Positions 1 through 64,000 of a stretch of DNA of 64,000 nucleotides are shown here, one piece after another. The position numbers and the translations under genes are program-made. This DNA comes from Sinosporangium album (GTDB lineage: Bacteria; Actinomycetota; Actinomycetes; Streptosporangiales; Streptosporangiaceae), in NCBI RefSeq assembly GCF_900100605.1, contig NZ_FNCN01000025.1:1-64000 (forward strand). The letters are read 5' to 3'. Numbering within the stretch: position 1 is the first letter of the stretch; every line of letters begins with the position of its first letter. The notes under the pieces were generated by a model. That model had not been told where the DNA came from, ran no database searches, and saw only the letters and a program-made list of their open reading frames with translations.

Positions 1-275
1 AACGCCGCCTGCAGGTGGCGCAGCGCCTGCTGCAGCGGAACCGACGACACCTCGAACAGGAAGTCGTAGTCGCCGCCGCGCTTCCACGCGGTCAGCGCGG
101 CCGACGACTCCGCATAGGAGACGCGGCGGCCTTCCAGCCTGTAGGCGCGGGTCCGCTCCTCCAACGCCTTGTTGTAGACGAGGCGGACGCAGCCGAACGT
201 CCGGGCAAGCTCGGCGGCCTGTCCGGGGGTCGGGTGGAAGCGGTACCTGTAGGCCCGCTTCACGATCTGCGCCAC
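1..275 (-). CDS. tnpB: TnpB-type transposon protein, N-terminal part (cut by window edge)
   Basis: Reading leftward from GTG 275, the product begins VAQIVKRAYRYRFHPTP and continues through FGCVRLVYNKALEERT, the N-terminal helix-turn-helix signature of OrfB/TnpB proteins of IS200/IS605 and IS607 elements. TnpB is known as an RNA-guided nuclease related to Cas12 that uses an RNA from the element's right end. Only about 90 residues lie in the window, so the RuvC-like and zinc-finger parts, the guide RNA and any TnpA are outside it. GTG 263 (VKRAYRY) is an alternative start. Whether the gene is intact cannot be judged. Confidence 0.85.
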   Translation of the reverse strand, partial: MAQIVKRAYRYRFHPTPGQAAELARTFGCVRLVYNKALEERTRAYRLEGRRVSYAESSAALTAWKRGGDYDFLFEVSSVPLQQALRHLQAA

Positions 276-424
276 GCCTCGGACCCTATCGCTCGATCGG
301 TCGAGACTCGCGCATATGTTCGTACGGCGTTTCGCCCGGCGGCGGACCGCCTGCCCCTGCCCTGCTCCGCAGGGTGTCCGCTTCCTCCCCCGCCTGAAGG
401 CGGGGGTCTCCTCGGAGATTCCTG
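276..424. mobile_element. probable left-end region of an IS200/IS605-type element
   Basis: This non-coding stretch lies between the tnpB start and the response regulator start. It holds a strong hairpin at 387-406, the kind of subterminal structure found at ends of such single-strand transposons. The exact boundary is not determined because the right end is not visible and these elements make no target duplication. Confidence 0.5.
387..406. repeat. hairpin CCCCCGCCT-GA-AGGCGGGGG
   Basis: This is a perfect 9-bp inverted repeat with a 2-nt loop, 18 bases before the response regulator start codon. It resembles the terminal hairpins of IS200/IS605-type elements. No T-tract follows it in the direction of the regulator gene. 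Confidence 0.7.
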
Positions 425-1108
425 ATGACTATCAGAGTGCTGCTCGTGGACGATCAGCCACTGCTGCGCACCGGATTCCGTCTCATCCTGGAGGCCGAGA
501 CCGACATCACCGTGGTCGGGGAGGCGGGGGACGGCAAGGCCGCCCAGGACCAGTCCCGCGCCCTGCTGCCCGACGTGGTGCTCATGGACATCCGCATGCC
601 CGGCGTCGACGGCATCGAGGCGACGCGGCGCATCGTCAAGGAGGCCACCGGCGGGGCCCACGTGCCCCGGGTGCTCGTGCTCACCACCTTCGACCTCGAC
701 GAGTACATCGTCGAGGCGCTGCGCGCCGGCGCCAGCGGCTTCCTGCTCAAGGACGTGCCGCCCGACGAGCTCGTCCAGGCCATCCGGGTCGTCGCCGGCG
801 GCGACGCCATCGTCGCCCCGAGCGTTACCCGCCGCCTTCTGGACCGTTTCGCGGGCCGCCTGCCCTCGGCGTACCAGCAGAGCCCCCCCGCACGGCTCGA
901 CCGGCTCACCGAGCGTGAGCTGGAAGTCCTCAAGCTCATCGCCCGGGGCATGTCCAACGCCGAGATCGCCGCCAAGCTGGTCGTCAGCGAGACCACCGTC
1001 AAGACCCATGTCGGCAACGTCCTCACCAAGCTCACCCTGCGGGACCGGGTCCAGGCCGTCGTCCTCGCCTACGAGGTGGGCCTCATCACCCCCGGTGCCC
1101 TCCCCTGA
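425..1108 (+). CDS. NarL/FixJ-family two-component response regulator
   Basis: The 227-residue product has a receiver domain (about 1-125) with acidic residues D9 and D10 and phosphoacceptor D55 in VLMDIRMPG. A C-terminal LuxR-type helix-turn-helix (about 160-220) contains LTERELEVLKLIARGMSNAEIA. It should be a cytoplasmic DNA-binding regulator activated by a sensor kinase. No kinase gene is adjacent: upstream is the end of an IS-like element, downstream the convergent oppF only 12 bp away. The start has a good ribosome site (GGAG, 7-nt spacing) that may lie in or at the IS end. The regulon is unknown. Confidence 0.92.
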   Translation: MTIRVLLVDDQPLLRTGFRLILEAETDITVVGEAGDGKAAQDQSRALLPDVVLMDIRMPGVDGIEATRRIVKEATGGAHVPRVLVLTTFDLDEYIVEALRAGASGFLLKDVPPDELVQAIRVVAGGDAIVAPSVTRRLLDRFAGRLPSAYQQSPPARLDRLTERELEVLKLIARGMSNAEIAAKLVVSETTVKTHVGNVLTKLTLRDRVQAVVLAYEVGLITPGALP

Positions 1109-1120
1109 CCTGGCGCCGGG

Positions 1121-2143
1121 TCACCCGGCGGTCGGCTCCGGCACGCCGTCGGGGACGGCGGGCGCGTTCTCGGGGAAGTGGCAGGCCACCTGGTGCCCGT
1201 CGGCGCGTTCGGCGAGCACGGGCTCGACGGTCTTGCACACGTCCTGGGCCTTCCAGCAGCGCGTGTGGAACCGGCAGGCCGGGGGCGGGTTCAGCGGGCT
1301 CGGGACGTCGCCCTGGAGCCGGATGCGCTCGCGCTCCGACCGGCCCCTCGGGTCGGGGATGGGGACGGCCGACAGGAGCGCGTTGGTGTAGGGGTGCAGG
1401 GGGGCCGTGTAGAGGCTCTTGCGCCGGCCGATCTCGACGATCTTGCCGAGGTACATCACGGCGACGCGGTCGCTGATGTGGCGCACGACGGACAGGTCGT
1501 GGGCGATGACGACGTAGGTCAGGCCGAGTTCCTCCTGGAGGTCGGCGAGGAGGTTGACGACCTGCGCCTGGATGGACACGTCCAAGGCCGACACCGGCTC
1601 GTCGGCGATGATCAGTCTCGGTTTGAGGGCGAGGGTGCGGGCGATGCCGATGCGCTGCCGCTGGCCGCCGGAGAACTCGTGCGGGTAGCGGTTGTAGTGC
1701 TCGGGGTTGAGCCCGACGAGGGCGAGGATGTCCTGGACCGCGCGTTTGACGCCGTGCTCGGTTTTGATGCCCTGGATGTGGAACGGCGCGCCCACGATCG
1801 TGCCGACGGTGTGGCGGGGGTTCAGCGACGAGTAGGGGTCCTGGAAGATCATCTGCATGTCGCGGCGCAGCGGCCGGAGCCTCTTCTGCGACATGTGGGT
1901 GATGTCCTGGCCCTCGAACACGACCGTCCCGCCGCTCGGTTCGAGCAGCCGGGTGATGAGCCGTCCGGTGGTCGTCTTGCCGCACCCCGACTCGCCGACC
2001 ACGCCGAGCGTCTCGCCCTGCATGACGTCGAAGCTCACCCCGTCGACGGCCTTGACGGCGCCGACCTGGCGCTTCAGCAGTCCTTTGGTCACGGGGAAGT
2101 GCTTGCTCAGGTCCGTGACGGACAGGAGCGGCTCAGCGGACAT
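1121..2143 (-). CDS. oppF: peptide ABC transporter ATP-binding protein OppF/DppF
   Basis: A 340-residue ATPase of the dipeptide/oligopeptide importer family. Walker [10 protein letters not shown] is at 50-58, followed by the signature [15 protein letters not shown] and Walker B LIIADEP. The C-terminal oligopeptide-transporter extension carries the cysteine-containing segment [14 protein letters not shown]. It powers import together with OppD and is the last gene of the oppC-A-B-D-F operon. The start is ATG, 114 bp after oppD; that gap holds G-rich short repeats. Confidence 0.93.
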
Positions 2144-2257
2144 GGTTCATCCTCTTCGGCGTGCGGTGAGGCGCGAGGTGAGATGCGGGGGCAGGTGCAG
2201 GGCCGGGTGCAGGGCCGGATGCAGGGCCAGGTGCGGGGCGAGGTTCGCGGGGGGTGC
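2144..2257. repeat. short tandem repeats between oppD and oppF
   Basis: On the plus strand this gap contains repeated blocks of GCAGGGCCGGGT, GCAGGGCCGGAT and GCAGGGCCAGGT type, about 12 bp each. They are a minor simple repeat within the operon, of unknown effect. Confidence 0.6.
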
Positions 2258-3352
2258 TCACGTCGTCTCCAGCATCGGCTTGACGTCGTTCTCCCAGAGT
2301 GAGCGCCGTTCCGCGGGCGGCATGTGGCAGCGGACCATATGGCCCCCGTGGCCGCCATGGCCCCCGTGTCCGGCGCGCGTCTCAAGCAGTTCGGGCACCT
2401 CGGTCGCGGCGCGGTCTCCGGTGCGGTCGGCGTAGGGGCAGCGGGGGCTGAACACGCATCCGGGGGGAACGTTGATCAGGGACGGCGGGGTGCCCTTGAT
2501 GGGCAGCAGCCGTTCGGTCGGCTCGCGGTCCAGCCGGGGCATCGAGCTCAGCAGCCCCCACGTGTAGGGGTGTTCGGGGCGGTAGAAGATGTCGTCGGTG
2601 GAGCCGTACTCGATGCATGCGCCGCCGTACATCACCAGGATGTCGTCCGACAGCTCGGCCACGACGCCGAGGTCGTGGGTGATGATGATCAGGGCGGAGT
2701 CGAACTCGCGCTGGAGGTCGCGCATCAGGTCGAGGATCTGCGCCTGCACCGTCACGTCGAGCGCGGTGGTGGGTTCGTCGGCGATGAGCAGTTCGGGGTC
2801 GCAGGACAGCGCCATCGCGATCATCGCGCGCTGGCGCATGCCGCCGGAGAACTCGTGAGGGTAGTCGTCCACGCGGCGGTCCGGCTGGGGGATGCCGACG
2901 CGCCCGAGCATGTCGACCGCGTGCTTGCGGGCGACCGCCTTGGTGACCTTGTTGTGGATGCGGTACGCCTCGATGATCTGGTTGCCGACCGTGTAGTAGG
3001 GGTGCATGGCGGACAGCGGATCCTGGAAGATCATCGCCATCTTCTTGCCGCGCAACGCCCGGACGGCGTCCGGGGGCGCGGTCACGAGTTCCTCGCCGTC
3101 CAGCCAGATCTCGCCGGACACGCGAGCGTTGCGCCGGTTGTGCAGGCCGAGGATGCCGAGACTGGTGACGCTCTTGCCGGATCCGGACTCGCCCACGATG
3201 CCGAGGGTCTTGCCGCGGTCGAGCCGGAACGACAGGCCGTCGACGCTTTTGACCAGGCCGTCGTCGGTCGGGAAGTGGATGCGCAGGTCGCGGAGTTCGA
3301 GGTACGACGGGGGCGCCGGCGAGGCGTCCGCGGAGTTGTCCGCACGGCTCAA
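2258..3352 (-). CDS. oppD: peptide ABC transporter ATP-binding protein OppD/DppD
   Basis: A 364-residue importer ATPase with Walker A GESGSGKS at 54-61, signature [15 protein letters not shown], Walker B LLIADEP and the C-terminal extension [15 protein letters not shown]. It pairs with OppF on the cytoplasmic face of the permease. The start is TTG, overlapping the oppB stop (TTGA), which indicates translational coupling. Oddly, the tail inserts a His-Gly run ([12 protein letters not shown]) before the conserved VRCHMP motif. Such a run could bind metal, but this is not usual for the family and may be repeat slippage. Confidence 0.93.
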
Positions 3353-4368
3353 GACAGCCTCACTCTCGGGTCGACCACCGCGTAGAGGAGGTCCACGATC
3401 AGGTTCGCCGCGATCACGAACACGGCGGTCAGCAGGGTGACGCCCATGACCTTCGGCAGGTCGTTGTTGGTGATCGCGTCCACGGCGTATTTACCCAGCC
3501 CCTGCAAGGAGTACGTGCTCTCCGTGAGTACGGCACCGCCGATGAGCAGCCCGAAGTCCAGGCCGAAGATGGTGACGATCGGGGTGAGGGCTCCCCGCAG
3601 GCCGTGCTTGGCGACCACGGTGCGCTCGGGCAGTCCCTTGGCTCGTGCCGTACGGATGTAATCCTCGTTCATGGTGTCGAGCATCCCCGCCCGAGTAAGT
3701 CGGGCATATCCGGCGGCGAAGAGGAAGGCCAGTGTGATCCACGGAAGGATCAGGTTGTATGCCCACTCAATGGGATTCTCGGTAATGGGCGTGTAATGCC
3801 CGCCTTGGGCGAATATCGAGAACGGATTTCCGTAACTCAACACCACCAGGGATATCAGCCCGGTGAAGAAGATGGGCAGTGACACGCCCGCCAGCGCGAC
3901 CGTCATGGCGGCCCGGTCGAACAGGCTCCCGCGTCTGAGCGCCGACAGCACGCCGATCGAGACGCCGGCGAGCACCCAGATGACCGCCGCGCCGACCGCG
4001 AGCGACAGTGTCACCGGGAACCGGTCGATCAGATCGTTCAGGACGGGCTGGCGGGTGATGAAGGAGTACCCCAGGCAGGGGGCGGGGCACTTCTCGACGC
4101 CGGGGCCGTAGTCGTATTCGGCGCCGAAGACGATGCCCTTGATGTAGTTGCCGTACTGCACGACGACCGGATCGTTGAATCCGAGCCGTTCGGCCGCCAG
4201 CTTGGCGGTCTCGGCGTTCGCCGTCCTGCCGACGTAGCGGCTGGCCATGCCCTCCGGTGTCGCCCCCGCGAGCCGCGGCACCAGAAAGAAGATCGCGAAG
4301 GTGACCATGCTCACGATGAGGAGCATGAGGATCGCCGCGATCAGGCGCCTGATGATGTATGTGACCAC
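3349..4368 (-). CDS. oppB: peptide ABC transporter permease OppB/DppB
   Basis: A 339-residue inner-membrane permease. It has an N-terminal membrane segment (TYIIRRLIAAILMLLIVSMV), a periplasmic loop of about 80 residues, and a BPD_transp_1 domain with the EAA-type loop GMLDTMNEDYIRTARAKGL. It forms the translocation channel with OppC. Its stop overlaps the oppD start. Unusually, the substrate-binding protein gene lies directly upstream, between the two permease genes. Confidence 0.93.
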   Translation of the reverse strand: MVTYIIRRLIAAILMLLIVSMVTFAIFFLVPRLAGATPEGMASRYVGRTANAETAKLAAERLGFNDPVVVQYGNYIKGIVFGAEYDYGPGVEKCPAPCLGYSFITRQPVLNDLIDRFPVTLSLAVGAAVIWVLAGVSIGVLSALRRGSLFDRAAMTVALAGVSLPIFFTGLISLVVLSYGNPFSIFAQGGHYTPITENPIEWAYNLILPWITLAFLFAAGYARLTRAGMLDTMNEDYIRTARAKGLPERTVVAKHGLRGALTPIVTIFGLDFGLLIGGAVLTESTYSLQGLGKYAVDAITNNDLPKVMGVTLLTAVFVIAANLIVDLLYAVVDPRVRLS

Positions 4369-4460
4369 AGTGCCCGGCCCCGGTGTCCGCCGGGGATTTC
4401 CTCCCCGGCGGACACCCTCGCCTTCACCTGCCTAACTACTCGTTGACGTGGCCGTTGCCG

Positions 4461-6224
4461 CTACTGCTGCACGCCGAGACCGACGTAGTCGTACATCTGC
4501 TGACTGTCGCTGGCGTAGACGTTCGTCAGCCCCTTACCGCGGACGAGGAGCGTCTTGGCCCACACACCGGGCAGGATGACCGCCTCCTCCATGACGCGCT
4601 TGTCGATCTGCGCCCAGATCGGCAGCCGCTTGGCGGCGTCGGGCTCGGTGAGCGACTTGTCGATCAGGGCGTCGACATCCGGGATGCGGACGCTGGTGTT
4701 GGAGGAGCCGCCACCCGGACGGATAACGCGGCTGTCCACGATCTGCTGGAGGAAGCCGTAGCCGTCGGGGTAGTCCGAGCCCCAGCCGTTGATGACCAGA
4801 CCCAGCTTGTTCTCCACGACGAACGACGGCTTACCGGCGTAGAGCGAGAAGTAGTCGCCCTGCGGGTACGGCTTGAGCGTCAGCTTGATGCCGGCCCGGC
4901 CGAGGGCCTGCTGAAGGGCCTCCGCGGTCGCCTTCTCCTTGGGCCGCTCGGCGCGGTAGGAGATGTTGGTCTCGAAGCCGTTCGGCTGTCCGCACTTGGC
5001 CAGATGCTCCTTGGCCTTGTTCAGGTCGCCGGTGTTGTCGGCGCCGGCCGGGTAGAGGTCGAACCTCTCGAAGCCCGGCACCGTCGGAGGCAGCAGGCCC
5101 GTGGCGATCTCGCCGCCGGCGAACTCGCCGCCGAACGCGGCCTGGTAGCCGGCGCGGTCGGTGGCGTAGAGGACGGCCTTGCGGCAGTCGATGTTGTCGA
5201 GCGGCTTCACCGTGGGGTTGACCGAGGTGTACCAGAGCCGCTGCTGCGCCACGTTGTCGGTGCCGCCCTTCAGGTTCTGGTCCTGCAGGACACGGCCCTG
5301 CGCGGCGGAGCTCACGCCGTTGCCGGTGACGTCCACATGGATGTCACCCGAGAGCAGGCGGTTGTCCATGTCGTCGGCGTTGACCTTGAGCTGGACCTCG
5401 ATCCTGTCGGGCAGCGCGGGCCGATTCGGGTCGTCCCCCCAATGGGGGTTGCGGACGAGGCTGAAGCCCTTGCCGATCTCGTTCTTCTCGAACATGTACG
5501 GGCCCGAGGAGATCACGTGCTCCTGGTACTTCGAGCCCGTGTCCTTGGCCTCGGGGACCGGCATCGTGACCGGCATCTGGGCCAGGTAGTCGAAGCCGGA
5601 GTAGGGCTGCTTCAATTTGAAGACGATCGTGTGGTCGTCGGGGGTCTCGATGGCCGAGTCGACGTCGGCGCCCTTGGACTTGTAGGGGCCCTTGTAGTCC
5701 TTCGGCCAATTGAGCATGGTGTTCAGGTACGTCGGGCCGTTCGGGAACGTCTCCCGGTCGATCGACCTCTGCACCGCGTACTTCACGTCCTTGGACGTGA
5801 TCGGGCTGCCGTCCTCGTACTTCAGGCCCTTGCGGAGGGTATAGGTCCACGTCTTGAAGTCGTCACTCGGCTTGCCGAGGCTCTCGGCCAGGTCTGGCAC
5901 CACGGTGCTGCCATCGGGTCCGGGGGCGGACTTGAACATCACCAGGGCGCGGCCGTACAGCCGGATGAAGTTCCAGGTGTAGGCGTAGTACGTATCGGCC
6001 GGGTCAAGAGAGTCCCACTCGCCGGGGTTGGCGAACTTGAGGGTGCCGCCCTTCTTGGTGGACGGGTTGAACGCCGCGGTCAGGGCCGCGTTGAAACTGC
6101 CCTTGGCCTCCGCGGGCTTGCTCCCGCCGCCACTCGACTCGGTTCCTCCTCCTCCGCAGGCGGAAAGGCCCAGGGCGAGCACGGCCCCCAGAGCAATCGT
6201 TGCCAGTGTGGGTTTTCTCTTCAT
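4461..6224 (-). CDS. oppA: peptide ABC transporter substrate-binding lipoprotein (SBP family 5)
   Basis: The product has a lipoprotein signal with lipobox LSAC followed by GGGG, then a mature family-5 solute-binding domain (GGTLKFANPGEWDSLDP near the start, YKGPYKSKGADVDSAIETPD in the middle). It should be tethered outside the membrane and deliver oligopeptides to OppBC. ATG 6224 (MKRKPTLA) gives a standard signal peptide; GTG 6236 is an in-frame alternative 12 bases upstream. Length of about 587 residues is normal. The precise substrate cannot be read from the sequence. Confidence 0.92.
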   Translation of the reverse strand: MKRKPTLATIALGAVLALGLSACGGGGTESSGGGSKPAEAKGSFNAALTAAFNPSTKKGGTLKFANPGEWDSLDPADTYYAYTWNFIRLYGRALVMFKSAPGPDGSTVVPDLAESLGKPSDDFKTWTYTLRKGLKYEDGSPITSKDVKYAVQRSIDRETFPNGPTYLNTMLNWPKDYKGPYKSKGADVDSAIETPDDHTIVFKLKQPYSGFDYLAQMPVTMPVPEAKDTGSKYQEHVISSGPYMFEKNEIGKGFSLVRNPHWGDDPNRPALPDRIEVQLKVNADDMDNRLLSGDIHVDVTGNGVSSAAQGRVLQDQNLKGGTDNVAQQRLWYTSVNPTVKPLDNIDCRKAVLYATDRAGYQAAFGGEFAGGEIATGLLPPTVPGFERFDLYPAGADNTGDLNKAKEHLAKCGQPNGFETNISYRAERPKEKATAEALQQALGRAGIKLTLKPYPQGDYFSLYAGKPSFVVENKLGLVINGWGSDYPDGYGFLQQIVDSRVIRPGGGSSNTSVRIPDVDALIDKSLTEPDAAKRLPIWAQIDKRVMEEAVILPGVWAKTLLVRGKGLTNVYASDSQQMYDYVGLGVQQ

Positions 6225-6283
6225 GTAGCGGAACACACCCCTCGTTGGTAGGAACTGCGGACGGGCTGGTCAGGACGTCACGC

Positions 6284-7267
6284 TCAGCGAGCGCGCGGGT
6301 CGAGGGCGTCCCTCAGGCCGTCCCCGAAGAGGTTGAAGGCCAGGACCGTGAGGAAGATCGCGAGCCCGGGGAAGATCGCGAAGTGCGGGATGGTGTAGTA
6401 GCGCACCGCGTCGGCGAGCATCCCGCCCCACGTCGGCGTCGGCGGGCGCACCCCGACGCCGAGGAAGGACAGGGCCGCCTCGAACAGGATGTTCGTCGGG
6501 ATCAGCAGCGTGGCGTAGATCAGGATCGGCGCCATGAGGTTCGGCAGCAGCTCGCGGAAGACGATGTACGGCGTGCGCGCTCCCAGGCTCCGCGCCGCGT
6601 CGACGAACTCCCGCTCACGTAGCGACAGGGTCTGGCCCCGGATGATCCTCGCGATGTAGGGCCAGTTGAAGAAGCCGATGATGAAGACCAGGAGCGCGAT
6701 CCGGAGCGCGTCTCCGGACAGGCCGAGCGCCTCGTCGGGCACGACGCCGGCGAGCGCGATGGCGAACACCAGGATCGGGAAGGCGAGGAAGACGTCCATC
6801 GCCCGGCTGATCAGGGTGTCGACCCATCCGCCCATGAAGCCCGCGATGACGCCGAGAACCGTGCCGATCACCACCGACAGCAGGGTGGCGAGGAAGGCGA
6901 TCAGGAGGGACACGCGCGCGCCGTAGACGACGCGGCTGAAGATGTCGCGCCCGTTCTGCGGCTCGACACCGAAGAGGAAGTCGGTGCTGATGCCGCCGAA
7001 GGCGCCCTTCGGCACCTGGGTCGTGGCGTCCACCATGCTGCGGTGGTGCTCCAGCGGCGGGTGTCCGAGCAGGCCCACGATGACCGGGGCGAAGACCGCG
7101 ACGAGCACCAGGAAGACCACGACCCCCAGGCCGGCCATCGCCACCCGGTCTCGCTTGAGGCGCGCCCAGGCGATTTGACTGAGGGACCTTCCCTGGATCG
7201 CCACGCCCCCGCCCGACACGGGAGGAGCGACCCCCTCCCCTGGTGAAACGTCGAGCGGTGCGGTCAT
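6284..7267 (-). CDS. oppC: peptide ABC transporter permease OppC/DppC
   Basis: A permease of about 327 residues with an N-terminal OppC_N segment (LKRDRVAMAGLGVVVFLVLV) and a BPD_transp_1 domain whose coupling loop reads FVDAARSLGARTPYIVFREL. The chosen start is ATG 7267 because AGGGGG lies 8 nt before it; TTG 7294 is an in-frame alternative. It is the first gene of the opp operon, so the operon promoter should lie in the 7268-7525 gap. Confidence 0.92.
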   Translation of the reverse strand: MTAPLDVSPGEGVAPPVSGGGVAIQGRSLSQIAWARLKRDRVAMAGLGVVVFLVLVAVFAPVIVGLLGHPPLEHHRSMVDATTQVPKGAFGGISTDFLFGVEPQNGRDIFSRVVYGARVSLLIAFLATLLSVVIGTVLGVIAGFMGGWVDTLISRAMDVFLAFPILVFAIALAGVVPDEALGLSGDALRIALLVFIIGFFNWPYIARIIRGQTLSLREREFVDAARSLGARTPYIVFRELLPNLMAPILIYATLLIPTNILFEAALSFLGVGVRPPTPTWGGMLADAVRYYTIPHFAIFPGLAIFLTVLAFNLFGDGLRDALDPRAR

Positions 7268-7525
7268 TTCCCAGGCCCCCTGAGCGCCAGACAACAGAGT
7301 CCGGCCGCCATGACACCCACGGTAAAGGTGACATGTCGGCAGAGATCCGAAGTGCGGACCTCAGGAGGCAGAATCTATGGGCCGGGCGGCTCTGACCAGC
7401 CCCTTGACACAGGCTGTGGCTTAACCGTGATTCCGGCGAAACTCATTCGTTTTGATCTTATGGGAAATGTCTGGACGGCGTTTTAGTTACGTCTCGGAAC
7501 TGTGACACCAAAAGCCGAAACAAAC
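7268..7525. promoter_or_regulatory. leader region upstream of the opp operon
   Basis: This 258-bp gap separates the opp operon from the next minus-strand gene. It includes an AT-richer stretch (about 7430-7530), unlike its surroundings, which is the likely place for the operon promoter. No single -35/-10 pair is convincing. On the opposite strand it contains a tiny reading frame with a perfect ribosome site (7377-7424). Confidence 0.4.
7377..7424 (+). CDS. candidate 15-residue small ORF
   Basis: ATG 7377 is preceded by a perfect AGGAGG at 7363-7368 with 8-nt spacing. It opens a 15-codon frame (MGRAALTSPLTQAVA) ending in TAA. It lies antisense to the opp leader and has no plus-strand gene after it for several kilobases. 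The frame is short enough to occur by chance; only the ribosome site makes it worth noting. Confidence 0.2.
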   Translation: MGRAALTSPLTQAVA

Positions 7526-8032
7526 TTAACTGATGCCTCTCCGACGGAGGATGTCCTCGATGTCGGAGAAGTCGTCGTCGGCCGCCTGCTTGCGGCCCTG
7601 CGGCACCTGGGGACGCTGCGGCGCGGCGGGCGCCTGCTTCCGGCCCGCGGGCGTGGCGGGCCCTGCCGAGGGCGCCGCGGTGGAAGCGGCGCCGCCCTTG
7701 GCGGCCCTGCGTGAGGCGCGCGTGGACCCGCCGCCCTTGGTGTACAGCACACCGGAGACGAGGTAGAGCACGACCGCGAGCCCCGTCAGGGCCACCCCGG
7801 CCCACACCGACGGCGAGAAGACCAGGCCCGTGAAGAAGCCGACGATGGCGGAGCCGACGTTCCACAGCGTCTGCACGGCGCCCAGCAGGTAGGCCGCGAG
7901 CGGCACGAGCGACCAGGCCGCAGCACGCAGCCCCGCCGCCACGCCCTTGCGCCGCAACGCGAGGAAGCTGAGCACCAGCCCCACCGCGGTCAGCCCGGCG
8001 CACAGCGGGAACCATGCGATCTGGTCGTACAT
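7526..8032 (-). CDS. uncharacterised actinobacterial membrane protein
   Basis: About 168 residues from ATG 8032, which has GGGGG upstream; ATG 8068 is an alternative. There are three hydrophobic segments (about 5-25, 40-60, 75-95), then an Ala/Pro/Lys-rich linker and a conserved-looking acidic tail ending DDDFSDIEDILRRRGIS. I recognise the general type from actinobacterial genomes but no function. It precedes the opp operon on the same strand with a 258-bp gap, so it is probably a separate unit. Confidence 0.7.
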   Translation of the reverse strand: MYDQIAWFPLCAGLTAVGLVLSFLALRRKGVAAGLRAAAWSLVPLAAYLLGAVQTLWNVGSAIVGFFTGLVFSPSVWAGVALTGLAVVLYLVSGVLYTKGGGSTRASRRAAKGGAASTAAPSAGPATPAGRKQAPAAPQRPQVPQGRKQAADDDFSDIEDILRRRGIS

Positions 8033-8120
8033 CGGTGCCGCCCCCTTCGTCGCGTCCTGCCATTCCATCCTGGCACGCGGACGCGCGGCGCACGCTCCTC
8101 CTCAGGGAGGGGAAATCCCC

Positions 8121-8762
8121 CTAAGGGATGAGCGACCTCAAAAACGGCAGATCCACGTCCAGAAGCGAGGAGACGACGACGCGTCCCGGCACGGGTTCGA
8201 TGGGGAGCAGGCTGGGCACGGCCACCACCTGGCATCCCGCCGCCGACGCCGCGGCCACGCCGTTCGGGGAGTCCTCCAGCACCACGCTGCGCGCGGGCCG
8301 CGCCCCGACGAGGGCGCACGCCTTCAGATAGGGCTCCGGATCGGGCTTCGGGCACCGTACGTCCCCGGCGGTCACGATCGCGTCGAACCGGTCGCGGCCG
8401 ACGCTCTCGAGCACGGCGTCGGCGATCTCCGGCAGAGACGACGTCACCAGCGCCACCGGCACCCCCGCCTCTACCACGGAGGTCAGCAGCTCCAGAGCGC
8501 CCGGCATCACCTCGACGCCCTCGCCGAGGCGGCGGAGCATCCCGTCGATGAGCCACTGCCGTACGGCGTGCGCCGGGACGTCCGCCCCCGACACCGCGAG
8601 CATGTAGTCGACCGCGCGCTCCATCGAGCCGCCGACCAGGTTCCGCTGGTGCTCGTGGCTCCACTCGCCGCCCAGGCGCTCCATGACCTCGGTCTCGACA
8701 CGCAGCCAGACCTTCTCGGTGTCGGCCAGCAGCCCGTCCATGTCGAAGAAGACAGCGTCCAC
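8121..8762 (-). CDS. HAD-superfamily hydrolase, beta-phosphoglucomutase-like
   Basis: The N-terminal motif FFDMDGLLADTE gives nucleophile D7 and acid/base D9. A later ALVTSSLPE (motif II) and CPKPDPEPYL with VLEDSPNG (motifs III and IV) complete a HAD subfamily IA fold with an alpha-helical cap. The substrate is probably a small phosphorylated metabolite. GTG 8762 is chosen for the AGAGG 5 nt upstream; GTG 8792 would add 10 residues. It follows metH by about 90 bp on the same strand and may be co-transcribed. Confidence 0.88.
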   Translation of the reverse strand: MDAVFFDMDGLLADTEKVWLRVETEVMERLGGEWSHEHQRNLVGGSMERAVDYMLAVSGADVPAHAVRQWLIDGMLRRLGEGVEVMPGALELLTSVVEAGVPVALVTSSLPEIADAVLESVGRDRFDAIVTAGDVRCPKPDPEPYLKACALVGARPARSVVLEDSPNGVAAASAAGCQVVAVPSLLPIEPVPGRVVVSSLLDVDLPFLRSLIP

Positions 8763-8854
8763 TCTCGCCTCTAACCCCTCGTCGTGTTTCACATGCCGGA
8801 AAAGCTCCGCCCGGGACGGCCCCGGCGCGGAGACGATCAGGAGACGGATGTTCG

Positions 8855-11800
8855 TCAAACGTTGAAGTATCTCGCTTCGGGATGATGCGAGATGAGAGCG
8901 GAGGTGGCCTGCTCCGGGTGGAGCTGGAACTCCTCCGACAGCGTCACGCCGATGCGCGACGGGTCGAGCAGCTCCACCAACTGCGCCTGGTCCTCCAGGT
9001 TGGGGCACGCGGGGTAGCCGAAGGAGTAGCGGCAGCCCCGGAACGCCACCTTGAGCGTGTCGGCCGGCGACTCGCCGCCGCCGATCCCGAGCTCCGCCCG
9101 CACCCGGGCGTGCCAGTATTCCGCCAGGGCCTCGGTGAGCTGCACCGACAGCCCGTGCAGCTCCAGGTAATCGCGGTAGGAGTTCTTGGCGAACAGCTCG
9201 GCGGTGGCCTCGCTGACGCGGTGGCCCATCGTCACGACCTGGAACGCCACCACGTCGGCCTCGCCCGACTCGCGGGAGCGGAAGAAGTCGGCCAGGCACA
9301 GGTGCCGGTCGCGGCGCTGGCGCGGGAAGGTGAAGCGGGTGCGTTCGGCGCCGTCGGCGGAGAGCACGACCAGCGCGTCGCCCTCGCTGACGCACGGGAA
9401 GTAGCCGTAGACCACCGCCGCCTCCAGCAGCCCCTCGGTCTGCATGCGCTCCAGCCACATGCGGAGCCTGGGCCTCCCCTCGGACTCGACCAGCTCCTCG
9501 TAGGAGGGGCCGTCGCCGCCCCGGGCCGCCTTCAGACCCCACTGCCCCATGAACGTGGCCCGCTCGTCGAGGTAGGCGGCGTAGTCCGCCAGCGGGATGC
9601 CCTTCACCACCCGCACCCCGAGGAACGGCGCCGCCGGCACCGGGTTGTCGGACGCCACGTCCGACCGGGCCGGAAGCGCGTCCACCGGGGTGCGCTCGAG
9701 TACGGCGCCGGCCTTGACGCGCCGCTCGCGCAGCGGCGGCAGCGCCGCGCCCCGGTCTCCGCGCCTCACCGCCATGAAGGCGTCCATCAGGCGCAGCCCC
9801 TCGAAGGCGTCGCGGGCGTAACGGACGTCTCCGTCGAACAGACCCGCGAGGTCCTGCTCGACGTAGGCCCTGGTCAGCGCGGCCCCGCCGAGCAGCACCG
9901 GGTAGCGGCCCGCCACGCCTCTGGTGTTCATCTCCTCCAGGTTCTCCCGCATCACGACCGTGGACTTGACCAGCAGGCCCGACATGCCGATGACGTCGGC
10001 GCGCTCCTCGTCGGCGGCCTCGAGGATCGCCGACACCGGCTGCTTGATGCCGAGATTGATCACCTCGTAGCCGTTGTTGGACAGGATGATGTCGACGAGG
10101 TTCTTCCCGATGTCGTGCACGTCGCCCTTGACCGTGGCGAGCACGATGCGGCCCTTGCTCTCACCCTCCACCCGCTCCATGTGGGGTTCGAGGTAGGCGA
10201 CCGCGGCCTTCATCACCTCGGCCGACTGCAGCACGAACGGCAACTGCATCTGCCCCGCGCCGAACAGGTCGCCGACGGTCTTCATGCCGTCCAGCAGCAC
10301 GTCGTTGACGATCTCCAGGGCCGGCCGCCGCGACAGGCCCTCGGCCAGATCGGCCTCAAGCCCTTTGCGCTCCCCGTCCACGATGCGCCGTTTGAGCCGC
10401 TCCCACAGCGGCAGCCCGGCCAGCTCCGCCGCCCTGTCCGCCCGCAGGGCGCCCACATCGACGCCCTCGAACAGCTCCATGAACCGCTGCAGCGGGTCGT
10501 AGCCGTCGCGGCGGCGGTCGTAGACCAGATCCAGCGCGACCTGGCGCTGCTCCTCGGGGATGCGGGCCATCGGCAGGATCTTGGAGGCGTGCACGATCGC
10601 CGAGTCCAACCCCGCGTTGACGCACTCGCTGAGGAAGACCGAGTTGAGCACCACACGGGCGGCCGGGTCGAGCCCGAAGGAGATGTTGGACACGCCCAGC
10701 GTGGTCTGCACCGCCGGATAGAGCCGCTTCAATTCCCGGATGGCCTCGACGGTCTCCGCGCCGTCGCGCCGCGTCTCCTCCTGGCCGGTGGCGACGGGGA
10801 ACGTGAGGCAGTCGACCACGATGTCCTCGACCGGCACGCCCCAGGCGCCGGTGAGGTCCTCGATGACGCGCCGGGCGACGCGGACCTTCCACTCGGCCGT
10901 GCGCGCCTGCCCCTCCTCGTCGATGCACATCGCCACCACGGCCGCGCCGTGCTCCTTCACCAGCCGCATGATCCTGGTGAAGCGCGAATCGGGCCCGTCG
11001 CCGTCCTCGTAGTTGACCGAGTTGACGACCGCCCGGCCGCCGAGCATCTCCAGACCTGCGCGCAGCACATCGGGCTCGGTCGAATCCAGCATGATCGGCA
11101 GCGTGGAGGCGGTGGCCAGGCGGAAGGCCAGCTCCTTCATGTCGGCGACGCCGTCCCGCCCCACATAGTCGATGCACAGGTCGAGCATGTGGGCGCCGTC
11201 CCTGGCCTGCCCCCGCGCGATCTCGACGCACTCGTCCCAGTGGCCGCCCAGCATCGCCTCGCGGAACGCCTTCGAACCGTTGGCGTTGTTGCGCTCGCCG
11301 ATCGCCAGGAAAGAGGTGTCCTGCCGGAACGGCACCGTCTGGTACAGCGAGGACGCCCCGGCCTCCGGCCTCGGCCGCCGCGCCGCGGGCTCCTGCCCGC
11401 GCACCCGCTCAACCACCCGCCGCAGATGCTCCGGTGTGGTGCCGCAGCAGCCGCCCACCAGGCTCAGGCCGTAGTCCCTCGTGAAGGTCTCGTGCGCGTC
11501 GGCCAGCGCCGTCGGCGACAGCGGGTAACGCGCGCCCTCGGAGGTCAGCTCGGGGAGGCCCGCGTTGGGCATGCACGACAGGGGCAGGCGGGCGTGCCGG
11601 GCGAGGTAGCGCAGGTGCTCGCTCATCTCCGCCGGACCCGTCGCGCAGTTGAGGCCGATCACATCGATGCCGAGCGGCTCGATCGCCGTCAGCGCGGCCC
11701 CGATCTCCGAGCCGAGGAGCATCGCACCGTTCGTCTCGATCGTCACCTGGGCGATGATCGGCACGTCCCGCCCGGACGCCGCCACGGCCCGCCGCGCTCC

Positions 11801-12319
11801 CACGACCGCCGCCTTCACCTGGAGCAGGTCCTGGCACGTCTCGATGATCAGTGCGTCGGCGCCGCCGTCGATCAGCCCCCTGGCGTTCTCCTCGTTCGAG
11901 TCCCGCAGCGCCGCGTAGGAGACGTGCCCCAGCGTCGGGAGTTTCGTCCCCGGCCCGATCGACCCCAGCACGAACCTCGGCCACTCCGGCGTCGACCAGT
12001 GCTCCGCCCGCTCCCGCGCCAGCCGGGCCCCCGCCGACGACAGCTCATAGATCCGGTGGGCGATATCGTATTCGCCGAGGTTGCCGAGATTGGCGCCGAA
12101 TGTGTTGGTCTCGACGCAGTCGACGCCCACCTCGAAGTAGGCGTCGTGCACCGCCCGCACGATGTCCGGCCTGGTGACATTGAGGATCTCGTTGCAGCCC
12201 TCATGGCCCTCGAAATCGTCGAGGGTCACCTCATGGGCCTGCAACATCGTCCCCATGGCGCCGTCCGCGACCATGACGCGCCGCGCTAGGACCTCACGAA
12301 AGGCCGGCGAGACAGTCAT
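8855..12319 (-). CDS. metH: cobalamin-dependent methionine synthase
   Basis: A 1154-residue enzyme that methylates homocysteine from methyltetrahydrofolate via cobalamin. Domains in order: homocysteine-binding barrel (zinc cysteines in GLNCATGP and GGCCGTTPEH), pterin-binding barrel, B12-binding module (DVHDIGKN supplies the axial His), and a C-terminal reactivation domain (SFGYPACPNLEDQ). Length is normal for MetH. ATG 12319 (MTVSPAFREVL) fits the family; an upstream extension is unsupported. No cobalamin riboswitch was recognised upstream; instead there is a tandem duplication. Next to PAC2 as in other actinobacteria. Confidence 0.96.
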   Translation of the reverse strand: MTVSPAFREVLARRVMVADGAMGTMLQAHEVTLDDFEGHEGCNEILNVTRPDIVRAVHDAYFEVGVDCVETNTFGANLGNLGEYDIAHRIYELSSAGARLARERAEHWSTPEWPRFVLGSIGPGTKLPTLGHVSYAALRDSNEENARGLIDGGADALIIETCQDLLQVKAAVVGARRAVAASGRDVPIIAQVTIETNGAMLLGSEIGAALTAIEPLGIDVIGLNCATGPAEMSEHLRYLARHARLPLSCMPNAGLPELTSEGARYPLSPTALADAHETFTRDYGLSLVGGCCGTTPEHLRRVVERVRGQEPAARRPRPEAGASSLYQTVPFRQDTSFLAIGERNNANGSKAFREAMLGGHWDECVEIARGQARDGAHMLDLCIDYVGRDGVADMKELAFRLATASTLPIMLDSTEPDVLRAGLEMLGGRAVVNSVNYEDGDGPDSRFTRIMRLVKEHGAAVVAMCIDEEGQARTAEWKVRVARRVIEDLTGAWGVPVEDIVVDCLTFPVATGQEETRRDGAETVEAIRELKRLYPAVQTTLGVSNISFGLDPAARVVLNSVFLSECVNAGLDSAIVHASKILPMARIPEEQRQVALDLVYDRRRDGYDPLQRFMELFEGVDVGALRADRAAELAGLPLWERLKRRIVDGERKGLEADLAEGLSRRPALEIVNDVLLDGMKTVGDLFGAGQMQLPFVLQSAEVMKAAVAYLEPHMERVEGESKGRIVLATVKGDVHDIGKNLVDIILSNNGYEVINLGIKQPVSAILEAADEERADVIGMSGLLVKSTVVMRENLEEMNTRGVAGRYPVLLGGAALTRAYVEQDLAGLFDGDVRYARDAFEGLRLMDAFMAVRRGDRGAALPPLRERRVKAGAVLERTPVDALPARSDVASDNPVPAAPFLGVRVVKGIPLADYAAYLDERATFMGQWGLKAARGGDGPSYEELVESEGRPRLRMWLERMQTEGLLEAAVVYGYFPCVSEGDALVVLSADGAERTRFTFPRQRRDRHLCLADFFRSRESGEADVVAFQVVTMGHRVSEATAELFAKNSYRDYLELHGLSVQLTEALAEYWHARVRAELGIGGGESPADTLKVAFRGCRYSFGYPACPNLEDQAQLVELLDPSRIGVTLSEEFQLHPEQATSALISHHPEARYFNV

Positions 12320-12381
12320 GCGCCCCAGACTACGGGAAACCCCCCACCCGGCCCCCGACCTCCACACTCGCCTCTGAGGTG

Positions 12382-12556
12382 CCCACGGTCGCGCTCGCAC
12401 TCCCCTCCGTTGGCCAAGGGCTCGCTGCGCTCGCGAGGTGCTCACTTCGGGTCGGCTCGCCGCTCACCCGCCCACGGTCGCACTCGCACTCCCCTCCGTT
12501 GGCCAAGGGCTCGCTGCGCTCGCGAGGTGCTCACTTCGGGTCGGCTCGCCGCTCAC
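12382..12556. repeat. tandem duplication, two copies of an 89-bp unit
   Basis: Unit 1 (12382-12470) and unit 2 (12471-12556) are almost identical, with one substitution visible near the start (GCGCTCG versus GCACTCG); the second copy lacks the last three bases. Each contains GGCTCGCTGCGCTCGC. The pair fills most of the divergent gap between metH and the PAC2 gene and so may carry duplicated promoter sequence. Confidence 0.9.
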
Positions 12557-12615
12557 GTAACGCGAGGGGGGCCACACGGCATAGGCTTATCCCAAACAGT
12601 GAGAGGAGACGGCGC

Positions 12616-13470
12616 GTGATCGAGCTCGAAGGGCTCCCCGAGCTCGTCGATCCGGTGCTCATCGCGGCGTTCGAAGGGTGGAACGACGCGGGTGAGGCCT
12701 CCAGCGGTGTGGTCACGCACCTGGAGACGACCTGGAAGGCGACACCTCTGATCGCCCTCGATCCGGAGGATTATTACGACTTTCAGGTTACCCGGCCGAT
12801 CGTCGAGTTGGGCGAAGGGCTGACCCGGTCGATCACGTGGCCCACGACGAAGCTTTCCTATGCCCGCCCGCCGGGGATGGATCGTGACGTGGTGCTTCTG
12901 CGGGGCATCGAGCCGAACATGCGGTGGCGCACGTTCTGCGAGGAGATCGTGGTGATCTGCCGGGAGGTGGGCGTGGAGACGGCCGTGCTGCTCGGGGCGC
13001 TTCTGAACGACTCGCCGCACACGAGGCCGGTGCCGATCGCGGGCACGGTGAGCGATCCGGGGCTCGCCCGATCGATCAACCTGGAGGTGACCCGCTACGA
13101 GGGGCCGACGGGCATCGTCGGCGTGCTTCAGCAGGCGCTCGGCGCGTCGGGCATGCGGGCGATCTCGCTGTGGGCGTCGGTGCCGCATTATGTGGCGCAG
13201 CCGCCGAATCCGAAGGCGACGCTGGCGCTGCTGCGCAGGGTCGAGGACCTGCTCGACATCCCGATGCCGCTCGGCGAGCTGCCCGAGGAGGCGAGGGCCT
13301 GGGAACACGGGGTGGACGAGCTCGCGTCTCAGGACAGCGAAGTGGCCGAATACGTGCGGGAGCTGGAGGAGCGCAAAGACGCCGCCGAGCTGCCCGAGGC
13401 CAGCGGCGACGCCATCGCCGCGGAGTTCGAGCGCTATCTGCGCCGAAGAGACCACGACACCGACGGCTGA
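12616..13470 (+). CDS. PAC2 family protein
   Basis: A 284-residue protein matching the PAC2 family (proteasome assembly chaperone 2 fold), with characteristic FEGWNDAGEAS at the N-terminus and acidic helices at the C-terminus. Actinobacterial members form oligomers; their role is not settled. GTG 12616 has GGAG with 7-nt spacing. It is divergent from metH, an arrangement close to that in mycobacteria and streptomycetes. Confidence 0.9.
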   Translation: MIELEGLPELVDPVLIAAFEGWNDAGEASSGVVTHLETTWKATPLIALDPEDYYDFQVTRPIVELGEGLTRSITWPTTKLSYARPPGMDRDVVLLRGIEPNMRWRTFCEEIVVICREVGVETAVLLGALLNDSPHTRPVPIAGTVSDPGLARSINLEVTRYEGPTGIVGVLQQALGASGMRAISLWASVPHYVAQPPNPKATLALLRRVEDLLDIPMPLGELPEEARAWEHGVDELASQDSEVAEYVRELEERKDAAELPEASGDAIAAEFERYLRRRDHDTDG

Positions 13471-14107
13471 TCCCCACCCTCACGCGCCGGGTCTCCGCCG
13501 CCCCGCCGCGGGGCGGCGCCCCTCCCGCCGTGCCGTACGGCGCGGCCCTCCGCCCAGAGCCCGCCGCCCCGAGATGGCACATGGCGGCGGCACACAGCCG
13601 ACCGCGACACGGCCAGGGCACGGCCGACACGGCGTGGGCGGACGCGGGGCGGACGCGGTGAGGGCGCGGCGCGAACGCGGCGGCACACGAGGGCCTGACT
13701 AAAAGTCATAGGACGGCCGAAATCCGCGAAACGGGCCTCGTAGTGGCCTGCGGATCGGGCTGCTCACCCGCGGGGCGAAAGGCGCCGAGAGGCGCGACAC
13801 GCCCGGGTGGAGCGAGGGGCCGCACGGCCCCCTGAACGGCCTCTGACCGGCCTGACCAGGGCCTCCATGGCCGCTTGCAGGCCCACTCCTACCCTTCTCC
13901 TGAAGGCTTGCTGAGACTTCTCGTCAATTTCACCATTTCTCCTAGTTTTCAGGTAATAATGAGCGCCACTGAGCGCCATCCGTTCCGTGCGGTTTGCCCC
14001 CGCTACGGAACGGCTGCCGGTAATGAATCCCACTATCAGGAGAACGCGGCTCTGTAAACGTCGGTGTACGAGCGGCGAGCCGGGTCCGACAACCAGCGAG
14101 GATCCGT
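13471..14107. other. intergenic region, 637 bp, no convincing gene
   Basis: The first half is GC-rich and featureless apart from one GCCGTACGGC at 13532-13541. The second half (about 13900-14100) is clearly lower in GC and holds an inverted repeat at 13980-14013 and a GAGCGCCACTGAGCGCC direct repeat just before it. Short reading frames here lack coding character. Confidence 0.6.
13980..14013. repeat. inverted repeat CCGTTCCGT...ACGGAACGG
   Basis: A perfect 9-bp inverted repeat (13980-13988 and 14005-14013) with a further inner CGG/CCG pairing makes a hairpin of 12 bp in total with one bulge. No T-tract follows, so it looks more like an operator or mobile-element remnant than a terminator. 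It lies about 95 bases upstream of the TetR-like gene. Confidence 0.65.
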
Positions 14108-14776
14108 GTGAGCGCGACTCTCAAGACTGCGCACGTTAGGGCAACTATGGCGATTCCCCAGCTTGAACCGCACCAGAGAACACAGGACACGCGACGTCGC
14201 GTCCTGGAGATCGCTGGGTACATGAAGCGCGACGACGGCGAGGACGCGGCGGCACACCCCCACGTCAGACACGCCGCCTCGGGACAGGCGGTGGACAGAT
14301 TCCTTGCCCTCCTCCAGGACCGGCTGCCCCTGTGGCTGCGCATCCTGCACGACCTCAGCAACCTCATCGGAAAGGGTAATGTCAACGACAATCTTCTACC
14401 GATCGCCCGAGCCGGGATCGACTACTACGCCGATGTGCACTCGGCACAGCTCCCGGCGTTCACCTCGCCGCGGGTGACCGTACGGTTCCGTGAGGCGCAG
14501 CGTGACGCCGAACTCGGGCCGATGTCGGAGATCCAGCCGCTCGCGGACTATCTGGCCGCCGAGCAGCGGGCCGGACGTGTCCGCGCGGACGTGGATCCGG
14601 TCGGCAGCGCCAGATTGTTCCTGGCGGGCTGCTTCAGACGTGCCTACGATGAGTTGTTCTCCGGGGCCGGCGCGGGCCCGTCGCGAGACGACTGCGCGGA
14701 GGAGATCGTGCGGGAACTGCGGCTCACTCCGGCCGCCCCGCCCGGGTGTCAGGGGATCACCGACCACCTGTCGTAG
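14108..14776 (+). CDS. TetR-like protein lacking the DNA-binding helix-turn-helix
   Basis: The 222-residue product begins like a TetR regulator (TQDTRRRVLEIAG) but then jumps to a region resembling a TetR ligand-binding domain (RFLALLQDRLPLWLRILHDL, LFLAGCFRRAYDELF). The roughly 35 residues that should form the helix-turn-helix are missing, and no other frame supplies them. It may be a decayed regulator or one acting through protein contacts. Lower-GC upstream DNA suggests transfer or recombination. The end overlaps the convergent uroporphyrinogen synthase-like gene by 28 bp. Confidence 0.55.
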   Translation: MSATLKTAHVRATMAIPQLEPHQRTQDTRRRVLEIAGYMKRDDGEDAAAHPHVRHAASGQAVDRFLALLQDRLPLWLRILHDLSNLIGKGNVNDNLLPIARAGIDYYADVHSAQLPAFTSPRVTVRFREAQRDAELGPMSEIQPLADYLAAEQRAGRVRADVDPVGSARLFLAGCFRRAYDELFSGAGAGPSRDDCAEEIVRELRLTPAAPPGCQGITDHLS

Positions 14777-15888
14777 GCGAGCCGGTAGCCCCGCTTCACG
14801 ACGGTCTCCACGATGCCGGCGCGGCCAAGGGCCCTGCGCAGCCGCGTCACAGCCATCTCGACCGCGTGTTCGGCGGAATCCCGGGACGCACCGCCAGGCA
14901 GGACGGTGCGTAGTTCGGAACGGGCGACGACATGCCCTGGACGGCGGGCCAGCCGCTTGAGCACCGCCATCGGCGCGGGCGGCAGCGGGCGCAACTCGCC
15001 GTCGACGGCCACCGCGTGGCCGCGGATCTCTAGCTCGTGACCTCCGGCGGACAGGCGGATCACCCCGCTTTCCGGCAGGTGCCTGACCAAGGTACGGGCC
15101 AGGGCGCCGAGCCGGAACCTCTCCGGTTGGAGCACCGGCACCCCGAGCGCGAGCAGCGGACCTGCGCTCACCGGACCCACGCAGGCGGCGACGACCGGCC
15201 CCGAGAACGCCTTCACCAGATCCTGCTCCAGCCCGTCCCCGCGGGCGGCGGCCAGGGTGGCGCGTACGGCCGGCGCACTGGTGAAGGCCACCGCGTCGAG
15301 CCCGCCCGACGCCGCCGAGGCGATCAACCGGCGCAGCGGGGCCGTGTCGTGACCGGGCAGCCACCGGTAGAGCGGCAGCTCGATCACCTCGGCCCCGGCG
15401 GCGCGTAACGCCTCGGCCAGCGCGGGAAGCGGCTCACCGTGCGGCAGCAGGGCGATCCTCCTGCCGCGGAGGTCCTGCGCGAGCAGGTGGCGGGCGATCT
15501 CCTCGCAGAACTGGCCCCGGTAGGCGCCGTGCTCCCGCAGGCCGGCGGCGCGCACCGCGCCTGTCGCCTTGGGCCCCCGGGCCAGCAGTCTGGCCTGCGC
15601 CAGGCGGGCGCTCAGGGCCGTACCGAGACCCCATCCCTCGGCGGCGTCCATCCAGTCCTGGAAGCCCGCCCCGGTGGTCACCACGACGTCGTCGACCGGG
15701 GCGGCCAGCACGGCCCGCGTGGCGGCCAGCAGGTCTCCGTCGTCGGCGGCGGGGGCCAGGCGGATGGCGTGCGCGCCGACCACCCGCGCTCCCCTGCGCT
15801 CCAGCAATGCGCGCAACTCGTCGTGACGCCTGGTCGCGGTGATCCCGATGGTGAACCCGGCCAGCGCGTCAGGCGCCGTCTCCAGCAT
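14749..15888 (-). CDS. uroporphyrinogen-III synthase-like protein fused to a winged-helix DNA-binding domain
   Basis: Of the 379 residues, about 1-265 match the HemD fold (two alternating domains; GFTIGITATRRHDEL at the start, AFTSAPAVRATL in the middle). Residues from about 285 form a Trans_reg_C winged helix (LTRLRRALGRAG then VVKRGYRLAYD at the end). This is the architecture of mycobacterial Rv0260c-type proteins, often linked to nitrate/nitrite assimilation. It may be a regulator rather than a haem enzyme. No nitrogen assimilation genes are adjacent here. Confidence 0.85.
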   Translation of the reverse strand: MLETAPDALAGFTIGITATRRHDELRALLERRGARVVGAHAIRLAPAADDGDLLAATRAVLAAPVDDVVVTTGAGFQDWMDAAEGWGLGTALSARLAQARLLARGPKATGAVRAAGLREHGAYRGQFCEEIARHLLAQDLRGRRIALLPHGEPLPALAEALRAAGAEVIELPLYRWLPGHDTAPLRRLIASAASGGLDAVAFTSAPAVRATLAAARGDGLEQDLVKAFSGPVVAACVGPVSAGPLLALGVPVLQPERFRLGALARTLVRHLPESGVIRLSAGGHELEIRGHAVAVDGELRPLPPAPMAVLKRLARRPGHVVARSELRTVLPGGASRDSAEHAVEMAVTRLRRALGRAGIVETVVKRGYRLAYDRWSVIP

Positions 15889-16103
15889 GGTCCGATCGTG
15901 CGGCCTGACCGTTTCGCGATTGGGTCCGGCCGGTTACCGCTGTGCTACGGCGGGCATGTCGCGGCGTGTTTCCGCTGTTTCCCCACCACTAGGATCTTGT
16001 GGTGACGAGTGCCGGACGGGCGATTTCACGTGAGTTCATGCGTGGTTGGGCCGGTCGCGTCACGGGCATCGTCTGCGTGTCGCCGTGGCTCGGGGAGGGC
16101 TCT
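15889..16103. promoter_or_regulatory. divergent promoter region between the hemD-like gene and def
   Basis: A 215-bp gap between divergent genes. An in-frame GTG at 15999 would extend the deformylase by 35 residues, but that extension has no family resemblance. No clear operator was seen. Confidence 0.35.
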
Positions 16104-16589
16104 ATGACCGTTCGGCAGATCCGCGTGTTCGGCGATCCCGTTCTGCGCGAAGTGTCCGAACGGGTGACGACCTTCGACAAAGAGCTGCGTTCTCTGGTCA
16201 AATCCCTCACCGCGACCATGCGCGCCGGATCCGGACGCGCCGGGCTGGCCGCTCCCCAGGTGGGGGTCCCGCTCCGCGTGGTCGCCTACGCCTATGACGG
16301 CAAGTCCGGGCACATCATCAATCCGCGCCTCGAACTCTCCGAGCGCAGGATCACAGCGGACGAGGCGTGCCTGTCCGCCCCTGGGCACTGGTGGCCGCTC
16401 GACCGCGCCTACGCCGTCACCGCGCGGGGGCGCGACATGCACGACCGACCGGTCGCCGTCCGCGCCATCGGCGTCCTCGCCCGGGTGCTCCAGCACGAGA
16501 TCGACCACCTGGACGGCGTCCTGTTCATCGATCACCTGCCCGGCGACGAACGCGAGCGCTTCCTCGCCCAGGCCGACCTCCCCGGCTGA
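16104..16589 (+). CDS. def: peptide deformylase
   Basis: A 161-residue metalloenzyme that removes N-formyl from nascent proteins. The three family motifs are present: GLAAPQ (I), EACLS (II, a variant of EGCLS), and QHEIDHLDG (III); the Cys and two His bind the metal and Glu is catalytic. ATG 16104 has GGGGAGGG just upstream and gives the usual N-terminus (VRQIRVFGDPVLR). Genomes of this group commonly have more than one deformylase. Confidence 0.93.
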   Translation: MTVRQIRVFGDPVLREVSERVTTFDKELRSLVKSLTATMRAGSGRAGLAAPQVGVPLRVVAYAYDGKSGHIINPRLELSERRITADEACLSAPGHWWPLDRAYAVTARGRDMHDRPVAVRAIGVLARVLQHEIDHLDGVLFIDHLPGDERERFLAQADLPG

Positions 16590-16630
16590 CCGCGGGCCGG
16601 ACCGCCGGGGCGGGCCGGCCGCGGGAGCGG

Positions 16631-17860
16631 TCAGGTGGACAGGTCGACGCCGAGGAGGGCGTCGGCGAGGTCGCGGACGAGGGCGGGGGCGGACGCGTCG
16701 CCGCCGCCCTCGGTGAGGGCGCGCTCGGTCCAGGCGTCGACAGCGGCGAGGGCGCCGGGGGCGCCGAGGTCGTCGGAGAGGCGGTCGCGGACCTGCTCCA
16801 GGAGGCCCTCGGCCGCGGGCCCCGCGGGGAGGGCCGCGGCGGCGCGCCACCGGGCGAGCCTCGTCTCGGCGGTGCCGATCTGGTCGGGGGTCCACTCCCA
16901 GTCCTCGCGGTAGTGGTGCGCGAGGAGGGCGAGGCGCACGGCCATCGGGTCGTGCTCGGCCCGCAGCCGCGACACGAAGACGAGGTTGCCCCGGGATTTG
17001 GACATCTTCTCGCCGTCGAGCGCGACCATGCCGGCGTGCACGTAGGACTTGGCGAACGGCCATTCGCCGGTGGCGACGTGGCCTTCGCAGGCGCCCATCT
17101 CGTGGTGGGGGAAGATCAGGTCCGAGCCGCCGCCGGCGACGTCGAAGCCGGGACCGAGGGACGCGAGGGCGATGGCCGTACACTCCACGTGCCAGCCGGG
17201 GCGGCCGGGGCCGAACGGCGAGGGCCAGGACGGCTCGCCGGGGCGCTCGGCGCGCCAGAGCAGCCAGTCCAGGGGGTGCTTCTTGCCGGGGCGGTCGGGG
17301 TCTCCGCCGCGCTCGGGGAACAGGGCGAGCATCTCCTGCTCGGAGTAGCCCGACACCGCGCCGAATTTGGGGGCGGCGGCCACGTCGAAGTAGACGTCGC
17401 CGTCGAGGGTGTAGGTCGCGCCCTTGTCGCGCAGCACCGCGATCAGGTCGGCGACCTGATCGACGACCTCGGTGACGCCGACGTATTCGCGGGGCGGCAG
17501 CACCCGCAGCGCCTCCATGTCGCTGCGGAACAGCTCGATTTCGCGCTCGGCGAGTTCGCGCCAGTCCTCACCGGTGCTTTCGGCACGTTCCAAAAGGGGA
17601 TCGTCCACGTCGGTGGCGTTCTGGGTGAAGTGCACCTCGTGCCCCGCGTCCCGCCAGGCCCTGTTGACCAGGTCGAAGGCGAGGTAGGTGTTGGCGTGGC
17701 CGAGGTGTGTGGCGTCGTACGGCGTGATGCCGCACACGTAGATCTTCGCAGTGGAGCCGGGCTCGGTCAGCCTGGCCTCACGGGAAGCCGTGTCGTAGAG
17801 CCGCACCGGAGTGCCGACGCCGGGGAGCCGAGGGAGCTTCGGAGCAGACCACGATCGCAT
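16631..17860 (-). CDS. mshC: mycothiol biosynthesis cysteine ligase MshC
   Basis: A 409-residue class I tRNA-synthetase-like ligase that joins cysteine to glucosaminyl-inositol in mycothiol synthesis. Zinc ligand C43 ([16 protein letters not shown]), the HIGH-like HLGH at 52-55 and KMSKSRGN are present. Specific MshC features rather than CysS: the short length and the [10 protein letters not shown] form. It heads the conserved block NRDE, SCO1664-type, DUF3090 and phosphatase genes that lies upstream on the same strand. Confidence 0.94.
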
Positions 17861-17988
17861 GCCTTGAGCCTATCCATGCCGCAGACCACCCGGATCACCC
17901 TGGGGGTGACATTTCCCCTCAACTCACCTCAACCGTCTCCGACTTACGGCGCCACACCGGTGCTCCGCGTCGTGACCGCGCGCTGCCC

Positions 17989-18021
17989 ACGTCATGACCA
18001 CGTCATGACCACGCCATGACC
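17989..18021. repeat. three tandem 11-bp units, ACGYCATGACC
   Basis: Units ACGTCATGACC, ACGTCATGACC and ACGCCATGACC follow without gaps, with looser copies after them up to about 18065. The array sits between the NRDE gene and mshC (gap 17861-18094). Confidence 0.8.
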
Positions 18022-18094
18022 ATGCCAGGACCACGCGCTACCCACGCCATGACCACTGCGTGACCCCGCCATGGCGGCACCCCCCGCGGCCCCA

Positions 18095-18847
18095 CTACGG
18101 CAGCGCCGGAAGCACCCGCTCCCACGGTCCCGGATCGTCGCCGAGCACCCGGAAGTCGTAGCGCAGGGCCCCGTCGACGAGTGCGACCAACGTCACCGAC
18201 AGCGACCCCCACACCTGCCCGTCGGCCGTCTCGTGCCGCACGACCATCGCCCGAGGGTCGTCGTACGGCAGGCCGGCGCCGGAGGCCCACTCCAGCCACT
18301 CGCCCCAGAACTCCTCCGGCGCCGCCGAGATCGCCGCCTCCGCGACCGGCGGCCGAGGCGCGGCGGCGAAACGCGGGCCGAAGAAATCGGCCTTCTCGTC
18401 ACCGGGCGCCGCCCACCCCCGGTTGCCGATCACATGGGTGCCGGGAGGAAGCTTGTCCTGGCTGAGCCGTACGCCGTCCCAGGTCCACAAGCGCACATCG
18501 TGCGCGTCCCCGAGGAGCAGGTGGAACGGGTCGTAGCGGCGCAGGTCGCCCTCCGGCGGCTCACCGCCGCGGACGGTGCGCAGCGGCAGCTCCCCCCGAG
18601 ACACCCGCCGGTCGTCGGAGGCGGGGACACCCTGGGCGTTCAGCAGGGCGGCCACCCGGGGGGCGGACGGCTCGGCGGCCAGCCAGGTGCCCCCCGCCCG
18701 CAGGTCGATGCCCCCGAGCACGCCGGGCAGCCCCGGCCAGTGCTCACCGGGCCCGCGGGAAGGCCGACCGGCGAGCTCGTCGCGGACTCCGACGAGCAGA
18801 AGAGGGACGGCCGACGCCGGGTCGATGTCGACGACAACGGTGCACAC
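18095..18847 (-). CDS. NRDE family (TANGO2-like) protein
   Basis: The 250-residue product begins MCTVVVDIDP with Cys2 as potential N-terminal nucleophile after Met removal, and carries the NRDE-type N-terminal features (VGVRDELAGRPS) and GGIDLRAGGTWLA. The family is widespread; TANGO2 in animals is linked to haem or lipid handling, and bacterial roles are unclear. It lies between SCO1664-type and mshC genes on the same strand and is probably co-transcribed. Confidence 0.82.
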   Translation of the reverse strand: MCTVVVDIDPASAVPLLLVGVRDELAGRPSRGPGEHWPGLPGVLGGIDLRAGGTWLAAEPSAPRVAALLNAQGVPASDDRRVSRGELPLRTVRGGEPPEGDLRRYDPFHLLLGDAHDVRLWTWDGVRLSQDKLPPGTHVIGNRGWAAPGDEKADFFGPRFAAAPRPPVAEAAISAAPEEFWGEWLEWASGAGLPYDDPRAMVVRHETADGQVWGSLSVTLVALVDGALRYDFRVLGDDPGPWERVLPALP

Positions 18848-18883
18848 GGTGGGGAGACCTCCTGAACCCGAACCTGCGAGTGC

Positions 18884-19645
18884 TCAGATGGGCGGCCAGG
18901 GGACGGCCGGCCAGTCGCTGGAGGGGACCGGGTGGACGCCGCTGTCGAGCAGCCGGCGCACCCGGGCCGCGGTGGCGTCCGCCTCGGCGGGGGTCAGCAG
19001 CTCGCGGAGCCGCCGGCCCAGGCGACCGTTCTCCAGTTCACGGTCGAGACGGGCCAGGACGTTGACCGCCTCGCGGGACAGGGACTTGTTGCGCCACTGC
19101 CACAGCACGGTGCGCAACTTGTCCGAGGAGGAGAAGCAGACCCCGTGGTCGACGCCGTAGACATGCCCGTCGGGCAGCGGCAGCAGATGCCCGCCCTTGC
19201 GGTCGGCGTTGTTGACCACCGCGTCGAACACGGCCATGCGCCGCAACGCGGGGTGGCGGCTGCGGACCAGCGCCATGAGGTCGATGTCGCGGTCGCTCTC
19301 GATCCACAGTTGACACATCCCCGGACCGAACGGGCCGTCGCGGTAGACGGTCGGCGGGACGATGCGCCACCCCGTCACGGCCGACACCTCGAAAGCGGCC
19401 ACCTCGCGGGCGGCCAGGGTGCCGTCGGGAAAATCCCACAGCGGCCGCTCCCCCCGCACTGGCTTGTACACGCAGGCCGCAGCGAGATCGCCCAGCCTGA
19501 CCGAACAGTAAAGCGTCATGTTGGTCGCCTGGACCAGCCGGCCGGCGACCTCGAGGCGGCCCTCCCGGAGCAGCTTCAACGCGGTGTCGTCATCGATTCC
19601 CGGCATGGGCGCCGCGCTCACCGCGGGCTCGCTTTCGGCGCTCAT
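18884..19645 (-). CDS. SCO1664-type conserved protein (PI3/4-kinase-like fold)
   Basis: A 253-residue protein matching the actinobacterial SCO1664 family, which has remote similarity to phosphatidylinositol kinases. The segment FDAVVNNADRKGGHLL with VYGVDHGVCF resembles a kinase catalytic loop and metal-binding motif. ATG 19645 is chosen for GAGG 4 nt upstream; an earlier ATG at 19702 would overlap the next gene. It is nearly always adjacent to DUF3090 and a histidine phosphatase, as here. Substrate unknown. Confidence 0.82.
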   Translation of the reverse strand: MSAESEPAVSAAPMPGIDDDTALKLLREGRLEVAGRLVQATNMTLYCSVRLGDLAAACVYKPVRGERPLWDFPDGTLAAREVAAFEVSAVTGWRIVPPTVYRDGPFGPGMCQLWIESDRDIDLMALVRSRHPALRRMAVFDAVVNNADRKGGHLLPLPDGHVYGVDHGVCFSSSDKLRTVLWQWRNKSLSREAVNVLARLDRELENGRLGRRLRELLTPAEADATAARVRRLLDSGVHPVPSSDWPAVPWPPI

Positions 19646-19670
19646 GCCGCCTCTTCCTGGATCGGCTCGA

Positions 19671-20222
19671 TCACACACCACCCTGGCCGGCACGGTATCC
19701 ATTCAGACGCACGCAGATATGGCCCTCCGCTTCCACAGGCTGACTGCACAGCGGACAGGCCGGACGGCCCGCCGCGACAAGTTGGAGCGCTCGCTTGGAG
19801 AAGGCCCGTGCCTCACCGGCACTGATGTGCACCCGTAGGACGGCCGGGTCGGGCCCTTCGATCTCGTCCTCGTCGTCGGTGAGCTCCTGGGCCTCGATCA
19901 CCACCTGGGACGACTCGGGGTCCCAGCCGAGGGTCATGGTGCCGACCCGGAAGTCCTCCGTCATGGGAAGGTCGAGCGGGCCTTCGTCGGCCAGCTCGGC
20001 GGGGGCCACGACCGGGATGCGGGCCCGCCCGCCGCTCCTGCGGAGCACCTCGTCGAGCAGCTCGTCCAACCGGTCGGCGAGCGCGGCGACCTGGAACTTC
20101 TCCAGCGCCACCGTCGTCAGCCTGCCGATCGCGCGGGCCTGCAGGAAGAAGGCGCGTGATCCCGGTTGCCCCACGGCACCGGCCACGAACCTCTCGGGCG
20201 GATCGTAGTCGAAGACCGGCAT
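19671..20222 (-). CDS. DUF3090 family protein
   Basis: A 183-residue actinobacterial protein starting MPVFDYDPPERFVAG, with an acidic middle region and a C-terminal zinc-ribbon-like segment CPLCSQPVEAEGHICVR. The function is unknown. It is 25 bp upstream of the SCO1664-type gene and 9 bp downstream of the phosphatase gene on the same strand, so an operon is likely. Confidence 0.88.
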   Translation of the reverse strand: MPVFDYDPPERFVAGAVGQPGSRAFFLQARAIGRLTTVALEKFQVAALADRLDELLDEVLRRSGGRARIPVVAPAELADEGPLDLPMTEDFRVGTMTLGWDPESSQVVIEAQELTDDEDEIEGPDPAVLRVHISAGEARAFSKRALQLVAAGRPACPLCSQPVEAEGHICVRLNGYRAGQGGV

Positions 20223-20231
20223 AACCCGACC

Positions 20232-20966
20232 TTACGTGGTTCCGGCTCCGCCGCCGACGGCGGCGTCGCTCTCGGTGTGGTTTTCTGCCCCCTCAGCGGA
20301 CTCCGAATCCTCCGGGCTCTCCTTGGGAGGTTGAAGACCGGACACGTCCCCCCCGACGTCGTTGAGCCTGAGGAGGAAGGGGCGCAAGGGGGTGTAGCGG
20401 ATGGCCGTCAGAGAGGCGGGGTCGGCCGTGATCCGCTGGAACTGATCGAGGTGCAGGCCGAGCGCGTCCGCCACGATCGCCTTGATCACGTCACCGTGGC
20501 TGCACACGAGGTAGACCCCCCGCGGGCCGAGCCGCGCGTTCCACTCGCGGACCGCGGCGACCGCGCGGTGCTGGACGTCGGCGAGCGCCTCCCCTCCGGG
20601 GAACACCACCGCGCTCGGATGCGCCTGCACCACCCTCCACAGCGGCTCGCGCGCCAGCTCCTCGATCGGCCGCCCGGTCCAGTCGCCGTAGCCGCACTCA
20701 CCGAACCGCTCGTCGAGCGCCACCTCGGTCTGCCGCCCCTCCGCCACGGCCCCGGCCGTCTCGACGCAGCGGTCCAGAGGGCTGGACACGATCGCGTCCA
20801 GCCGCAGCGGGGCCAGCCGCTCCGCCAGCCCCTTGGCCTGGGCGCGCCCGGCCTCGCTCAGCGGTAGCTCCGGCGTCCACCCGGCGAGAACAGGTCCAGT
20901 CAAATGCGTCAGGCCATGCCGGGCCAGGAGCAACGTCGTCACACAGCACAGCGTACGGCGGGCCAT
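20232..20966 (-). CDS. histidine phosphatase superfamily protein (phosphoglycerate mutase-like)
   Basis: About 244 residues with catalytic LLLARHGLTH near the N-terminus and CSHGDVIKAI as the second histidine motif. This is the MSMEG_4193-type phosphomutase-like family that travels with DUF3090. The C-terminal 40 residues are a low-complexity Glu/Ser/Gly tail. ATG 20966 has GGGAG upstream; GTG 20942 (VTTLLLARHG) is an alternative. It is probably the first gene of the cluster leading to mshC. Confidence 0.88.
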   Translation of the reverse strand: MARRTLCCVTTLLLARHGLTHLTGPVLAGWTPELPLSEAGRAQAKGLAERLAPLRLDAIVSSPLDRCVETAGAVAEGRQTEVALDERFGECGYGDWTGRPIEELAREPLWRVVQAHPSAVVFPGGEALADVQHRAVAAVREWNARLGPRGVYLVCSHGDVIKAIVADALGLHLDQFQRITADPASLTAIRYTPLRPFLLRLNDVGGDVSGLQPPKESPEDSESAEGAENHTESDAAVGGGAGTT

Positions 20967-21113
20967 GCCGTACGGCTCCCGCCCCCACGATCCCCACCCC
21001 ACTCCGGCGAGCTCCCACCTCCCCGGCAAAGCCCGCCAGAGACGGGCAACATCGGCGGGTCGCGGCAGCCTAACCCGAGGTTCTCCCTGCCCAGGCGGTA
21101 CCCTAAGCCGACC

Positions 21114-22058
21114 ATGGAGCAGCGTTATGTCGGACGGAGCGGGCTGTCGGTGTCCCGCTTGGGTCTCGGGACGATGACCTGGGGGCGTGACACCGGGCCT
21201 GAGGAGGCGGCGCTGCAGCTCCGCACGTTCGCCGACGCGGGTGGCACGCTGATCGACACCGCGGATGTCTACACGGGCGGCGAGGCCGAGCGCCTGCTCG
21301 GGCGCCTGCTGCGCGAAACGGTTCCGCGCTCGGAGCTGGTGATCGCGACGAAGGCGGTGCTGACGCCCGCCTCGCGGCGTCCGCGGGACGCCTCGCGGCG
21401 GCATCTGATCGCCGCGGTCGACGCCTCGCTGGCGAGGCTCGGGGTGGACGACGTGGATCTGTGGCAGCTCCACGCCTTCGACTCCGAGGTGCCGCTGGAG
21501 GAGACCTTGGCGGCGGTGGACACGATCGTGTCCACCGGCCGCGCCGCGTACGCGGGGGTGTGCAACTACGCGGGGTGGCAGCTGACCGCGGCGGCGGTGC
21601 ACCAGGGGGCTCTGGGGCGCACCCCGATCGTGTCGGCGCAGGTGGAGTATTCGCTGCTGGCCAGGGACGCGGAGCGGGAGGTCCTGTCGGCCGCCGAGCA
21701 CCTCGGGGCCGGGGTGCTCGCCTGGTCGCCTCTGGGGCGGGGAGTGCTGACCGGTAAATACCGAACCGGGGTGCCGGCGGACTCCCGCGCGGCCACTCCG
21801 CATTTCGCGGACTTCGTCCGTCCCTATCTCGACGAACGCTGCCGCCGCATCGTCGAGTCGGTCACCACGGCGGCCGAGGGGCTCGCCGTGTCCCCGCTGT
21901 CGGTCGCGCTGTCGTGGGTGCGAGACCAGCCGGGCGTCTGCGCGGCCATCGTGGGGGCCCGGACGAGCACCCAGCTCACCGGCATCCTCTTGGCCGAGGA
22001 TCTGACCCTTCCCGTGGAGATCCGCGACGCCTTGGACGACGTCTCGGCGACGGAATGA
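21114..22058 (+). CDS. aldo/keto reductase
   Basis: A 314-residue NADPH-dependent oxidoreductase barrel. It begins YVGRSGLSVSRLGLGTM and contains catalytic D and Y in DTADVYTGGEAE and the later AIVGARTSTQLTGIL cofactor-binding region. It is divergent from the phosphatase gene. The natural substrate is not evident. Confidence 0.93.
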   Translation: MEQRYVGRSGLSVSRLGLGTMTWGRDTGPEEAALQLRTFADAGGTLIDTADVYTGGEAERLLGRLLRETVPRSELVIATKAVLTPASRRPRDASRRHLIAAVDASLARLGVDDVDLWQLHAFDSEVPLEETLAAVDTIVSTGRAAYAGVCNYAGWQLTAAAVHQGALGRTPIVSAQVEYSLLARDAEREVLSAAEHLGAGVLAWSPLGRGVLTGKYRTGVPADSRAATPHFADFVRPYLDERCRRIVESVTTAAEGLAVSPLSVALSWVRDQPGVCAAIVGARTSTQLTGILLAEDLTLPVEIRDALDDVSATE

Positions 22059-22191
22059 TCGGGAATGAGAAGCGCATTCGCGTATCACTAATCGATACCG
22101 AACCGAGACTTTTTATGGAAAGATTCGCCGTCCCCACAAAACTGTCAACGGGTGACAGGAGGGGTCACCGTTTACGTCCGAGGGGGAAGAG

Positions 22192-23178
22192 ATGGAGACT
22201 GGACGCCGGGCAGCCGCGATTTCGGCAGGAGCCCTGGCGCTGACCTTGGGCGCGCTGCCCGTGTGGGCCGCCGCACCCGCACAGGCCACAGTGGGTGGCC
22301 TCGCCGGGAGCGCCTCGGCCCGCACCTGCGAGAAGGAAGGGGGTCTGCTCTCCGGTTTGACCGGGGGGCTGTGCGAGGTCGTCAACGGTGTCACCGACGC
22401 CGTCGACGAGCTGACCGGAGGGTCGTTGTCCTCGGTCACAAAGCCTCTGTCCGACACCACGACATCCGTGTTCAACGGCGTGGGTTCCGTGGCCCCCACT
22501 TCCAAGCCCCCCTCACCCAAGCCGGAGGAGAAGCCCGCGCCCGCGCCGGAGCCGGAGGAGTCTCGCCGTCCCGCTTCCGAGCCGACACCGCCCTCTGTGC
22601 AGGAGCAGAAGCCGGGCGCCGAACGGCAGCAGCCTGAACGGCGGCAGACCGACGCGGACGAGTCCAAGGCCGCGGCCGACGGCTCGTGCCGTACGCGCGG
22701 CGACTGCGAGCGCACCGGCGGCGAGGCCGCCGCACCGTCTTCTCGCACGACGGCCCCGAACAAGCGGGACGAGCGCCCGGCCGAGCCGGCCGTCGGGCAG
22801 CCGTACACCCCCGAGCGGCGGCCCCACTTCGTCGACAGCACGGAAGTGGGCGCGGGCGCGGGCGCGGAGCCGCGGAACCGGCGGGACGAGGACGGGAAGC
22901 CGGGGAAGGAGGCCCCCCGGGTCGACGTGGAGACGGCCAGGGTGCCGCTGGTCTGGCCCGTGCCGCTCCAGGAGCTGCTCAACGACAAGGTGAGCGGCGA
23001 GAAGGTCGTGACGCCGTCGGCCCGGAAGCCGGACGCCCTCGGCACGTCGCTCACCATGGCGCTGCTGCTGTCGGCGCTTCTCGCCACGCGGTTCGTCTAT
23101 GCGAAGAGGCAGCAGCCGCGTAAGGAGACCATCCCGTTCGAGCCGGTTCGTCCCCGAGGTCGGCACCGGCTGGCCTGA
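22192..23178 (+). CDS. secreted or membrane-anchored Pro/Glu/Arg-rich protein
   Basis: The 328-residue product has a signal peptide (about 1-33, ending AAPAQA), a short region with a possible disulfide pair (CEKEGG...LCEVVNG), and a long charged Pro-rich stretch (about 100-245). A C-terminal membrane segment (TMALLLSALLATRFVYA) follows, then a basic tail. It is probably a surface protein held by its C-terminus. GAGGGGG lies just before ATG 22192. No known domain was recognised. Confidence 0.7.
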   Translation: METGRRAAAISAGALALTLGALPVWAAAPAQATVGGLAGSASARTCEKEGGLLSGLTGGLCEVVNGVTDAVDELTGGSLSSVTKPLSDTTTSVFNGVGSVAPTSKPPSPKPEEKPAPAPEPEESRRPASEPTPPSVQEQKPGAERQQPERRQTDADESKAAADGSCRTRGDCERTGGEAAAPSSRTTAPNKRDERPAEPAVGQPYTPERRPHFVDSTEVGAGAGAEPRNRRDEDGKPGKEAPRVDVETARVPLVWPVPLQELLNDKVSGEKVVTPSARKPDALGTSLTMALLLSALLATRFVYAKRQQPRKETIPFEPVRPRGRHRLA

Positions 23179-23283
23179 CCGGACGGCGGCGGCCCAGCGG
23201 CGGCCCAGCGGCGGCGCGGCAGGCGTCCGCCGCGCGCCCCGCACGGCGGACGCCTGCCGCATCACCTGAAACGTACGGCGTCC

Positions 23284-23312
23284 GCCCGCCACCCGGGGCA
23301 CGGGTGGCGGGC
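23284..23312. terminator. bidirectional hairpin between convergent genes
   Basis: GCCCGCCACCCG (23284-23295) pairs perfectly with CGGGTGGCGGGC (23301-23312) around a 5-nt loop. It lies between the convergent ends of the secreted protein gene and fabI. There is no T-run, as is common in actinobacteria. Confidence 0.65.
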
Positions 23313-23376
23313 GTGAACGTCGCACAGGGCGCGTGGCCGAACGGCCGGGGCGCCCCGGGTCGCATGGCGGGCGGCG

Positions 23377-24141
23377 TCAGGTTCCCATGGCGTGGACGCC
23401 GCCGTCGACGTGGACGATCTCGCCCGTCGTGGCGGGGAACCAGTCGGACAGCAGCGCCACACACGCCTTGGCGGCGGGCACGGTGTCGGCGAGGTCCCAG
23501 CCGAGCGGCGCCTTGGCGGGCCAGCTGTCCTCGAACTCCCTGAAGCCGGGGATGCTCTTGGCGGCCATGGTGCGCAGCGGCCCGGCGGCCACCAGGTTGA
23601 CCCTGATGCCCTGGGGGCCGAGGTCGCGGGCCAGATAGCGGGAGCAGGACTCGAGCCCGGCCTTGGCGACGCCCATCCAGTCGTAGACGGGCCACGCCTT
23701 GGTCGCGTCGAAGTCGAGGCCGACGACGGAGCCGCCCTCCTTCATCAGCGGCAGGCAGGCCACCGCCAGGGACTTGAAGGAGTAGGTGGAGATCTGCAGG
23801 GCGGTGGCGACGTCCTCCCATGAGGTGTTGAGGAAGTTGCCGCCGAGGGCGGTCTGCGGGGCGAAGCCGATGGAGTGGACGACGCCGTCGAGCCCGTCGA
23901 GGTGCTGGCCGACCCGGTCGGCCAGCGTGTCCAGGTGCTCGGTGTTCTGCACGTCGAGCTCGATCACCGGCGCCGGCTCGGGCAGGCGCTTGGCGATGCG
24001 CTCGACGAGGCTGAGGCGGCCGAACCCGGTGAGGACGACGCTCGCCCCCTCCTGCTGGGCGATCTTCGCCACGGAGAAGCCGATGGAGGAGTCGGTGAGG
24101 ACTCCGGTGACGAGGATGCGCTTGCCTTCGAGAAGTCCCAT
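23377..24141 (-). CDS. fabI: enoyl-ACP reductase, InhA type
   Basis: A 254-residue NADH-dependent reductase for the last step of fatty acid elongation. It starts GLLEGKRILVTGVLTDSSIG, with catalytic Tyr and Lys in YDWMGVAKAGL as in InhA. The NAD-binding glycine-rich loop is GVLTDSSIGF. It follows fabG by 2 bp, the fabG-inhA order known from mycobacteria and relatives. Confidence 0.95.
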   Translation of the reverse strand: MGLLEGKRILVTGVLTDSSIGFSVAKIAQQEGASVVLTGFGRLSLVERIAKRLPEPAPVIELDVQNTEHLDTLADRVGQHLDGLDGVVHSIGFAPQTALGGNFLNTSWEDVATALQISTYSFKSLAVACLPLMKEGGSVVGLDFDATKAWPVYDWMGVAKAGLESCSRYLARDLGPQGIRVNLVAAGPLRTMAAKSIPGFREFEDSWPAKAPLGWDLADTVPAAKACVALLSDWFPATTGEIVHVDGGVHAMGT

Positions 24142-24143
24142 GG

Positions 24144-24848
24144 TCAGTGCCCCATTCCCAGACCGCCGTCGACCGGGATGACGGCCCCGGTGATGTATGC
24201 GGCGTCGTCGCTCGCGATGAACTTCACCACGCGGGCGATGTCCGCCGTGGTGGCGTAGCGCCCGAGTGGGATGGCCGCCTTGATCTGCTCCTGGTATGAC
24301 TCGTCGAGGTCGGCGGTCATGTCGGTCTGGACGAAGCCGGGCGCCACCACGTTGACGGTGATGCCGCGCGAGCCGAGCTCGCGCGCGGCCGAGCGGGCGA
24401 AGCCGATCATGCCGGCCTTGGAGGCGGCGTAGTTGGTCTGTCCGGCCAGGCCGCGGGTGGCGGTGGTGGAGGAGATCAGGATGATGCGTCCCCGCCTCAT
24501 GCGGAGCATGCCCCTGACCGCGCGTTTGGCCACGCGGTAGGCGCCGGTGAGGTTGGCGTCGATGACGTCGGTGAAGGTCTCCTCCTTCATCATCGGCAGG
24601 AGGGTGTCCTTGGTGATGCCCGCGTTCGCGACGACCACCTCGACGGGGCCGTGCTCGGCTTCGGCCTTATCGAAGGCCGCCTCGACGTCGGCCATGCTCG
24701 TGACGTCGCAGCGGACGCCGAACAGGCCCTCGGGCGGTTCTCCGGAGCGGTAGGTCACGGCGACGGCGTCGCCGGCCACCGCGAGTTCACGGGCTATCGC
24801 AAGACCGATGCCGCGATTGCCACCGGTGACGAGTACAGAGCGTGCCAT
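24144..24848 (-). CDS. fabG: 3-oxoacyl-ACP reductase
   Basis: A 234-residue short-chain dehydrogenase with TGGNRGIGLAIA cofactor loop, catalytic Ser in LISSTTA and YAASKAG. It reduces 3-oxoacyl-ACP in type II fatty acid synthesis together with the adjacent FabI. It is divergent from tldD with a 78-bp shared upstream region that contains a perfect palindrome. Confidence 0.94.
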   Translation of the reverse strand: MARSVLVTGGNRGIGLAIARELAVAGDAVAVTYRSGEPPEGLFGVRCDVTSMADVEAAFDKAEAEHGPVEVVVANAGITKDTLLPMMKEETFTDVIDANLTGAYRVAKRAVRGMLRMRRGRIILISSTTATRGLAGQTNYAASKAGMIGFARSAARELGSRGITVNVVAPGFVQTDMTADLDESYQEQIKAAIPLGRYATTADIARVVKFIASDDAAYITGAVIPVDGGLGMGH

Positions 24849-24872
24849 GAGGCCAGACGCTATCGCCTACCA

Positions 24873-24885
24873 CTGGGTAACCCAG
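24873..24885. promoter_or_regulatory. palindrome CTGGGT-A-ACCCAG in divergent promoter
   Basis: A perfect 6-1-6 inverted repeat lies centrally between the fabG start (24848) and the tldD start (24927). Its position suggests an operator that could act on one or both transcripts. The binding protein is unknown. Confidence 0.45.
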
Positions 24886-24926
24886 ATATCCGGGGGGTAC
24901 AAGATCACGTGGCTAGGATCGTGGAC

Positions 24927-26426
24927 ATGCGCCAGATCGATCCAGATTTTCTCGCGCTGCCCCTGCGGCAGCTTGCGGATGCGGCCCTGCAGACCGCGCG
25001 CGACCTCGGTGCCGAGCACGCCGATTTCCGGTTCGAACGCGTGCGGGCCGAGACGATGCGCCTCTACGACGCCCGCCTGGAAGGTTCCATCGACTCCGAC
25101 GACCTGGGCTACGCCGTACGGGTGATCAAAGGCGGCACCTGGGGGTTCGCCGCGGGCATCGAGTTGACGCCGCAGGCCGCGGCGGCCGTGGCCGCGCAGG
25201 CGGTCGAGGTCGCGACGGTGGCGGCCGCGGTGAACCGGGAGCCGATCGAGCTCGCGCCCGAGCCGGTGCACGCCGACGCCACCTGGGTGTCGTCGTACGA
25301 CGTCGATCCGTTCGACGTCCCCGCCAAGGACAAGGTCGGCCTGCTCGCCGACTGGTCGGCCGACCTGCTGAAGGACACCAGGGTCGACCATGTGAGCGCG
25401 TCGCTGATGGCGGTCAAGGAGCAGAAGTTCTACGCCGACAGCGCGGGCACGGTGACGACCCAGCAGCGGGTGCGGGTGCATCCGCAGCTCACCGCGGCGA
25501 AGGTCGCGGACGGCCGGTTCGACGACATGCGCACGCTCGCCCCTCCGGTCGGGCGCGGCTACGAATACCTGACGGGGACAGGCTGGGACTTCCCCGGCGA
25601 GCTCGCCCGCATCCCGGAGCTCCTCGCCGAGAAGCTCGCCGCGCCCTCGGTCGAGGCCGGTTCCTACGACCTGGTGATCGCCCCCTCCAACCTGTGGCTG
25701 ACGATCCACGAGTCGATCGGCCACGCGACCGAGCTCGACCGGGCGCTCGGCTACGAGGCCGCCTACGCCGGCACCAGCTTCGCGACGTTCGACAAGCTCG
25801 GCAACCTGGAATACGGCTCTCCGATCATGAACGTGACCGGTGACCGCACGGTCGAGCACGGCCTGGCGACCATCGGCTACGACGACGAGGGCGTGGCCGG
25901 ACAGTCCTTCGACATCGTCAAGGACGGCACGCTCGCCGGCTACCAGCTCGACCGGCGCATGGCGCTCATGAAGGGCTTCGGCCGTTCCAACGGCTGCGCC
26001 TTCGGCGACTCCCCCGGCCACATGCCGATCCAGCGCATGGCGAACGTCTCCCTGCGGCCCGCGCCGGACGGCCCCTCGACCGAGGAGCTGGTGTCGCGGG
26101 TCGAGCGCGGCATCCTCATCGAGGGCGACAAGAGCTGGTCGATCGACATGCAGCGCTACAACTTCCAGTTCACCGGGCAGCGTTTCCGCCGGATCGAGAA
26201 CGGTGAGCTCAAGGGCCAGCTCCGCGACGTCGCCTACCAGGCGACCACCACCGACTTCTGGCGGTCGATGGAGGCCGTGGGCGGCCCGGAGACCTACGTC
26301 CTCGGCGGCGCGTTCAACTGCGGCAAGGGGCAGCCCGGCCAGGTCGCGCCGGTCAGCCACGGCTGCCCGTCGGCGCTGTTCCGGGGAGTGCGCATTCTCA
26401 ACACCGTGCAGGAGGGTGGAAAGTGA
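24927..26426 (+). CDS. tldD: TldD metalloprotease subunit
   Basis: A 499-residue member of the TldD/PmbA family with the zinc motif HESIGHATELD around residue 260 and the conserved GYDDEGVAGQ region. TldD and TldE form a heterodimeric protease that processes modified peptides and antitoxins in other bacteria. ATG 24927 has AGGA with 8-nt spacing. Its stop overlaps the next start (GTGA), showing translational coupling. Confidence 0.94.
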   Translation: MRQIDPDFLALPLRQLADAALQTARDLGAEHADFRFERVRAETMRLYDARLEGSIDSDDLGYAVRVIKGGTWGFAAGIELTPQAAAAVAAQAVEVATVAAAVNREPIELAPEPVHADATWVSSYDVDPFDVPAKDKVGLLADWSADLLKDTRVDHVSASLMAVKEQKFYADSAGTVTTQQRVRVHPQLTAAKVADGRFDDMRTLAPPVGRGYEYLTGTGWDFPGELARIPELLAEKLAAPSVEAGSYDLVIAPSNLWLTIHESIGHATELDRALGYEAAYAGTSFATFDKLGNLEYGSPIMNVTGDRTVEHGLATIGYDDEGVAGQSFDIVKDGTLAGYQLDRRMALMKGFGRSNGCAFGDSPGHMPIQRMANVSLRPAPDGPSTEELVSRVERGILIEGDKSWSIDMQRYNFQFTGQRFRRIENGELKGQLRDVAYQATTTDFWRSMEAVGGPETYVLGGAFNCGKGQPGQVAPVSHGCPSALFRGVRILNTVQEGGK

Positions 26427-27793
26427 CCCCACAGGAGACCGTCGAGCGGGCGCTGTCCCTCAGCGCCGCCGACGACACCATTGTGATCGCCGACGAGGGC
26501 TCCACCGCCAACCTGCGGTTCGCCGGCAACACGCTCACCACCAACGGCGTGGCCCGCTCGTCACAGCTCACCGTCATCTCCATCGTCGGTGAGAGCGTGG
26601 GCGTGGTCTCGCGGTCGGCGGTCCGGCCCGAGCAGATCGCCGACGTCGTGGCCGAGGCCGACCGCACCGCCAGGGACGCCCGTCCCGCGGAGGACGCCCG
26701 GCCGCTGGTCGAGGGCACCGGCCCGGCCGACGGCTGGGACGCCCCTGTCGAGCCCACCGGCATCGGGGTCTTCGCCGGTGTCGCCCCCGCCCTCGGCGAG
26801 GCGTTCGCCGCCGCCGAGGCGGCGGGCACGAAGCTGTACGGCTTCGCCGAGCACTCCCTGACCTCTACCTTCGTCGGCTCGTCGCGGGGCCTGCGCCTGC
26901 GCCACGACCAGCCGACGGGCCGGCTGGAGCTCAACGGCAAGTCCCCCGACATGAAGCGCTCGGCCTGGACCGGCGTCGCGACACGCGACTTCACCGACGT
27001 CGACATCGCGGCCCTGTCCTCCACTCTGGCCACACGGCTCGCATGGGCCTCCCGCCGGATCGACCTGCCCGCGGGCCGCTACGAGACGCTGCTGCCGCCC
27101 ACGGCGGTGGCCGACCTGATGATCTACCTCTACTGGACGGCGGGGGCGCGCGACGCCGCCGACGGGCGCACGGTGTTCTCCGCGCCCGAGGGCAGGACGC
27201 GCGTCGGGGAGAAGCTGTCCCCGCTGCCGCTGCGGCTCTACAGCGACCCGCTCGCGGGCGGCATCGGCTGCTCGCCGTTCGTCGTCGCCCACGCGGGCAG
27301 CCGCGAGAGGTCGGTCTTCGACAACGGCCTGCCGCTGGCGTCCACCGACTGGATCGCGGGCGGCCACCTGGCCAACCTGCTGCAGACCCGGCACTCGGCC
27401 GAACTCACCGGCCTCGCGCCGACCCCGGCGATCGACAACCTGATCATGTCGTCGGCCGGCGCGGACGCCTCGCTGGAGCAGATGATCGCCTCAACCGAGC
27501 GCGGGCTGCTGGTGACCTGCCTGTGGTATATCCGCGAGGTCGATCCTCAGCAGCTCCTGCTCACCGGTCTGACCAGGGACGGCGTCTACCTCGTGGAGAA
27601 GGGCGAGGTGGTCGGGGAGGTCAACAACTTCCGGTTCAACGAGAGCCCGGTGGACCTCCTGGGCCGCACCACGGAGGTGGGGGCGTCGGTGCCGACCCTG
27701 CCGCGCGAGTGGAGCGACTACTTCACCCGCGCCGTCATGCCCGCGCTGCGGGTGCCCGATTTCAACATGTCCACGGTCAGCCAGGCCAACTGA
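26423..27793 (+). CDS. tldE: TldE/PmbA-like protease subunit
   Basis: The 456-residue partner of TldD: same fold, without the HExxxH motif, as expected for the E subunit. The C-terminal part has the family region DPQQLLLTGLTRDGVYLVEKGE. The GTG start overlaps the tldD stop. No obvious peptide substrate gene is adjacent. Confidence 0.93.
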   Translation: MTPQETVERALSLSAADDTIVIADEGSTANLRFAGNTLTTNGVARSSQLTVISIVGESVGVVSRSAVRPEQIADVVAEADRTARDARPAEDARPLVEGTGPADGWDAPVEPTGIGVFAGVAPALGEAFAAAEAAGTKLYGFAEHSLTSTFVGSSRGLRLRHDQPTGRLELNGKSPDMKRSAWTGVATRDFTDVDIAALSSTLATRLAWASRRIDLPAGRYETLLPPTAVADLMIYLYWTAGARDAADGRTVFSAPEGRTRVGEKLSPLPLRLYSDPLAGGIGCSPFVVAHAGSRERSVFDNGLPLASTDWIAGGHLANLLQTRHSAELTGLAPTPAIDNLIMSSAGADASLEQMIASTERGLLVTCLWYIREVDPQQLLLTGLTRDGVYLVEKGEVVGEVNNFRFNESPVDLLGRTTEVGASVPTLPREWSDYFTRAVMPALRVPDFNMSTVSQAN

Positions 27794-27907
27794 CTCCTCC
27801 ACCGCCGGGCGCGGCATGTACGGCGCCGTGCCCGGCCAGGCGGGCCTTCGCCGTACGGCACGGGCCTCGCGCGCACGCCGGGCCCCGGCCGTACGGCACG
27901 GGCCCGC
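27794..27907. repeat. convergent intergenic with two CCGTACGGCACGGGCC copies
   Basis: Two copies of a GCCGTACGGCACGGGCC block (starting 27850 and 27888) lie between the convergent tldE and dodecin genes. The decamer GCCGTACGGC in each is a perfect palindrome. Confidence 0.6.
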
Positions 27908-28120
27908 TCAGGCGTCCTCCAGGCGGAAGCCGACCTTCATCCCGACCTGGAAGTGCGCCACCTCTCCGTCGACGAGGTGGCCGCGCACCTCGGTGACCTC
28001 GAACCAGTCAAGGTGGCGCAGGGTGCGCGCGGCGCGCCCGAGCCCGTTGCGTATGGCCTGGTCGATGCCTTCCCCCGAGGAACCGACCACTTCGGTCACC
28101 CGGTACGTTCGATCCGTCAT
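27908..28120 (-). CDS. dodecin family flavin-binding protein
   Basis: A 70-residue protein (MTDRTYRVTEVVGSSGEGID...) matching dodecin, a small dodecameric flavin store. The conserved central W and following GHLVDGEVAHFQVGMKVGF are present. ATG 28120 gives the standard length; GGGAG lies just upstream. Confidence 0.93.
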   Translation of the reverse strand: MTDRTYRVTEVVGSSGEGIDQAIRNGLGRAARTLRHLDWFEVTEVRGHLVDGEVAHFQVGMKVGFRLEDA

Positions 28121-28244
28121 CCCGCTCCCCCGCATCTCAGCAGCAGTACCGGCCGCCCCCGTGGCCGGGCCGTGCCTGTTGACTACCCGGGAGGGCCCGT
28201 CACATGCCAAGGGTCACCCGGTGGCCGGAGAGGTCTAACGTGGA

Positions 28245-28562
28245 ATGGTGAAGACGTGGCGGAAGCGCTCGACCGTGCATCCGGTGACCGATGCCCAGCC
28301 CTCTCTGACCGCCGACATCGGCCGTAGGGAGAAGCGCTATCTCATCCAGATGGGCATCCGCACCATCTGTCTGATTCTCGCCGTGGTCGTCCCCGGACCC
28401 TGGCCTGTGAAGATCATCTTTATCGCGGGCGCTGTATTTTTGCCGTACATTGCCGTAATCGGGGCGAATGAACGGGGGAAAGGCACCCCTCCCCCCACCT
28501 TTGACGACCCGGAAGCTAACCAAAACGAGATACCAAGGCATCGACGTGAGATCGGGTCGTGA
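28245..28562 (+). CDS. DUF3099 family membrane protein
   Basis: A 105-residue protein with PSLTADIGRREKRYLIQMGIR followed by two hydrophobic segments (about 37-55 and 57-75) and a polar tail; this matches the actinobacterial DUF3099 family. Function unknown. It is directly upstream of the hairpin RNA below. Confidence 0.85.
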   Translation: MVKTWRKRSTVHPVTDAQPSLTADIGRREKRYLIQMGIRTICLILAVVVPGPWPVKIIFIAGAVFLPYIAVIGANERGKGTPPPTFDDPEANQNEIPRHRREIGS

Positions 28563-28569
28563 CTAAGTC

Positions 28570-28601
28570 TTGACGCACACCACGGGTAGTAGGTGTACGC
28601 T
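28570..28601 (+). promoter_or_regulatory. possible promoter of the hairpin RNA
   Basis: TTGACG at 28570-28575 resembles a -35 box; TGTACG or TACGCT (28594-28601) is a weak -10 candidate at an 18- to 20-bp spacing. The pair stands immediately before the structured RNA, which supports it, but the -10 is poor. Confidence 0.35.
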
Positions 28602-28603
28602 TT

Positions 28604-28721
28604 AGCCAAGCGCCCTGGTCCCCCGTCGGGGCGCTGGTGCCGGCGTTCCGGGCCCCCGTCGGAACGCCGATGAAGCGACGCCGGGTGGTTTGCCCCCGTA
28701 ACCACCCGGCGTCGCCCTTTT
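28604..28721 (+). ncRNA. 6C-like small RNA with three C-loop hairpins
   Basis: Three hairpins follow in order: 28609-28635 (7-bp stem), 28641-28669 (10-bp stem) and 28675-28715 (perfect 16-bp stem). Each loop contains CCCCCGT. The last is followed by TTTT and acts as the likely terminator. The design resembles the actinobacterial 6C RNA class, whose two hairpins carry cytosine-rich loops. Here the runs are five cytosines and the terminator loop repeats the motif. Identity with 6C is an inference; a free-standing small RNA after DUF3099 is well supported by structure. Confidence 0.65.
28675..28721 (+). terminator. intrinsic terminator, 16-bp stem with T-run
   Basis: GCGACGCCGGGTGGTT (28675-28690) pairs perfectly with 28700-28715, followed by CCTTTT. 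It ends the small RNA and may also terminate DUF3099 transcription. Confidence 0.8.
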
Positions 28722-28968
28722 CATCTCATCTTTGACGGGGAGCCTTCCCCCCGACCACCTCCCGCGGCCGTCCCGTCGGCGCACGCCTGTCGCGCCCGTC
28801 GAACGCGGCGCCGCAGCGGGTCGGTCAAGTCCGCCAGTCAAAGCGCCGCGGGGACCATGCCGTACGGCGAGCGCGCTGTGGCCGCCCGTGACGGGCGGCC
28901 CTGCGGGAGCGGGCTCGCGGCGAGCGGCCCCGGACGGCGGTGGACGAGCGGTCGGCCATCGGGAGCGG
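28722..28968. other. intergenic, nothing recognised
   Basis: About 250 bp of GC-rich sequence between the RNA terminator and the convergent DUF6457 gene. It contains one GCCGTACGGC palindrome (28859-28868) and no convincing coding frame. Confidence 0.5.
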
Positions 28969-29214
28969 TCAGCGGTCCTTCGTGTCGGCCGCCCACTCGC
29001 GGGCGCGGCGGGTGAGCAGGCCGACGGCGTCCTCGGGGGCGGTGCCCGCGCCCTTCGCCAGGCCGAGCAGATAGACGGTCAGCGGGGCAGCGGGGCGCGC
29101 GACGCCGTGGGCGATCTCACGCGTCAGGTCGAGGACCACGTCGCGGTCGACCGTGGCCGGGTCGATGCCCAGCTCGCGGCACACCTCCGCGGTCCACTCC
29201 TCCAGCACGTTCAC
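28969..29214 (-). CDS. DUF6457-type small protein
   Basis: An 81-residue protein (NVLEEWTAEVCRELGIDPA ... YLLGLAKGAG) of the type found beside molybdenum cofactor genes in actinobacteria. GTG 29214 has AGGAG with 8-nt spacing. It follows mobA on the same strand after a 206-bp repeat-containing gap. Its role is unknown; the context suggests molybdopterin metabolism. Confidence 0.78.
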   Translation of the reverse strand: MNVLEEWTAEVCRELGIDPATVDRDVVLDLTREIAHGVARPAAPLTVYLLGLAKGAGTAPEDAVGLLTRRAREWAADTKDR

Positions 29215-29420
29215 AGGACACACTCCTTTCACACCCATCCCCGCACTCCGGGAACGGGTCCGTTTCACGGCCCGCGGCACCGAGACGCGCACGCGGCGGG
29301 ACACGGGCACGGCCGGACGGGCCCGATCTCGCCGCCCGCCGCGCACGACCCGCCGCGCGCCCGCGGCGTTCGGCGGGACACGGGCACGGCGGGACACGGC
29401 GCGCGGCGCCGGGGAGCGCG
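29215..29420. repeat. gap with GGCGGGACACGGGCACGG repeats
   Basis: Imperfect repeats of CGGCGGGACACGGGCACGG occur at about 29296-29315 and 29369-29400, between mobA and the DUF6457 gene. There is no coding frame with family resemblance. Confidence 0.5.
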
Positions 29421-30038
29421 TCAAGGAACAGGATCATCCGCGTGGTCGCGCTCCGCCAGGTCCCGCGCGCGGCGCAGATCATCCATTGTGTCGCAGTCGA
29501 ACCACGGCTCCGGGAGGCCGGGCGCGGGCGGCGCCGCCAGCCGTACGGGCTGGAGTGGGCCGAGCAGGCCGTGGAGCGAGCGCCCGGTGTAGGACGCCAG
29601 GGCCCGGCGGAGCGGCTCCACCCGCCAGAGGCCGACCAGCCACTGCTCGCGGCCCTCGCCGTCCACCAGGACGGCGCCGTGGGCGTCGCCGGAGGCCGCC
29701 AGCAGCGCGTGGACGTGCCGGGGCTCAAGGAACGGGAGGTCACCCGCCAGGAGAGCCGTCCAGGGCGCCGAGACCTCCGCCAGGCCTGCGCGCAGCGCCG
29801 GGACGGGGCCGCCGCCCGGCGGGTCCTCCCGGACGAACACCGCCCCGGGCAGCCCCTCGCGCTCCGGCCCCACCACGACCACCCGCCGGGCATCGGCCAC
29901 GGCCGACGCGACACGCCGCACCAGTGCGAGGCCCCCGACCTCCAGGCCCGGCTTGTCCCGCCCGGACAGCCGCGCGGCACCGCCCCCGGCAAGCACCACC
30001 GCGTCATATACAGGCGCCCGCTCCCCCGGCGCTCTCAC
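29421..30038 (-). CDS. mobA: molybdenum cofactor guanylyltransferase MobA-like
   Basis: About 205 residues of a nucleotidyltransferase fold. AVVLAGGGAARLSGRDKP is the nucleotide-binding loop (normally LAGGxSxRMGxDK), LLAGDLPFL carries the metal-binding Asp, and the C-terminus has WFDCDTMDDLRRARDL. It attaches GMP to molybdopterin. Start is uncertain: GTG 30038 gives a compact protein; ATG 30119 would add 27 residues. It lies downstream of moaA in the same direction. Confidence 0.85.
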   Translation of the reverse strand: MRAPGERAPVYDAVVLAGGGAARLSGRDKPGLEVGGLALVRRVASAVADARRVVVVGPEREGLPGAVFVREDPPGGGPVPALRAGLAEVSAPWTALLAGDLPFLEPRHVHALLAASGDAHGAVLVDGEGREQWLVGLWRVEPLRRALASYTGRSLHGLLGPLQPVRLAAPPAPGLPEPWFDCDTMDDLRRARDLAERDHADDPVP

Positions 30039-30171
30039 CACGCCGCCCCCCACCCTGCCGTCCACACTGTCCACCCCGCCGTCCGCCCTGCCCCCTGTAA
30101 CGGCCCCCTGTAACGCCATCCGGGCCGATGCCCGCGCCACACCGGCCCTGCCGCCGCCCACGCCGCCCAGA

Positions 30172-31161
30172 TCAGCCGCCGATGGCGGACATGGGGCGGG
30201 CCGGCTGGAGGAAGGCCGGGTCGTCGATGCCGTGCCCGGCGCGCTTGACGCGTACGGCGGCACGCCAGCGCTCGGCCAGTTCGTCGTCGCCCGCCCCATT
30301 GCGCATCGCCGTACGCAGGTCGGACTCGTCGGTGGCGAACAGGCAGTTGCGGATCTGCCCGTCGGCCGTGAGGCGGACGCGGTCGCAGGTGCCGCAGAAC
30401 GGGCGGGTGACGGATCCGATGACCCCGACCCGCGCCGGCCCGCCGTCGACGAGGAACAGCTCGGCGGGCGCGCTCCCACGCTCGCGGGGGTCGTCAGGCG
30501 TGAGGTCGTAGGCGTCGAGCAGGCGCTTGAGGATCTCGTCGGCGGTCACCATGGTGTCGCGCCGCCAGCCGTGCTGGGCGTCGAGCGGCATCTGCTCGAT
30601 GAAACGCAGCTCGTAGCCGCGTTCGAGGCAGTAGTCCAGCAGCGGCACGGCCTCGTGGTCGTTGACGTCCCGCATCAGTACGGCGTTGACCTTGACGGGC
30701 CGCAGTCCGGCCGCCTCGGCGGACGCGAGCCCGGCGAGCACGTCGGCGAGGCGGTCGCGGTGGGCGAGTCTCACGAACGTGTCGCGGTCGAGGGTGTCGA
30801 GGGAGACGTTGACCCGGTCGAGGCCGGCGTCGGCGAGGGGGGCGGCGAGGCGGCTGAGGCCGATGCCGTTCGTGGTGACCGAGAGCCGGGGCCTGGGCCT
30901 CAGCGCGGCGGTGCGGGTCACGATGTCGACGAGTTCGCGGCGGAGCAGCGGCTCGCCGCCCGTGTAGCGCACCTCGGTGATGCCGAGCCGTTCGACTCCG
31001 ATGCCGACGAGGCGCACGATCTCGTCGGCGGTCAGGAGCTCGGGCTTGGGCAGCCACTCCAGCCCCTCGGGGGGCATGCAGTAGGTGCAGCGCAGGTTGC
31101 ACCGGTCCGTCAGGGAGACCCGCAGGTCCGTCGCCACCCGTCCGAACGAGTCCACCAGCAC
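30172..31161 (-). CDS. moaA: GTP 3',8-cyclase MoaA
   Basis: A 329-residue radical SAM enzyme for the first step of molybdopterin synthesis. The N-terminal cluster is CNLRCTYC; YTGGEPLLR binds SAM; the C-terminal second cluster is CGTCDRVRLTADGQIRNC; it ends in the double glycine SAIGG. GTG 31161 is chosen for AGGAGG with 9-nt spacing and the normal N-terminus VDSFGRVATDLRVS. It forms a unit with mobA and the DUF6457 gene. Confidence 0.95.
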   Translation of the reverse strand: MLVDSFGRVATDLRVSLTDRCNLRCTYCMPPEGLEWLPKPELLTADEIVRLVGIGVERLGITEVRYTGGEPLLRRELVDIVTRTAALRPRPRLSVTTNGIGLSRLAAPLADAGLDRVNVSLDTLDRDTFVRLAHRDRLADVLAGLASAEAAGLRPVKVNAVLMRDVNDHEAVPLLDYCLERGYELRFIEQMPLDAQHGWRRDTMVTADEILKRLLDAYDLTPDDPRERGSAPAELFLVDGGPARVGVIGSVTRPFCGTCDRVRLTADGQIRNCLFATDESDLRTAMRNGAGDDELAERWRAAVRVKRAGHGIDDPAFLQPARPMSAIGG

Positions 31162-31303
31162 CGGGGCCCACCTCCTGTCGTCCGGCCGCCTCCGGGGAGA
31201 GCGCCTGGCACGAGGCTCCTCTCGTACGGCGGAGCCCGCTGGACGTAACCCTACGGGGTGTCCGGATCTTTCCACACAGACGGCCTTTAACCGCGACAAC
31301 GGT

Positions 31304-31334
31304 GGGGCGGGCCCCGCGATTCCGGGCCCGCCCC
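31304..31334. terminator. hairpin terminator after rtcB
   Basis: GGGGCGGGCCC (31304-31314) pairs perfectly with GGGCCCGCCCC (31324-31334) around a 9-nt loop, just past the rtcB stop on the minus strand and before moaA. No T-run. Confidence 0.65.
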
Positions 31335-31356
31335 GTCGCCGACACACGTGCCCGGC

Positions 31357-32544
31357 TCAACCCTTGATGCAGATGACCTGCCGCAGGTGCGCCACGACCC
31401 GCACGAGGTCGGTCTGCGCCGCCATCACGGCCCGGAGGTCCTTGTAGGCGCCGGGGATCTCGTCGAGCACCCCCTGGTCCTTGCGGCACTCGACTCCGGC
31501 GGTCTGCGCCTCGAGATCGGCCAGGGTGAAGGTCTTCTTGGCCTTGTTCCGGCTCATCCGGCGGCCTGCCCCGTGGGAGGCCGAGTTGAACGAGGACTCG
31601 TTGCCCAGCCCCTCGACGATGTAGGTGCCGGTGGCCATCGAGCCCGGAATGATGCCGAGATCGCCGGAGCCGGCCCGGATCGCCCCCTTGCGGGTGACCA
31701 GGACGTCCACCCCGTCATAGGTCTCCTCGGCCACGTAGTTGTGGTGGCAGGAGATCTCGGGCTCGAACGCGATGCCGGGGAGGTGGCGGCGGAGCACGTC
31801 GCGAACCAGGGCCATCATGAGCGCGCGGTTGCGCCGCGCGTAGTCCTGCGCCCAGTAGAGGTCCCGGCGGTACGCCTCCATCTGCGGGGTGCCGGACACG
31901 AAGACCGCGAGGTCGCGGTCGGGCAGGTCCTGGTTGTGGGGAAGCCGCTGGGCCTCGTGGATGTGGTGCTCGGCGAGCTCCTTGCCGATGTTGCGGGAGC
32001 CGGAGTGGAGGACCACCCACACCGCGCCGTCGTCGTCGGCGCACACCTCGAGGAAGTGGTTTCCCCCGCCGAGCGTGCCCATCTGCACCTCGGCCCGTTC
32101 GCGGCGGGGCCGTACGGCGGGGGCGAGGTCGTCGAAGTGCCTCCAGAACGCGGCCCAGTCGCCGGTCGGGAACCCGTGCAACCTCGCGGGGTCGACGGGG
32201 CGCTTGTGGTGGCCGAATCCGACGGGGATGGCCTGCTCAAGCTTGGACCGCAGGTAGGCGAGGTTGTCGGGCAGCTGCGAGGCGGTGTAGGAGGTCTTGA
32301 CCGCGGTCATCCCGCAGCCGATGTCGACCCCCACGGCGGCGGGCGAGACCGCGCCGCGCATAGCGATGACCGAGCCCACGGTCGCGCCCTTGCCGTAGTG
32401 CACGTCGGGCATCACCGCGACGCCGTGCACCCACGGAAGGTCGGCGACATTGCGCAGTTGCCGCATGGCCTGGTCCTCGACCTCGGCGGGGTCGGCCCAC
32501 ATCCTGATCGGCGCTCTGGCCCCGGCCACCATGGTGTACGTCAT
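31357..32544 (-). CDS. rtcB: RtcB family RNA ligase
   Basis: A 395-residue RtcB protein with metal and catalytic signatures: MPDVHYGKGATVGSVIAM, VGVDIGCGM (metal Cys), LGGGNHFLEV, HSGSRNIG and the C-terminal HGAGRRMSRNKA holding the guanylylated His. RtcB joins 2',3'-cyclic phosphate and 5'-OH RNA ends using GTP and Mn. Archease and RNA cyclase genes are not adjacent. It is divergent from the secreted repeat protein. Confidence 0.94.
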   Translation of the reverse strand: MTYTMVAGARAPIRMWADPAEVEDQAMRQLRNVADLPWVHGVAVMPDVHYGKGATVGSVIAMRGAVSPAAVGVDIGCGMTAVKTSYTASQLPDNLAYLRSKLEQAIPVGFGHHKRPVDPARLHGFPTGDWAAFWRHFDDLAPAVRPRRERAEVQMGTLGGGNHFLEVCADDDGAVWVVLHSGSRNIGKELAEHHIHEAQRLPHNQDLPDRDLAVFVSGTPQMEAYRRDLYWAQDYARRNRALMMALVRDVLRRHLPGIAFEPEISCHHNYVAEETYDGVDVLVTRKGAIRAGSGDLGIIPGSMATGTYIVEGLGNESSFNSASHGAGRRMSRNKAKKTFTLADLEAQTAGVECRKDQGVLDEIPGAYKDLRAVMAAQTDLVRVVAHLRQVICIKG

Positions 32545-32794
32545 ATGTGTCGCCTCCTTCCGGCGTCGTCCGGAGACCTATCAGGCCAGAGACGACCGCT
32601 CTGCGGCAACTCATTTACGATCTATACCCCGGATGTCCCCTTGGTTCGCTCGTCGCTTGGTCTGCGCAGTGAGCGACTGTGGGGGCCGCTGTGCCGTACG
32701 GCAGGTCAAGCTTTGCGTGGGACAGGCGTGCTTTGCCGTACGTGGGGTGTTTCGAAGCCCTGGCCATGACCTAGCGGTTTTTAACCTCTCGGTC
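32545..32794. promoter_or_regulatory. divergent gap between rtcB and the secreted repeat protein
   Basis: A 250-bp gap with a GCCGTACGGC palindrome (32693-32702) and a nearby related GCCGTACGTGG about 30 bp later. An AT-rich TTTTTAACC precedes the plus-strand start. No certain promoter was identified. Confidence 0.35.
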
Positions 32795-34135
32795 ATGATC
32801 AAAAAAGTAGTTCTCCTGTCCCTTGCGGCGGGAACGGTGGTCCTGCCCACCGCAGCGCAGGCGGCCCCGGTGCCGACCGACGACGGGGTGGCGATCAGGG
32901 CCGTCCGCATCAAGCCGGGTTCGCCCGTCGTCGGGGCCAGCGGTTCGGTCCGCTTGGTGGTCGACGTCGTGGCGCGCGGCGTGGTGGGCCGGAACGGCGT
33001 CACCATCAAGGTAAGCCCTGGCATGCCGCCTCAGGACGCCGCCGACCTGTCCGGCGAGACCGCGGCCAAGGACCAAGCCAAGGACAAGGCCAAGGAGCAG
33101 GCCAAGGAGCAGGCCAAAGACCAGAAGGATCACAAGGAAGGCAAGGACGTCAAGGAGGGCAAAGAACAGGCGCCCGGTGGTGACGCCGCCGCCGAGGAGC
33201 TCGCGGTCGAGATGATCGACGAGGCCGCCCCGGACACCCCGGCGGCCTCGGGGGCGACGTCGGGCTCGGGGGCGACGTCGGGCTCGGGGGCGACGTCGGG
33301 CTCGGCTCAGGACGCGGCTCAGGACGTCACTCACGACACGGCCCACGACACCACCCAAGACACCACTCACGACACGGCCCACGACACGGCCCCGCCCGCG
33401 ATCTCGGCCACGAACTCGGCGGGGCAGTCGGCGGGTTCGAGCACGAACCCGATCACGGGCCCGGTCCCGAACGCCGCGCCTAACGCCGCCAAGCCCGCGG
33501 CCGGCACGCCCGGGACACCGGGAGCGGCGGGCACGCCCGCAACGACCGGGGCGAGCGCCGGTAAGCCGGCGGCCGGGACCGCCGACGCGGCGGAGGCGAA
33601 CGCCGCCAAGCCCGGCGCCGCCAAGCCCGCCGCTGAGGGGAAGCCCGCGGGCACGCGTGCCTCCGAGGGATGGCAGACGTGGCGGTTCCTGCCCGAGAAG
33701 GGCCTGAGCCGCTGGTATCCGACGGGCTACTGGACCGTGCGCGTCACCGCCAAGGGCGCCAACGGGCAGACCATCACGGAGTACGCGACCTTCCGCCTCC
33801 GCCGCAACACGGCCTTCACCGACCTGCGGGCCGTCCGCATCAAGAACACCCAGGCCGTGCGGGTGCGCGGCACGCTCAGCCGGGTCGACCCGACCGGTCA
33901 CCTGGACTACACCCCCTACGCGGGACAGCAGGTGGAGATCCTGCACCGCCCCTCCGGCGCGGCCAAGTGGGAGCTCGCCGCGACGGTCACGACCGACCAG
34001 TCGGGCCGCTTCTCGGAGCGCGTCGCCAACCGTACGAGTGGTCTGTGGCGGATGCGCTACAACGGCACCGACCACTACGCCAATGACCTGAGCGATGTCC
34101 AGAGGACGACGGTCGTGAAGCCGCGCCGCCTCTGA
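32795..34135 (+). CDS. secreted two-domain protein with a long repeat insertion
   Basis: The 446-residue product has a signal peptide (1-24) and a short beta domain start (about 28-77: VAIRAVRIKPGSPVVGASG). About 215 residues of low complexity follow: Lys/Glu/Gln/Asp repeats, three GATSGS units, THDTAHDTTQDT repeats and an Ala/Pro/Gly tract. The fold resumes at about 292 (WQTWRFLPEKGLSRWYPTGYWTVRVTAKG) and ends in a second beta domain (VRGTLSRVDPTG ... WRMRYNGTDHYANDLSDVQR). The two ordered parts match the smaller secreted proteins at 53097 and 54234, so it looks like a paralog with an insertion in its first domain. Function unknown; probably cell-surface. Confidence 0.75.
   Translation: MIKKVVLLSLAAGTVVLPTAAQAAPVPTDDGVAIRAVRIKPGSPVVGASGSVRLVVDVVARGVVGRNGVTIKVSPGMPPQDAADLSGETAAKDQAKDKAKEQAKEQAKDQKDHKEGKDVKEGKEQAPGGDAAAEELAVEMIDEAAPDTPAASGATSGSGATSGSGATSGSAQDAAQDVTHDTAHDTTQDTTHDTAHDTAPPAISATNSAGQSAGSSTNPITGPVPNAAPNAAKPAAGTPGTPGAAGTPATTGASAGKPAAGTADAAEANAAKPGAAKPAAEGKPAGTRASEGWQTWRFLPEKGLSRWYPTGYWTVRVTAKGANGQTITEYATFRLRRNTAFTDLRAVRIKNTQAVRVRGTLSRVDPTGHLDYTPYAGQQVEILHRPSGAAKWELAATVTTDQSGRFSERVANRTSGLWRMRYNGTDHYANDLSDVQRTTVVKPRRL
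33050..33400. repeat. coding repeats in the secreted protein gene
   Basis: Repeats of AAGGACAAGGCCAAGGAGCAG type (about 33060-33125), three exact 18-bp GGGGCGACGTCGGGCTCG units (about 33249-33305) and 12- to 24-bp CACGACACGGCC/CACGACACCACC units (about 33330-33395) encode the low-complexity insertion. Confidence 0.85.
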
Positions 34136-34140
34136 CCTGT

Positions 34141-34210
34141 GATGAGTCGCGATGAGTCGTGATGACTCGCGATGCTTTGCGATGCCTTGCGATGCCTCAT
34201 GATGACGTGA
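34141..34210. repeat. seven tandem 10-bp units starting GATG
   Basis: Units are GATGAGTCGC, GATGAGTCGT, GATGACTCGC, GATGCTTTGC, GATGCCTTGC, GATGCCTCAT and GATGACGTGA, without gaps. The array begins just after the stop codon of the secreted repeat protein and ends before the terminator hairpin. Confidence 0.85.
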
Positions 34211-34236
34211 GCGTTGTCCGCTGACTTCGTGTCCGA

Positions 34237-34270
34237 GAGCGCCCGGTCCCCCGCGGGGGACCGGGCGCTC
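34237..34270. terminator. terminator hairpin, 15-bp stem
   Basis: GAGCGCCCGGTCCCC (34237-34251) pairs perfectly with 34256-34270 around a 4-nt CGCG loop. It separates the secreted repeat protein from the POT transporter. Confidence 0.75.
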
Positions 34271-34418
34271 CGCGTTCCGCGATCTCTGCGATCTCGCGTT
34301 TCAAAGTCTCGCCAAAAGCGACCTCCGCCGCTTGGCACCCCCGAGGCTGGGCATTGATCCCTGCACCTCCCCGGCAAGCCACGAGAGGTACGACGTCGCG
34401 ATCGGGGGCGGTCACGCG

Positions 34419-35903
34419 ATGGCCGAGCGCACACTTCGCGCGCGGGAGCGGTCCTTCTTCGGGCACCCGCGCGGCCTGGCCACGCTGTTCGGCACCGAGA
34501 TGTGGGAGCGTTTCAGCTTCTACGGCCTGCGCGCGATCCTCGCGCTGTTCCTGGCGGCACCGCCGGTCCGGAACGGGCTCGGGCTGCCCGCCGCGACGGC
34601 GTACGCGGTGGTGGGCATCTACCAGGGCCTCGTCTACCTGACCGCGCTGCCCGGCGGTTGGCTCGCCGACCGGGTGCTGGGGGCCCGCCGCGCGGTGCTG
34701 TGGGGCGGGGCCGTCATCATGTGCGGGCACATCGCCATGGCGGTGCCGGTGCCGGGCCCGGCGCTGATCTGGGTCGGGTTGACGCTCATCGTCGCCGGCA
34801 CGGGGCTGCTGAAGCCCAACATCTCCAGCATGGTCGGCCACCTGTACCGCGACGACGAGGACGCGCGGCGGGACTCCGGCTTCTCGCTGTTCTACATGGG
34901 CATCAACATCGGCGCCTTCGCGGGCATCTTCGTCACGCCCGCGCTCGCCGGGGAGGACCGGTGGCACCTGGCCTTCGGCGCGGCGGCGGTGGGCATGGCC
35001 GTCGGGCTCGCGCAGTACGTGCTGGGTGGACGGCACCTCCGGGGCGCGGGACTGCGCCCCGGCGACCCGCTCACGGCGGCCGAGCGCGCCCGCGCGGTGA
35101 GCCGGGTCGGCGTGGCGGCGGCCGCGGTCGCGGCGGTCGCGCTGGCCGCGGCGAGCGCCGGGATGCTGACGGTCGACAACGTGACCTACGCCGCGACGGC
35201 GGTGACGGTGGCCGTGCCCGTGGCCTACTTCGTCTACATCCTGCGCCACCCCCACGTGACGGCGGATGAGCGGCGGCGGATGGCGGCCTACATCTGGCTC
35301 TTCGCCGCCGCCGCGATCTTCTGGATGATCTTCGATCTGGCGCCGGGCCCGGTCACCGGCTTCGCCAGGAACCACGTGGACCTCACGGTCTTCGGCTACG
35401 CGATCCCGGCGGGCTGGACCCAGAACTTCAACTCGCTCTTCGTGATCGTCTTCGCCGGGGTCTTCGCGGCGCTCTGGCTCAAGGTGGGCGACCGGGTCGG
35501 CAGTCCGGCCAAGTTCGCCTTCGCCCTGTTCATGGCGGGGCTGAGCTTCGTCGTGCTCTCCGCCGCAGCGGGCATCGCCGAAGGCGGGGCGAAGGTCGGC
35601 ATCGCGTGGCTCGCGCTCATGTACCTCATCCAGACCTTCGGCGAGCTGTCACTCAGCCCGGTGGGCCTGTCGGTCACCGCCAAGCTCGCGCCGGTCGCCT
35701 TCAAGGGGCAGATGCTGGGCGTGTGGTTCCTGGCCTCGGCCGTGGGGGACTCGGTCGGCGGGCAGACCTACCGGCTGCGGGCCTTCGTCAGCGAGACGCA
35801 GTACTTCCTGCTTCTGGCGGCCGTCGCGGTGCTCGCCGGGCTCGTCCTGCTGGCCTGGTCCGGCAGGTTGCGTCACCTCACGGGAGAGCACATTCCGGCA
35901 TAG
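34419..35903 (+). CDS. POT/PTR family proton-dependent peptide transporter
   Basis: A 494-residue MFS-type membrane protein with about 12-14 hydrophobic segments. The POT signatures are GTEMWERFSFYGLRAIL at the N-terminus and GGWLADRVLGARR after helix 2. It imports di- and tripeptides with protons. ATG 34419 starts the family-like AERTLRARERSFFGHPRGL. The TRIC gene follows by 14 bp, so they are probably co-transcribed. Confidence 0.93.
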   Translation: MAERTLRARERSFFGHPRGLATLFGTEMWERFSFYGLRAILALFLAAPPVRNGLGLPAATAYAVVGIYQGLVYLTALPGGWLADRVLGARRAVLWGGAVIMCGHIAMAVPVPGPALIWVGLTLIVAGTGLLKPNISSMVGHLYRDDEDARRDSGFSLFYMGINIGAFAGIFVTPALAGEDRWHLAFGAAAVGMAVGLAQYVLGGRHLRGAGLRPGDPLTAAERARAVSRVGVAAAAVAAVALAAASAGMLTVDNVTYAATAVTVAVPVAYFVYILRHPHVTADERRRMAAYIWLFAAAAIFWMIFDLAPGPVTGFARNHVDLTVFGYAIPAGWTQNFNSLFVIVFAGVFAALWLKVGDRVGSPAKFAFALFMAGLSFVVLSAAAGIAEGGAKVGIAWLALMYLIQTFGELSLSPVGLSVTAKLAPVAFKGQMLGVWFLASAVGDSVGGQTYRLRAFVSETQYFLLLAAVAVLAGLVLLAWSGRLRHLTGEHIPA

Positions 35904-35917
35904 ACGACAATTCTCCC

Positions 35918-36547
35918 GTGAACGACACGCTGCACGTCAGCCCGCTGCTGGACCTCGCGGGCATCTTCGTCTTCGCCCTCTCCGGAGCGCTCATGGGAGC
36001 GCGCAAACGCCTCGACGTGGTGGGCATGGCGGTGCTGGCGTCGATGACCGCGCTCGGCGGCGGCATCCTGCGTGATCTGATCCTGAACGTGCGCCCCGCG
36101 GCGTTCGAGAGCCTCGGCTACGTGCTCGTGCCCCTGCTCGCCACGGTGATCGTGTTCTTCTGGCATCCGCAGGTCGAGCGGGGCATGCCGACGGTGCTGG
36201 TGTTCGACGCCGCCGGACTCGGGCTGTTCTGCGCCGTCGGTACGGAGAAGGCGCTCACGGTGGGCTTCAGCCCGCTGCACGCGGTGCTGCTCGGGATGAC
36301 CACGGCGGTCGGCGGCGGCATCCTGCGCGACGTGTTGGCGGGGCAGATCCCGAGCCTGCTCTACGACCGCCAGCTCTACGCGGTGCCCGCCCTGCTGGGC
36401 TCGGCCGTGATGGCCCTGCTCTGGGGGGCCGGCTTCACCGGCTGGCCCGCCACCCTCGCCGCCGCCGTCCTCGCGTTCCTCCTGCGCATCCTCGCCATGC
36501 GGTACGGCTGGCGCGCGCCCCTGGCCCGCGGGATCCCCGACGAGTAG
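35918..36547 (+). CDS. TRIC-type (UPF0126) cation channel family protein
   Basis: A 209-residue membrane protein with about seven segments and two internal repeats, each with GGGILRD (ALGGGILRDLILN and AVGGGILRDVLAG), as in prokaryotic TRIC channels. GTG 35918 lies 14 bp after the POT gene. The bacterial role is uncertain, possibly K+ or glycine-related. Confidence 0.9.
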   Translation: MNDTLHVSPLLDLAGIFVFALSGALMGARKRLDVVGMAVLASMTALGGGILRDLILNVRPAAFESLGYVLVPLLATVIVFFWHPQVERGMPTVLVFDAAGLGLFCAVGTEKALTVGFSPLHAVLLGMTTAVGGGILRDVLAGQIPSLLYDRQLYAVPALLGSAVMALLWGAGFTGWPATLAAAVLAFLLRILAMRYGWRAPLARGIPDE

Positions 36548-36560
36548 ACCGCCGCAGCGC

Positions 36561-36581
36561 CTGTCACAACCCCCGTGACAG
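36561..36581. terminator. weak hairpin CTGTCAC...GTGACAG between convergent genes
   Basis: A 7-bp perfect stem with a 7-nt loop lies between the convergent TRIC and MocR genes, followed by two further CCCGTCACAG copies. It may serve as a terminator; weak evidence. Confidence 0.4.
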
Positions 36582-36610
36582 CACCCGTCACAGCCCTGCC
36601 GCAGCGCCCG

Positions 36611-38056
36611 TCACAGTGCCGGGGTGACCGCCTCGAACGACCGGCGCACCGGCCCCGGGCCGCCGTGGAAAGCCGCCGCGACCCGGCGCACGGCCTCGGT
36701 CACGACCTGCGGCGACTGCGTGTACGGCATGCGCACGTAGGCCTCCAGCGTGCCGTCGACGCCGAACCATGGGCCGGGCGCGAGCCGTACGCCCCGGGAC
36801 GCCGCCGCCTCGGCGAGAGGAGTGGCGGTGGGCCCGGGGAGCCGCGCCCACACGACTCCCCCGCCGTGGGGCATCGTGTAGGTCCACGAGGGCAGTTCGG
36901 CGGCGAGCGCCGCGGTCAGGGCCGCCCGCGAGGCGGCCAGCGCGCGGCGCCGTTCGGCGCGCCCGGCGTCGATGTCCTGGAACAGCCGGGCCACGACGAG
37001 CTGTTCGAGCACCGGGCTCGCGATGTCGACTCCGGCACGCAGCACCGCGAGCCGGCGGACCATCGCCGCCGTCGTGCGTATCCAGCCGATGCGCAGCCCG
37101 CCCCACCACAGCTTGGAGGCCGATCCGATGCTGATCACGCGGCCGTCGGTGTCGAACGCGGCCGTCGCCCTGGTCGCGGGCACGTCGTCGACGGCGGTCT
37201 CCGCCCAGCTCTCGTCGATCACCAAGGTGGTGCCGCAGGCGCGGGCCGCCGCGACGAGTTCCGCCCGCTTCTCGTCGCCCATCAGCCGACCGGTGGGGTT
37301 CTGGAAGTCGGGCATCAGGTAGGCGAGGCGGGCGGCGGACTGGCGCATCGCGGAGGTCAGCAGGTCGAGGTGCCAGCCGTCCGGCGGAATGCCCACCGGG
37401 ACGATGCGGGCGGCCCGCAGCCGCGCGAGATCGAGAATGTGCGGATAGGTCGGCGATTCGACCACCAGCGCATCCCCTGGCGCCATGAGTTGAAGCGTGA
37501 TCAGGTTCATGGCCTGCTGCGCCCCGGGGGTGATCAGGATCTGCTCGGGCCTGGTGGCGGCCCCGCGCTCGGTGTAGCGCGCGGCGACCAGCTCGCGCAG
37601 CGCGGGCAGGCCCGTGGGCTCGTAGCCGATGCCGAGCGCGTAGCGCGGCAGCTCCGCCGCGGCGGCCTCCACCGCGGCCGCGAGCGCGGCGCCCGCCGCC
37701 GGCGCGGCGCAGTGCATGGGGAGCAGCCCGCCACTCTCGGCCGCCACCCAGGGGTTGTCGACACCGAGCGCCCCGGAGTCGGGCAGCTCGGTCCAGCTTC
37801 CCGCCCCCTGCCTGCTCGCCAGGTAGCCCTCTTCGCGCAGCCGGTCATAGGCGGAGGTCACGGTGGTACGGCTGACGCCGAGCTCGGCGGCCAGGTGGCG
37901 TTCGGCGGGCAGGCGGACGCGGACCGCCAGGCCGCCGTCCAGGATGAGCGAGCGCACGGAGGAGGCGAGCGCCTGGTAGTAGGGCCGGGTGCCCGGGTCG
38001 ATCCGAACGAGCCGGGCCAGTTGGGTCGCACTGATATGACGGTTAAGGCCAGACAT
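36611..38056 (-). CDS. MocR-type GntR/aminotransferase transcriptional regulator (YczR-like)
   Basis: A 481-residue regulator. A GntR winged helix is at about 15-85 (LPAERHLAAELGVSRTTVTSAYDRLREEGYL), then a linker and a class I aminotransferase domain with the PLP lysine in SIGSASKLWWGGLRIGW. It is divergent from a YczE-type membrane protein gene with a 52-bp shared gap, the arrangement known for YczR regulators, so it probably controls that gene and itself. Confidence 0.9.
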   Translation of the reverse strand: MSGLNRHISATQLARLVRIDPGTRPYYQALASSVRSLILDGGLAVRVRLPAERHLAAELGVSRTTVTSAYDRLREEGYLASRQGAGSWTELPDSGALGVDNPWVAAESGGLLPMHCAAPAAGAALAAAVEAAAAELPRYALGIGYEPTGLPALRELVAARYTERGAATRPEQILITPGAQQAMNLITLQLMAPGDALVVESPTYPHILDLARLRAARIVPVGIPPDGWHLDLLTSAMRQSAARLAYLMPDFQNPTGRLMGDEKRAELVAAARACGTTLVIDESWAETAVDDVPATRATAAFDTDGRVISIGSASKLWWGGLRIGWIRTTAAMVRRLAVLRAGVDIASPVLEQLVVARLFQDIDAGRAERRRALAASRAALTAALAAELPSWTYTMPHGGGVVWARLPGPTATPLAEAAASRGVRLAPGPWFGVDGTLEAYVRMPYTQSPQVVTEAVRRVAAAFHGGPGPVRRSFEAVTPAL

Positions 38057-38108
38057 AAAGCCACTTTCCCGGATTGGCTATTCAAAGGCAACCGGGCGCA
38101 CCGACACG
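38057..38108. promoter_or_regulatory. divergent operator region between the MocR regulator and yczE
   Basis: The 52-bp gap is AT-richer than its surroundings. It has a small inverted repeat AGCCA (38059-38063) and TGGCT (38075-38079), and further TTGGC/AAGGC half-sites. It is the likely binding region of the regulator. Confidence 0.45.
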
Positions 38109-38747
38109 ATGGCGCCTGTCATGAGTGAAACAACCCTTCGCCGCCTCGGTCCGCTGCCCGGCCGCCTCGTGCGGCTCTACGCCGGTCTCGCGCTGTACGG
38201 CGCGGGCATCGGCCTCCAGATCGAATCCACCCTCGGCAACTTCCCCTGGGACGTGTTCCACCACGGCCTCAGCCTCATGTCCGGGTGGTCCATCGGCCTG
38301 GCGGTCACCGTCGTCGGCGTGTTCGTCATGCTGCTGTGGATCCCCCTGCGCCAGAAACCCGGCCTGGGCACCATCAGCAACGTCTTCTGCATCGGCCTCT
38401 TCGCCGACCTCACCCTCTGGCTCGCCCCCACCCCCGGCGACCTCGCCGTACGCTGGGCGTTCCTCGCGGCGGCCATCGTGATCACCGCGGTGGCCACGGG
38501 CCTCTACATCGGCGCCGGCTTCGGGGCCGGCCCGCGCGACGGGCTGATGACTGGCCTGGCCGCCAAGGGCCTGTCGATCCGGCTCAGCCGTATGCTCATC
38601 GAGGTCACCGTCCTTCTCGCCGGGTGGCTGCTCGGCGGCAACCTCGGGATCGGCACCCTGGTCTTCGCCCTGTCGATCGGGCCGATGACCCAGTTCTTCA
38701 TGCCGCTCCTGGCGGCGGATCGCCGCTCCGGCGCTCCGGGCGTATAA
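38109..38747 (+). CDS. yczE: YczE/YitT-type membrane protein
   Basis: A 212-residue membrane protein with about five segments and the family pattern GIGLQIESTLGNFPWDVFHHGLS and GFGAGPRDGLMTGL. Its function is unknown, but it is typically controlled by the divergent MocR-type regulator. ATG 38121 (MSETTLRRLG) is an alternative start; neither has a clear ribosome site. Confidence 0.87.
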   Translation: MAPVMSETTLRRLGPLPGRLVRLYAGLALYGAGIGLQIESTLGNFPWDVFHHGLSLMSGWSIGLAVTVVGVFVMLLWIPLRQKPGLGTISNVFCIGLFADLTLWLAPTPGDLAVRWAFLAAAIVITAVATGLYIGAGFGAGPRDGLMTGLAAKGLSIRLSRMLIEVTVLLAGWLLGGNLGIGTLVFALSIGPMTQFFMPLLAADRRSGAPGV

Positions 38748-38756
38748 CGTCGAGGC

Positions 38757-40511
38757 ATGCGGATCGAGGACTACGCCCTCATCGGTGACATGCAGTCGGC
38801 CGCCCTCGTCGGCCGGGACGGCTCGATCGACTGGCTGTGCCTGCCCCGGTTCGACTCGCCGGCCTGCTTCGCCTCCCTGCTGGGCAGCGAGCGCAACGGC
38901 CACTGGTGGATCGGTCCCTCCGGGAGGCCCATGGCCAACCGGCGACGCTACCGCGAGGACACGCTGATCCTCGAAAGCGAGTGGGACACCCCCGGCGGCA
39001 CGGTGAGGGTCATCGACTTCATGCCGCCCCGGCACGCCAACCCCGACGTGGTGCGCATCGTCGAGGGCGTGTCGGGCAGCGTGGAGATGTCCACCCAGAT
39101 CCGCATCCGGTTCGACTACGGGCGCGTGGTGCCGTGGGTGCGCCGCTCCGACGGCGACCTGCAGGCGATCGGCGGGCCCGACGCGGCGTGGCTGAACTCG
39201 CCCGTGCCGCTCACCGGCGGCGACTACGCCCACCAGGGAACGTTCCGCGTGTCGGCCGGGCAGCGCCTCGCGTTCGTCTTCACCTGGCACCCCTCGCACG
39301 AGCCGAGACCCGAGGAGATCGACCCCGAGTTCCAGCTCCGGGAGACCGAGGCGGGGTGGACCGAGTGGGTGGACGGCTGCGCCCACAAGGGCCGCTGGCG
39401 CGAGGCCGTGGTCCGGTCCCTCATCACGCTCAAGGGTCTGACCTACGCCCCCACCGGCGGCATCGTGGCCGCCCCCACCACCTCGCTGCCCGAGGACATC
39501 GGCGGCGTGCGCAACTGGGACTACCGCTACTGCTGGCTGCGCGACGCCACGATGACCCTCGACGCGCTGCTCGGCGCCGGCTACCTCGACGAGGCGCGGG
39601 ACTGGCGCGAATGGCTGCTGCGCGCCGTCGCCGGACGCGCCCAGGACCTCCAGATCATGTACGGCGTGGCCGGCGAGCGCCGCCTCCCCGAGATGGAGCT
39701 CGACTGGCTGCGCGGCTACGAGAACTCCCGCCCGGTGCGCATCGGCAACGGCGCCGTCAACCAGCTCCAGCTCGACGTCTACGGCGAGGTGGCCAACTGC
39801 CTCTACAGGGCCCGCGCCTCGGGGCTGGGCCACGACCGCCGCGCCTGGGCGATCCAGCGGGAGCTGGTCGGCTACCTGGAGTCCCAGTGGGATCAGCCCG
39901 ACGAGGGCATCTGGGAGGTCCGGGGGCCGCGCCGCCACTTCACCCACTCCAAGGTGATGTGCTGGGTGGCGCTGGACCGGGTGGTCCGCCAGGCCGAGAT
40001 CTTCGGCAAGCAGGCCCCGCTCGCCCGCTGGCGCGCGCTGCGCGACCAGATCCACGCCGAGATCTGCTCCAAGGGCTTCGACTCCGACACCGGCACCTTC
40101 ACGCAGTCGTACGGCTCCCGCGAGCTCGACGCGTCCCTGCTCCTCATCCCGGCGGTGGGCTTCCTGCCCGCCACCGACCCCCGGGTGGTCAACACGGTGC
40201 GGGCCATCGAGAGCGAGCTCATGGTGGATGGGTTCGTCCTGAGATACCCCGTGGCGGCGGACAACCCTGTGGACGGCCTGCCCGGCCGCGAGGGGGCGTT
40301 CCTCGCGTGCAGCTTCTGGCTGGCCGACGCCAAGGCGATGATCGGCTGCAAGGACGAGGCGATCGAGATGTTCGAGCGGCTGCTGGCGCTCCGCAACGAC
40401 GTGGGGCTGCTGGCGGAGGAGTACGACCCGGCGACGGGCCGCATGATGGGCAACTTCCCGCAGGCGTTCAGCCACGTGCCCTTGATCCACACGGCCCGCA
40501 CCCTGTCCTGA
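38757..40511 (+). CDS. glycoside hydrolase family 15 protein (trehalase/glucoamylase-like)
   Basis: A 584-residue cytoplasmic enzyme. The N-terminal beta domain begins IEDYALIGDMQSAALVGRDG and carries GSIDWLCLPRFDSPACF. The alpha/alpha barrel contains RNWDYRYCWLRDATMTL, the catalytic acid region PDEGIWEVRG and the second acid LLAEEYDP. It resembles mycobacterial GH15 trehalases. It starts 9 bp after yczE and may be co-transcribed. Confidence 0.92.
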   Translation: MRIEDYALIGDMQSAALVGRDGSIDWLCLPRFDSPACFASLLGSERNGHWWIGPSGRPMANRRRYREDTLILESEWDTPGGTVRVIDFMPPRHANPDVVRIVEGVSGSVEMSTQIRIRFDYGRVVPWVRRSDGDLQAIGGPDAAWLNSPVPLTGGDYAHQGTFRVSAGQRLAFVFTWHPSHEPRPEEIDPEFQLRETEAGWTEWVDGCAHKGRWREAVVRSLITLKGLTYAPTGGIVAAPTTSLPEDIGGVRNWDYRYCWLRDATMTLDALLGAGYLDEARDWREWLLRAVAGRAQDLQIMYGVAGERRLPEMELDWLRGYENSRPVRIGNGAVNQLQLDVYGEVANCLYRARASGLGHDRRAWAIQRELVGYLESQWDQPDEGIWEVRGPRRHFTHSKVMCWVALDRVVRQAEIFGKQAPLARWRALRDQIHAEICSKGFDSDTGTFTQSYGSRELDASLLLIPAVGFLPATDPRVVNTVRAIESELMVDGFVLRYPVAADNPVDGLPGREGAFLACSFWLADAKAMIGCKDEAIEMFERLLALRNDVGLLAEEYDPATGRMMGNFPQAFSHVPLIHTARTLS

Positions 40512-40530
40512 GGTGCTGAGCGTCCGCGCG

Positions 40531-40549
40531 GGGCGGCTCAGCCGCCCCG
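40531..40549. terminator. hairpin GGGGCGGC-TCA-GCCGCCCC
   Basis: A perfect 8-bp stem with a 3-nt loop between the convergent GH15 gene and the next minus-strand gene; probably bidirectional. Confidence 0.6.
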
Positions 40550-40556
40550 GACCGGC

Positions 40557-41474
40557 TCAGTCGCCCCGGGTGGCGATGTCGGCGAGCACTCTGGCGAACT
40601 CCCGGGAGGGGGCGACGACCAACCGGATGCGGCCGTCGCCCCCGACCAGGTCCGCCTTGATCAGGGTGAGCCGCCCATCGCACCACCAGTAGATCTGGGG
40701 GCTGACCGCGTCGCCCTCGCCGTCGTACTCCTTCTGCGCGTAGAGCCGCAGGCGTTCGATGGCCCGGACCACGCCGATGCCCCGCACCAAGTGGACGATC
40801 ATCGTGGCGGATGACGGGAAGGCGACCAGGGCGCCGTCATCGGGGACCGGGAGATACTCCTCAAGCCACCGCAGGTGGGCCGCCGCGCCGGCGGTCGAGC
40901 CGGACAGCCGCCAGACCGGGACACCGCTCAGGTCGGCCTCCTCGGCGGTGAGGCGCTCGTCGTGGCGGGCGTTGGTCAGGGCGAGGTCGAGCACCTCCCC
41001 GGAGGGGAGCGGCCAGCAGCCCGCCTCCTCGGGGCGGACAGCCCGTACGGCTCCGCCGTACCCGACGGTCAGCAGCTCGACGAGGTCGGAGCTGAGGTGG
41101 CGGCCGACGACGCGGCCGAGATCGGGGATGTCGTCGGCGAGTTGGACGCGGGTGCGCAGCAGGGGGCGGATCTGTTCCAGTTCCGCCGCGTCGAGGGGCT
41201 CCCCGGCGGTGGCGACGACGTGCGCGAGGTGGGCGGAGACGAGGGTGGGCCAGTCCTCACGGGCGCGTTTGGCGGCTTCGCGCCGGAGCCCGGTGAGCCG
41301 TACGGCGTGCCGGGTGCCGTCCTCGGCCGACAGCGCCAGGCTGGAGCCGTCCGCGGCGAACGCGCAGGTGTATCCGAGGGTTTCGGCGACCAGGGCGAGC
41401 AGGGAATCGAGGTCGACGTCCTCGGCGGCCCGCCGTGGCGCCTGCCGCTCCCGTCGCCGCCGGAACAGCCACAC
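40557..41474 (-). CDS. uncharacterised protein
   Basis: The 305-residue product starts with a basic run (MWLFRRRRERQAPRRAA) and is soluble, with no signal or membrane segment. Features such as RHLSSDLVELLTVGYGGAVRAV and LALTNARHDERL faintly recall DUF1444/YtpQ-like proteins, but I do not claim that family. GTG 41474 has AGAGGGG upstream. It is divergent from the sulfotransferase-like gene over a 208-bp gap. Confidence 0.75.
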   Translation of the reverse strand: MWLFRRRRERQAPRRAAEDVDLDSLLALVAETLGYTCAFAADGSSLALSAEDGTRHAVRLTGLRREAAKRAREDWPTLVSAHLAHVVATAGEPLDAAELEQIRPLLRTRVQLADDIPDLGRVVGRHLSSDLVELLTVGYGGAVRAVRPEEAGCWPLPSGEVLDLALTNARHDERLTAEEADLSGVPVWRLSGSTAGAAAHLRWLEEYLPVPDDGALVAFPSSATMIVHLVRGIGVVRAIERLRLYAQKEYDGEGDAVSPQIYWWCDGRLTLIKADLVGGDGRIRLVVAPSREFARVLADIATRGD

Positions 41475-41682
41475 GCGATGTGTCCCCTCTGCCGGTCGTC
41501 CTCCTCAGCACGTTGTCTCTATTGTCCCCTTCTCTCCGAGTAGGAGAAGCGCAGGAGAGCACGATTACGTATCAAAAACACCAAGAACCTCCCAGAATGT
41601 GGGGCCTATCACAGCAGGTGAGAGGGGGTGTCGCGCGCTCGGGTTCGCTCACGCGGCAAACGGTGTCACACTGTCCTCACCT
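41475..41682. promoter_or_regulatory. divergent promoter region
   Basis: This 208-bp gap contains an AT-rich core (about 41565-41600, ACGATTACGTATCAAAAACA) suitable for promoters in either direction. No specific site was recognised. Confidence 0.35.
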
Positions 41683-42570
41683 ATGCGACCTCCGCCCCAC
41701 ATCCTCGTGGTCAACGGCGTCAAGGTCCGTCGCCCCGTGTTCGTGCTCGCCGCTCCGCACTCGGGCGCGGACCTGCTGGGCCGTGCCTTGAAACGCTCCC
41801 CCGGCTTCCACGTCACGATGGGCCGCCCCGCCGTCGCCCACGTCATCTACGCCTTCGCCCGCAAACCGTCCATCGCCTCCGGGCGCGGGTCCGGAGCGGC
41901 CAGGGTGCTGCGCGACGCTCTGGCCGACTCCTGGCAGCTCCTGCCCGGCTCGTGCTTCGAGTGTCCCGGGTCCTGCCGCGAGGCCGGCGGCGTGACCGGC
42001 GGAGGCCCGTGCGCCACGCCCGGCACCGTGGCCCGGTTCGGCGACGCCGGCCCCGACCTGCTCTACAGCGCGCCGGTGCTGCTCCAGGCGTTCCCCGACG
42101 CGAGATTCGTGCAGGTCATCCGGGACGGCAGGGACGTGACCGCCGACATGCTCGCCGATCCGGCGTGCCTGGCGTGGTTCAAGCCGTCGATGCTCAGCGA
42201 GGAGACCGAGTTCCCCAACGCCTTCCTCGGCGTCAAGTCCGAGGAGCACCGCGACCGGTGGAAGGCCATGCCGACCGCGGGCAAGTGCGCTCTGCGCTGG
42301 CGCGGCGCGGTGCGCCTGTCTGCCGCGCTGCGGCAGGAGCTGCCGAAGGACCAGCTCCTCACCCTGCGCCACGAGAGCCTCCTCGACGACCCCGCCGAGA
42401 CCGCCGAGACCCTGTCGGCGTTCCTGGAGACGCGCGTCTCCAAGGTCGCGCTGTACGCCGCGGCCGGGCCGCCCCCCGGGTCCTGGCGGACCCGGCTGCG
42501 CCCCGAGGACGCCGCGCTGGTCGAGAAGGTCGCCAGGGAGGAGCTCGGCCGGCTCGGCTATCTGAGCTGA
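41683..42570 (+). CDS. sulfotransferase-like protein with a cysteine cluster
   Basis: The 295-residue product resembles the sulfotransferase family. A PAPS 5'-phosphosulfate loop-like motif is at about 18-36 (PVFVLAAPHSGADLLGRAL), and VQVIRDGRDVTADML corresponds to the 3'-phosphate-binding region. An unusual insertion carries C91, C94, C98 and C110 (CFECPGSC then C), which could bind zinc or iron-sulfur. The substrate is unknown. Its end overlaps the convergent ABC exporter gene by 13 bp. Confidence 0.78.
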   Translation: MRPPPHILVVNGVKVRRPVFVLAAPHSGADLLGRALKRSPGFHVTMGRPAVAHVIYAFARKPSIASGRGSGAARVLRDALADSWQLLPGSCFECPGSCREAGGVTGGGPCATPGTVARFGDAGPDLLYSAPVLLQAFPDARFVQVIRDGRDVTADMLADPACLAWFKPSMLSEETEFPNAFLGVKSEEHRDRWKAMPTAGKCALRWRGAVRLSAALRQELPKDQLLTLRHESLLDDPAETAETLSAFLETRVSKVALYAAAGPPPGSWRTRLRPEDAALVEKVAREELGRLGYLS

Positions 42571-44543
42571 CCGCGGCCCGCCCAGTCCGCCTCGGCGTCC
42601 TCGGCGGCATCGACGGCATCGACGGCATCGACGGCCTCGCCCGCTCGGCTCTCCGGCATCACCGTCTCGAACGGCGGCTGGTGGGCGAACTGCGTGCGAT
42701 ACAGCTCGGCGTAGACCCCGTCTGCGGCGAGGAGCTCCTCGTGCCGCCCCCGCTCGGCGATGCGCCCGCCCGCCACCACCAGGATCTGGTCGGCCTCCCT
42801 GATCGTCGACAGCCGGTGCGCGATCACCAGGGAGGTGCGGCCCGTCAGCGCGGACTTCAGGGCCCGCTGGACCGCCGCCTCGGACTCGGAGTCCAGATGC
42901 GCGGTCGCCTCGTCCAGCACCACCACACGCGGCGCCTTCAGCAGCAGCCTGGCGATCGCCAGGCGCTGCTTCTCGCCGCCCGACAGGCGGTAGCCCCGGT
43001 CGCCCACGACGGTCTCCAGCCCCTCGGGGAGACTCTCCACCATGGTGGCGATCTGGGCCGCGCGCAGCGCCTCCCAGATCTCCTCGTCGGTCGCCGACGG
43101 GCGGGCGTAGCGGAGGTTCGCCCCGATCGTGTCGTGGAACAGGTGGGCCTCCTGGGTGACGACGCCGATCGTCTCCCGCAGCGAGGCCAAGGTGGCGTCC
43201 CTCACGTCGAGCCCGTTGAGGCTCACCCCGCCTCCGGTGGTGTCGTAGAGCCGCGTCGCCAGCGACGTGATCGTCGTCTTGCCCGCCCCCGACGGGCCGA
43301 CCAGCGCCACCATCTCACCGGGCCGCACAGTGAACGACACGTCGTTCAGGACCTCCTGCCCCGGCCCGGTGTCGGGGCGGGCGACCGCCTCCAGCGAGGC
43401 CAGCGACACCTCCCCCGCCGCCGGGTAGCGGAACGCCACGTCCGCGAACTCCACGCTCACCGGGCCGTCGGGTACGGCCGCGGCCCCCGGGCGCTCGGCC
43501 ACCATGGGCTTGAGGTCGAGAACCTCGAAAACACGGTCGAAACTGACGAGCGCCGTCATCACGTCGACGTGGACGTTGGACAGGCTGGTGAGCGGGCCGT
43601 ACAGGCGCATCAGCAGCGAGGCGAGCGCGACCAGCGTGCCGAGCTCGAAGACGCCGCCGACCGCCAGGACACCGCCGAGGCCGTAGACGAGGGCGGTGGC
43701 CAGGGCCGCGACGAGGCCGAGCGCGATGCGGAAGAACGCGCCGTACATGCCGACCGTGACGCCGATGTCCCGCACCCGCCCCGCCCGATCGGCGAAGGCC
43801 GCGGCCTCGTCGTCGGGCCTGCCGTACAGCTTGGCGACCATGGCCCCGGCGACGTTGAACCGCTCGGTCATCACCTGGCTCATGTCGGCGTCGAGGACCA
43901 TCTGCCGGCGGGTGAGCCCGGACATGCGCCGCCCCACCCATTTGGCCGGGATCACGAACACCGGCAGCAGCACCAGGGCGACCAAGGTGATCTGCCAGGA
44001 CAGCACGAGCATGGCGCCCAGCACCATCACCAGGCTGACCACGTTGGACACCACCGACGACAGGGTGCTGGTGATGGCGCGCTGCGCGCCGATCACGTCG
44101 GTGTTGAGCCGCGACACCAGCGCCCCGGTCTGGGCCCGGGTGAAGAACGCGACCGGCATGCGCTGGACGTGGTCGAACACCTCGGTGCGCAGGTTGAAGA
44201 TGAGCCCCTCGCCGACCCGCGAGGAGAACCACCGCTGGCCGAGGGACAGCACGGCGTCGAGAAGGGCCAGGCCCGCGATGGCCAGCGAGAGCTGCACGAC
44301 GACGTCGACCCGCTTGGGGATGATGCCGTTGTCGATGACGGCCTTCATCAGCAGCGGTGAGGCGATCACGGTCGTCGACCCGAGCACCACCAGCACGAGG
44401 AACGCCGTGATCTGCCGGGAGTACGGCAGGGCGTATCGGGTGATGCGGCGCACCGTGCCGGGCGCGACCTTCTCCTTGACCACCGAGTCGTCGCGCCGCA
44501 GCGAACGCCACGCCGAACCGTAGCCCCCGTTCATCATGGACAT
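42558..44543 (-). CDS. ABC transporter, fused permease and ATPase (exporter type)
   Basis: A 661-residue half-transporter: six membrane segments (about 35-320), then an ATPase domain with Walker A GPSGAGKTT, signature LSGGEKQRLAIARLL and Walker B VVVLDEAT. It should dimerise and export a lipid or drug. ATG 44543 (MSMMNGGYGSAW) is chosen over an upstream extension. The C-terminus has a DAVDAVDAVDA repeat coded by 9-bp repeats (42604-42635). Confidence 0.92.
   Translation of the reverse strand: MSMMNGGYGSAWRSLRRDDSVVKEKVAPGTVRRITRYALPYSRQITAFLVLVVLGSTTVIASPLLMKAVIDNGIIPKRVDVVVQLSLAIAGLALLDAVLSLGQRWFSSRVGEGLIFNLRTEVFDHVQRMPVAFFTRAQTGALVSRLNTDVIGAQRAITSTLSSVVSNVVSLVMVLGAMLVLSWQITLVALVLLPVFVIPAKWVGRRMSGLTRRQMVLDADMSQVMTERFNVAGAMVAKLYGRPDDEAAAFADRAGRVRDIGVTVGMYGAFFRIALGLVAALATALVYGLGGVLAVGGVFELGTLVALASLLMRLYGPLTSLSNVHVDVMTALVSFDRVFEVLDLKPMVAERPGAAAVPDGPVSVEFADVAFRYPAAGEVSLASLEAVARPDTGPGQEVLNDVSFTVRPGEMVALVGPSGAGKTTITSLATRLYDTTGGGVSLNGLDVRDATLASLRETIGVVTQEAHLFHDTIGANLRYARPSATDEEIWEALRAAQIATMVESLPEGLETVVGDRGYRLSGGEKQRLAIARLLLKAPRVVVLDEATAHLDSESEAAVQRALKSALTGRTSLVIAHRLSTIREADQILVVAGGRIAERGRHEELLAADGVYAELYRTQFAHQPPFETVMPESRAGEAVDAVDAVDAAEDAEADWAGRGQLR
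42604..42635. repeat. 9-bp tandem repeat GGCATCGAC
   Basis: Three exact GGCATCGAC units and a partial fourth in the 3' end of the ABC exporter gene encode the Asp-Ala-Val repeat tail. Confidence 0.85.
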
Positions 44544-44640
44544 CGCCACCGCCCGTTCCCGCGCGCCGGAAGGCACGCGCTGTCGCCCGGTGCAGCATGG
44601 CACGGGCCCCGGTGATTCCCGAAGCGCGGTGTCCGCCCGC

Positions 44641-45441
44641 TCAGCCCCTGGCGAACAGCGCCTGGATGCGGTCCCACTGCTCGTGCCGTTCGGCCGCCGC
44701 CTGCTCCTCCAGGGTGTTGGTGCGCGCGGCGGTCAGCAACCGCTTGGTCGCCGTCGCCACGTCCCTGTCGACGGCCAGCAGGGCGGCGGTCAGGTCGGCG
44801 ACGGCCGACTCCAGGTCCGCGGGCTCGACGACGAGTTCGGCGAGACCGAGGCGCAGCGCCTCGTCGGCGCCGACGGACCTGCCCGTCAGGCAGAGCTCGA
44901 TGGCTCTGGGCAGGCCGACGAGATCGACCAGGGGCTTGGTGCCCGTGAGATCCGGAACCAGTCCGTGTGAGGCCTCCCGCATGGAGAACCTCGCGTCCGC
45001 GGCAAGGACGCGCAGGTCACACGCCAGGGCGAGTTGGAACCCCGCGCCGACGGCATGCCCCTGGACGGCCGCGACCGACACGATGCCGGGTCGGCGCAGC
45101 CAGAGGAATCCCTCCTGAGCCGGAGCAAGCCATTCGGAGAAAGACCGACGGGACATCGCCGCGACCTCCGCGATCGGCCGCTGCCCGGGTATCCCGTCTG
45201 CTGTGAACATCCGCAGGTCGATGCCTGCCGAGAAGGACGGCCCCTCGCCATTCACCACGACGACACGCACCTGCTCTGGCAAGTTGTGTCCGATCCGGGC
45301 CAGACCCAGCCAGGTCGCGAACGTCTGCGCGTTCCGCTTCTCCGGCCGGTTCAGTGTGATCGTCGCGATTTCGCCGTCCACCTCGTAGCGCAGCCCGCTG
45401 TCAGCGAGCTCCGCGCTCCCCCCAAGCGCTACGTCCGCCAT
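44641..45441 (-). CDS. enoyl-CoA hydratase/isomerase family protein
   Basis: A 266-residue crotonase-fold enzyme: ITLNRPEKRNAQT at the N-terminus, SAGIDLRMF (oxyanion hole) and QGHAVGAGFQLALACDLRV. One catalytic position typical of hydratases (Glu) is not obvious, so the exact reaction is uncertain. ATG 45441 has GGGAGGGAG upstream. It is followed upstream by the small HTH gene, a conserved neighbourhood in actinobacteria. Confidence 0.9.
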   Translation of the reverse strand: MADVALGGSAELADSGLRYEVDGEIATITLNRPEKRNAQTFATWLGLARIGHNLPEQVRVVVVNGEGPSFSAGIDLRMFTADGIPGQRPIAEVAAMSRRSFSEWLAPAQEGFLWLRRPGIVSVAAVQGHAVGAGFQLALACDLRVLAADARFSMREASHGLVPDLTGTKPLVDLVGLPRAIELCLTGRSVGADEALRLGLAELVVEPADLESAVADLTAALLAVDRDVATATKRLLTAARTNTLEEQAAAERHEQWDRIQALFARG

Positions 45442-45576
45442 CGCTCCCTCCCGCGTCCTCGGCGACCGTCGCACCCGAGCCTAGCGCTCCTCTAGAACGA
45501 GGTTCTAACAACTCGGGTGCGACAGCTCCGTATGACGGGAGACGAGCGGCTGCGGTCGCACGTTTCCGAGGCGGTC

Positions 45577-45792
45577 TCAGCGCTTGGACTTGCCTCGGGT
45601 GGCCCCGCCGCGCCCACGCAGAGTCACACCGGACTCGCTGAGGATGCGGTGGATAAACCCATATGACCGACCGGTAGAGGCGGCCAATGCGCGGATGCTT
45701 TCACCCGCGGCATAGCGCTTCTTGAGATCGGCGGCCAGTTTTTCACGGTCGGCCCCGGTCACCCGGGTGCCCTTCTTCAGAGTCTCGGCCAC
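45577..45792 (-). CDS. small helix-turn-helix protein
   Basis: A 71-residue basic protein (MAETLKKGTRVTGADREK) with a helix-turn-helix (ESIRALAASTGRSYGFIHRIL) and a Gly/Arg/Lys tail. It is a highly conserved actinobacterial protein usually beside an ABC-F gene, as here. The target is unknown. Confidence 0.88.
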   Translation of the reverse strand: MAETLKKGTRVTGADREKLAADLKKRYAAGESIRALAASTGRSYGFIHRILSESGVTLRGRGGATRGKSKR

Positions 45793-45906
45793 GAGTACCT
45801 CCTGTAGTGCCAGACTTCCGCAGCGTTACTCACGCCATGATCAGTCATTTCAGCGGGATCGGCTACCTACTCCACGGGAAAAGATCCGTACCCGCTCAAA
45901 TTAAGA

Positions 45907-47505
45907 TCAGGCGAGTGCCACAAGATCGGAAAATTCATCGCTCCAAGCGTCTTCAACTCCGTCCGGTAGCAAGATCACCCTATCCGGTCGTAGGGCTGCT
46001 ACTGCACCCTCATCATGCGTGACAAGCACGATTGCCCCAGAATAGGACCTAAGTGCAGAAAGCACTTGTTCCCGACTCGCCGGATCAAGGTTGTTGGTCG
46101 GCTCGTCGAGCAGGAGGACATTGGCGCTCGAAAGCACCAACGTGGCCAAGGCGAGACGCGTCTTCTCGCCGCCGGAGAGCACCCCGGCGGGCTTGTCGAC
46201 GTCGTCGCCGGTGAACAGGAACGACCCGAGGACCTTGCGGAGATCGACGTCGGCCACGTCGGGCCCCGCCGTGCGCATGTTCTCCAGCACCGTGCGCTCG
46301 GCGTCGAGCGTCTCGTGCTCCTGGGCGTAGTAGCCGAGTTTCAGGCCGTGGCCGGGCCTGACCTCGCCCGTGTCGGGCTTCTCCAGGCCGCCGAGCAGGC
46401 GCAGCAGCGTGGTCTTGCCCGCGCCGTTGAGGCCGAGGATGACGACGCGGGAACCCCGGTCCACGGCCGCGTCGACATCGGTGAAGACCTCCAGCGAGCC
46501 GTAGGACTTGGACAGCCCGGTCGCCGTCAACGGGGTGCGCCCGCAGGGCGCGGGCTCGGGGAAGCGGAGCTTGGCCACTTTGTCGGAGCGGCGCTCCTCC
46601 GACACCCCGGCGAGCAGGCGCCGCGCGCGGCGCTCCATGTCCTGGGCGGCCTTGGCCTTGGTGGCCTTGGCCCGCATCCGGTCGGCCTGCGACAGCAGGG
46701 CGCCCGCCTGGCGCTCGGCGTTGGCCCGCTCGCGCTTCCTGCGCCGCTCGTCGGTCTCCCGCTGGGTGAGGTAGGCCTTCCAGCCGACGTTGTAGGTATC
46801 GATCACACAACGATTGGCGTCCAGGTGGAGCACGCGGTTGACCGTCGCTTCAAGAAGCGTGACGTCATGGCTGATGATCACCAAACCGCCCTGATGAGAT
46901 CGCAAAAAATCACGAAGCCAGCCGATTGAGTCGGCATCGAGGTGGTTTGTCGGCTCGTCGAGCAGCAGAGTTTCGGCGTCGCTGAAGAGGATTCGCGCCA
47001 ATTCAACACGTCTGCGCTGGCCACCGGACAGGGTGCTGAGGGGTTGACCCAGAACTCGATCGGGCAGACCCAGACTGGACGCGATCGACGCCGCCTCGGC
47101 CTCGGCCGCGTAGCCCCCGAGCACGTGCAGGCGGTCCTCGAGCCGCCCGTAGGCCCGCACCGCCTTGTCACGCGCCCGCTCGTCGGTCTGGGCCATGCCC
47201 TGCTCGGCGGCGCGCAGCTCGCGCAGCACCTCGTCGAGGCCCCGCGCCGACAGGATGCGGTCGCGCGCGAGCACCGACAGGTCGCCGGTGCGAGGGTCCT
47301 GAGGGAGGTAGCCGACGGCCCCGGTCACGCTCACCGACCCCGCGGCGGGGATGCCCTCACCGGCGAGGACACGGCACAGCGTGGTCTTGCCGGCACCGTT
47401 GCGGCCGACCAGGCCGATCTTGTCGCCCGCGTTGACGCGGAAGGTGGCACCCTCGATGAGCAGGCGCGAGCCGGCTCGCAGCTCGATGTCGGAAGAAATG
47501 ATCAT
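45907..47505 (-). CDS. ABC-F family ATPase
   Basis: A 532-residue soluble protein with two ATPase domains (Walker A GRNGAGKTT and GLNGAGKTT; signatures LSGGQRRRVELARI and LSGGEKTRLALATL) and the basic linker ERANAERQAGALLSQADRMR. ABC-F proteins act on the ribosome to relieve stalling or give antibiotic protection. ATG 47505 fits family starts. Codon use is mosaic: the 3' end (about 45907-46140) and a middle patch (about 46790-47085) are lower in GC than the rest. Confidence 0.92.
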   Translation of the reverse strand: MIISSDIELRAGSRLLIEGATFRVNAGDKIGLVGRNGAGKTTLCRVLAGEGIPAAGSVSVTGAVGYLPQDPRTGDLSVLARDRILSARGLDEVLRELRAAEQGMAQTDERARDKAVRAYGRLEDRLHVLGGYAAEAEAASIASSLGLPDRVLGQPLSTLSGGQRRRVELARILFSDAETLLLDEPTNHLDADSIGWLRDFLRSHQGGLVIISHDVTLLEATVNRVLHLDANRCVIDTYNVGWKAYLTQRETDERRRKRERANAERQAGALLSQADRMRAKATKAKAAQDMERRARRLLAGVSEERRSDKVAKLRFPEPAPCGRTPLTATGLSKSYGSLEVFTDVDAAVDRGSRVVILGLNGAGKTTLLRLLGGLEKPDTGEVRPGHGLKLGYYAQEHETLDAERTVLENMRTAGPDVADVDLRKVLGSFLFTGDDVDKPAGVLSGGEKTRLALATLVLSSANVLLLDEPTNNLDPASREQVLSALRSYSGAIVLVTHDEGAVAALRPDRVILLPDGVEDAWSDEFSDLVALA

Positions 47506-47729
47506 GGCGGAGGAAACACTCCCAGGCCGGAGGTCGACGGGGTCGGTGAGCATTGTCGTATCGGCGAGGCCGGGAACCCGCGAAAACAGCGGGGAGGCGT
47601 GGATCGACGTGGATCACACCCGGCCCGCCGTGCGACCGCCCGGCACCGCTCGACGCATGAGGGGAACGGCTCGAAGACGGCCGGCTCGGTCAATCGGAAG
47701 CGCGCATGGCGCTCAGTCTATGGCCATGC

Positions 47730-48470
47730 TCACAGGGGGTCCGCTCCGTTCTCCCCCGGAGCGGTGAGCCTCACCTTCACCGCCCGGAACAGCCGGGGCG
47801 TGTCGGCGAGCACCTGCAGGCGCGGATCGGGGACCGGGAGGAAGTCCCCCACCTCCCGAGCGAACACCCCCGACAGCCTCCGGTCGCCCCGCAGGACCTC
47901 CACCGACCGCCGGTCGCCGCCCAGCACCACACCGGCGAGGCCGTCGAGATGCGGCACGAGCACCCTGGCGACCGTGTCGGCGGCCGACTCGCGGGCCTGC
48001 GCCGCCTGATTGGCCCTGCGCCGCGCGAAGCGCCGCTGCGACCAGCCTCCCGCCGCCGTACGGCCCTGCACGAGCCGCGCCCCGACCTTCGACACCACGA
48101 GCTCGGCGCCCTCGAACACCCCGACGGCGTGGCCGCCGAGACGCACCAGCACCACCCCCACCCGGCGCGGACGCAGCGCGTGCTCCACGAGCGCGGCCGT
48201 ATGCGGCTCCAGGAGCGGATCGAAACCGCCCCCACCTGGGATGATCGTGTCTGATTCGAGACCCTCGCCGTCGCGGCCGACGGCGAGGGGCGGGAAGGGC
48301 ACATGGCACTCGGCCAACTCGCCGTCGGCGCCGCGCAGCACCACCGTCGCGGAGCCGGCCGAGACCGCGGGCGGCCCGTGGCGCTCGGCGAAACCGCGCA
48401 GCCATCCGGCGAGGCGCTCGGGGGCCACGGAGACCCACCGGCCGCCTCCGGCCGCAGGTCGAGACGTCAC
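47730..48470 (-). CDS. acVLRF1-type peptidyl-tRNA hydrolase (Vms1/eRF1-like)
   Basis: A 246-residue protein matching the actinobacterial Vms1-like release factor family. VSKVGARLVQGRTAAGGWSQ followed by RRFARRRANQA carries the catalytic-loop Gln in GGWSQ. It is thought to release peptides from stalled ribosomes. It starts 15 bp after the hisG stop, so it is probably co-transcribed with hisE-hisG, and it is followed by the ABC-F gene, another translation factor. Confidence 0.8.
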   Translation of the reverse strand: MTSRPAAGGGRWVSVAPERLAGWLRGFAERHGPPAVSAGSATVVLRGADGELAECHVPFPPLAVGRDGEGLESDTIIPGGGGFDPLLEPHTAALVEHALRPRRVGVVLVRLGGHAVGVFEGAELVVSKVGARLVQGRTAAGGWSQRRFARRRANQAAQARESAADTVARVLVPHLDGLAGVVLGGDRRSVEVLRGDRRLSGVFAREVGDFLPVPDPRLQVLADTPRLFRAVKVRLTAPGENGADPL

Positions 48471-48485
48471 GGGCGGCCCCGCCGC

Positions 48486-49331
48486 TCAGATGCGGCAGGC
48501 GTAGATGTCGGTCACCAGGATGGCTCTGGCGCCGATGTCCCAGAGCTGGTCCATGACCTGCTGGTGGCCCTTGCGGCGCACCATCGAACGGACCGCCACC
48601 CACCCCTCGCGGTGCAGGGGCGACACGGTCGGCCCCTCCATGCCGGGGGTGAGGGCGATGGCCTCCTCGATGCGCTCGGCGCGGATGTCGTAGTCCATCA
48701 TCACGAAGTCACGGGCGTGCAGGACGCCCTGCAGACGGCGGATGAGCTGCGTGAGCCCGTTGCCCTCCTCGGCGCCCTCCCGCTTGATGAGCACGGCCTC
48801 GGACTTCATGATCGGCTCGCCGAAGACCTCCAGGCCGACGTTGCGCAGCGTCGTGCCGGTCTGGACCACGTCGGCGATGGCGTCGGCCACACCGAGCCTG
48901 ATCGCGGTCTCGACGGCGCCGTCCAGCTTGATCACGCGGGCGTCGACCTTGGTGTCGGCGAGGTAGCGGCTGAGCAGGCCCGCGTAGGAGGTGGCGACGC
49001 GCAGCCCTTCGAGGTCTTTGACGCTGTCCATCGTCCCCGGCTTCGCGGCCAGGCGGAACGTCGAGGCGCCGAAGCCGAGCGTCAGGATCTCCTCGACGGA
49101 GGCGCCGGAGTCGGCGAGCATGTCACGCCCGGTGATCCCGGCGTCGAGCGTGCCCTCCCCCACGTAGACGGCGATGTCGCGGGGGCGCAGGAAGAACAGC
49201 TCGCAGGAGTTGGCCTCGTCGACGACGACGAGTTCCTTGGAGTCGGAGCGCGGCCGGTAGCCGGCCTCCTTGAGGATGGTCTGGGCGGCATCGTTGAGAG
49301 CGCCCTTATTGGGAACGGCGAGACGCAGCAT
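48486..49331 (-). CDS. hisG: ATP phosphoribosyltransferase
   Basis: A 281-residue long-form HisG, first step of histidine synthesis. It begins LRLAVPNKGALND, with YVGEGTLDAGITG in the catalytic domain and a C-terminal regulatory ACT-like domain (VSPLHREGWVAVRSMV). ATG 49331 has AGGA with 6-8 nt spacing. It follows hisE. Confidence 0.95.
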   Translation of the reverse strand: MLRLAVPNKGALNDAAQTILKEAGYRPRSDSKELVVVDEANSCELFFLRPRDIAVYVGEGTLDAGITGRDMLADSGASVEEILTLGFGASTFRLAAKPGTMDSVKDLEGLRVATSYAGLLSRYLADTKVDARVIKLDGAVETAIRLGVADAIADVVQTGTTLRNVGLEVFGEPIMKSEAVLIKREGAEEGNGLTQLIRRLQGVLHARDFVMMDYDIRAERIEEAIALTPGMEGPTVSPLHREGWVAVRSMVRRKGHQQVMDQLWDIGARAILVTDIYACRI

Positions 49332-49441
49332 CGGAAGTCCTAGGTCTGGTCGTCGGAACGGCGAGGTCGTGAACGGCGGGAGAGGCCCAGGCCCTACCCC
49401 GCGAGATCGCATGCCCTGCGGCACGACCTGCGGGACAGGAC

Positions 49442-49705
49442 CTAAAGATGCTTGTAGACCTCGTCGAGACCGATGCCGCGGGCCAGCATGAGCACCTGCA
49501 CGTGGTAGAGCAGCTGCGAGATCTCCTCGGCGGCGCGCTCGCGCGACTCGTGCTCGGCCGCCATCCAGCTCTCGGCGGCCTCCTCGACGACCTTCTTCCC
49601 GATCGCATGGACGCCGGCGTCCAGCGCGGCGACGGTGCCTGAGCCGGCGGGCCGGACACGCGCCTTCTCGGACAGCTTGGCGAACAGCTCTTCGAAGGTC
49701 TTCAT
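49442..49705 (-). CDS. hisE: phosphoribosyl-ATP pyrophosphatase
   Basis: An 87-residue HisE with the MazG-like [23 protein letters not shown] metal-binding helix pair. It is the second step of histidine synthesis and is paired with hisG, as in most actinobacteria. Confidence 0.94.
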
Positions 49706-49834
49706 GGCCTCAATCTCGGGATCGGTGGATACGCCGTTACAGCTTAGTGTCCCCCGGCCGCGCCACGAATGGAGCGTCCGCGTGGCGAGATCGCACGTGT
49801 CGCGGGGCTCGGATCCCGCTTTGTCGGCATCGCT

Positions 49835-49886
49835 GTACGGCTCTGTGGTACGGCTCTGCGGTACGGCATCGCGGTACGGCTCCGCC
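49835..49886. repeat. four 13-bp units, GTACGGCTCTGCG type
   Basis: Four consecutive near-identical 13-bp units (GTACGGCTCTGTG, GTACGGCTCTGCG, GTACGGCATCGCG, GTACGGCTCCGCC) in the gap upstream of hisE. Confidence 0.8.
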
Positions 49887-50298
49887 TCACCGGCCGACGT
49901 AGGTCCGGGCCGTGCGTCCGGGCCGTGCGTCCGGGACCCGGTGGCGCGGGCCTGGAGGCGCGGGCCTGGAGGCAGCCGGTGAGGGGTGAGCCTTTTTCAG
50001 GGTTCTTTCAGGCTTTATAAGGAAATGTCGTGCGGCGACAATTTTCCGGCGTGGCCCCTCGGGAGAAAATCCCCGACACCTCGGACCTCCCTCCCCGGGA
50101 GAGCTCGGACTTTCCCGGATCCCCTACGGGCACGGGGATGCTGCACCGCCGGGATCGTTCACCGCTTCAAATCCACCGCCAAATGCATATATCTCGGGAA
50201 TTTCGCAACGGGCCCGCGGGAAGACTGGCCCCGGGCCCCCGCAGCCGGGGCCGGGAATTCCCTTCTTTCCCGCAGATAGGCGCCGCCCAGCGCGTCGC

Positions 50299-50353
50299 GG
50301 GAGCGGCGTAGGAGCACCTTGGGAGCGGCGTGGGAGCGGCGTGGGAGCGCGGA
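50299..50353. repeat. GGGAGCGGCGT repeats
   Basis: Three GGGAGCGGCGT units at 50299, 50321 and 50332 with degenerate copies between and after, just before the TetR remnant. Confidence 0.75.
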
Positions 50354-50392
50354 CGCTCCGTGACCGACGGCGGGGACGGGCGGCGGGCCGTC

Positions 50393-50546
50393 TCACCGCG
50401 CGGCGGTGAAGCGGGCCAGGATATCGGCGAGGCCGTGCTCGAAGACCTACTCCTGGGCGCAGTCGCTCCTGGGTGTAGTCGGCGGCGCCGTGCGCGGTGA
50501 GGCCGTCCGGGCCCCTCTCGGCAAGCGCGGCGGCGGCCGACACCAT
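50393..50546 (-). pseudogene. TetR regulator remnant
   Basis: In one frame the region starts MVSAAAALAERGPDGLTAHGAAD, like a TetR N-terminus. In another it ends VFEHGLADILARFTAAR and stop (TGA at 50393-50395), like a TetR C-terminus. The middle, normally about 130 residues, is absent, and the two parts are out of frame. Two CCCAGGAG copies at the junction suggest deletion between short repeats. Confidence 0.5.
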
Positions 50547-50585
50547 AGATCACCGAGAGGGACTCGGTCGGCCGGATCGGCGGGG

Positions 50586-51145
50586 TCAGGCTCCGAAGGC
50601 GGACGCGTGCTCGCGCACCCACTGGAGGAAGGTGCGGGCGGCGCGGCGGCCACGGCGGCGATGTCCGCCTCGTGCACCATCGCGCTCCTCGCCTCCGGGA
50701 ACGCCTCGCGGACGACCCCCTCGTCCCGCACCGAGGCGGTCCATTCGAGGGCGTTGCACATGAACTCCACCGGGCCGAGATGGGTCCACGCCAGGCCGCT
50801 CGCCTCGACGGCCTGTTCGAGCGGGCTCTTGTCGGGGGATCCCTTGAGCACGGTCACGCGGCGTACCCCGGCCTCGCGCGCCAGGTCGGTGATCTCGGGG
50901 CCGTTGGCGAGGAGGGAGTAGTCCTCGCCGTTGAAGTTGATCAGGTGGGCCGCGGTGACCCCGTCGAAGGCGCGCGCCAGCCCGGGGGCGTCCGTCAGGT
51001 TCCCGCCGACCACCTCGGCGCCGGGCGGGAGCGCCGCCTTCGAAGGGTCGCGTGTCAGGGCCCGGACCCGGTGCCCGGCGTCGAGCAGCTGCGCGACGAG
51101 GTGGCGTCCGACATTGCCGGTGGCGCCGGTGACGAGAACGGTCAT
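50586..51145 (-). pseudogene. NmrA-like NAD(P)H-binding protein, internally deleted and frameshifted
   Basis: ATG 51145 with AGGAG upstream starts a normal NmrA-type protein (TVLVTGATGNVGRHLVAQLL ... HEADIAAVAA, about 165 residues). It is then joined out of frame to the usual C-terminus (ARTFLQWVREHASAFGA and stop at 50586). Roughly 75 residues of the substrate domain are missing. In the starting frame, translation would run on to about 50447. The nucleotide-binding half is intact, so a shortened product may exist. Confidence 0.6.
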
Positions 51146-51508
51146 AGTGAGTCTCCTTCCGCTGGGGACACCGCACGCTAGACCCCATCGCGGCCAGATG
51201 ATGTCCGCGTTGTGCGCTGGTCGCGCTCGGGGAGGGCTGGGGGTTTCGTCGTCACGGCCGGGGCGGGGTACGGCGGGTGCCGGGGGCGTCGGCGGGGGGC
51301 CGTGCGGGACCGGGGGGTTGCCGGGCGGCAGCCGTACGGGGTCCAGGGGGGGCACCGCGCCGGGGTGATTATGAGGTGGCCGCATTCCCGGGTTTTTCCA
51401 AGCCGAATTCCGGGAGCACAGATACCGGTTCGGATAACGTTTGTGTTTCGAGCGGGGAAGGTGTCGTAAAATCGATTCACGCTTTCCCGACGATAGGAGA
51501 ACGGCCGC
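51146..51508. promoter_or_regulatory. divergent gap with AT-richer promoter-like end
   Basis: A 363-bp gap. The first part is G-rich. The end (about 51370-51490) is lower in GC and includes GTAAAAT (51465-51471) at a position suited to a -10 box for the nuclease gene. No coding frame was recognised. Confidence 0.4.
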
Positions 51509-52207
51509 ATGCCGAGCCGCAAGCCGGCGAAGAGACGACGAGGCCCAGCGAAATCCAGGACCACGAAATCCAGGATCGCGAAGTCCAGGATCGCGAAGTC
51601 CAGGAAGAGGAAACAGAAAAGCTCGTTGGGCGGCTGGGCCGCCGCGGCGATCGGCGTTCTGCTGGTGGTGGGGCTGCTGCAGGCGGCCGTGGCCTTCGTG
51701 GGCGACAACTGGCCGTGGCTGCCCGCCCTCGTGGTCGTGTCGGCGGGGATCGCGGTGGCGTTCGCGGTGTGGCGGGCACGGCGGGCCTCGGCGCTGGAAC
51801 ACCGGTGGCTGCTGGAGAACCAGGCGTTGGAGCGGGTCGACGGGCTGACGGGCGCGCAGTTCGAACGGCTCACCGCCGGGCTCCTGCGCCGCGACGGCTT
51901 CCGCCAGGTGCGCGAGCTCGGCCGCGCCGGCGACGGCGGGGTCGACCTGACCGCGGTCGGCCCCCACGGCGAGCGTTTCGCCATTCAATGCAAACGCTAT
52001 GCGGGCGCGGTCGGCTCACCTGAGGTGCGCAATTTCCTCGGCGCTCTGGGATTCACTTTCACCGGTTATACGGGAATTCTCGTGACCTCGGGCCGCTTGA
52101 CCCGGCCCGCCATTGAGGAAGCCCGCCGGGCGGGACTCATCCTCATCGAACGCGAACTCCTGGCCCGGTGGTTGCGGGAGCCGATACCCCTTCCCCGCAG
52201 CCGCTGA
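51509..52207 (+). CDS. membrane-anchored Mrr-type restriction endonuclease-like protein
   Basis: The 232-residue product has a very basic N-terminus with a KSRIAKSRIAKSR repeat (about 10-38) and two membrane segments (about 43-63 and 69-90). A C-terminal Mrr_cat domain (about 108-215) has LTGAQFERLTAGLLRRDGF, catalytic GDGGVDL and IQCKRY. The fold cuts DNA, often methylated or foreign. No methylase is nearby. GGAG precedes ATG 51509. Membrane tethering suggests action on incoming DNA, which is an inference. Confidence 0.85.
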   Translation: MPSRKPAKRRRGPAKSRTTKSRIAKSRIAKSRKRKQKSSLGGWAAAAIGVLLVVGLLQAAVAFVGDNWPWLPALVVVSAGIAVAFAVWRARRASALEHRWLLENQALERVDGLTGAQFERLTAGLLRRDGFRQVRELGRAGDGGVDLTAVGPHGERFAIQCKRYAGAVGSPEVRNFLGALGFTFTGYTGILVTSGRLTRPAIEEARRAGLILIERELLARWLREPIPLPRSR

Positions 52208-52274
52208 ATTCCGGCGCCGGCCCCCAGAGATATTCGGTTGCCGGCGCGGCGGCCGTTCCGAAAAGCTGATCGGC

Positions 52275-52874
52275 ATGTCCACACCCAACCGGCAGATCCG
52301 CGCCGTGCATTCCGACGAGACAATCACCGTCTACCAGGCCTACGATCCCGTGATCGCCGACCGGGCCGTGGAGGCGCAGACGTTCGTGCCGCCGTTCAAG
52401 CGCGAGCGCATGACGTGGATCAAGCCGTCGTTCCTCTGGATGATGTACCGCTCCGGGTGGGCGGCGAAGCCGGGCCAGGAGCGTGTGCTCGCGGTCGAGC
52501 TGCGCCGTGAGGGATTCCTGTGGGCGCTGGCGCACGCGGCCCTGAGCCACTACGACCACGCTCTCCACGCCGACCGCGCGGCCTGGGCGCGGAGTGTGCG
52601 GAGCCGCCCGGTGCGGGTGCAGTGGGACCCGGAGCGCGACCGGCATCTGCGGGCGTTGCCGTACCGATCGCTGCAGGTGGGGCTGTCGGGGGAGGCGGTC
52701 GAGCGCTATGTGGGCGAGTGGATCGTGTCGATCGACGATGTCACGGCCATGGCCGTACGGCTGCGCGAAGAGGTCCGGGCGGGGGTGGCGGAAGTGGTCT
52801 TGCCCGCTGAGCGGCCGTTCCCGCTGCCTGTGGACGTGGCGGAGCGGATCGGCGCGACCGTGTCCGCAGGGTGA
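52275..52874 (+). CDS. DUF4291 family protein
   Basis: A 199-residue protein (VHSDETITVYQAYDPVIADR; RMTWIKPSFLWMMYRSGWA) matching DUF4291. The function is unknown. It follows the nuclease gene by 67 bp in the same direction, so co-transcription is possible. ATG 52275 fits the family start. Confidence 0.88.
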   Translation: MSTPNRQIRAVHSDETITVYQAYDPVIADRAVEAQTFVPPFKRERMTWIKPSFLWMMYRSGWAAKPGQERVLAVELRREGFLWALAHAALSHYDHALHADRAAWARSVRSRPVRVQWDPERDRHLRALPYRSLQVGLSGEAVERYVGEWIVSIDDVTAMAVRLREEVRAGVAEVVLPAERPFPLPVDVAERIGATVSAG

Positions 52875-52946
52875 GCGCCGGGGGGCGTGTCGGCCGACGT
52901 GGCCTTGGCCACATCGGGCCGGTCACGGAGCGGAGCGATCTCGGCC

Positions 52947-52982
52947 TTGACCTGCGAATTCCACAGTTAAATAGTGCTTAAC
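52947..52982 (+). promoter_or_regulatory. conserved upstream element, copy 1 (TTGACC, GTTAA-N7-TTAAC)
   Basis: TTGACCTGCG (52947-52956) is followed by CACAGTTAA and an inverted repeat GTTAA (52966-52970), seven bases, TTAAC (52978-52982). The same arrangement occurs before the paralog at 54234. It stands 114 bp before the secreted protein start and is a candidate promoter with operator. Confidence 0.6.
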
Positions 52983-53096
52983 GTCAGTTTTATGCAGAAT
53001 TTCATGGCGATCTTGGCAATTTTTTGCGCGCCGAAAAGGTCTTACTCCAGCGAATGCGACCAAACAGGTCGTTTCTTCGCACAGAGAGGGATCCTC

Positions 53097-53849
53097 GTGA
53101 ACTCACGACTCGCCATCGGCGCGCTGACCGCTGCTGTCGGTGGATCACTGCTGCTCAGCTCGGGCGTGGCCACCGCCTCGACCTCGGCTCCCCTGGGCGT
53201 GAAGATCTCTCACGCCTCGCCGTACGCGGCATCCGGGAAGGGCGGCGGAAACGTCGTCGTGGACTTCGATATCCGCGCCACGAAGGGAAGTAAGGTCTCC
53301 CTTCAGCTCCGCCCGGAGAACCGGTCCCAGCGCGTCAAGACGGTGCACGCCAAGCTGATCCGCGAGGGTGACCGCTGGCGCTACCAGGCCCGGTTCGACC
53401 GGTCGGACTACGACGGCCGCTGGGTGGCCGTGGCCGACGCCTATGACCGGCACGGCAAGAAGGTGACCGACACGGCCGGCTTCTACGTCAAGGTCAAGAA
53501 CGTCAAGATCAAGGACGGCAAGTCCCGCAAGTCCCGGACGAAGCTGGACGGGTTCCGGGCGCACAAGTCGGGCTACGGGAAGTACCGCCAGATCTCGTTC
53601 TCGGGCAACCTCCGGGAGCTGGAGCACGGCCGGTGGAAGGGGCTGGGCAGCGAGAAGGTGGAGATCTACTTCCGCGACCGCGACTCCCGGAGCTGGAAGC
53701 GTGTGACCTCGGTGAAGAGCGGGGGCCACGGCTCGTTCAAGGCCAAGGTCCACGGCAAGCGGGACGGCTACTACCGCGCCTACTTCAACGGTGGCCGCGA
53801 CTATTTCGACTCCGTCAGCCACAGCTCGCGGGTGAACACCTGGCGCTGA
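53097..53849 (+). CDS. secreted two-domain beta protein, paralog 1
   Basis: The 250-residue product has a signal peptide (about 1-31, cleavage near TASTSA). Domain 1 (about 33-145) contains RWRYQARFDRSDYDGRWVAV; domain 2 (about 155-250) ends VSHSSRVNTWR. It is very rich in Lys, Arg and Tyr. It is clearly paralogous to the next gene and matches both ordered parts of the protein at 32795. GTG 53097 has GAGAGGG with 6-nt spacing. No known function. Confidence 0.85.
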   Translation: MNSRLAIGALTAAVGGSLLLSSGVATASTSAPLGVKISHASPYAASGKGGGNVVVDFDIRATKGSKVSLQLRPENRSQRVKTVHAKLIREGDRWRYQARFDRSDYDGRWVAVADAYDRHGKKVTDTAGFYVKVKNVKIKDGKSRKSRTKLDGFRAHKSGYGKYRQISFSGNLRELEHGRWKGLGSEKVEIYFRDRDSRSWKRVTSVKSGGHGSFKAKVHGKRDGYYRAYFNGGRDYFDSVSHSSRVNTWR

Positions 53850-53897
53850 CGACGGGCTGAACGTCCGCCGCGGCGGACGTGGTGGCGCGCCTTGTGA

Positions 53898-53932
53898 AAA
53901 GCGGGGGTCTGGCTCGTCCAGGCCCCCGCTTT
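53898..53932 (+). terminator. intrinsic terminator after paralog 1
   Basis: A 15-bp stem (AAAGCGGGGGTCTGG with CCAGGCCCCCGCTTT, one T-G wobble) and a 5-nt loop, starting 48 bp after the stop codon and followed by C-rich sequence. Confidence 0.75.
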
Positions 53933-54078
53933 CGCCGACGCGGCCGAGGCGGTCGGCATCGGCCCCGATCGTTCCGAGCGCGGCGGCTCCGAGCGTGACG
54001 ACCCGCCTCAGGGCGGGGCCGCCGCCCGGAAGTGGTCTTCGTCACATCGATGGCACGCAACGCGAAGCAGTCTCGCAT

Positions 54079-54114
54079 TTGACCTGCGCTTTTCACAGTT
54101 AAACGTCACTTAAC
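54079..54114 (+). promoter_or_regulatory. conserved upstream element, copy 2 (TTGACC, GTTAA-N7-TTAAC)
   Basis: TTGACCTGCG (54079-54088), then CACAGTTAA with GTTAA (54098-54102), seven bases and TTAAC (54110-54114), matches the element before paralog 1 in order and spacing. It is 119 bp before the start codon of paralog 2. Confidence 0.6.
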
Positions 54115-54233
54115 AGACGCGCTGCGGTGAGATTTTTGAGACTTTTCGCAACTTTTCCCCTTGTCAACCGGTCTGATGTAGGTGGACACGGCCAACCCAG
54201 GTCGTTTTCCTCACTACGGGGAGAGGAAACCTC

Positions 54234-54965
54234 TTGTACAAACGAATCGCCATCGGCGCGCTGACCGCGGCAGTCGGTGGGTCAATGCTGCTCAGCACCG
54301 GTACCGCCACGGGGTCGACCGCGCGTGCGCTGAACGTGAAGATCTCGAGCGTGTCGCCGAACCCGGTCGTCGTCAAGGACGGCGGGGAGACCGAGGTGAC
54401 CATCGAGGTCCGCACCACGGAGGCCACCAAGGTCGAGCTGCGGCTGCGCCCGGACGTCCGGACCTACCGCGCCGCGGACGCGGTGACCGCGAAGGTCGTC
54501 CACGAGGGTGATCTCTGGCGCTACACGGCCCGCTTCGACGACTCCGACTACGAGGGCCGCTGGGAGGCCATCGCGGACGCCTTCGACAAGAACGGCAAGA
54601 AGTTGACCGACACGGTCAACTTCTCCGTGGAGATCGAAGAGAGCGAGGCGGTGACGAAGCTGGACAGGTTCTACGCCAGCCCGTCGAGCGTGAAGCGGAA
54701 GAGCAAGATCACGGTCTCGGGGCGCCTGCGGGCGCTGGAGGACGGCCGCTGGGACGGCCTGGAGAACGAGGACGTCGAGATCGAATTCCGCGCCCGGGGC
54801 ACCAGCGCGTGGAAGTACGTGACGTCCGTGGACACCGGCTGGAACGGCACGTTCAAGACGAAGGTCCGCGCCAAGAAGAGCGGTGACTACCGCGCCGTCT
54901 TCGAGGGCGACAAGGAGTACGCCGACTCGACCAGCCGCAGCTCGCGCGTGCACGTGTGGCGTTGA
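54234..54965 (+). CDS. secreted two-domain beta protein, paralog 2
   Basis: The 243-residue product has a TTG start preceded by GAGAGG and a signal peptide (about 1-31). Domain 1 (LNVKISSVSPNPVVV; LWRYTARFDDSDYEGRWEAI) and domain 2 (ITVSGRLRALEDGRWDGL; SRSSRVHVWR) follow. It is about half identical to paralog 1 by eye, but more acidic. The shared upstream element and terminator style point to a tandem duplication. Confidence 0.85.
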   Translation: MYKRIAIGALTAAVGGSMLLSTGTATGSTARALNVKISSVSPNPVVVKDGGETEVTIEVRTTEATKVELRLRPDVRTYRAADAVTAKVVHEGDLWRYTARFDDSDYEGRWEAIADAFDKNGKKLTDTVNFSVEIEESEAVTKLDRFYASPSSVKRKSKITVSGRLRALEDGRWDGLENEDVEIEFRARGTSAWKYVTSVDTGWNGTFKTKVRAKKSGDYRAVFEGDKEYADSTSRSSRVHVWR

Positions 54966-55011
54966 CGGCACACGGTTAGGGGCTAGCCCTTCACGTGGTC
55001 CATCGCGACAG

Positions 55012-55040
55012 GCGGGGGCCCGGGTCTTCCGGGCCCCCGC
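55012..55040 (+). terminator. intrinsic terminator after paralog 2
   Basis: GCGGGGGCCCGG (55012-55023) pairs perfectly with CCGGGCCCCCGC (55029-55040) around GTCTT and is followed by TTT. It closely resembles the terminator of paralog 1. Confidence 0.8.
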
Positions 55041-55138
55041 TTTCGATGTTCCGACACGCGCTGACGTGTGGCGACGCAGGGGTGACAATGGAGGGGAAGC
55101 ACCGACGGCGCACAAGGGACACGAGGGAGGAGAAGGCC

Positions 55139-55405
55139 ATGGAGACCAAGGAGTGGACCGTGCGAATCTCCATCTCGGAAGACGACGAGGACTATCGGAC
55201 GGTCGCCGAGGCAGTGCTGACCACCCCGAGCGGCAAGAGGCATGCCAGCACGGCCTTCGCCCGCCGCAACCCCGGCGACCGCCCCGTCCCGGAGATCGGC
55301 GACGAACTGGCGGCGGGCCGCGTGCTGGCCGATCTGGCCGACAAGCTGATCGGCGACGCCGCGGGGGACATCGCCCAGCTCACGGGCCCCGCACGAGCCC
55401 GCTGA
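55139..55405 (+). CDS. DUF1876 family protein
   Basis: An 88-residue protein (ETKEWTVRISISEDDEDYRT; HASTAFARRNPGD; DLADKLIGDAAGDI) matching DUF1876, a small actinobacterial family of unknown function. ATG 55139 has GGAGGAG upstream. Confidence 0.88.
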   Translation: METKEWTVRISISEDDEDYRTVAEAVLTTPSGKRHASTAFARRNPGDRPVPEIGDELAAGRVLADLADKLIGDAAGDIAQLTGPARAR

Positions 55406-55567
55406 GCACGTGAATACGGCAGAGCGCGGGGTCGGCGTCGCCGCGCCCGCGGCCTGCGGACCCGGCGGCCGGCCCACCCTGGCCATGGGCGCGCCGTCAG
55501 TGGGAGGGCCGTCGGTACGGGCCGTCAGTATGGGCCGTCTGTAGGTGCGCCCTCAGCGGGTGCGCCG

Positions 55568-56398
55568 TCAGTGCGGCAGGGGCCTGACGACGGCGACCGG
55601 GCACGGCGCGCCGAGAAGCACCGCCTGCGTCACCATGCCGATGGTCGCCTCGGCCCCCTCGCGGCGGGGATGGTTGCCGAGCACGACCAGGCCGGCCGTA
55701 CGCGCCGCGTCGAGCAGGACCTCGGCGGGTGAGCCGCCGACGAACGCCGTGGTGACCGATACGTAGGGGAACTTCTCACTCCAGGCGGATACGAGCCGGT
55801 GGAAGTGCGCGGCTGCCGCGCGACGGGCCGTCTCGTCCTCCTCCCAGGCCCGCACCGCGTGGAGCGGCACCCGGTGGAGCGCGGCCTGCTCGAAGGCGAA
55901 GGCCATGGCGACGGTCTCCCCGTGGGAGTCGTCGACGCCGACCACGATCCGCCCGCTCATCCGCGACGGCCCGGGGACGACGACCACCGGGCACCAGGCG
56001 TGCGCCACCACCTGGACGGCCGTGGCGCCCAGGCGCAGCCCCTCGAATCCGCCGACGCCGCGCGCCCCCAGCACGATCATGCTCGCGGCAGCCCCCTCGA
56101 CGAGCAGTACGGCGGAGGCCGACCCCAGCTCCAGCCACCCCCGCACGGTCACGCCGGGCGCGTGCCTCCTGGCCACGTCGATGCCCTTCCCCAGTGTGTG
56201 CTCCGCGAGGGCCTTGACCGTCTCCATCGCGGACGGGTCTCCGGGCCGCGTGGGGAACGGCCACTGCCAGCCGTGGCACACCACGAGCGGCGCGTACCGC
56301 GCCTGCGCCTCCCGCGCGGCCCAGATCAGCGCGGCCTCACTCACCCGCGAACCGTCATAGCCGGTCACGATCGGCGCATGGGTGTCGTCTGCACGCAT
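55568..56398 (-). CDS. universal stress protein, two UspA domains
   Basis: A 276-residue protein with two Usp domains (about 8-140 and 150-276). Both carry ATP-binding-like glycines (VLGARGVGGFEGLRLGA in the first; VVLGNHPRREGAE in the second). Such proteins help dormancy and stress survival. ATG 56398 has GAGAGGGGG upstream. The gap before the start of DUF1876's convergent end holds short CCGTCAGT repeats. Confidence 0.92.
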   Translation of the reverse strand: MRADDTHAPIVTGYDGSRVSEAALIWAAREAQARYAPLVVCHGWQWPFPTRPGDPSAMETVKALAEHTLGKGIDVARRHAPGVTVRGWLELGSASAVLLVEGAAASMIVLGARGVGGFEGLRLGATAVQVVAHAWCPVVVVPGPSRMSGRIVVGVDDSHGETVAMAFAFEQAALHRVPLHAVRAWEEDETARRAAAAHFHRLVSAWSEKFPYVSVTTAFVGGSPAEVLLDAARTAGLVVLGNHPRREGAEATIGMVTQAVLLGAPCPVAVVRPLPH

Positions 56399-56639
56399 CG
56401 CCGCCCCCTCTCGGCCCCGTCCCTTCCACGGTCCCTTCCACGGTGCACATGCCTGGACCTGGACGGCAACGCCCCCCTGTGACCGCTTTCCCCCGCACAT
56501 GGTCAAGCGGGCGCCGCGCCGCGGCCCTCCGGCGTGATCACAAGAGGGTCACACTCACACCGTTTCCCGCGCCCGCGCGGATCTTCGCTGAGATCGTCGC
56601 AAGCAGCGGCTCCTTGTTCGGCGATGGAAGGTTTCCTCC

Positions 56640-57902
56640 GTGGCGGGCGGTCCCTCCGGCTTTGCCGTACTCGATCTTGAGACGACGGGGCTCTGGCCCC
56701 ACAGGCGCGACCGTGTGGTGGAGATCGCCGTCGTGCATGTGTCGCCCTCCGGGGAGGTCACGGGGCGGTGGAGCACGCTGGTGAATCCGGAGCGCGACCT
56801 GGGCGCCCGGCATATCCACGGCATCAGCGCGGCGGACGTCCTCCACGCCCCGCGGTTCGGCGACGTCGCCGGCGAGCTCGCCGCCCTGCTGCGCGGCCGT
56901 GTCCCCGCCGCGCACAACCTCGTCTTCGACCTCGGCTTCCTGACGGCGGAGTTCGGGAGGCTGGGCGTTACCGTGCCGTTGGCCGTCGAGCACGGCGTGT
57001 GCACGATGAGGGAGGCGCCCCGTTTCCTGCCCCACGCTCCCCGCACGTTGGCGGACTGCTGCGCCGTCGCGGGTATCCGCCTCGACAAGCACCACGAGGC
57101 GCCGGCCGACGCCGAGGCCGCGGCGGGGCTGCTGAGGCGGTACCTGGCCTCTGCGGGGTCGCGCTGGGACCGCCTGTTCGGGATCGCGTCGCGGGCGGTG
57201 TGGCCCGAGCTTCCCGCCGGGGGCAGGCCCTGGGTACGGCGGGGCGCGGGCAGACAGGTCGGGCAGAGCGGACAGGGCAGGCACGGCGGGCACTTCACGG
57301 CGAGGATTCCGGACGTCGCCTCCCCGGTGCCGGCGGCGCCGGACGCGGGCGACACGTACCTCACGCTGCTGGACCGGGTGCTGCTCGACTTCCACATCGC
57401 CGTCGAGGAGGGCGAGTCCCTGGTGCGGGTGGCTTCGGAGCTCGGGTTGTCGCGGAGCGATGTGTGGGTTCTGCACCGTGAGTATGTGGCGGCGCTGGCC
57501 TATGAGGGCCTCGCGGGGGATGCGGTCACGTCGGACGTACGGCGCGACCTTCTCCTTCTCGCCCCGCTGCTCGATCTTCCGGTCGAGGCGGTCGAGGCGG
57601 TGATGGCCGAGGTCGCCGGGCGGGCGGCCGACCGTCCGGGCCGCGCCGTACCGAGGTTCCGCCTGCGTCCGGGCGATCTCGTGGCCTTCACCGGCGAGAT
57701 GGAGGGAGGGCGCGACACCTGGGAGGCGCGGGCACGCGGGGCCGGGTTCGTCCCGCACCCCGGGGTGACCAAGAGGGTCCGGCTCGTGGTGTCCGCCGAT
57801 CCCGACTCGCTCTCCGGAAAGGCCAAAAAAGCCCGCGAGTACGGCATTCCCATCGTCACTCCGGGCGGTTTCAGCCGCCTCCTCCGTGACACCCGTCACT
57901 GA
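56640..57902 (+). CDS. DnaQ-like exonuclease with C-terminal BRCT domain
   Basis: A 420-residue protein. The exonuclease domain (about 5-175) has motif I AVLDLETTGLW, motif II HNLVFDLGFL and motif III HHEAPADAEAA, giving the DEDDh set. A central alpha region of unknown role and a C-terminal BRCT domain (about 340-420: GDLVAFTGEMEGG) follow. It may act in repair rather than in the polymerase III core. GTG 56640 gives the family-like start. Confidence 0.9.
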   Translation: MAGGPSGFAVLDLETTGLWPHRRDRVVEIAVVHVSPSGEVTGRWSTLVNPERDLGARHIHGISAADVLHAPRFGDVAGELAALLRGRVPAAHNLVFDLGFLTAEFGRLGVTVPLAVEHGVCTMREAPRFLPHAPRTLADCCAVAGIRLDKHHEAPADAEAAAGLLRRYLASAGSRWDRLFGIASRAVWPELPAGGRPWVRRGAGRQVGQSGQGRHGGHFTARIPDVASPVPAAPDAGDTYLTLLDRVLLDFHIAVEEGESLVRVASELGLSRSDVWVLHREYVAALAYEGLAGDAVTSDVRRDLLLLAPLLDLPVEAVEAVMAEVAGRAADRPGRAVPRFRLRPGDLVAFTGEMEGGRDTWEARARGAGFVPHPGVTKRVRLVVSADPDSLSGKAKKAREYGIPIVTPGGFSRLLRDTRH

Positions 57903-57985
57903 TCGGCGGCAGCCGGAATAACTCCGGCCCTCCCCGCATTAAGGTACTTGAAACTTCAACCACATTGCCGAGGACGGTGGGCACG

Positions 57986-59095
57986 ATGCAGTTCGGGATC
58001 TTCACCGTGGGAGACGTCACCCCGGATCCCACCACCAGCAGGACCCCCAGCGAGAACGAGCGCATCAAGGCCATGGTCGCGGTCGCGCTCAAGGCCGAGG
58101 AGATCGGCCTCGACGTCTTCGCCACCGGGGAGCACCACAACCCGCCGTTCGTGCCGTCCTCCCCCACCACCATGCTCGGCTACATCGCCGCGCGCACCGA
58201 GCGGATCATCCTCTCGACGTCCACCACGCTGATCACGACCAACGACCCGGTCAAGATCGCCGAGGACTACGCCATGCTCCAGCACCTGGCCGACGGTCGC
58301 GTCGACCTGATGATGGGCCGCGGCAACACCGGACCGGTCTACCCGTGGTTCGGCCAGGACATCCGCCAGGGCATCCCCCTGGCCATCGAGAACTACGCCC
58401 TGCTGCGCGAACTCTGGCGCAAGGACGTCGTCAACTGGGAGGGCCGGTTCCGCACGCCGCTGCAGTCGTTCACCTCGACCCCGCGCCCCCTCGACGGCAT
58501 CCCGCCGTTCGTGTGGCACGGCTCGATCCGCAGCCCGGAGATCGCCGAGCAGGCCGCCTACTACGGCGACGGGTTCTTCGCCAACAACATCTTCTGGCCG
58601 AAGGAGCACTTCATCCGGCTGATCACCTTGTACCGTCAGCGCTACGCCCACTACGGGCACGGCACCTCGGAGCAGGCCATCGTCGGACTCGGCGGGCACA
58701 TCTTCATGCGCAAGAACTCCCAGGACGCGATCCGCGAGTTCCGCCCGTACTTCGACAACGCGCCGGTGTACGGCCACGGGCCCTCACTTGAGGAGTTCAT
58801 GGCCGAGACGCCGCTCACCGTCGGCAGCCCGCAGCAGATCATCGACAAGACGCTCACGTTCCGGGACGCCTTCGGCCACTACCAGCGCCAGCTCTTCCTC
58901 ATGGACCACGCGGGGCTCCCGCTGAAGACCGTGCTGGAGCAGCTGGACATCCTCGGCGAGGAGGTCCTGCCGGTGCTGCGCAAGGAGTTCGCGGTCGGAC
59001 GGCCCGCCACGGTGCCCGACGCGCCGACACACGCCTCCCTGCTCGCGCGCCGCGACGCCGAGGCGTCCGCCGTACCTGCGCCTGTCCTGCCCTGA
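57986..59095 (+). CDS. LLM-class flavin-dependent oxidoreductase (CE1758 type)
   Basis: A 369-residue luciferase-like monooxygenase with MQFGIFTVGDVTPDP at the start and VDLMMGRGNTGPVYPWFG in the flavin-binding core. The following FMN reductase gene, 64 bp downstream, makes the two-component pair known as CE1758/CE1759. The substrate is unknown. ATG 57986 is preferred to TTG 57965. Confidence 0.9.
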   Translation: MQFGIFTVGDVTPDPTTSRTPSENERIKAMVAVALKAEEIGLDVFATGEHHNPPFVPSSPTTMLGYIAARTERIILSTSTTLITTNDPVKIAEDYAMLQHLADGRVDLMMGRGNTGPVYPWFGQDIRQGIPLAIENYALLRELWRKDVVNWEGRFRTPLQSFTSTPRPLDGIPPFVWHGSIRSPEIAEQAAYYGDGFFANNIFWPKEHFIRLITLYRQRYAHYGHGTSEQAIVGLGGHIFMRKNSQDAIREFRPYFDNAPVYGHGPSLEEFMAETPLTVGSPQQIIDKTLTFRDAFGHYQRQLFLMDHAGLPLKTVLEQLDILGEEVLPVLRKEFAVGRPATVPDAPTHASLLARRDAEASAVPAPVLP

Positions 59096-59159
59096 CCCTG
59101 CCCCTGACCCTGCCCCCGACCCGCCGGGCCGGCCCCCCGGACAAGCAAGGAGTCACCGA

Positions 59160-59795
59160 ATGAAGCCCCTGAACGTCGTGGCCGTCGCGGCGGGACTCAG
59201 TAAGCCCTCCGCGACGCGCCTCCTCGCCGACCGGCTCGCGGACGCCACCCGCGAGCGGCTCGGCGGGGAGCGCCCCGTCGAGGTGCACGTGATCGAGCTG
59301 CGCGACCTGGCGGTCGACATCGCCAACACCATGGTGACCGGCTTCCCCGGCGCCGTCCTGCGCGCCGCCATCGAGAAGGTCACCTCGGCCGACGCCCTCA
59401 TCGCCGTCACGCCGATCTTCACGGCGTCCTACAGCGGACTGTTCAAATCGTTCTTCGACGTCGTCGACAACACCGCGCTGATCGGCAAGCCCGTCCTCAT
59501 CGCGGCCACGGGCGGTACGGCACGGCACTCGCTCGCCCTCGACCACGCCCTGCGGCCGATGTTCGTCTACCTGCGTGCGCTCGTCGTCCCGACCGGCGTC
59601 TACGCCGCGTCCGAGGACTGGGGCAGCGGCGGCGACAAGCACACCGACGGGCTCGGCCTCGCCGAGCGCATCGGCCGCGCCGCCGGGGAACTGGCGGACC
59701 TGGTGCTCCGCCGTACGCCCTCGGCCGCCGCGCCGGCGGACGCCGTCGAGGCGGTCATCCCCTTCGCACAGCAGCTCGCGGCGTTGAAGCCGTAA
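59160..59795 (+). CDS. NADPH-dependent FMN reductase (CE1759 type)
   Basis: A 211-residue flavodoxin-like reductase (NVVAVAAGLSKPSATRLLAD; TPIFTASYSGLFKSFFDVVD). It probably supplies reduced FMN to the preceding monooxygenase. ATG 59160 follows AAGGAG. Confidence 0.92.
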   Translation: MKPLNVVAVAAGLSKPSATRLLADRLADATRERLGGERPVEVHVIELRDLAVDIANTMVTGFPGAVLRAAIEKVTSADALIAVTPIFTASYSGLFKSFFDVVDNTALIGKPVLIAATGGTARHSLALDHALRPMFVYLRALVVPTGVYAASEDWGSGGDKHTDGLGLAERIGRAAGELADLVLRRTPSAAAPADAVEAVIPFAQQLAALKP

Positions 59796-59829
59796 ATCCC
59801 ATCGCGTGTCCGCGCGGGCCGGTGCGAAG

Positions 59830-60372
59830 ATGAAACCCGTGATCGAAGTACGAACAGCGCACACCTCCGCGCTCAAGCCCGCCGACCTCGCGGAGGCGCG
59901 GGCCCTGCTTCACGGCGTCTTCGACGGCGACTTCAGCGACGAGGACTGGGAGCACACCATCGGCGGCGTCCACGCCCTCGTCCACGAGGGCGGCGAGCTG
60001 GTGGGGCACGCCTCGGTGGTCCAGCGGCGGCTCGTCCACGGGGGCCGCGCGCTGCGGACCGGCTACGTGGAGGGCGTCGGGGTCCGCGAGGACCTGCGCC
60101 GGCGAGGGTACGGCGGGGCGCTGATGGCGGCGATCGAGGACGTCGTGGCGAGCGCCTACGACCTGGGGGCGCTCTCCGCCTCCGAGGTCGGGGCCCTGTT
60201 CTACCTCTCGCGGGGGTGGCGGCAGTGGCGCGGGCCGGCCTCGGCGCTCACCCCGCGGGGCGTGGTCCGCACCGAGGAGGAGGAAGGCGGCATCTACGTC
60301 CTGCCCGGAGCGGTCGAGCTGGACCTCGACGGCGACCTCATGTGCGACTGGCGCGACGGCGACGTCTGGTAA
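59830..60372 (+). CDS. aminoglycoside 2'-N-acetyltransferase AAC(2')-I type
   Basis: A 180-residue GNAT protein with the AAC(2') pattern: EVRTAHTSALKPADLAEARALL, FDGDFSDEDWEHTIGGVHAL, GHASVVQRRLVHGGRALRTG, and ending CDWRDGDVW. Acetyl-CoA loop is RRRGYGGALM. Intrinsic AAC(2') enzymes are known in mycobacteria and relatives; resistance conferred here is an inference. ATG 59830 is chosen; GTG 59806 would add 8 residues. Confidence 0.9.
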   Translation: MKPVIEVRTAHTSALKPADLAEARALLHGVFDGDFSDEDWEHTIGGVHALVHEGGELVGHASVVQRRLVHGGRALRTGYVEGVGVREDLRRRGYGGALMAAIEDVVASAYDLGALSASEVGALFYLSRGWRQWRGPASALTPRGVVRTEEEEGGIYVLPGAVELDLDGDLMCDWRDGDVW

Positions 60373-60427
60373 GGGACATCCGGTAGGGGACGGGACATCC
60401 GGTAGGGGACATCCGGTAGTGGACATC
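60373..60427. repeat. GGGACATCCGGTAG repeats
   Basis: Four close copies of GGGACATCCGGTAG (the last degenerate) directly follow the acetyltransferase stop codon, 15-19 bp apart. Confidence 0.8.
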
Positions 60428-60515
60428 GCGCAGGAGGCCGTCCACCGGCGGTGACCGCCGACTGATTCGGGGAGCATGGCGGAGGCGCACACCCAAGGTC
60501 AAGTTCATCCGTATC

Positions 60516-61994
60516 ATGCCTTGTGTGCCCCCTCGCCATGGTCCCGCCGATTACCACCACCACCCCGTTCACGGACCCGGACCTGGCCATCCGCCGCAGC
60601 GCACCCCGCGCACCAGTCTGTTCTGGGGGCTGGCGCCGCTGTACAGCCTCGGCATGGCCACTCCGTTCCTCATGGTCCACGCGGCGATCAGGCTGAGGAG
60701 CGCCGTCATCGCGTCCGCCGGGGCCGCATACTTCGTGCTGCTGATGTTCTACCTGGTGGCCTCCAGCGCCTTCGACGACAAGGACCCGGCGACCCCCGAG
60801 GACCCTCGTTTCACCCTCGCCATCAGCGCGCACCTGCTGATCGGCTGGATCGGCGGCACGGTCCACGCCATGGTGCTGCGCAAGTCGGTCTTCCGGCCCG
60901 TGCCCGTCCACCGCGCATCCCACCTGCCGCCCGCTCCGCAGCCCGCGCGCTACCCGCCGGGCACCGTGCCGCGGCAGCAGCCGCACCGGGCGCCCACCGC
61001 CCCCTCCACGCGCCAGTGGCAGGGACCGGGGCACCGGCCGCCGCCCCACCCCTCTCCGGCGCCCCCGCCCTCCCACGCCCAGCCGTACCGACCGGCGCCC
61101 GCTCACCCGCCGCGGCCCACCACAGGTCCGTCGCAGCCCTCCCAGCCCTCCCAGCCGTCCTGGCCGGACACCCGCCACTCCCAGCCCTCCTATCCCAACG
61201 CCGGTCCGCCGCACTCCCTCCAGCCCGCCCGGATCGGCCCCTACGTCCCGACCCGCACGCTCGGCGAAGGCGGGCAGGGCACCGTCTACCTCGCCCAGGC
61301 GCCGAACGGGGGACTCGTCGCGGTCAAGGTGCTGAACAGCAGGGCCATCGGCGGTCTGGCCGAACGCGAGAGCTTCCTCAAGGAGGCCGAACTCGCCCGC
61401 CGGGTGCGCTCCTTCTCCACCGCCCGCGTCATCGACACCGGCATGGCGGACGACCTCGTCTACATCGTCAGCGAGTACGTGCCCGGCCCCTCGCTCGACA
61501 AGCTCGTCCGCGAGCAGGGCCCGCGCGACGGCGACAGCCTCACCCGCATCGCGGTGGGCACCATCGCCGCGCTCAAAGGCATCCACGCCGCCCACGTCGT
61601 GCACCGCGACTTCAAACCCGCCAACGTGCTCATCGGCTCCGACGGGCCCCGCGTCATCGACTTCGGCATCGCCAAGTCGCTCGACCGCCACACCATGACC
61701 TCCGGCGACCTCAAGGGCACCCTCGTCTACATGTCGCCGGAGCAGATCTCGGGCGACACCGTCGCCCCCGCCTCCGACATCTTCAGCTGGGGTGCCACCA
61801 TGCTCTTCGCCGCCACCGGGCGGCACGCCTTCGGCGGCAACTCCCACCCCCACATCTTCCGCATGATCACCAGCCACCACCCGGACCTCTCCGTGCTCCC
61901 CCCGGCCCTGCGCGGCCCGGTCGGCGCCTGCCTCGCCAAGAACCCGGGTGAGCGCCCCAACGCCACCGACGTCATGCTCGCCGTCACCAACTGA
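60516..61994 (+). CDS. Ser/Thr protein kinase with N-terminal membrane domain
   Basis: The 492-residue product has two or more membrane segments near the N-terminus (about 35-55, 63-82, 101-118), then a Pro-rich linker (about 130-235). The C-terminal kinase (about 240-492) has GEGGQGTVYLA, VAVKVL, HRDFKPANVL, DFGIAKSL and SPEQISG. Most actinobacterial kinases of this family have the order reversed (kinase first). It is convergent with a second kinase gene. Confidence 0.9.
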   Translation: MPCVPPRHGPADYHHHPVHGPGPGHPPQRTPRTSLFWGLAPLYSLGMATPFLMVHAAIRLRSAVIASAGAAYFVLLMFYLVASSAFDDKDPATPEDPRFTLAISAHLLIGWIGGTVHAMVLRKSVFRPVPVHRASHLPPAPQPARYPPGTVPRQQPHRAPTAPSTRQWQGPGHRPPPHPSPAPPPSHAQPYRPAPAHPPRPTTGPSQPSQPSQPSWPDTRHSQPSYPNAGPPHSLQPARIGPYVPTRTLGEGGQGTVYLAQAPNGGLVAVKVLNSRAIGGLAERESFLKEAELARRVRSFSTARVIDTGMADDLVYIVSEYVPGPSLDKLVREQGPRDGDSLTRIAVGTIAALKGIHAAHVVHRDFKPANVLIGSDGPRVIDFGIAKSLDRHTMTSGDLKGTLVYMSPEQISGDTVAPASDIFSWGATMLFAATGRHAFGGNSHPHIFRMITSHHPDLSVLPPALRGPVGACLAKNPGERPNATDVMLAVTN

Positions 61995-62040
61995 CGATCA
62001 CCAACCCGACCATCACCAACCGACGTCCACCAACCGACCG

Positions 62041-62937
62041 TCACCAGCTGATCCGCGCCACGGCCCTCGCATACAGGTGGACCGGCCGCAGCCCCCGGTC
62101 CACCACCCCCGGCAGCGGTGGCAGCGCCCGCGCGTACGGCAGGAGCCGACGGACCACGTCCTCCGCCCGCCGCGGGCGCCGCTCCGGCTCCTTGGCCAGC
62201 AGCGACATCACCACCTCGTCCACCTCGGCCGGCACCGACGGCTCCAGCACCGCGGGCCGGACCGGCTCGCGCTCCAGATGCCCCCGCACCTCCAGCGCGG
62301 GGTCGGCGGCCTCGAACACCCTCCGCCCGGTCAGCATCTCGTAGAGCACGCAGCCCACCGCGTACAGATCCGTCGCAGCGCCGACCCGTCCCCACGTGAT
62401 CTGCTCGGGCGCCATATAGACGTCCGTGCCCGGCCGGTCCATCGTCCCCGTGATCAGCGACTGCTCCGAGGAATCCAGCACCGTCGCCATGCCGAAGTCG
62501 AGCACCACGACGGTCGCGTCGCGGCACACCATCAGATTCGACGGCTTGAGATCCCGGTGGATCAGCGACCGCTCGTGCGCCGCCGACAGCACCGCGCACA
62601 CCTGCGCCCCGATCAGCGCCGCCCACGGCACGGGCACCTGGTCGTGCGCGTCGAGGACGTCCGTCACCGTCCAGCCCTCGACCAGGTCCATGACCAGGAA
62701 CAGGCCGAAGTCGTCGCTCCCGAAGTCGTGCACCGCGGCCACGCCGGGGTGGCGGAACGACGCCATCACCCGCGCCTCCCGGTTGAACCGGCGCACCGCG
62801 TCCTCCGTCAGGCGGTCCCCACGGATCCGCTTCACCGCCACGGGACGGCGCAGCCGTACGTCCACCCCCTCCCACAGCTCCCCGATCCCCCCGCGCGCCA
62901 GCGCCTGGCGCAGCTCGTAACGCCCGGCGACCATCAT
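62041..62937 (-). CDS. soluble Ser/Thr protein kinase
   Basis: A 298-residue kinase without membrane segment: ARGGIGELWEG, VAVKRIR, HRDLKPSNLM, DFGMATVL and APEQITWG. ATG 62937 has AGGAGG with 8-nt spacing; ATG 62964 is an alternative. Its C-terminal 30 residues (LPPLPGVVDRGLRPVHLY) are outside the kinase fold. It is convergent with the membrane kinase and divergent from nsrR. Confidence 0.9.
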   Translation of the reverse strand: MMVAGRYELRQALARGGIGELWEGVDVRLRRPVAVKRIRGDRLTEDAVRRFNREARVMASFRHPGVAAVHDFGSDDFGLFLVMDLVEGWTVTDVLDAHDQVPVPWAALIGAQVCAVLSAAHERSLIHRDLKPSNLMVCRDATVVVLDFGMATVLDSSEQSLITGTMDRPGTDVYMAPEQITWGRVGAATDLYAVGCVLYEMLTGRRVFEAADPALEVRGHLEREPVRPAVLEPSVPAEVDEVVMSLLAKEPERRPRRAEDVVRRLLPYARALPPLPGVVDRGLRPVHLYARAVARISW

Positions 62938-63047
62938 GGGCGACACCTCCTGCCTTGTGATCATTTATTGACACTCTAGGGTTTCGCTTTCGCTCATCAC
63001 CCCCCGGAGTGCCAGGATCACTGGCGGCGACGCCGTACCGTAATGGC

Positions 63048-63482
63048 ATGCGCCTCACCGCCTTCACCGACATCTCGCTCCGCATCGTGATGCGGCTGGC
63101 CGTGGCGGACCACACCGAATCGCCCACGACGCGGTCGGTCGCCGAGGCGCTCGCCGTGCCGTACACCCATGCCGCGAAAGCGGTCGCGCGCCTGGGAGAG
63201 CTGGGCCTGGTGGAGACGCGGCGGGGCAGGGGCGGCGGCCTGCGCCTCAGCGAGACGGGGCGCCGCGCGTCGGTCGGCGGCATCGTCCGCGAGCTGGAGG
63301 GCGCCGGGGAGGTCGTGGGGTGCGACGACGAGCCGCCGTGCCCTCTGCGCGCGGCCTGCCGGCTGCGCGCGGCGCTGCGTGCCGCGCGTGAGGCGTTCTT
63401 CGCGTCGCTGGATCCCGTCACGGTCGAGTCCCTCGTGGCCTCCCCCACCGGGCCGGTGCTGCTCTCCCTCACCCCGCGCTGA
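63048..63482 (+). CDS. nsrR: Rrf2-family nitric oxide-sensing repressor NsrR
   Basis: A 144-residue Rrf2 protein: winged helix at about 1-70 (LTAFTDISLRIVMRLAV; VPYTHAAKAVARLGELGLV), then cysteines in GCDDEPPCPLRAAC that bind an iron-sulfur cluster as in NsrR. It should derepress the following flavohaemoprotein gene on reaction with nitric oxide. ATG 63048 gives the standard length. Confidence 0.92.
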   Translation: MRLTAFTDISLRIVMRLAVADHTESPTTRSVAEALAVPYTHAAKAVARLGELGLVETRRGRGGGLRLSETGRRASVGGIVRELEGAGEVVGCDDEPPCPLRAACRLRAALRAAREAFFASLDPVTVESLVASPTGPVLLSLTPR

Positions 63483-63522
63483 TCACCACCCCCCGGGCGA
63501 GGGGGCGACTGGGCCGCTTCTT

Positions 63523-63545
63523 AATATTCATTTGAGATTCCAATT
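63523..63545 (+). promoter_or_regulatory. probable NsrR operator upstream of hmp
   Basis: The 23-bp site begins AATATTCATTTGAGAT and ends TCCAATT. It has the CATnTGAGAT core and flanking AAT/ATT arms that I recall from Streptomyces NsrR sites before hmpA. It lies 45 bp before the hmp start in an AT-rich stretch. Confidence 0.6.
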
Positions 63546-63590
63546 TAAGTCTCTGTGGAATCTCCCCCTTCATCGCGCCCAGGAGGTCCC

Positions 63591-64000
63591 ATGCTGTCCC
63601 CCGAGTCCGCCGAGCTCGTGCGCGCCACCCTGCCCGCCGTCGGCGGGGCGCTCGATCCCATCACCACGCGGTTCTACGCCACGATGTTCGCCGAACAGCC
63701 GCACCTGCTCGACGGGATGTTCAACCGCGGCAACCAGGCGAACGGCGAACAACGCCAGGCCCTCGCCGGCTCCATCGCCGCCTTCGCCGGCGCCCTCATC
63801 GACCACCCCGAGCAGCGCCCCGACCGCATGCTCGGACGCATCGCCCACAAGCACACCGCCGTCGGCGTCACCTCCGACCACTACATCGTCGTCCACAAAT
63901 ACCTCTTCCGCGCCATCGCCGACGTCCTCGGCGACGCCGTCACACCCCAGGTCGCCGCGGCCTGGGACGAGGTCTACTGGCTGATGGCGGGCGCGCTCAT
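63591..64000 (+). CDS. hmp: flavohaemoprotein (nitric oxide dioxygenase), N-terminal part
   Basis: The 136 visible residues form a globin domain (LSPESAELVRATLPAVGG; heme-contacting HKHTAVGVTSDHY with the proximal His). The FAD and NAD domains lie beyond the window end. AGGAGG precedes ATG 63591. It detoxifies nitric oxide to nitrate and pairs with nsrR. Confidence 0.9.
   Translation, partial: MLSPESAELVRATLPAVGGALDPITTRFYATMFAEQPHLLDGMFNRGNQANGEQRQALAGSIAAFAGALIDHPEQRPDRMLGRIAHKHTAVGVTSDHYIVVHKYLFRAIADVLGDAVTPQVAAAWDEVYWLMAGAL

Follow-up and report, generated by a model that had tools for sequence, protein, structure and literature searches.

A strongly conserved predicted small RNA of actinomycetes with repeated CCCCCGU loops

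Introduction

On the + strand of a 64-kb stretch of DNA from Sinosporangium album (the window, by which we mean the whole stretch analysed), positions 28604–28721 read as three hairpins in succession with CCCCCGT in each loop. The locus raises the question of whether these hairpins make up a small RNA gene, whether such an RNA would be the known 6C RNA or something else, and what its repeated loops might contact.

A three-hairpin RNA with identical loops

The sequence and fold of 28604–28721 agreed with the initial annotation, which had described hairpins that each display CCCCCGT, a 16-bp terminator hairpin among them, and three identical presentation sites: all three loops are CCCCCGT. The elements of the predicted gene are as follows.

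28604–28721, + strand: predicted small RNA gene with three hairpins, marked by family-wide conservation, covariation and a score of 136.4 bits with R1, a covariance model of the three-hairpin RNA that was built with the window sequence included
28609–28635, + strand: hairpin 1, 9 pairs, CCCCCGT loop at 28620–28626
28641–28669, + strand: hairpin 2, 10 pairs, CCCCCGT loop at 28653–28659
28675–28715, + strand: terminator hairpin, 16 pairs, CCCCCGT loop at 28693–28699
28716–28721, + strand: CCTTTT tail 3' of the terminator stem, TTTT at 28718–28721, read from the sequence

The nine-base hairpin loops are GTCCCCCGT, GGCCCCCGT and TGCCCCCGT, and the terminator stem is a perfect inverted repeat, in which 28675–28690 pairs with 28700–28715. 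The minimum free energy of 28604–28725 is −79.1 kcal/mol, whereas 200 shuffled sequences averaged −52.5 (z = −7.4) and none of them was as low. CCCCCGT occurs 12 times in the window, both strands counted, and four copies lie over a stem of at least six pairs, namely the three of the small RNA, with stems of 9, 10 and 16 pairs, and a fourth in a weak hairpin at 28156.

This fourth copy, at 28149–28168, stands on a stem of six pairs in the interval from the dodecin gene to the DUF3099 gene. In the 57 rows compared, six (from three genomes) have CCCCCGT in this stretch and the hairpin forms in the own-genome rows only, so it is not conserved among relatives.

Stems vary and are rescued, loops hardly vary

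Of 341 genomes of the Streptosporangiaceae, 335 gave a blastn match to 28600–28725 (E ≤ 1e-4), a single one in most; matches were present in 280 of the 283 good-quality genomes and in 65 of 68 genera. We aligned 32 of 72 family loci found by blastn, chosen for diversity (alignment A1). Across A1, 99.8% of cells are paired and both sides have changed in 15 of 35 pairs, neither value being reached in any of 500 shuffles, and sliding the partner by 1–3 columns lowered pairing to 36–53%. Compensatory changes in related genomes, whose absence had been named beforehand as grounds for rejection, are thus present: both-side changes affect 4 of 9 pairs in hairpin 1 (99.3% of cells paired), 5 of 10 in hairpin 2 (100% paired) and 6 of 16 in the terminator hairpin.

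Column identity in A1 was 99.0% for the C5GT loops, 92.0% for the stems and 62.5% for the spacers. Of the 32 sequences, 26 have an exact CCCCCGT in every loop; the variants are CCCCCGC in loop 1 (four sequences) or loop 2 (one) and, in one sequence, CCCCGT in the first two loops. Because the stems vary but are rescued and the loops hardly vary, the loops are indicated as contact sites. On these comparisons, the window element is almost certainly a strongly conserved small RNA gene of actinomycetes. It is kept in nearly all family genomes, its loops are steadier than its stems and it is shared with Streptomyces, so the RNA very likely has an important function.

A promoter-like block upstream

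The small RNA starts 41 nt 3' of the stop of a DUF3099 gene (28562) and faces a convergent gene. Its immediate surroundings are these.

28245–28562, + strand: DUF3099 protein gene (Pfam PF11298, E = 7e-24), the upstream neighbour and marker of the conserved junction
28570–28601, + strand: promoter-like block of conserved pattern, TTGAC (28570–28574), N18, GTGTAnnnT (28593–28601)
28969–29217, − strand: DUF6457 gene (Pfam PF20058, E = 4.7e-24), the convergent downstream neighbour

Beyond DUF6457 come a MobA-like gene and then a MoaA gene (TIGR02666). Upstream in the window are a dodecin gene, two PmbA/TldD-type genes and two short-chain dehydrogenase genes, presumably encoding FabG and FabI.

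Such a setting, together with a 16-pair hairpin ending in TTTT, would suit an element that has no role in trans and only terminates transcription strongly where two genes converge, or that forms the 3' end of the DUF3099 mRNA. We consider this quite improbable, since such an element would need neither near-invariant loops nor two further hairpins that covary nor a promoter-like block held at constant distance. A plain terminator should have neither a conserved promoter nor conserved structure upstream; here hairpins 1 and 2 covary and TTGA[CT]-N-GTGTAnnnT stands in 52 of 53 unique upstream sequences (obtained from the 69 of 71 loci with enough flank), against 0.01 expected in mononucleotide shuffles, although generic simple promoter and terminator scans found nothing in 28200–29000. 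The gap between the two parts is 18 in 52 sequences and 19 in one. Moreover, seven family loci (L028, L063–L068) keep both the RNA and the TTGAC/GTGTA block although the search for DUF3099 upstream of them gave no match.

The block at 28570–28601 presumably works as a promoter. Read as a −35 element TTGACn and a −10 element TAnnnT it would have a spacer of 20, which is unusually long, so that an activator or an alternative sigma factor is possible. Among the unique sequences of two-loop relatives (see below), 43 of 44 have another motif, TGnnATACT-like, ahead of the hairpin; the putative promoters are of two kinds, each lineage-specific.

Two-hairpin relatives at the same junction

To follow the RNA beyond the family we searched the class with R1. 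At E ≤ 0.01, 77 of 296 genomes gave a match; 49 of these lie outside the family and scored 32–65 bits. From the latter we retrieved 19 loci, together with the second R1 match that G015 contains. DUF3099 stands directly upstream in 18 of the 19 loci, MoaA directly downstream in 17, and one or both in all 19. By eye, most carry two loop-bearing hairpins, and three (L107, L109 and L112) have a clear loop motif on the terminator only. The second match in G015 (L110, 36.4 bits) proved to be a plain terminator without the loop and was rejected as a homologue.

A scan of named genomes for a CCCCCGT pattern returned at least 119 stretches, and the 119 listed were all classified. Among the matches listed, 64 are two-loop, 26 three-loop (named three-loop relatives include Nonomuraea and Microbispora) and 29 one-loop forms; DUF3099 lies upstream in 79, MoaA, MobA or DUF6457 downstream in 76, and either or both in 88. 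The predicted relatives in Streptomyces and other orders sit at the same DUF3099/moaA junction and are mostly two-hairpin forms.

Of 46 candidates, five had no match to a terminator pattern; 34 of the 41 references that passed it form alignment A2, from which four Jiangella-like rows with other hairpin spacing and three near-duplicates were left out. This pattern and the named-genome scan themselves contain CCCCCGT, so constancy of the terminator loop is there partly by construction, a dependence from which the blastn-based A1 is free. Across orders, 99.9% of cells in A2 are paired, with both-side changes in 11 of 22 pairs. A two-hairpin covariance model built from its 34 sequences (R2) matched 118 of the 296 class genomes at E ≤ 0.01 and had no match at that threshold in 178, so the RNA is widespread but not universal in the class. 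Within the window's order, R2 matched 117 of 121 genomes at E ≤ 0.01, missing G010 and three genomes from a single other family. At E ≤ 1e-4 it matched nine of 198 genomes of a phylum sample that includes class members, all nine in the class.

Hairpins 1 and 2 of the window RNA are 73% identical in register at a spacing of 33 nt. This is consistent with tandem duplication, and the extra hairpin of the window lineage is probably a tandem duplicate that arose in the window's order. The single 5' hairpin of Streptomyces resembles, by eye, hairpin 1 more than hairpin 2. Much of the class probably inherited a two-hairpin RNA as the ancestral form, and the window's lineage has one hairpin more.

Same plan as 6C, different RNA

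Rfam release 15 (gathering scores 47 bits for 6C, RF01066, and 52 bits for Scr3202, RF02833) gave no match at the gathering cut-off in the window or in the loci of 20 relatives. The covariance search with the 6C model, which had been proposed as a check, found nothing in the window at gathering or in 28000–29300 at E ≤ 10, and in the loci of seven relatives (two among the 20) neither 6C nor another actinobacterial sRNA was matched at E ≤ 5. We are thus dealing with a conserved RNA on which no Rfam 15 family reaches its cut-off.

The likeness to 6C drawn in the initial annotation holds for the plan and fails for sequence match and locus. Both RNAs have C-loop hairpins followed by a C-loop terminator, an order also seen in the two-hairpin relatives, and 6C (RF01066; B11 of M. 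tuberculosis, scr3558 of S. coelicolor) is likewise an actinobacterial sRNA with C-rich hairpin loops whose last hairpin is the terminator. A C loop on the terminator had been thought to set the present RNA apart; that distinction falls, as the second hairpin of this genome's own 6C has a C loop and then a T run. The latter gene lies at G000:C64:96901–96976 (60.1 bits, above cut-off), near a TIGR03815 Ssd gene, and we take Rv3660c of M. tuberculosis to be ssd. In M. tuberculosis, 6C is placed at rv3660c–rv3661 (PMC8628891), and in S. coelicolor it adjoins SCO3558, a place in the ssd region at SCO3557/3558 (PMC8539372).

In contrast to the two hairpins and ssd region of 6C, the window RNA has three hairpins and lies between DUF3099 and the DUF6457, MobA and MoaA genes; 6C loops are defined as six or more C (PMC8388888), whereas all three loops here have five C and then GT. 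Filing the RNA as 6C was rejected, given the lack of a 6C match in Rfam searches and the canonical 6C elsewhere in the same genome. That it is nevertheless the 6C gene or a second copy of it is very improbable: the shared architecture and a weak R2 score on the genome's 6C (18.0 bits, E = 0.095) speak for it, but the latter is a likeness of plan and not membership, and 6C (E ≤ 1e-3) co-occurs with the present RNA in 57 of the 77 class genomes that R1 matched.

The best-scoring Rfam match to 28.0–29.3 kb was Scr3202, which has in common a hairpin and a second hairpin with C-rich loops. At 27.1 bits (E = 0.2), below its gathering score, filing as Scr3202 was rejected.

The numbers of Streptomyces scr RNAs follow SCO numbers. 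Two of these RNAs, scr5583 and scr1434, are alike by description in having a C-rich loop and high expression (PMC3765725); moaA is SCO1821 (PMC4021200), and by number neither would be expected in its region. In the available extracts of the open-licence literature we found no sRNA assigned to the DUF3099/moaA junction; supplementary tables for Streptomyces may list an unnamed homologue, candidate places being the 83 RNAs of PMC4681348 and the core intergenic regions of PMC11678152.

Base-pairing and target searches

Structure, conservation, synteny and covariation support an RNA gene, whose product most likely acts in trans. The reading we prefer, at about an even chance, is an independently transcribed, stable, trans-acting sRNA of ~115 nt with its own intrinsic terminator and with CCCCCGU loops as its working part. 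Transcription would start at ~28604–28608, driven by the conserved block at 28570–28601, and end at the RNA's own terminator. The stems would serve as scaffolds and the single-stranded CCCCCGU loops might each dock on ACGGGGG-type RNA, several loops per molecule giving higher avidity or binding more partners. Pairing with such RNA is the simplest reading by analogy with 6C, which is reported to bind panD and dnaB mRNAs (reviewed in PMC8628891). That the window RNA works by base-pairing with mRNAs we rate slightly below even. The preferred reading is weakened by the lack of ACGGGGG enrichment, by the absence of a conserved target in the searches described next and by the 178 class genomes without an R2 match.

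We looked for ACGGGGG before gene starts, using a simple gene caller of our own that gave 612 windows from 613 called genes on ~815 kb of the 7.06-Mb genome (~12%). The word was present in two of the 612 start windows versus 1.06 expected and ranked 19th of 42 same-composition permutations, so the earlier idea that the loops pair with G-rich ribosome sites of many mRNAs gained no support in this part of the genome. Some other G5 words were more enriched, for example GGGGGAC with six occurrences versus 1.01 expected in the same 612 windows. One leader, that of proC (L261:5106–5114), contains ACGGGGGAC, which is exactly complementary to loop 1 over 9 nt and lies right before the start, at the position of the ribosome site. 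Among 30 family sequences, read from half of the 60 genomes that gave a match, this complement occurs in the own genome alone (1 of 30), and proC was rejected as a conserved target. Neither the start-region test nor the proC test would readily detect a small number of specific targets.

A further place where the loops could act is the ribosome, through a 16S rRNA segment, GACGGGGGCCCG, that is complementary to CCCCCGU and over 12 nt to hairpin 2. The exact complement is present in the 16S rRNA of two class members, G118 and G504; however, 16S complements exist for 2–3 of the 16 words CCCCCxy, CCCCCGT included, so chance is likely. Of the three 9-nt loop words only that of loop 2 matches 16S, and we take the segment to be helical in the mature subunit. 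An action on the ribosome by this route is extremely improbable. The 16S sequences used came from relatives; G001, of the same genus, gave none, and the own assembly gave a short fragment only. This 16S rRNA-like fragment (L304, G000:C90:178040–178165; 56.9 bits) has protein-coding surroundings and is the only 16S match in the assembly.

Loops as a possible decoy

Since the start-region, proC and 16S tests lent no support to pairing, a protein decoy is a serious rival, if an unlikely one. CsrB and RsmZ are sponge RNAs whose repeated GGA loop motifs are bound by CsrA, and the window RNA shares with them repeated identical loop motifs on stem scaffolds, differing in its CCCCCGU loops, where theirs have GGA motifs and CsrA as partner. 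Its loops would by this reading be repeated sites for an RNA-binding protein, which the RNA would titrate. The entire 7-mer is kept while the stems drift, loop number varies by lineage in the matches listed above, and the start-region and proC tests found no antisense target, all of which would be expected of a decoy; the same pattern also fits antisense loops, however, and no candidate protein was identified. A broader form, marginally less probable still, would make this a family of decoy RNAs whose CCCCCGU loops titrate one conserved partner, either unfolded 16S rRNA or a protein that binds RNA; each lineage would have set how many docking sites it has by duplicating or losing hairpins. If true, the CsrB principle would have a counterpart in actinobacteria.

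Lineages with two and with three identical loops offer a natural experiment on antisense pairing versus protein titration by C-loop RNAs, 6C included, in bacteria without a known RNA chaperone; for mycobacteria, no Hfq-like chaperone is known (PMC8628891).

One-loop loci at other junctions

The one-loop loci, for example L155:1341–1412 (− strand) and L123:7351–7423 (+ strand), have a single CCCCCGT hairpin directly 3' of a GTGTAnnATT-like motif. Among the matches listed, 26 of the 29 lie at junctions other than DUF3099/moaA, and the titles inspected are mainly of Micromonosporaceae. These loci may share descent with the window RNA: FabI/FabG genes stand upstream, in the same orientation as in the window, in 12 of the 29 among the matches listed, and R2 gave 32–40 bits on five one-loop loci. 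Their hairpins are usually without a U run, L150 having TTTT, and the hairpin of L155 adjoins, by eye, MoxR/PH-domain-type genes.
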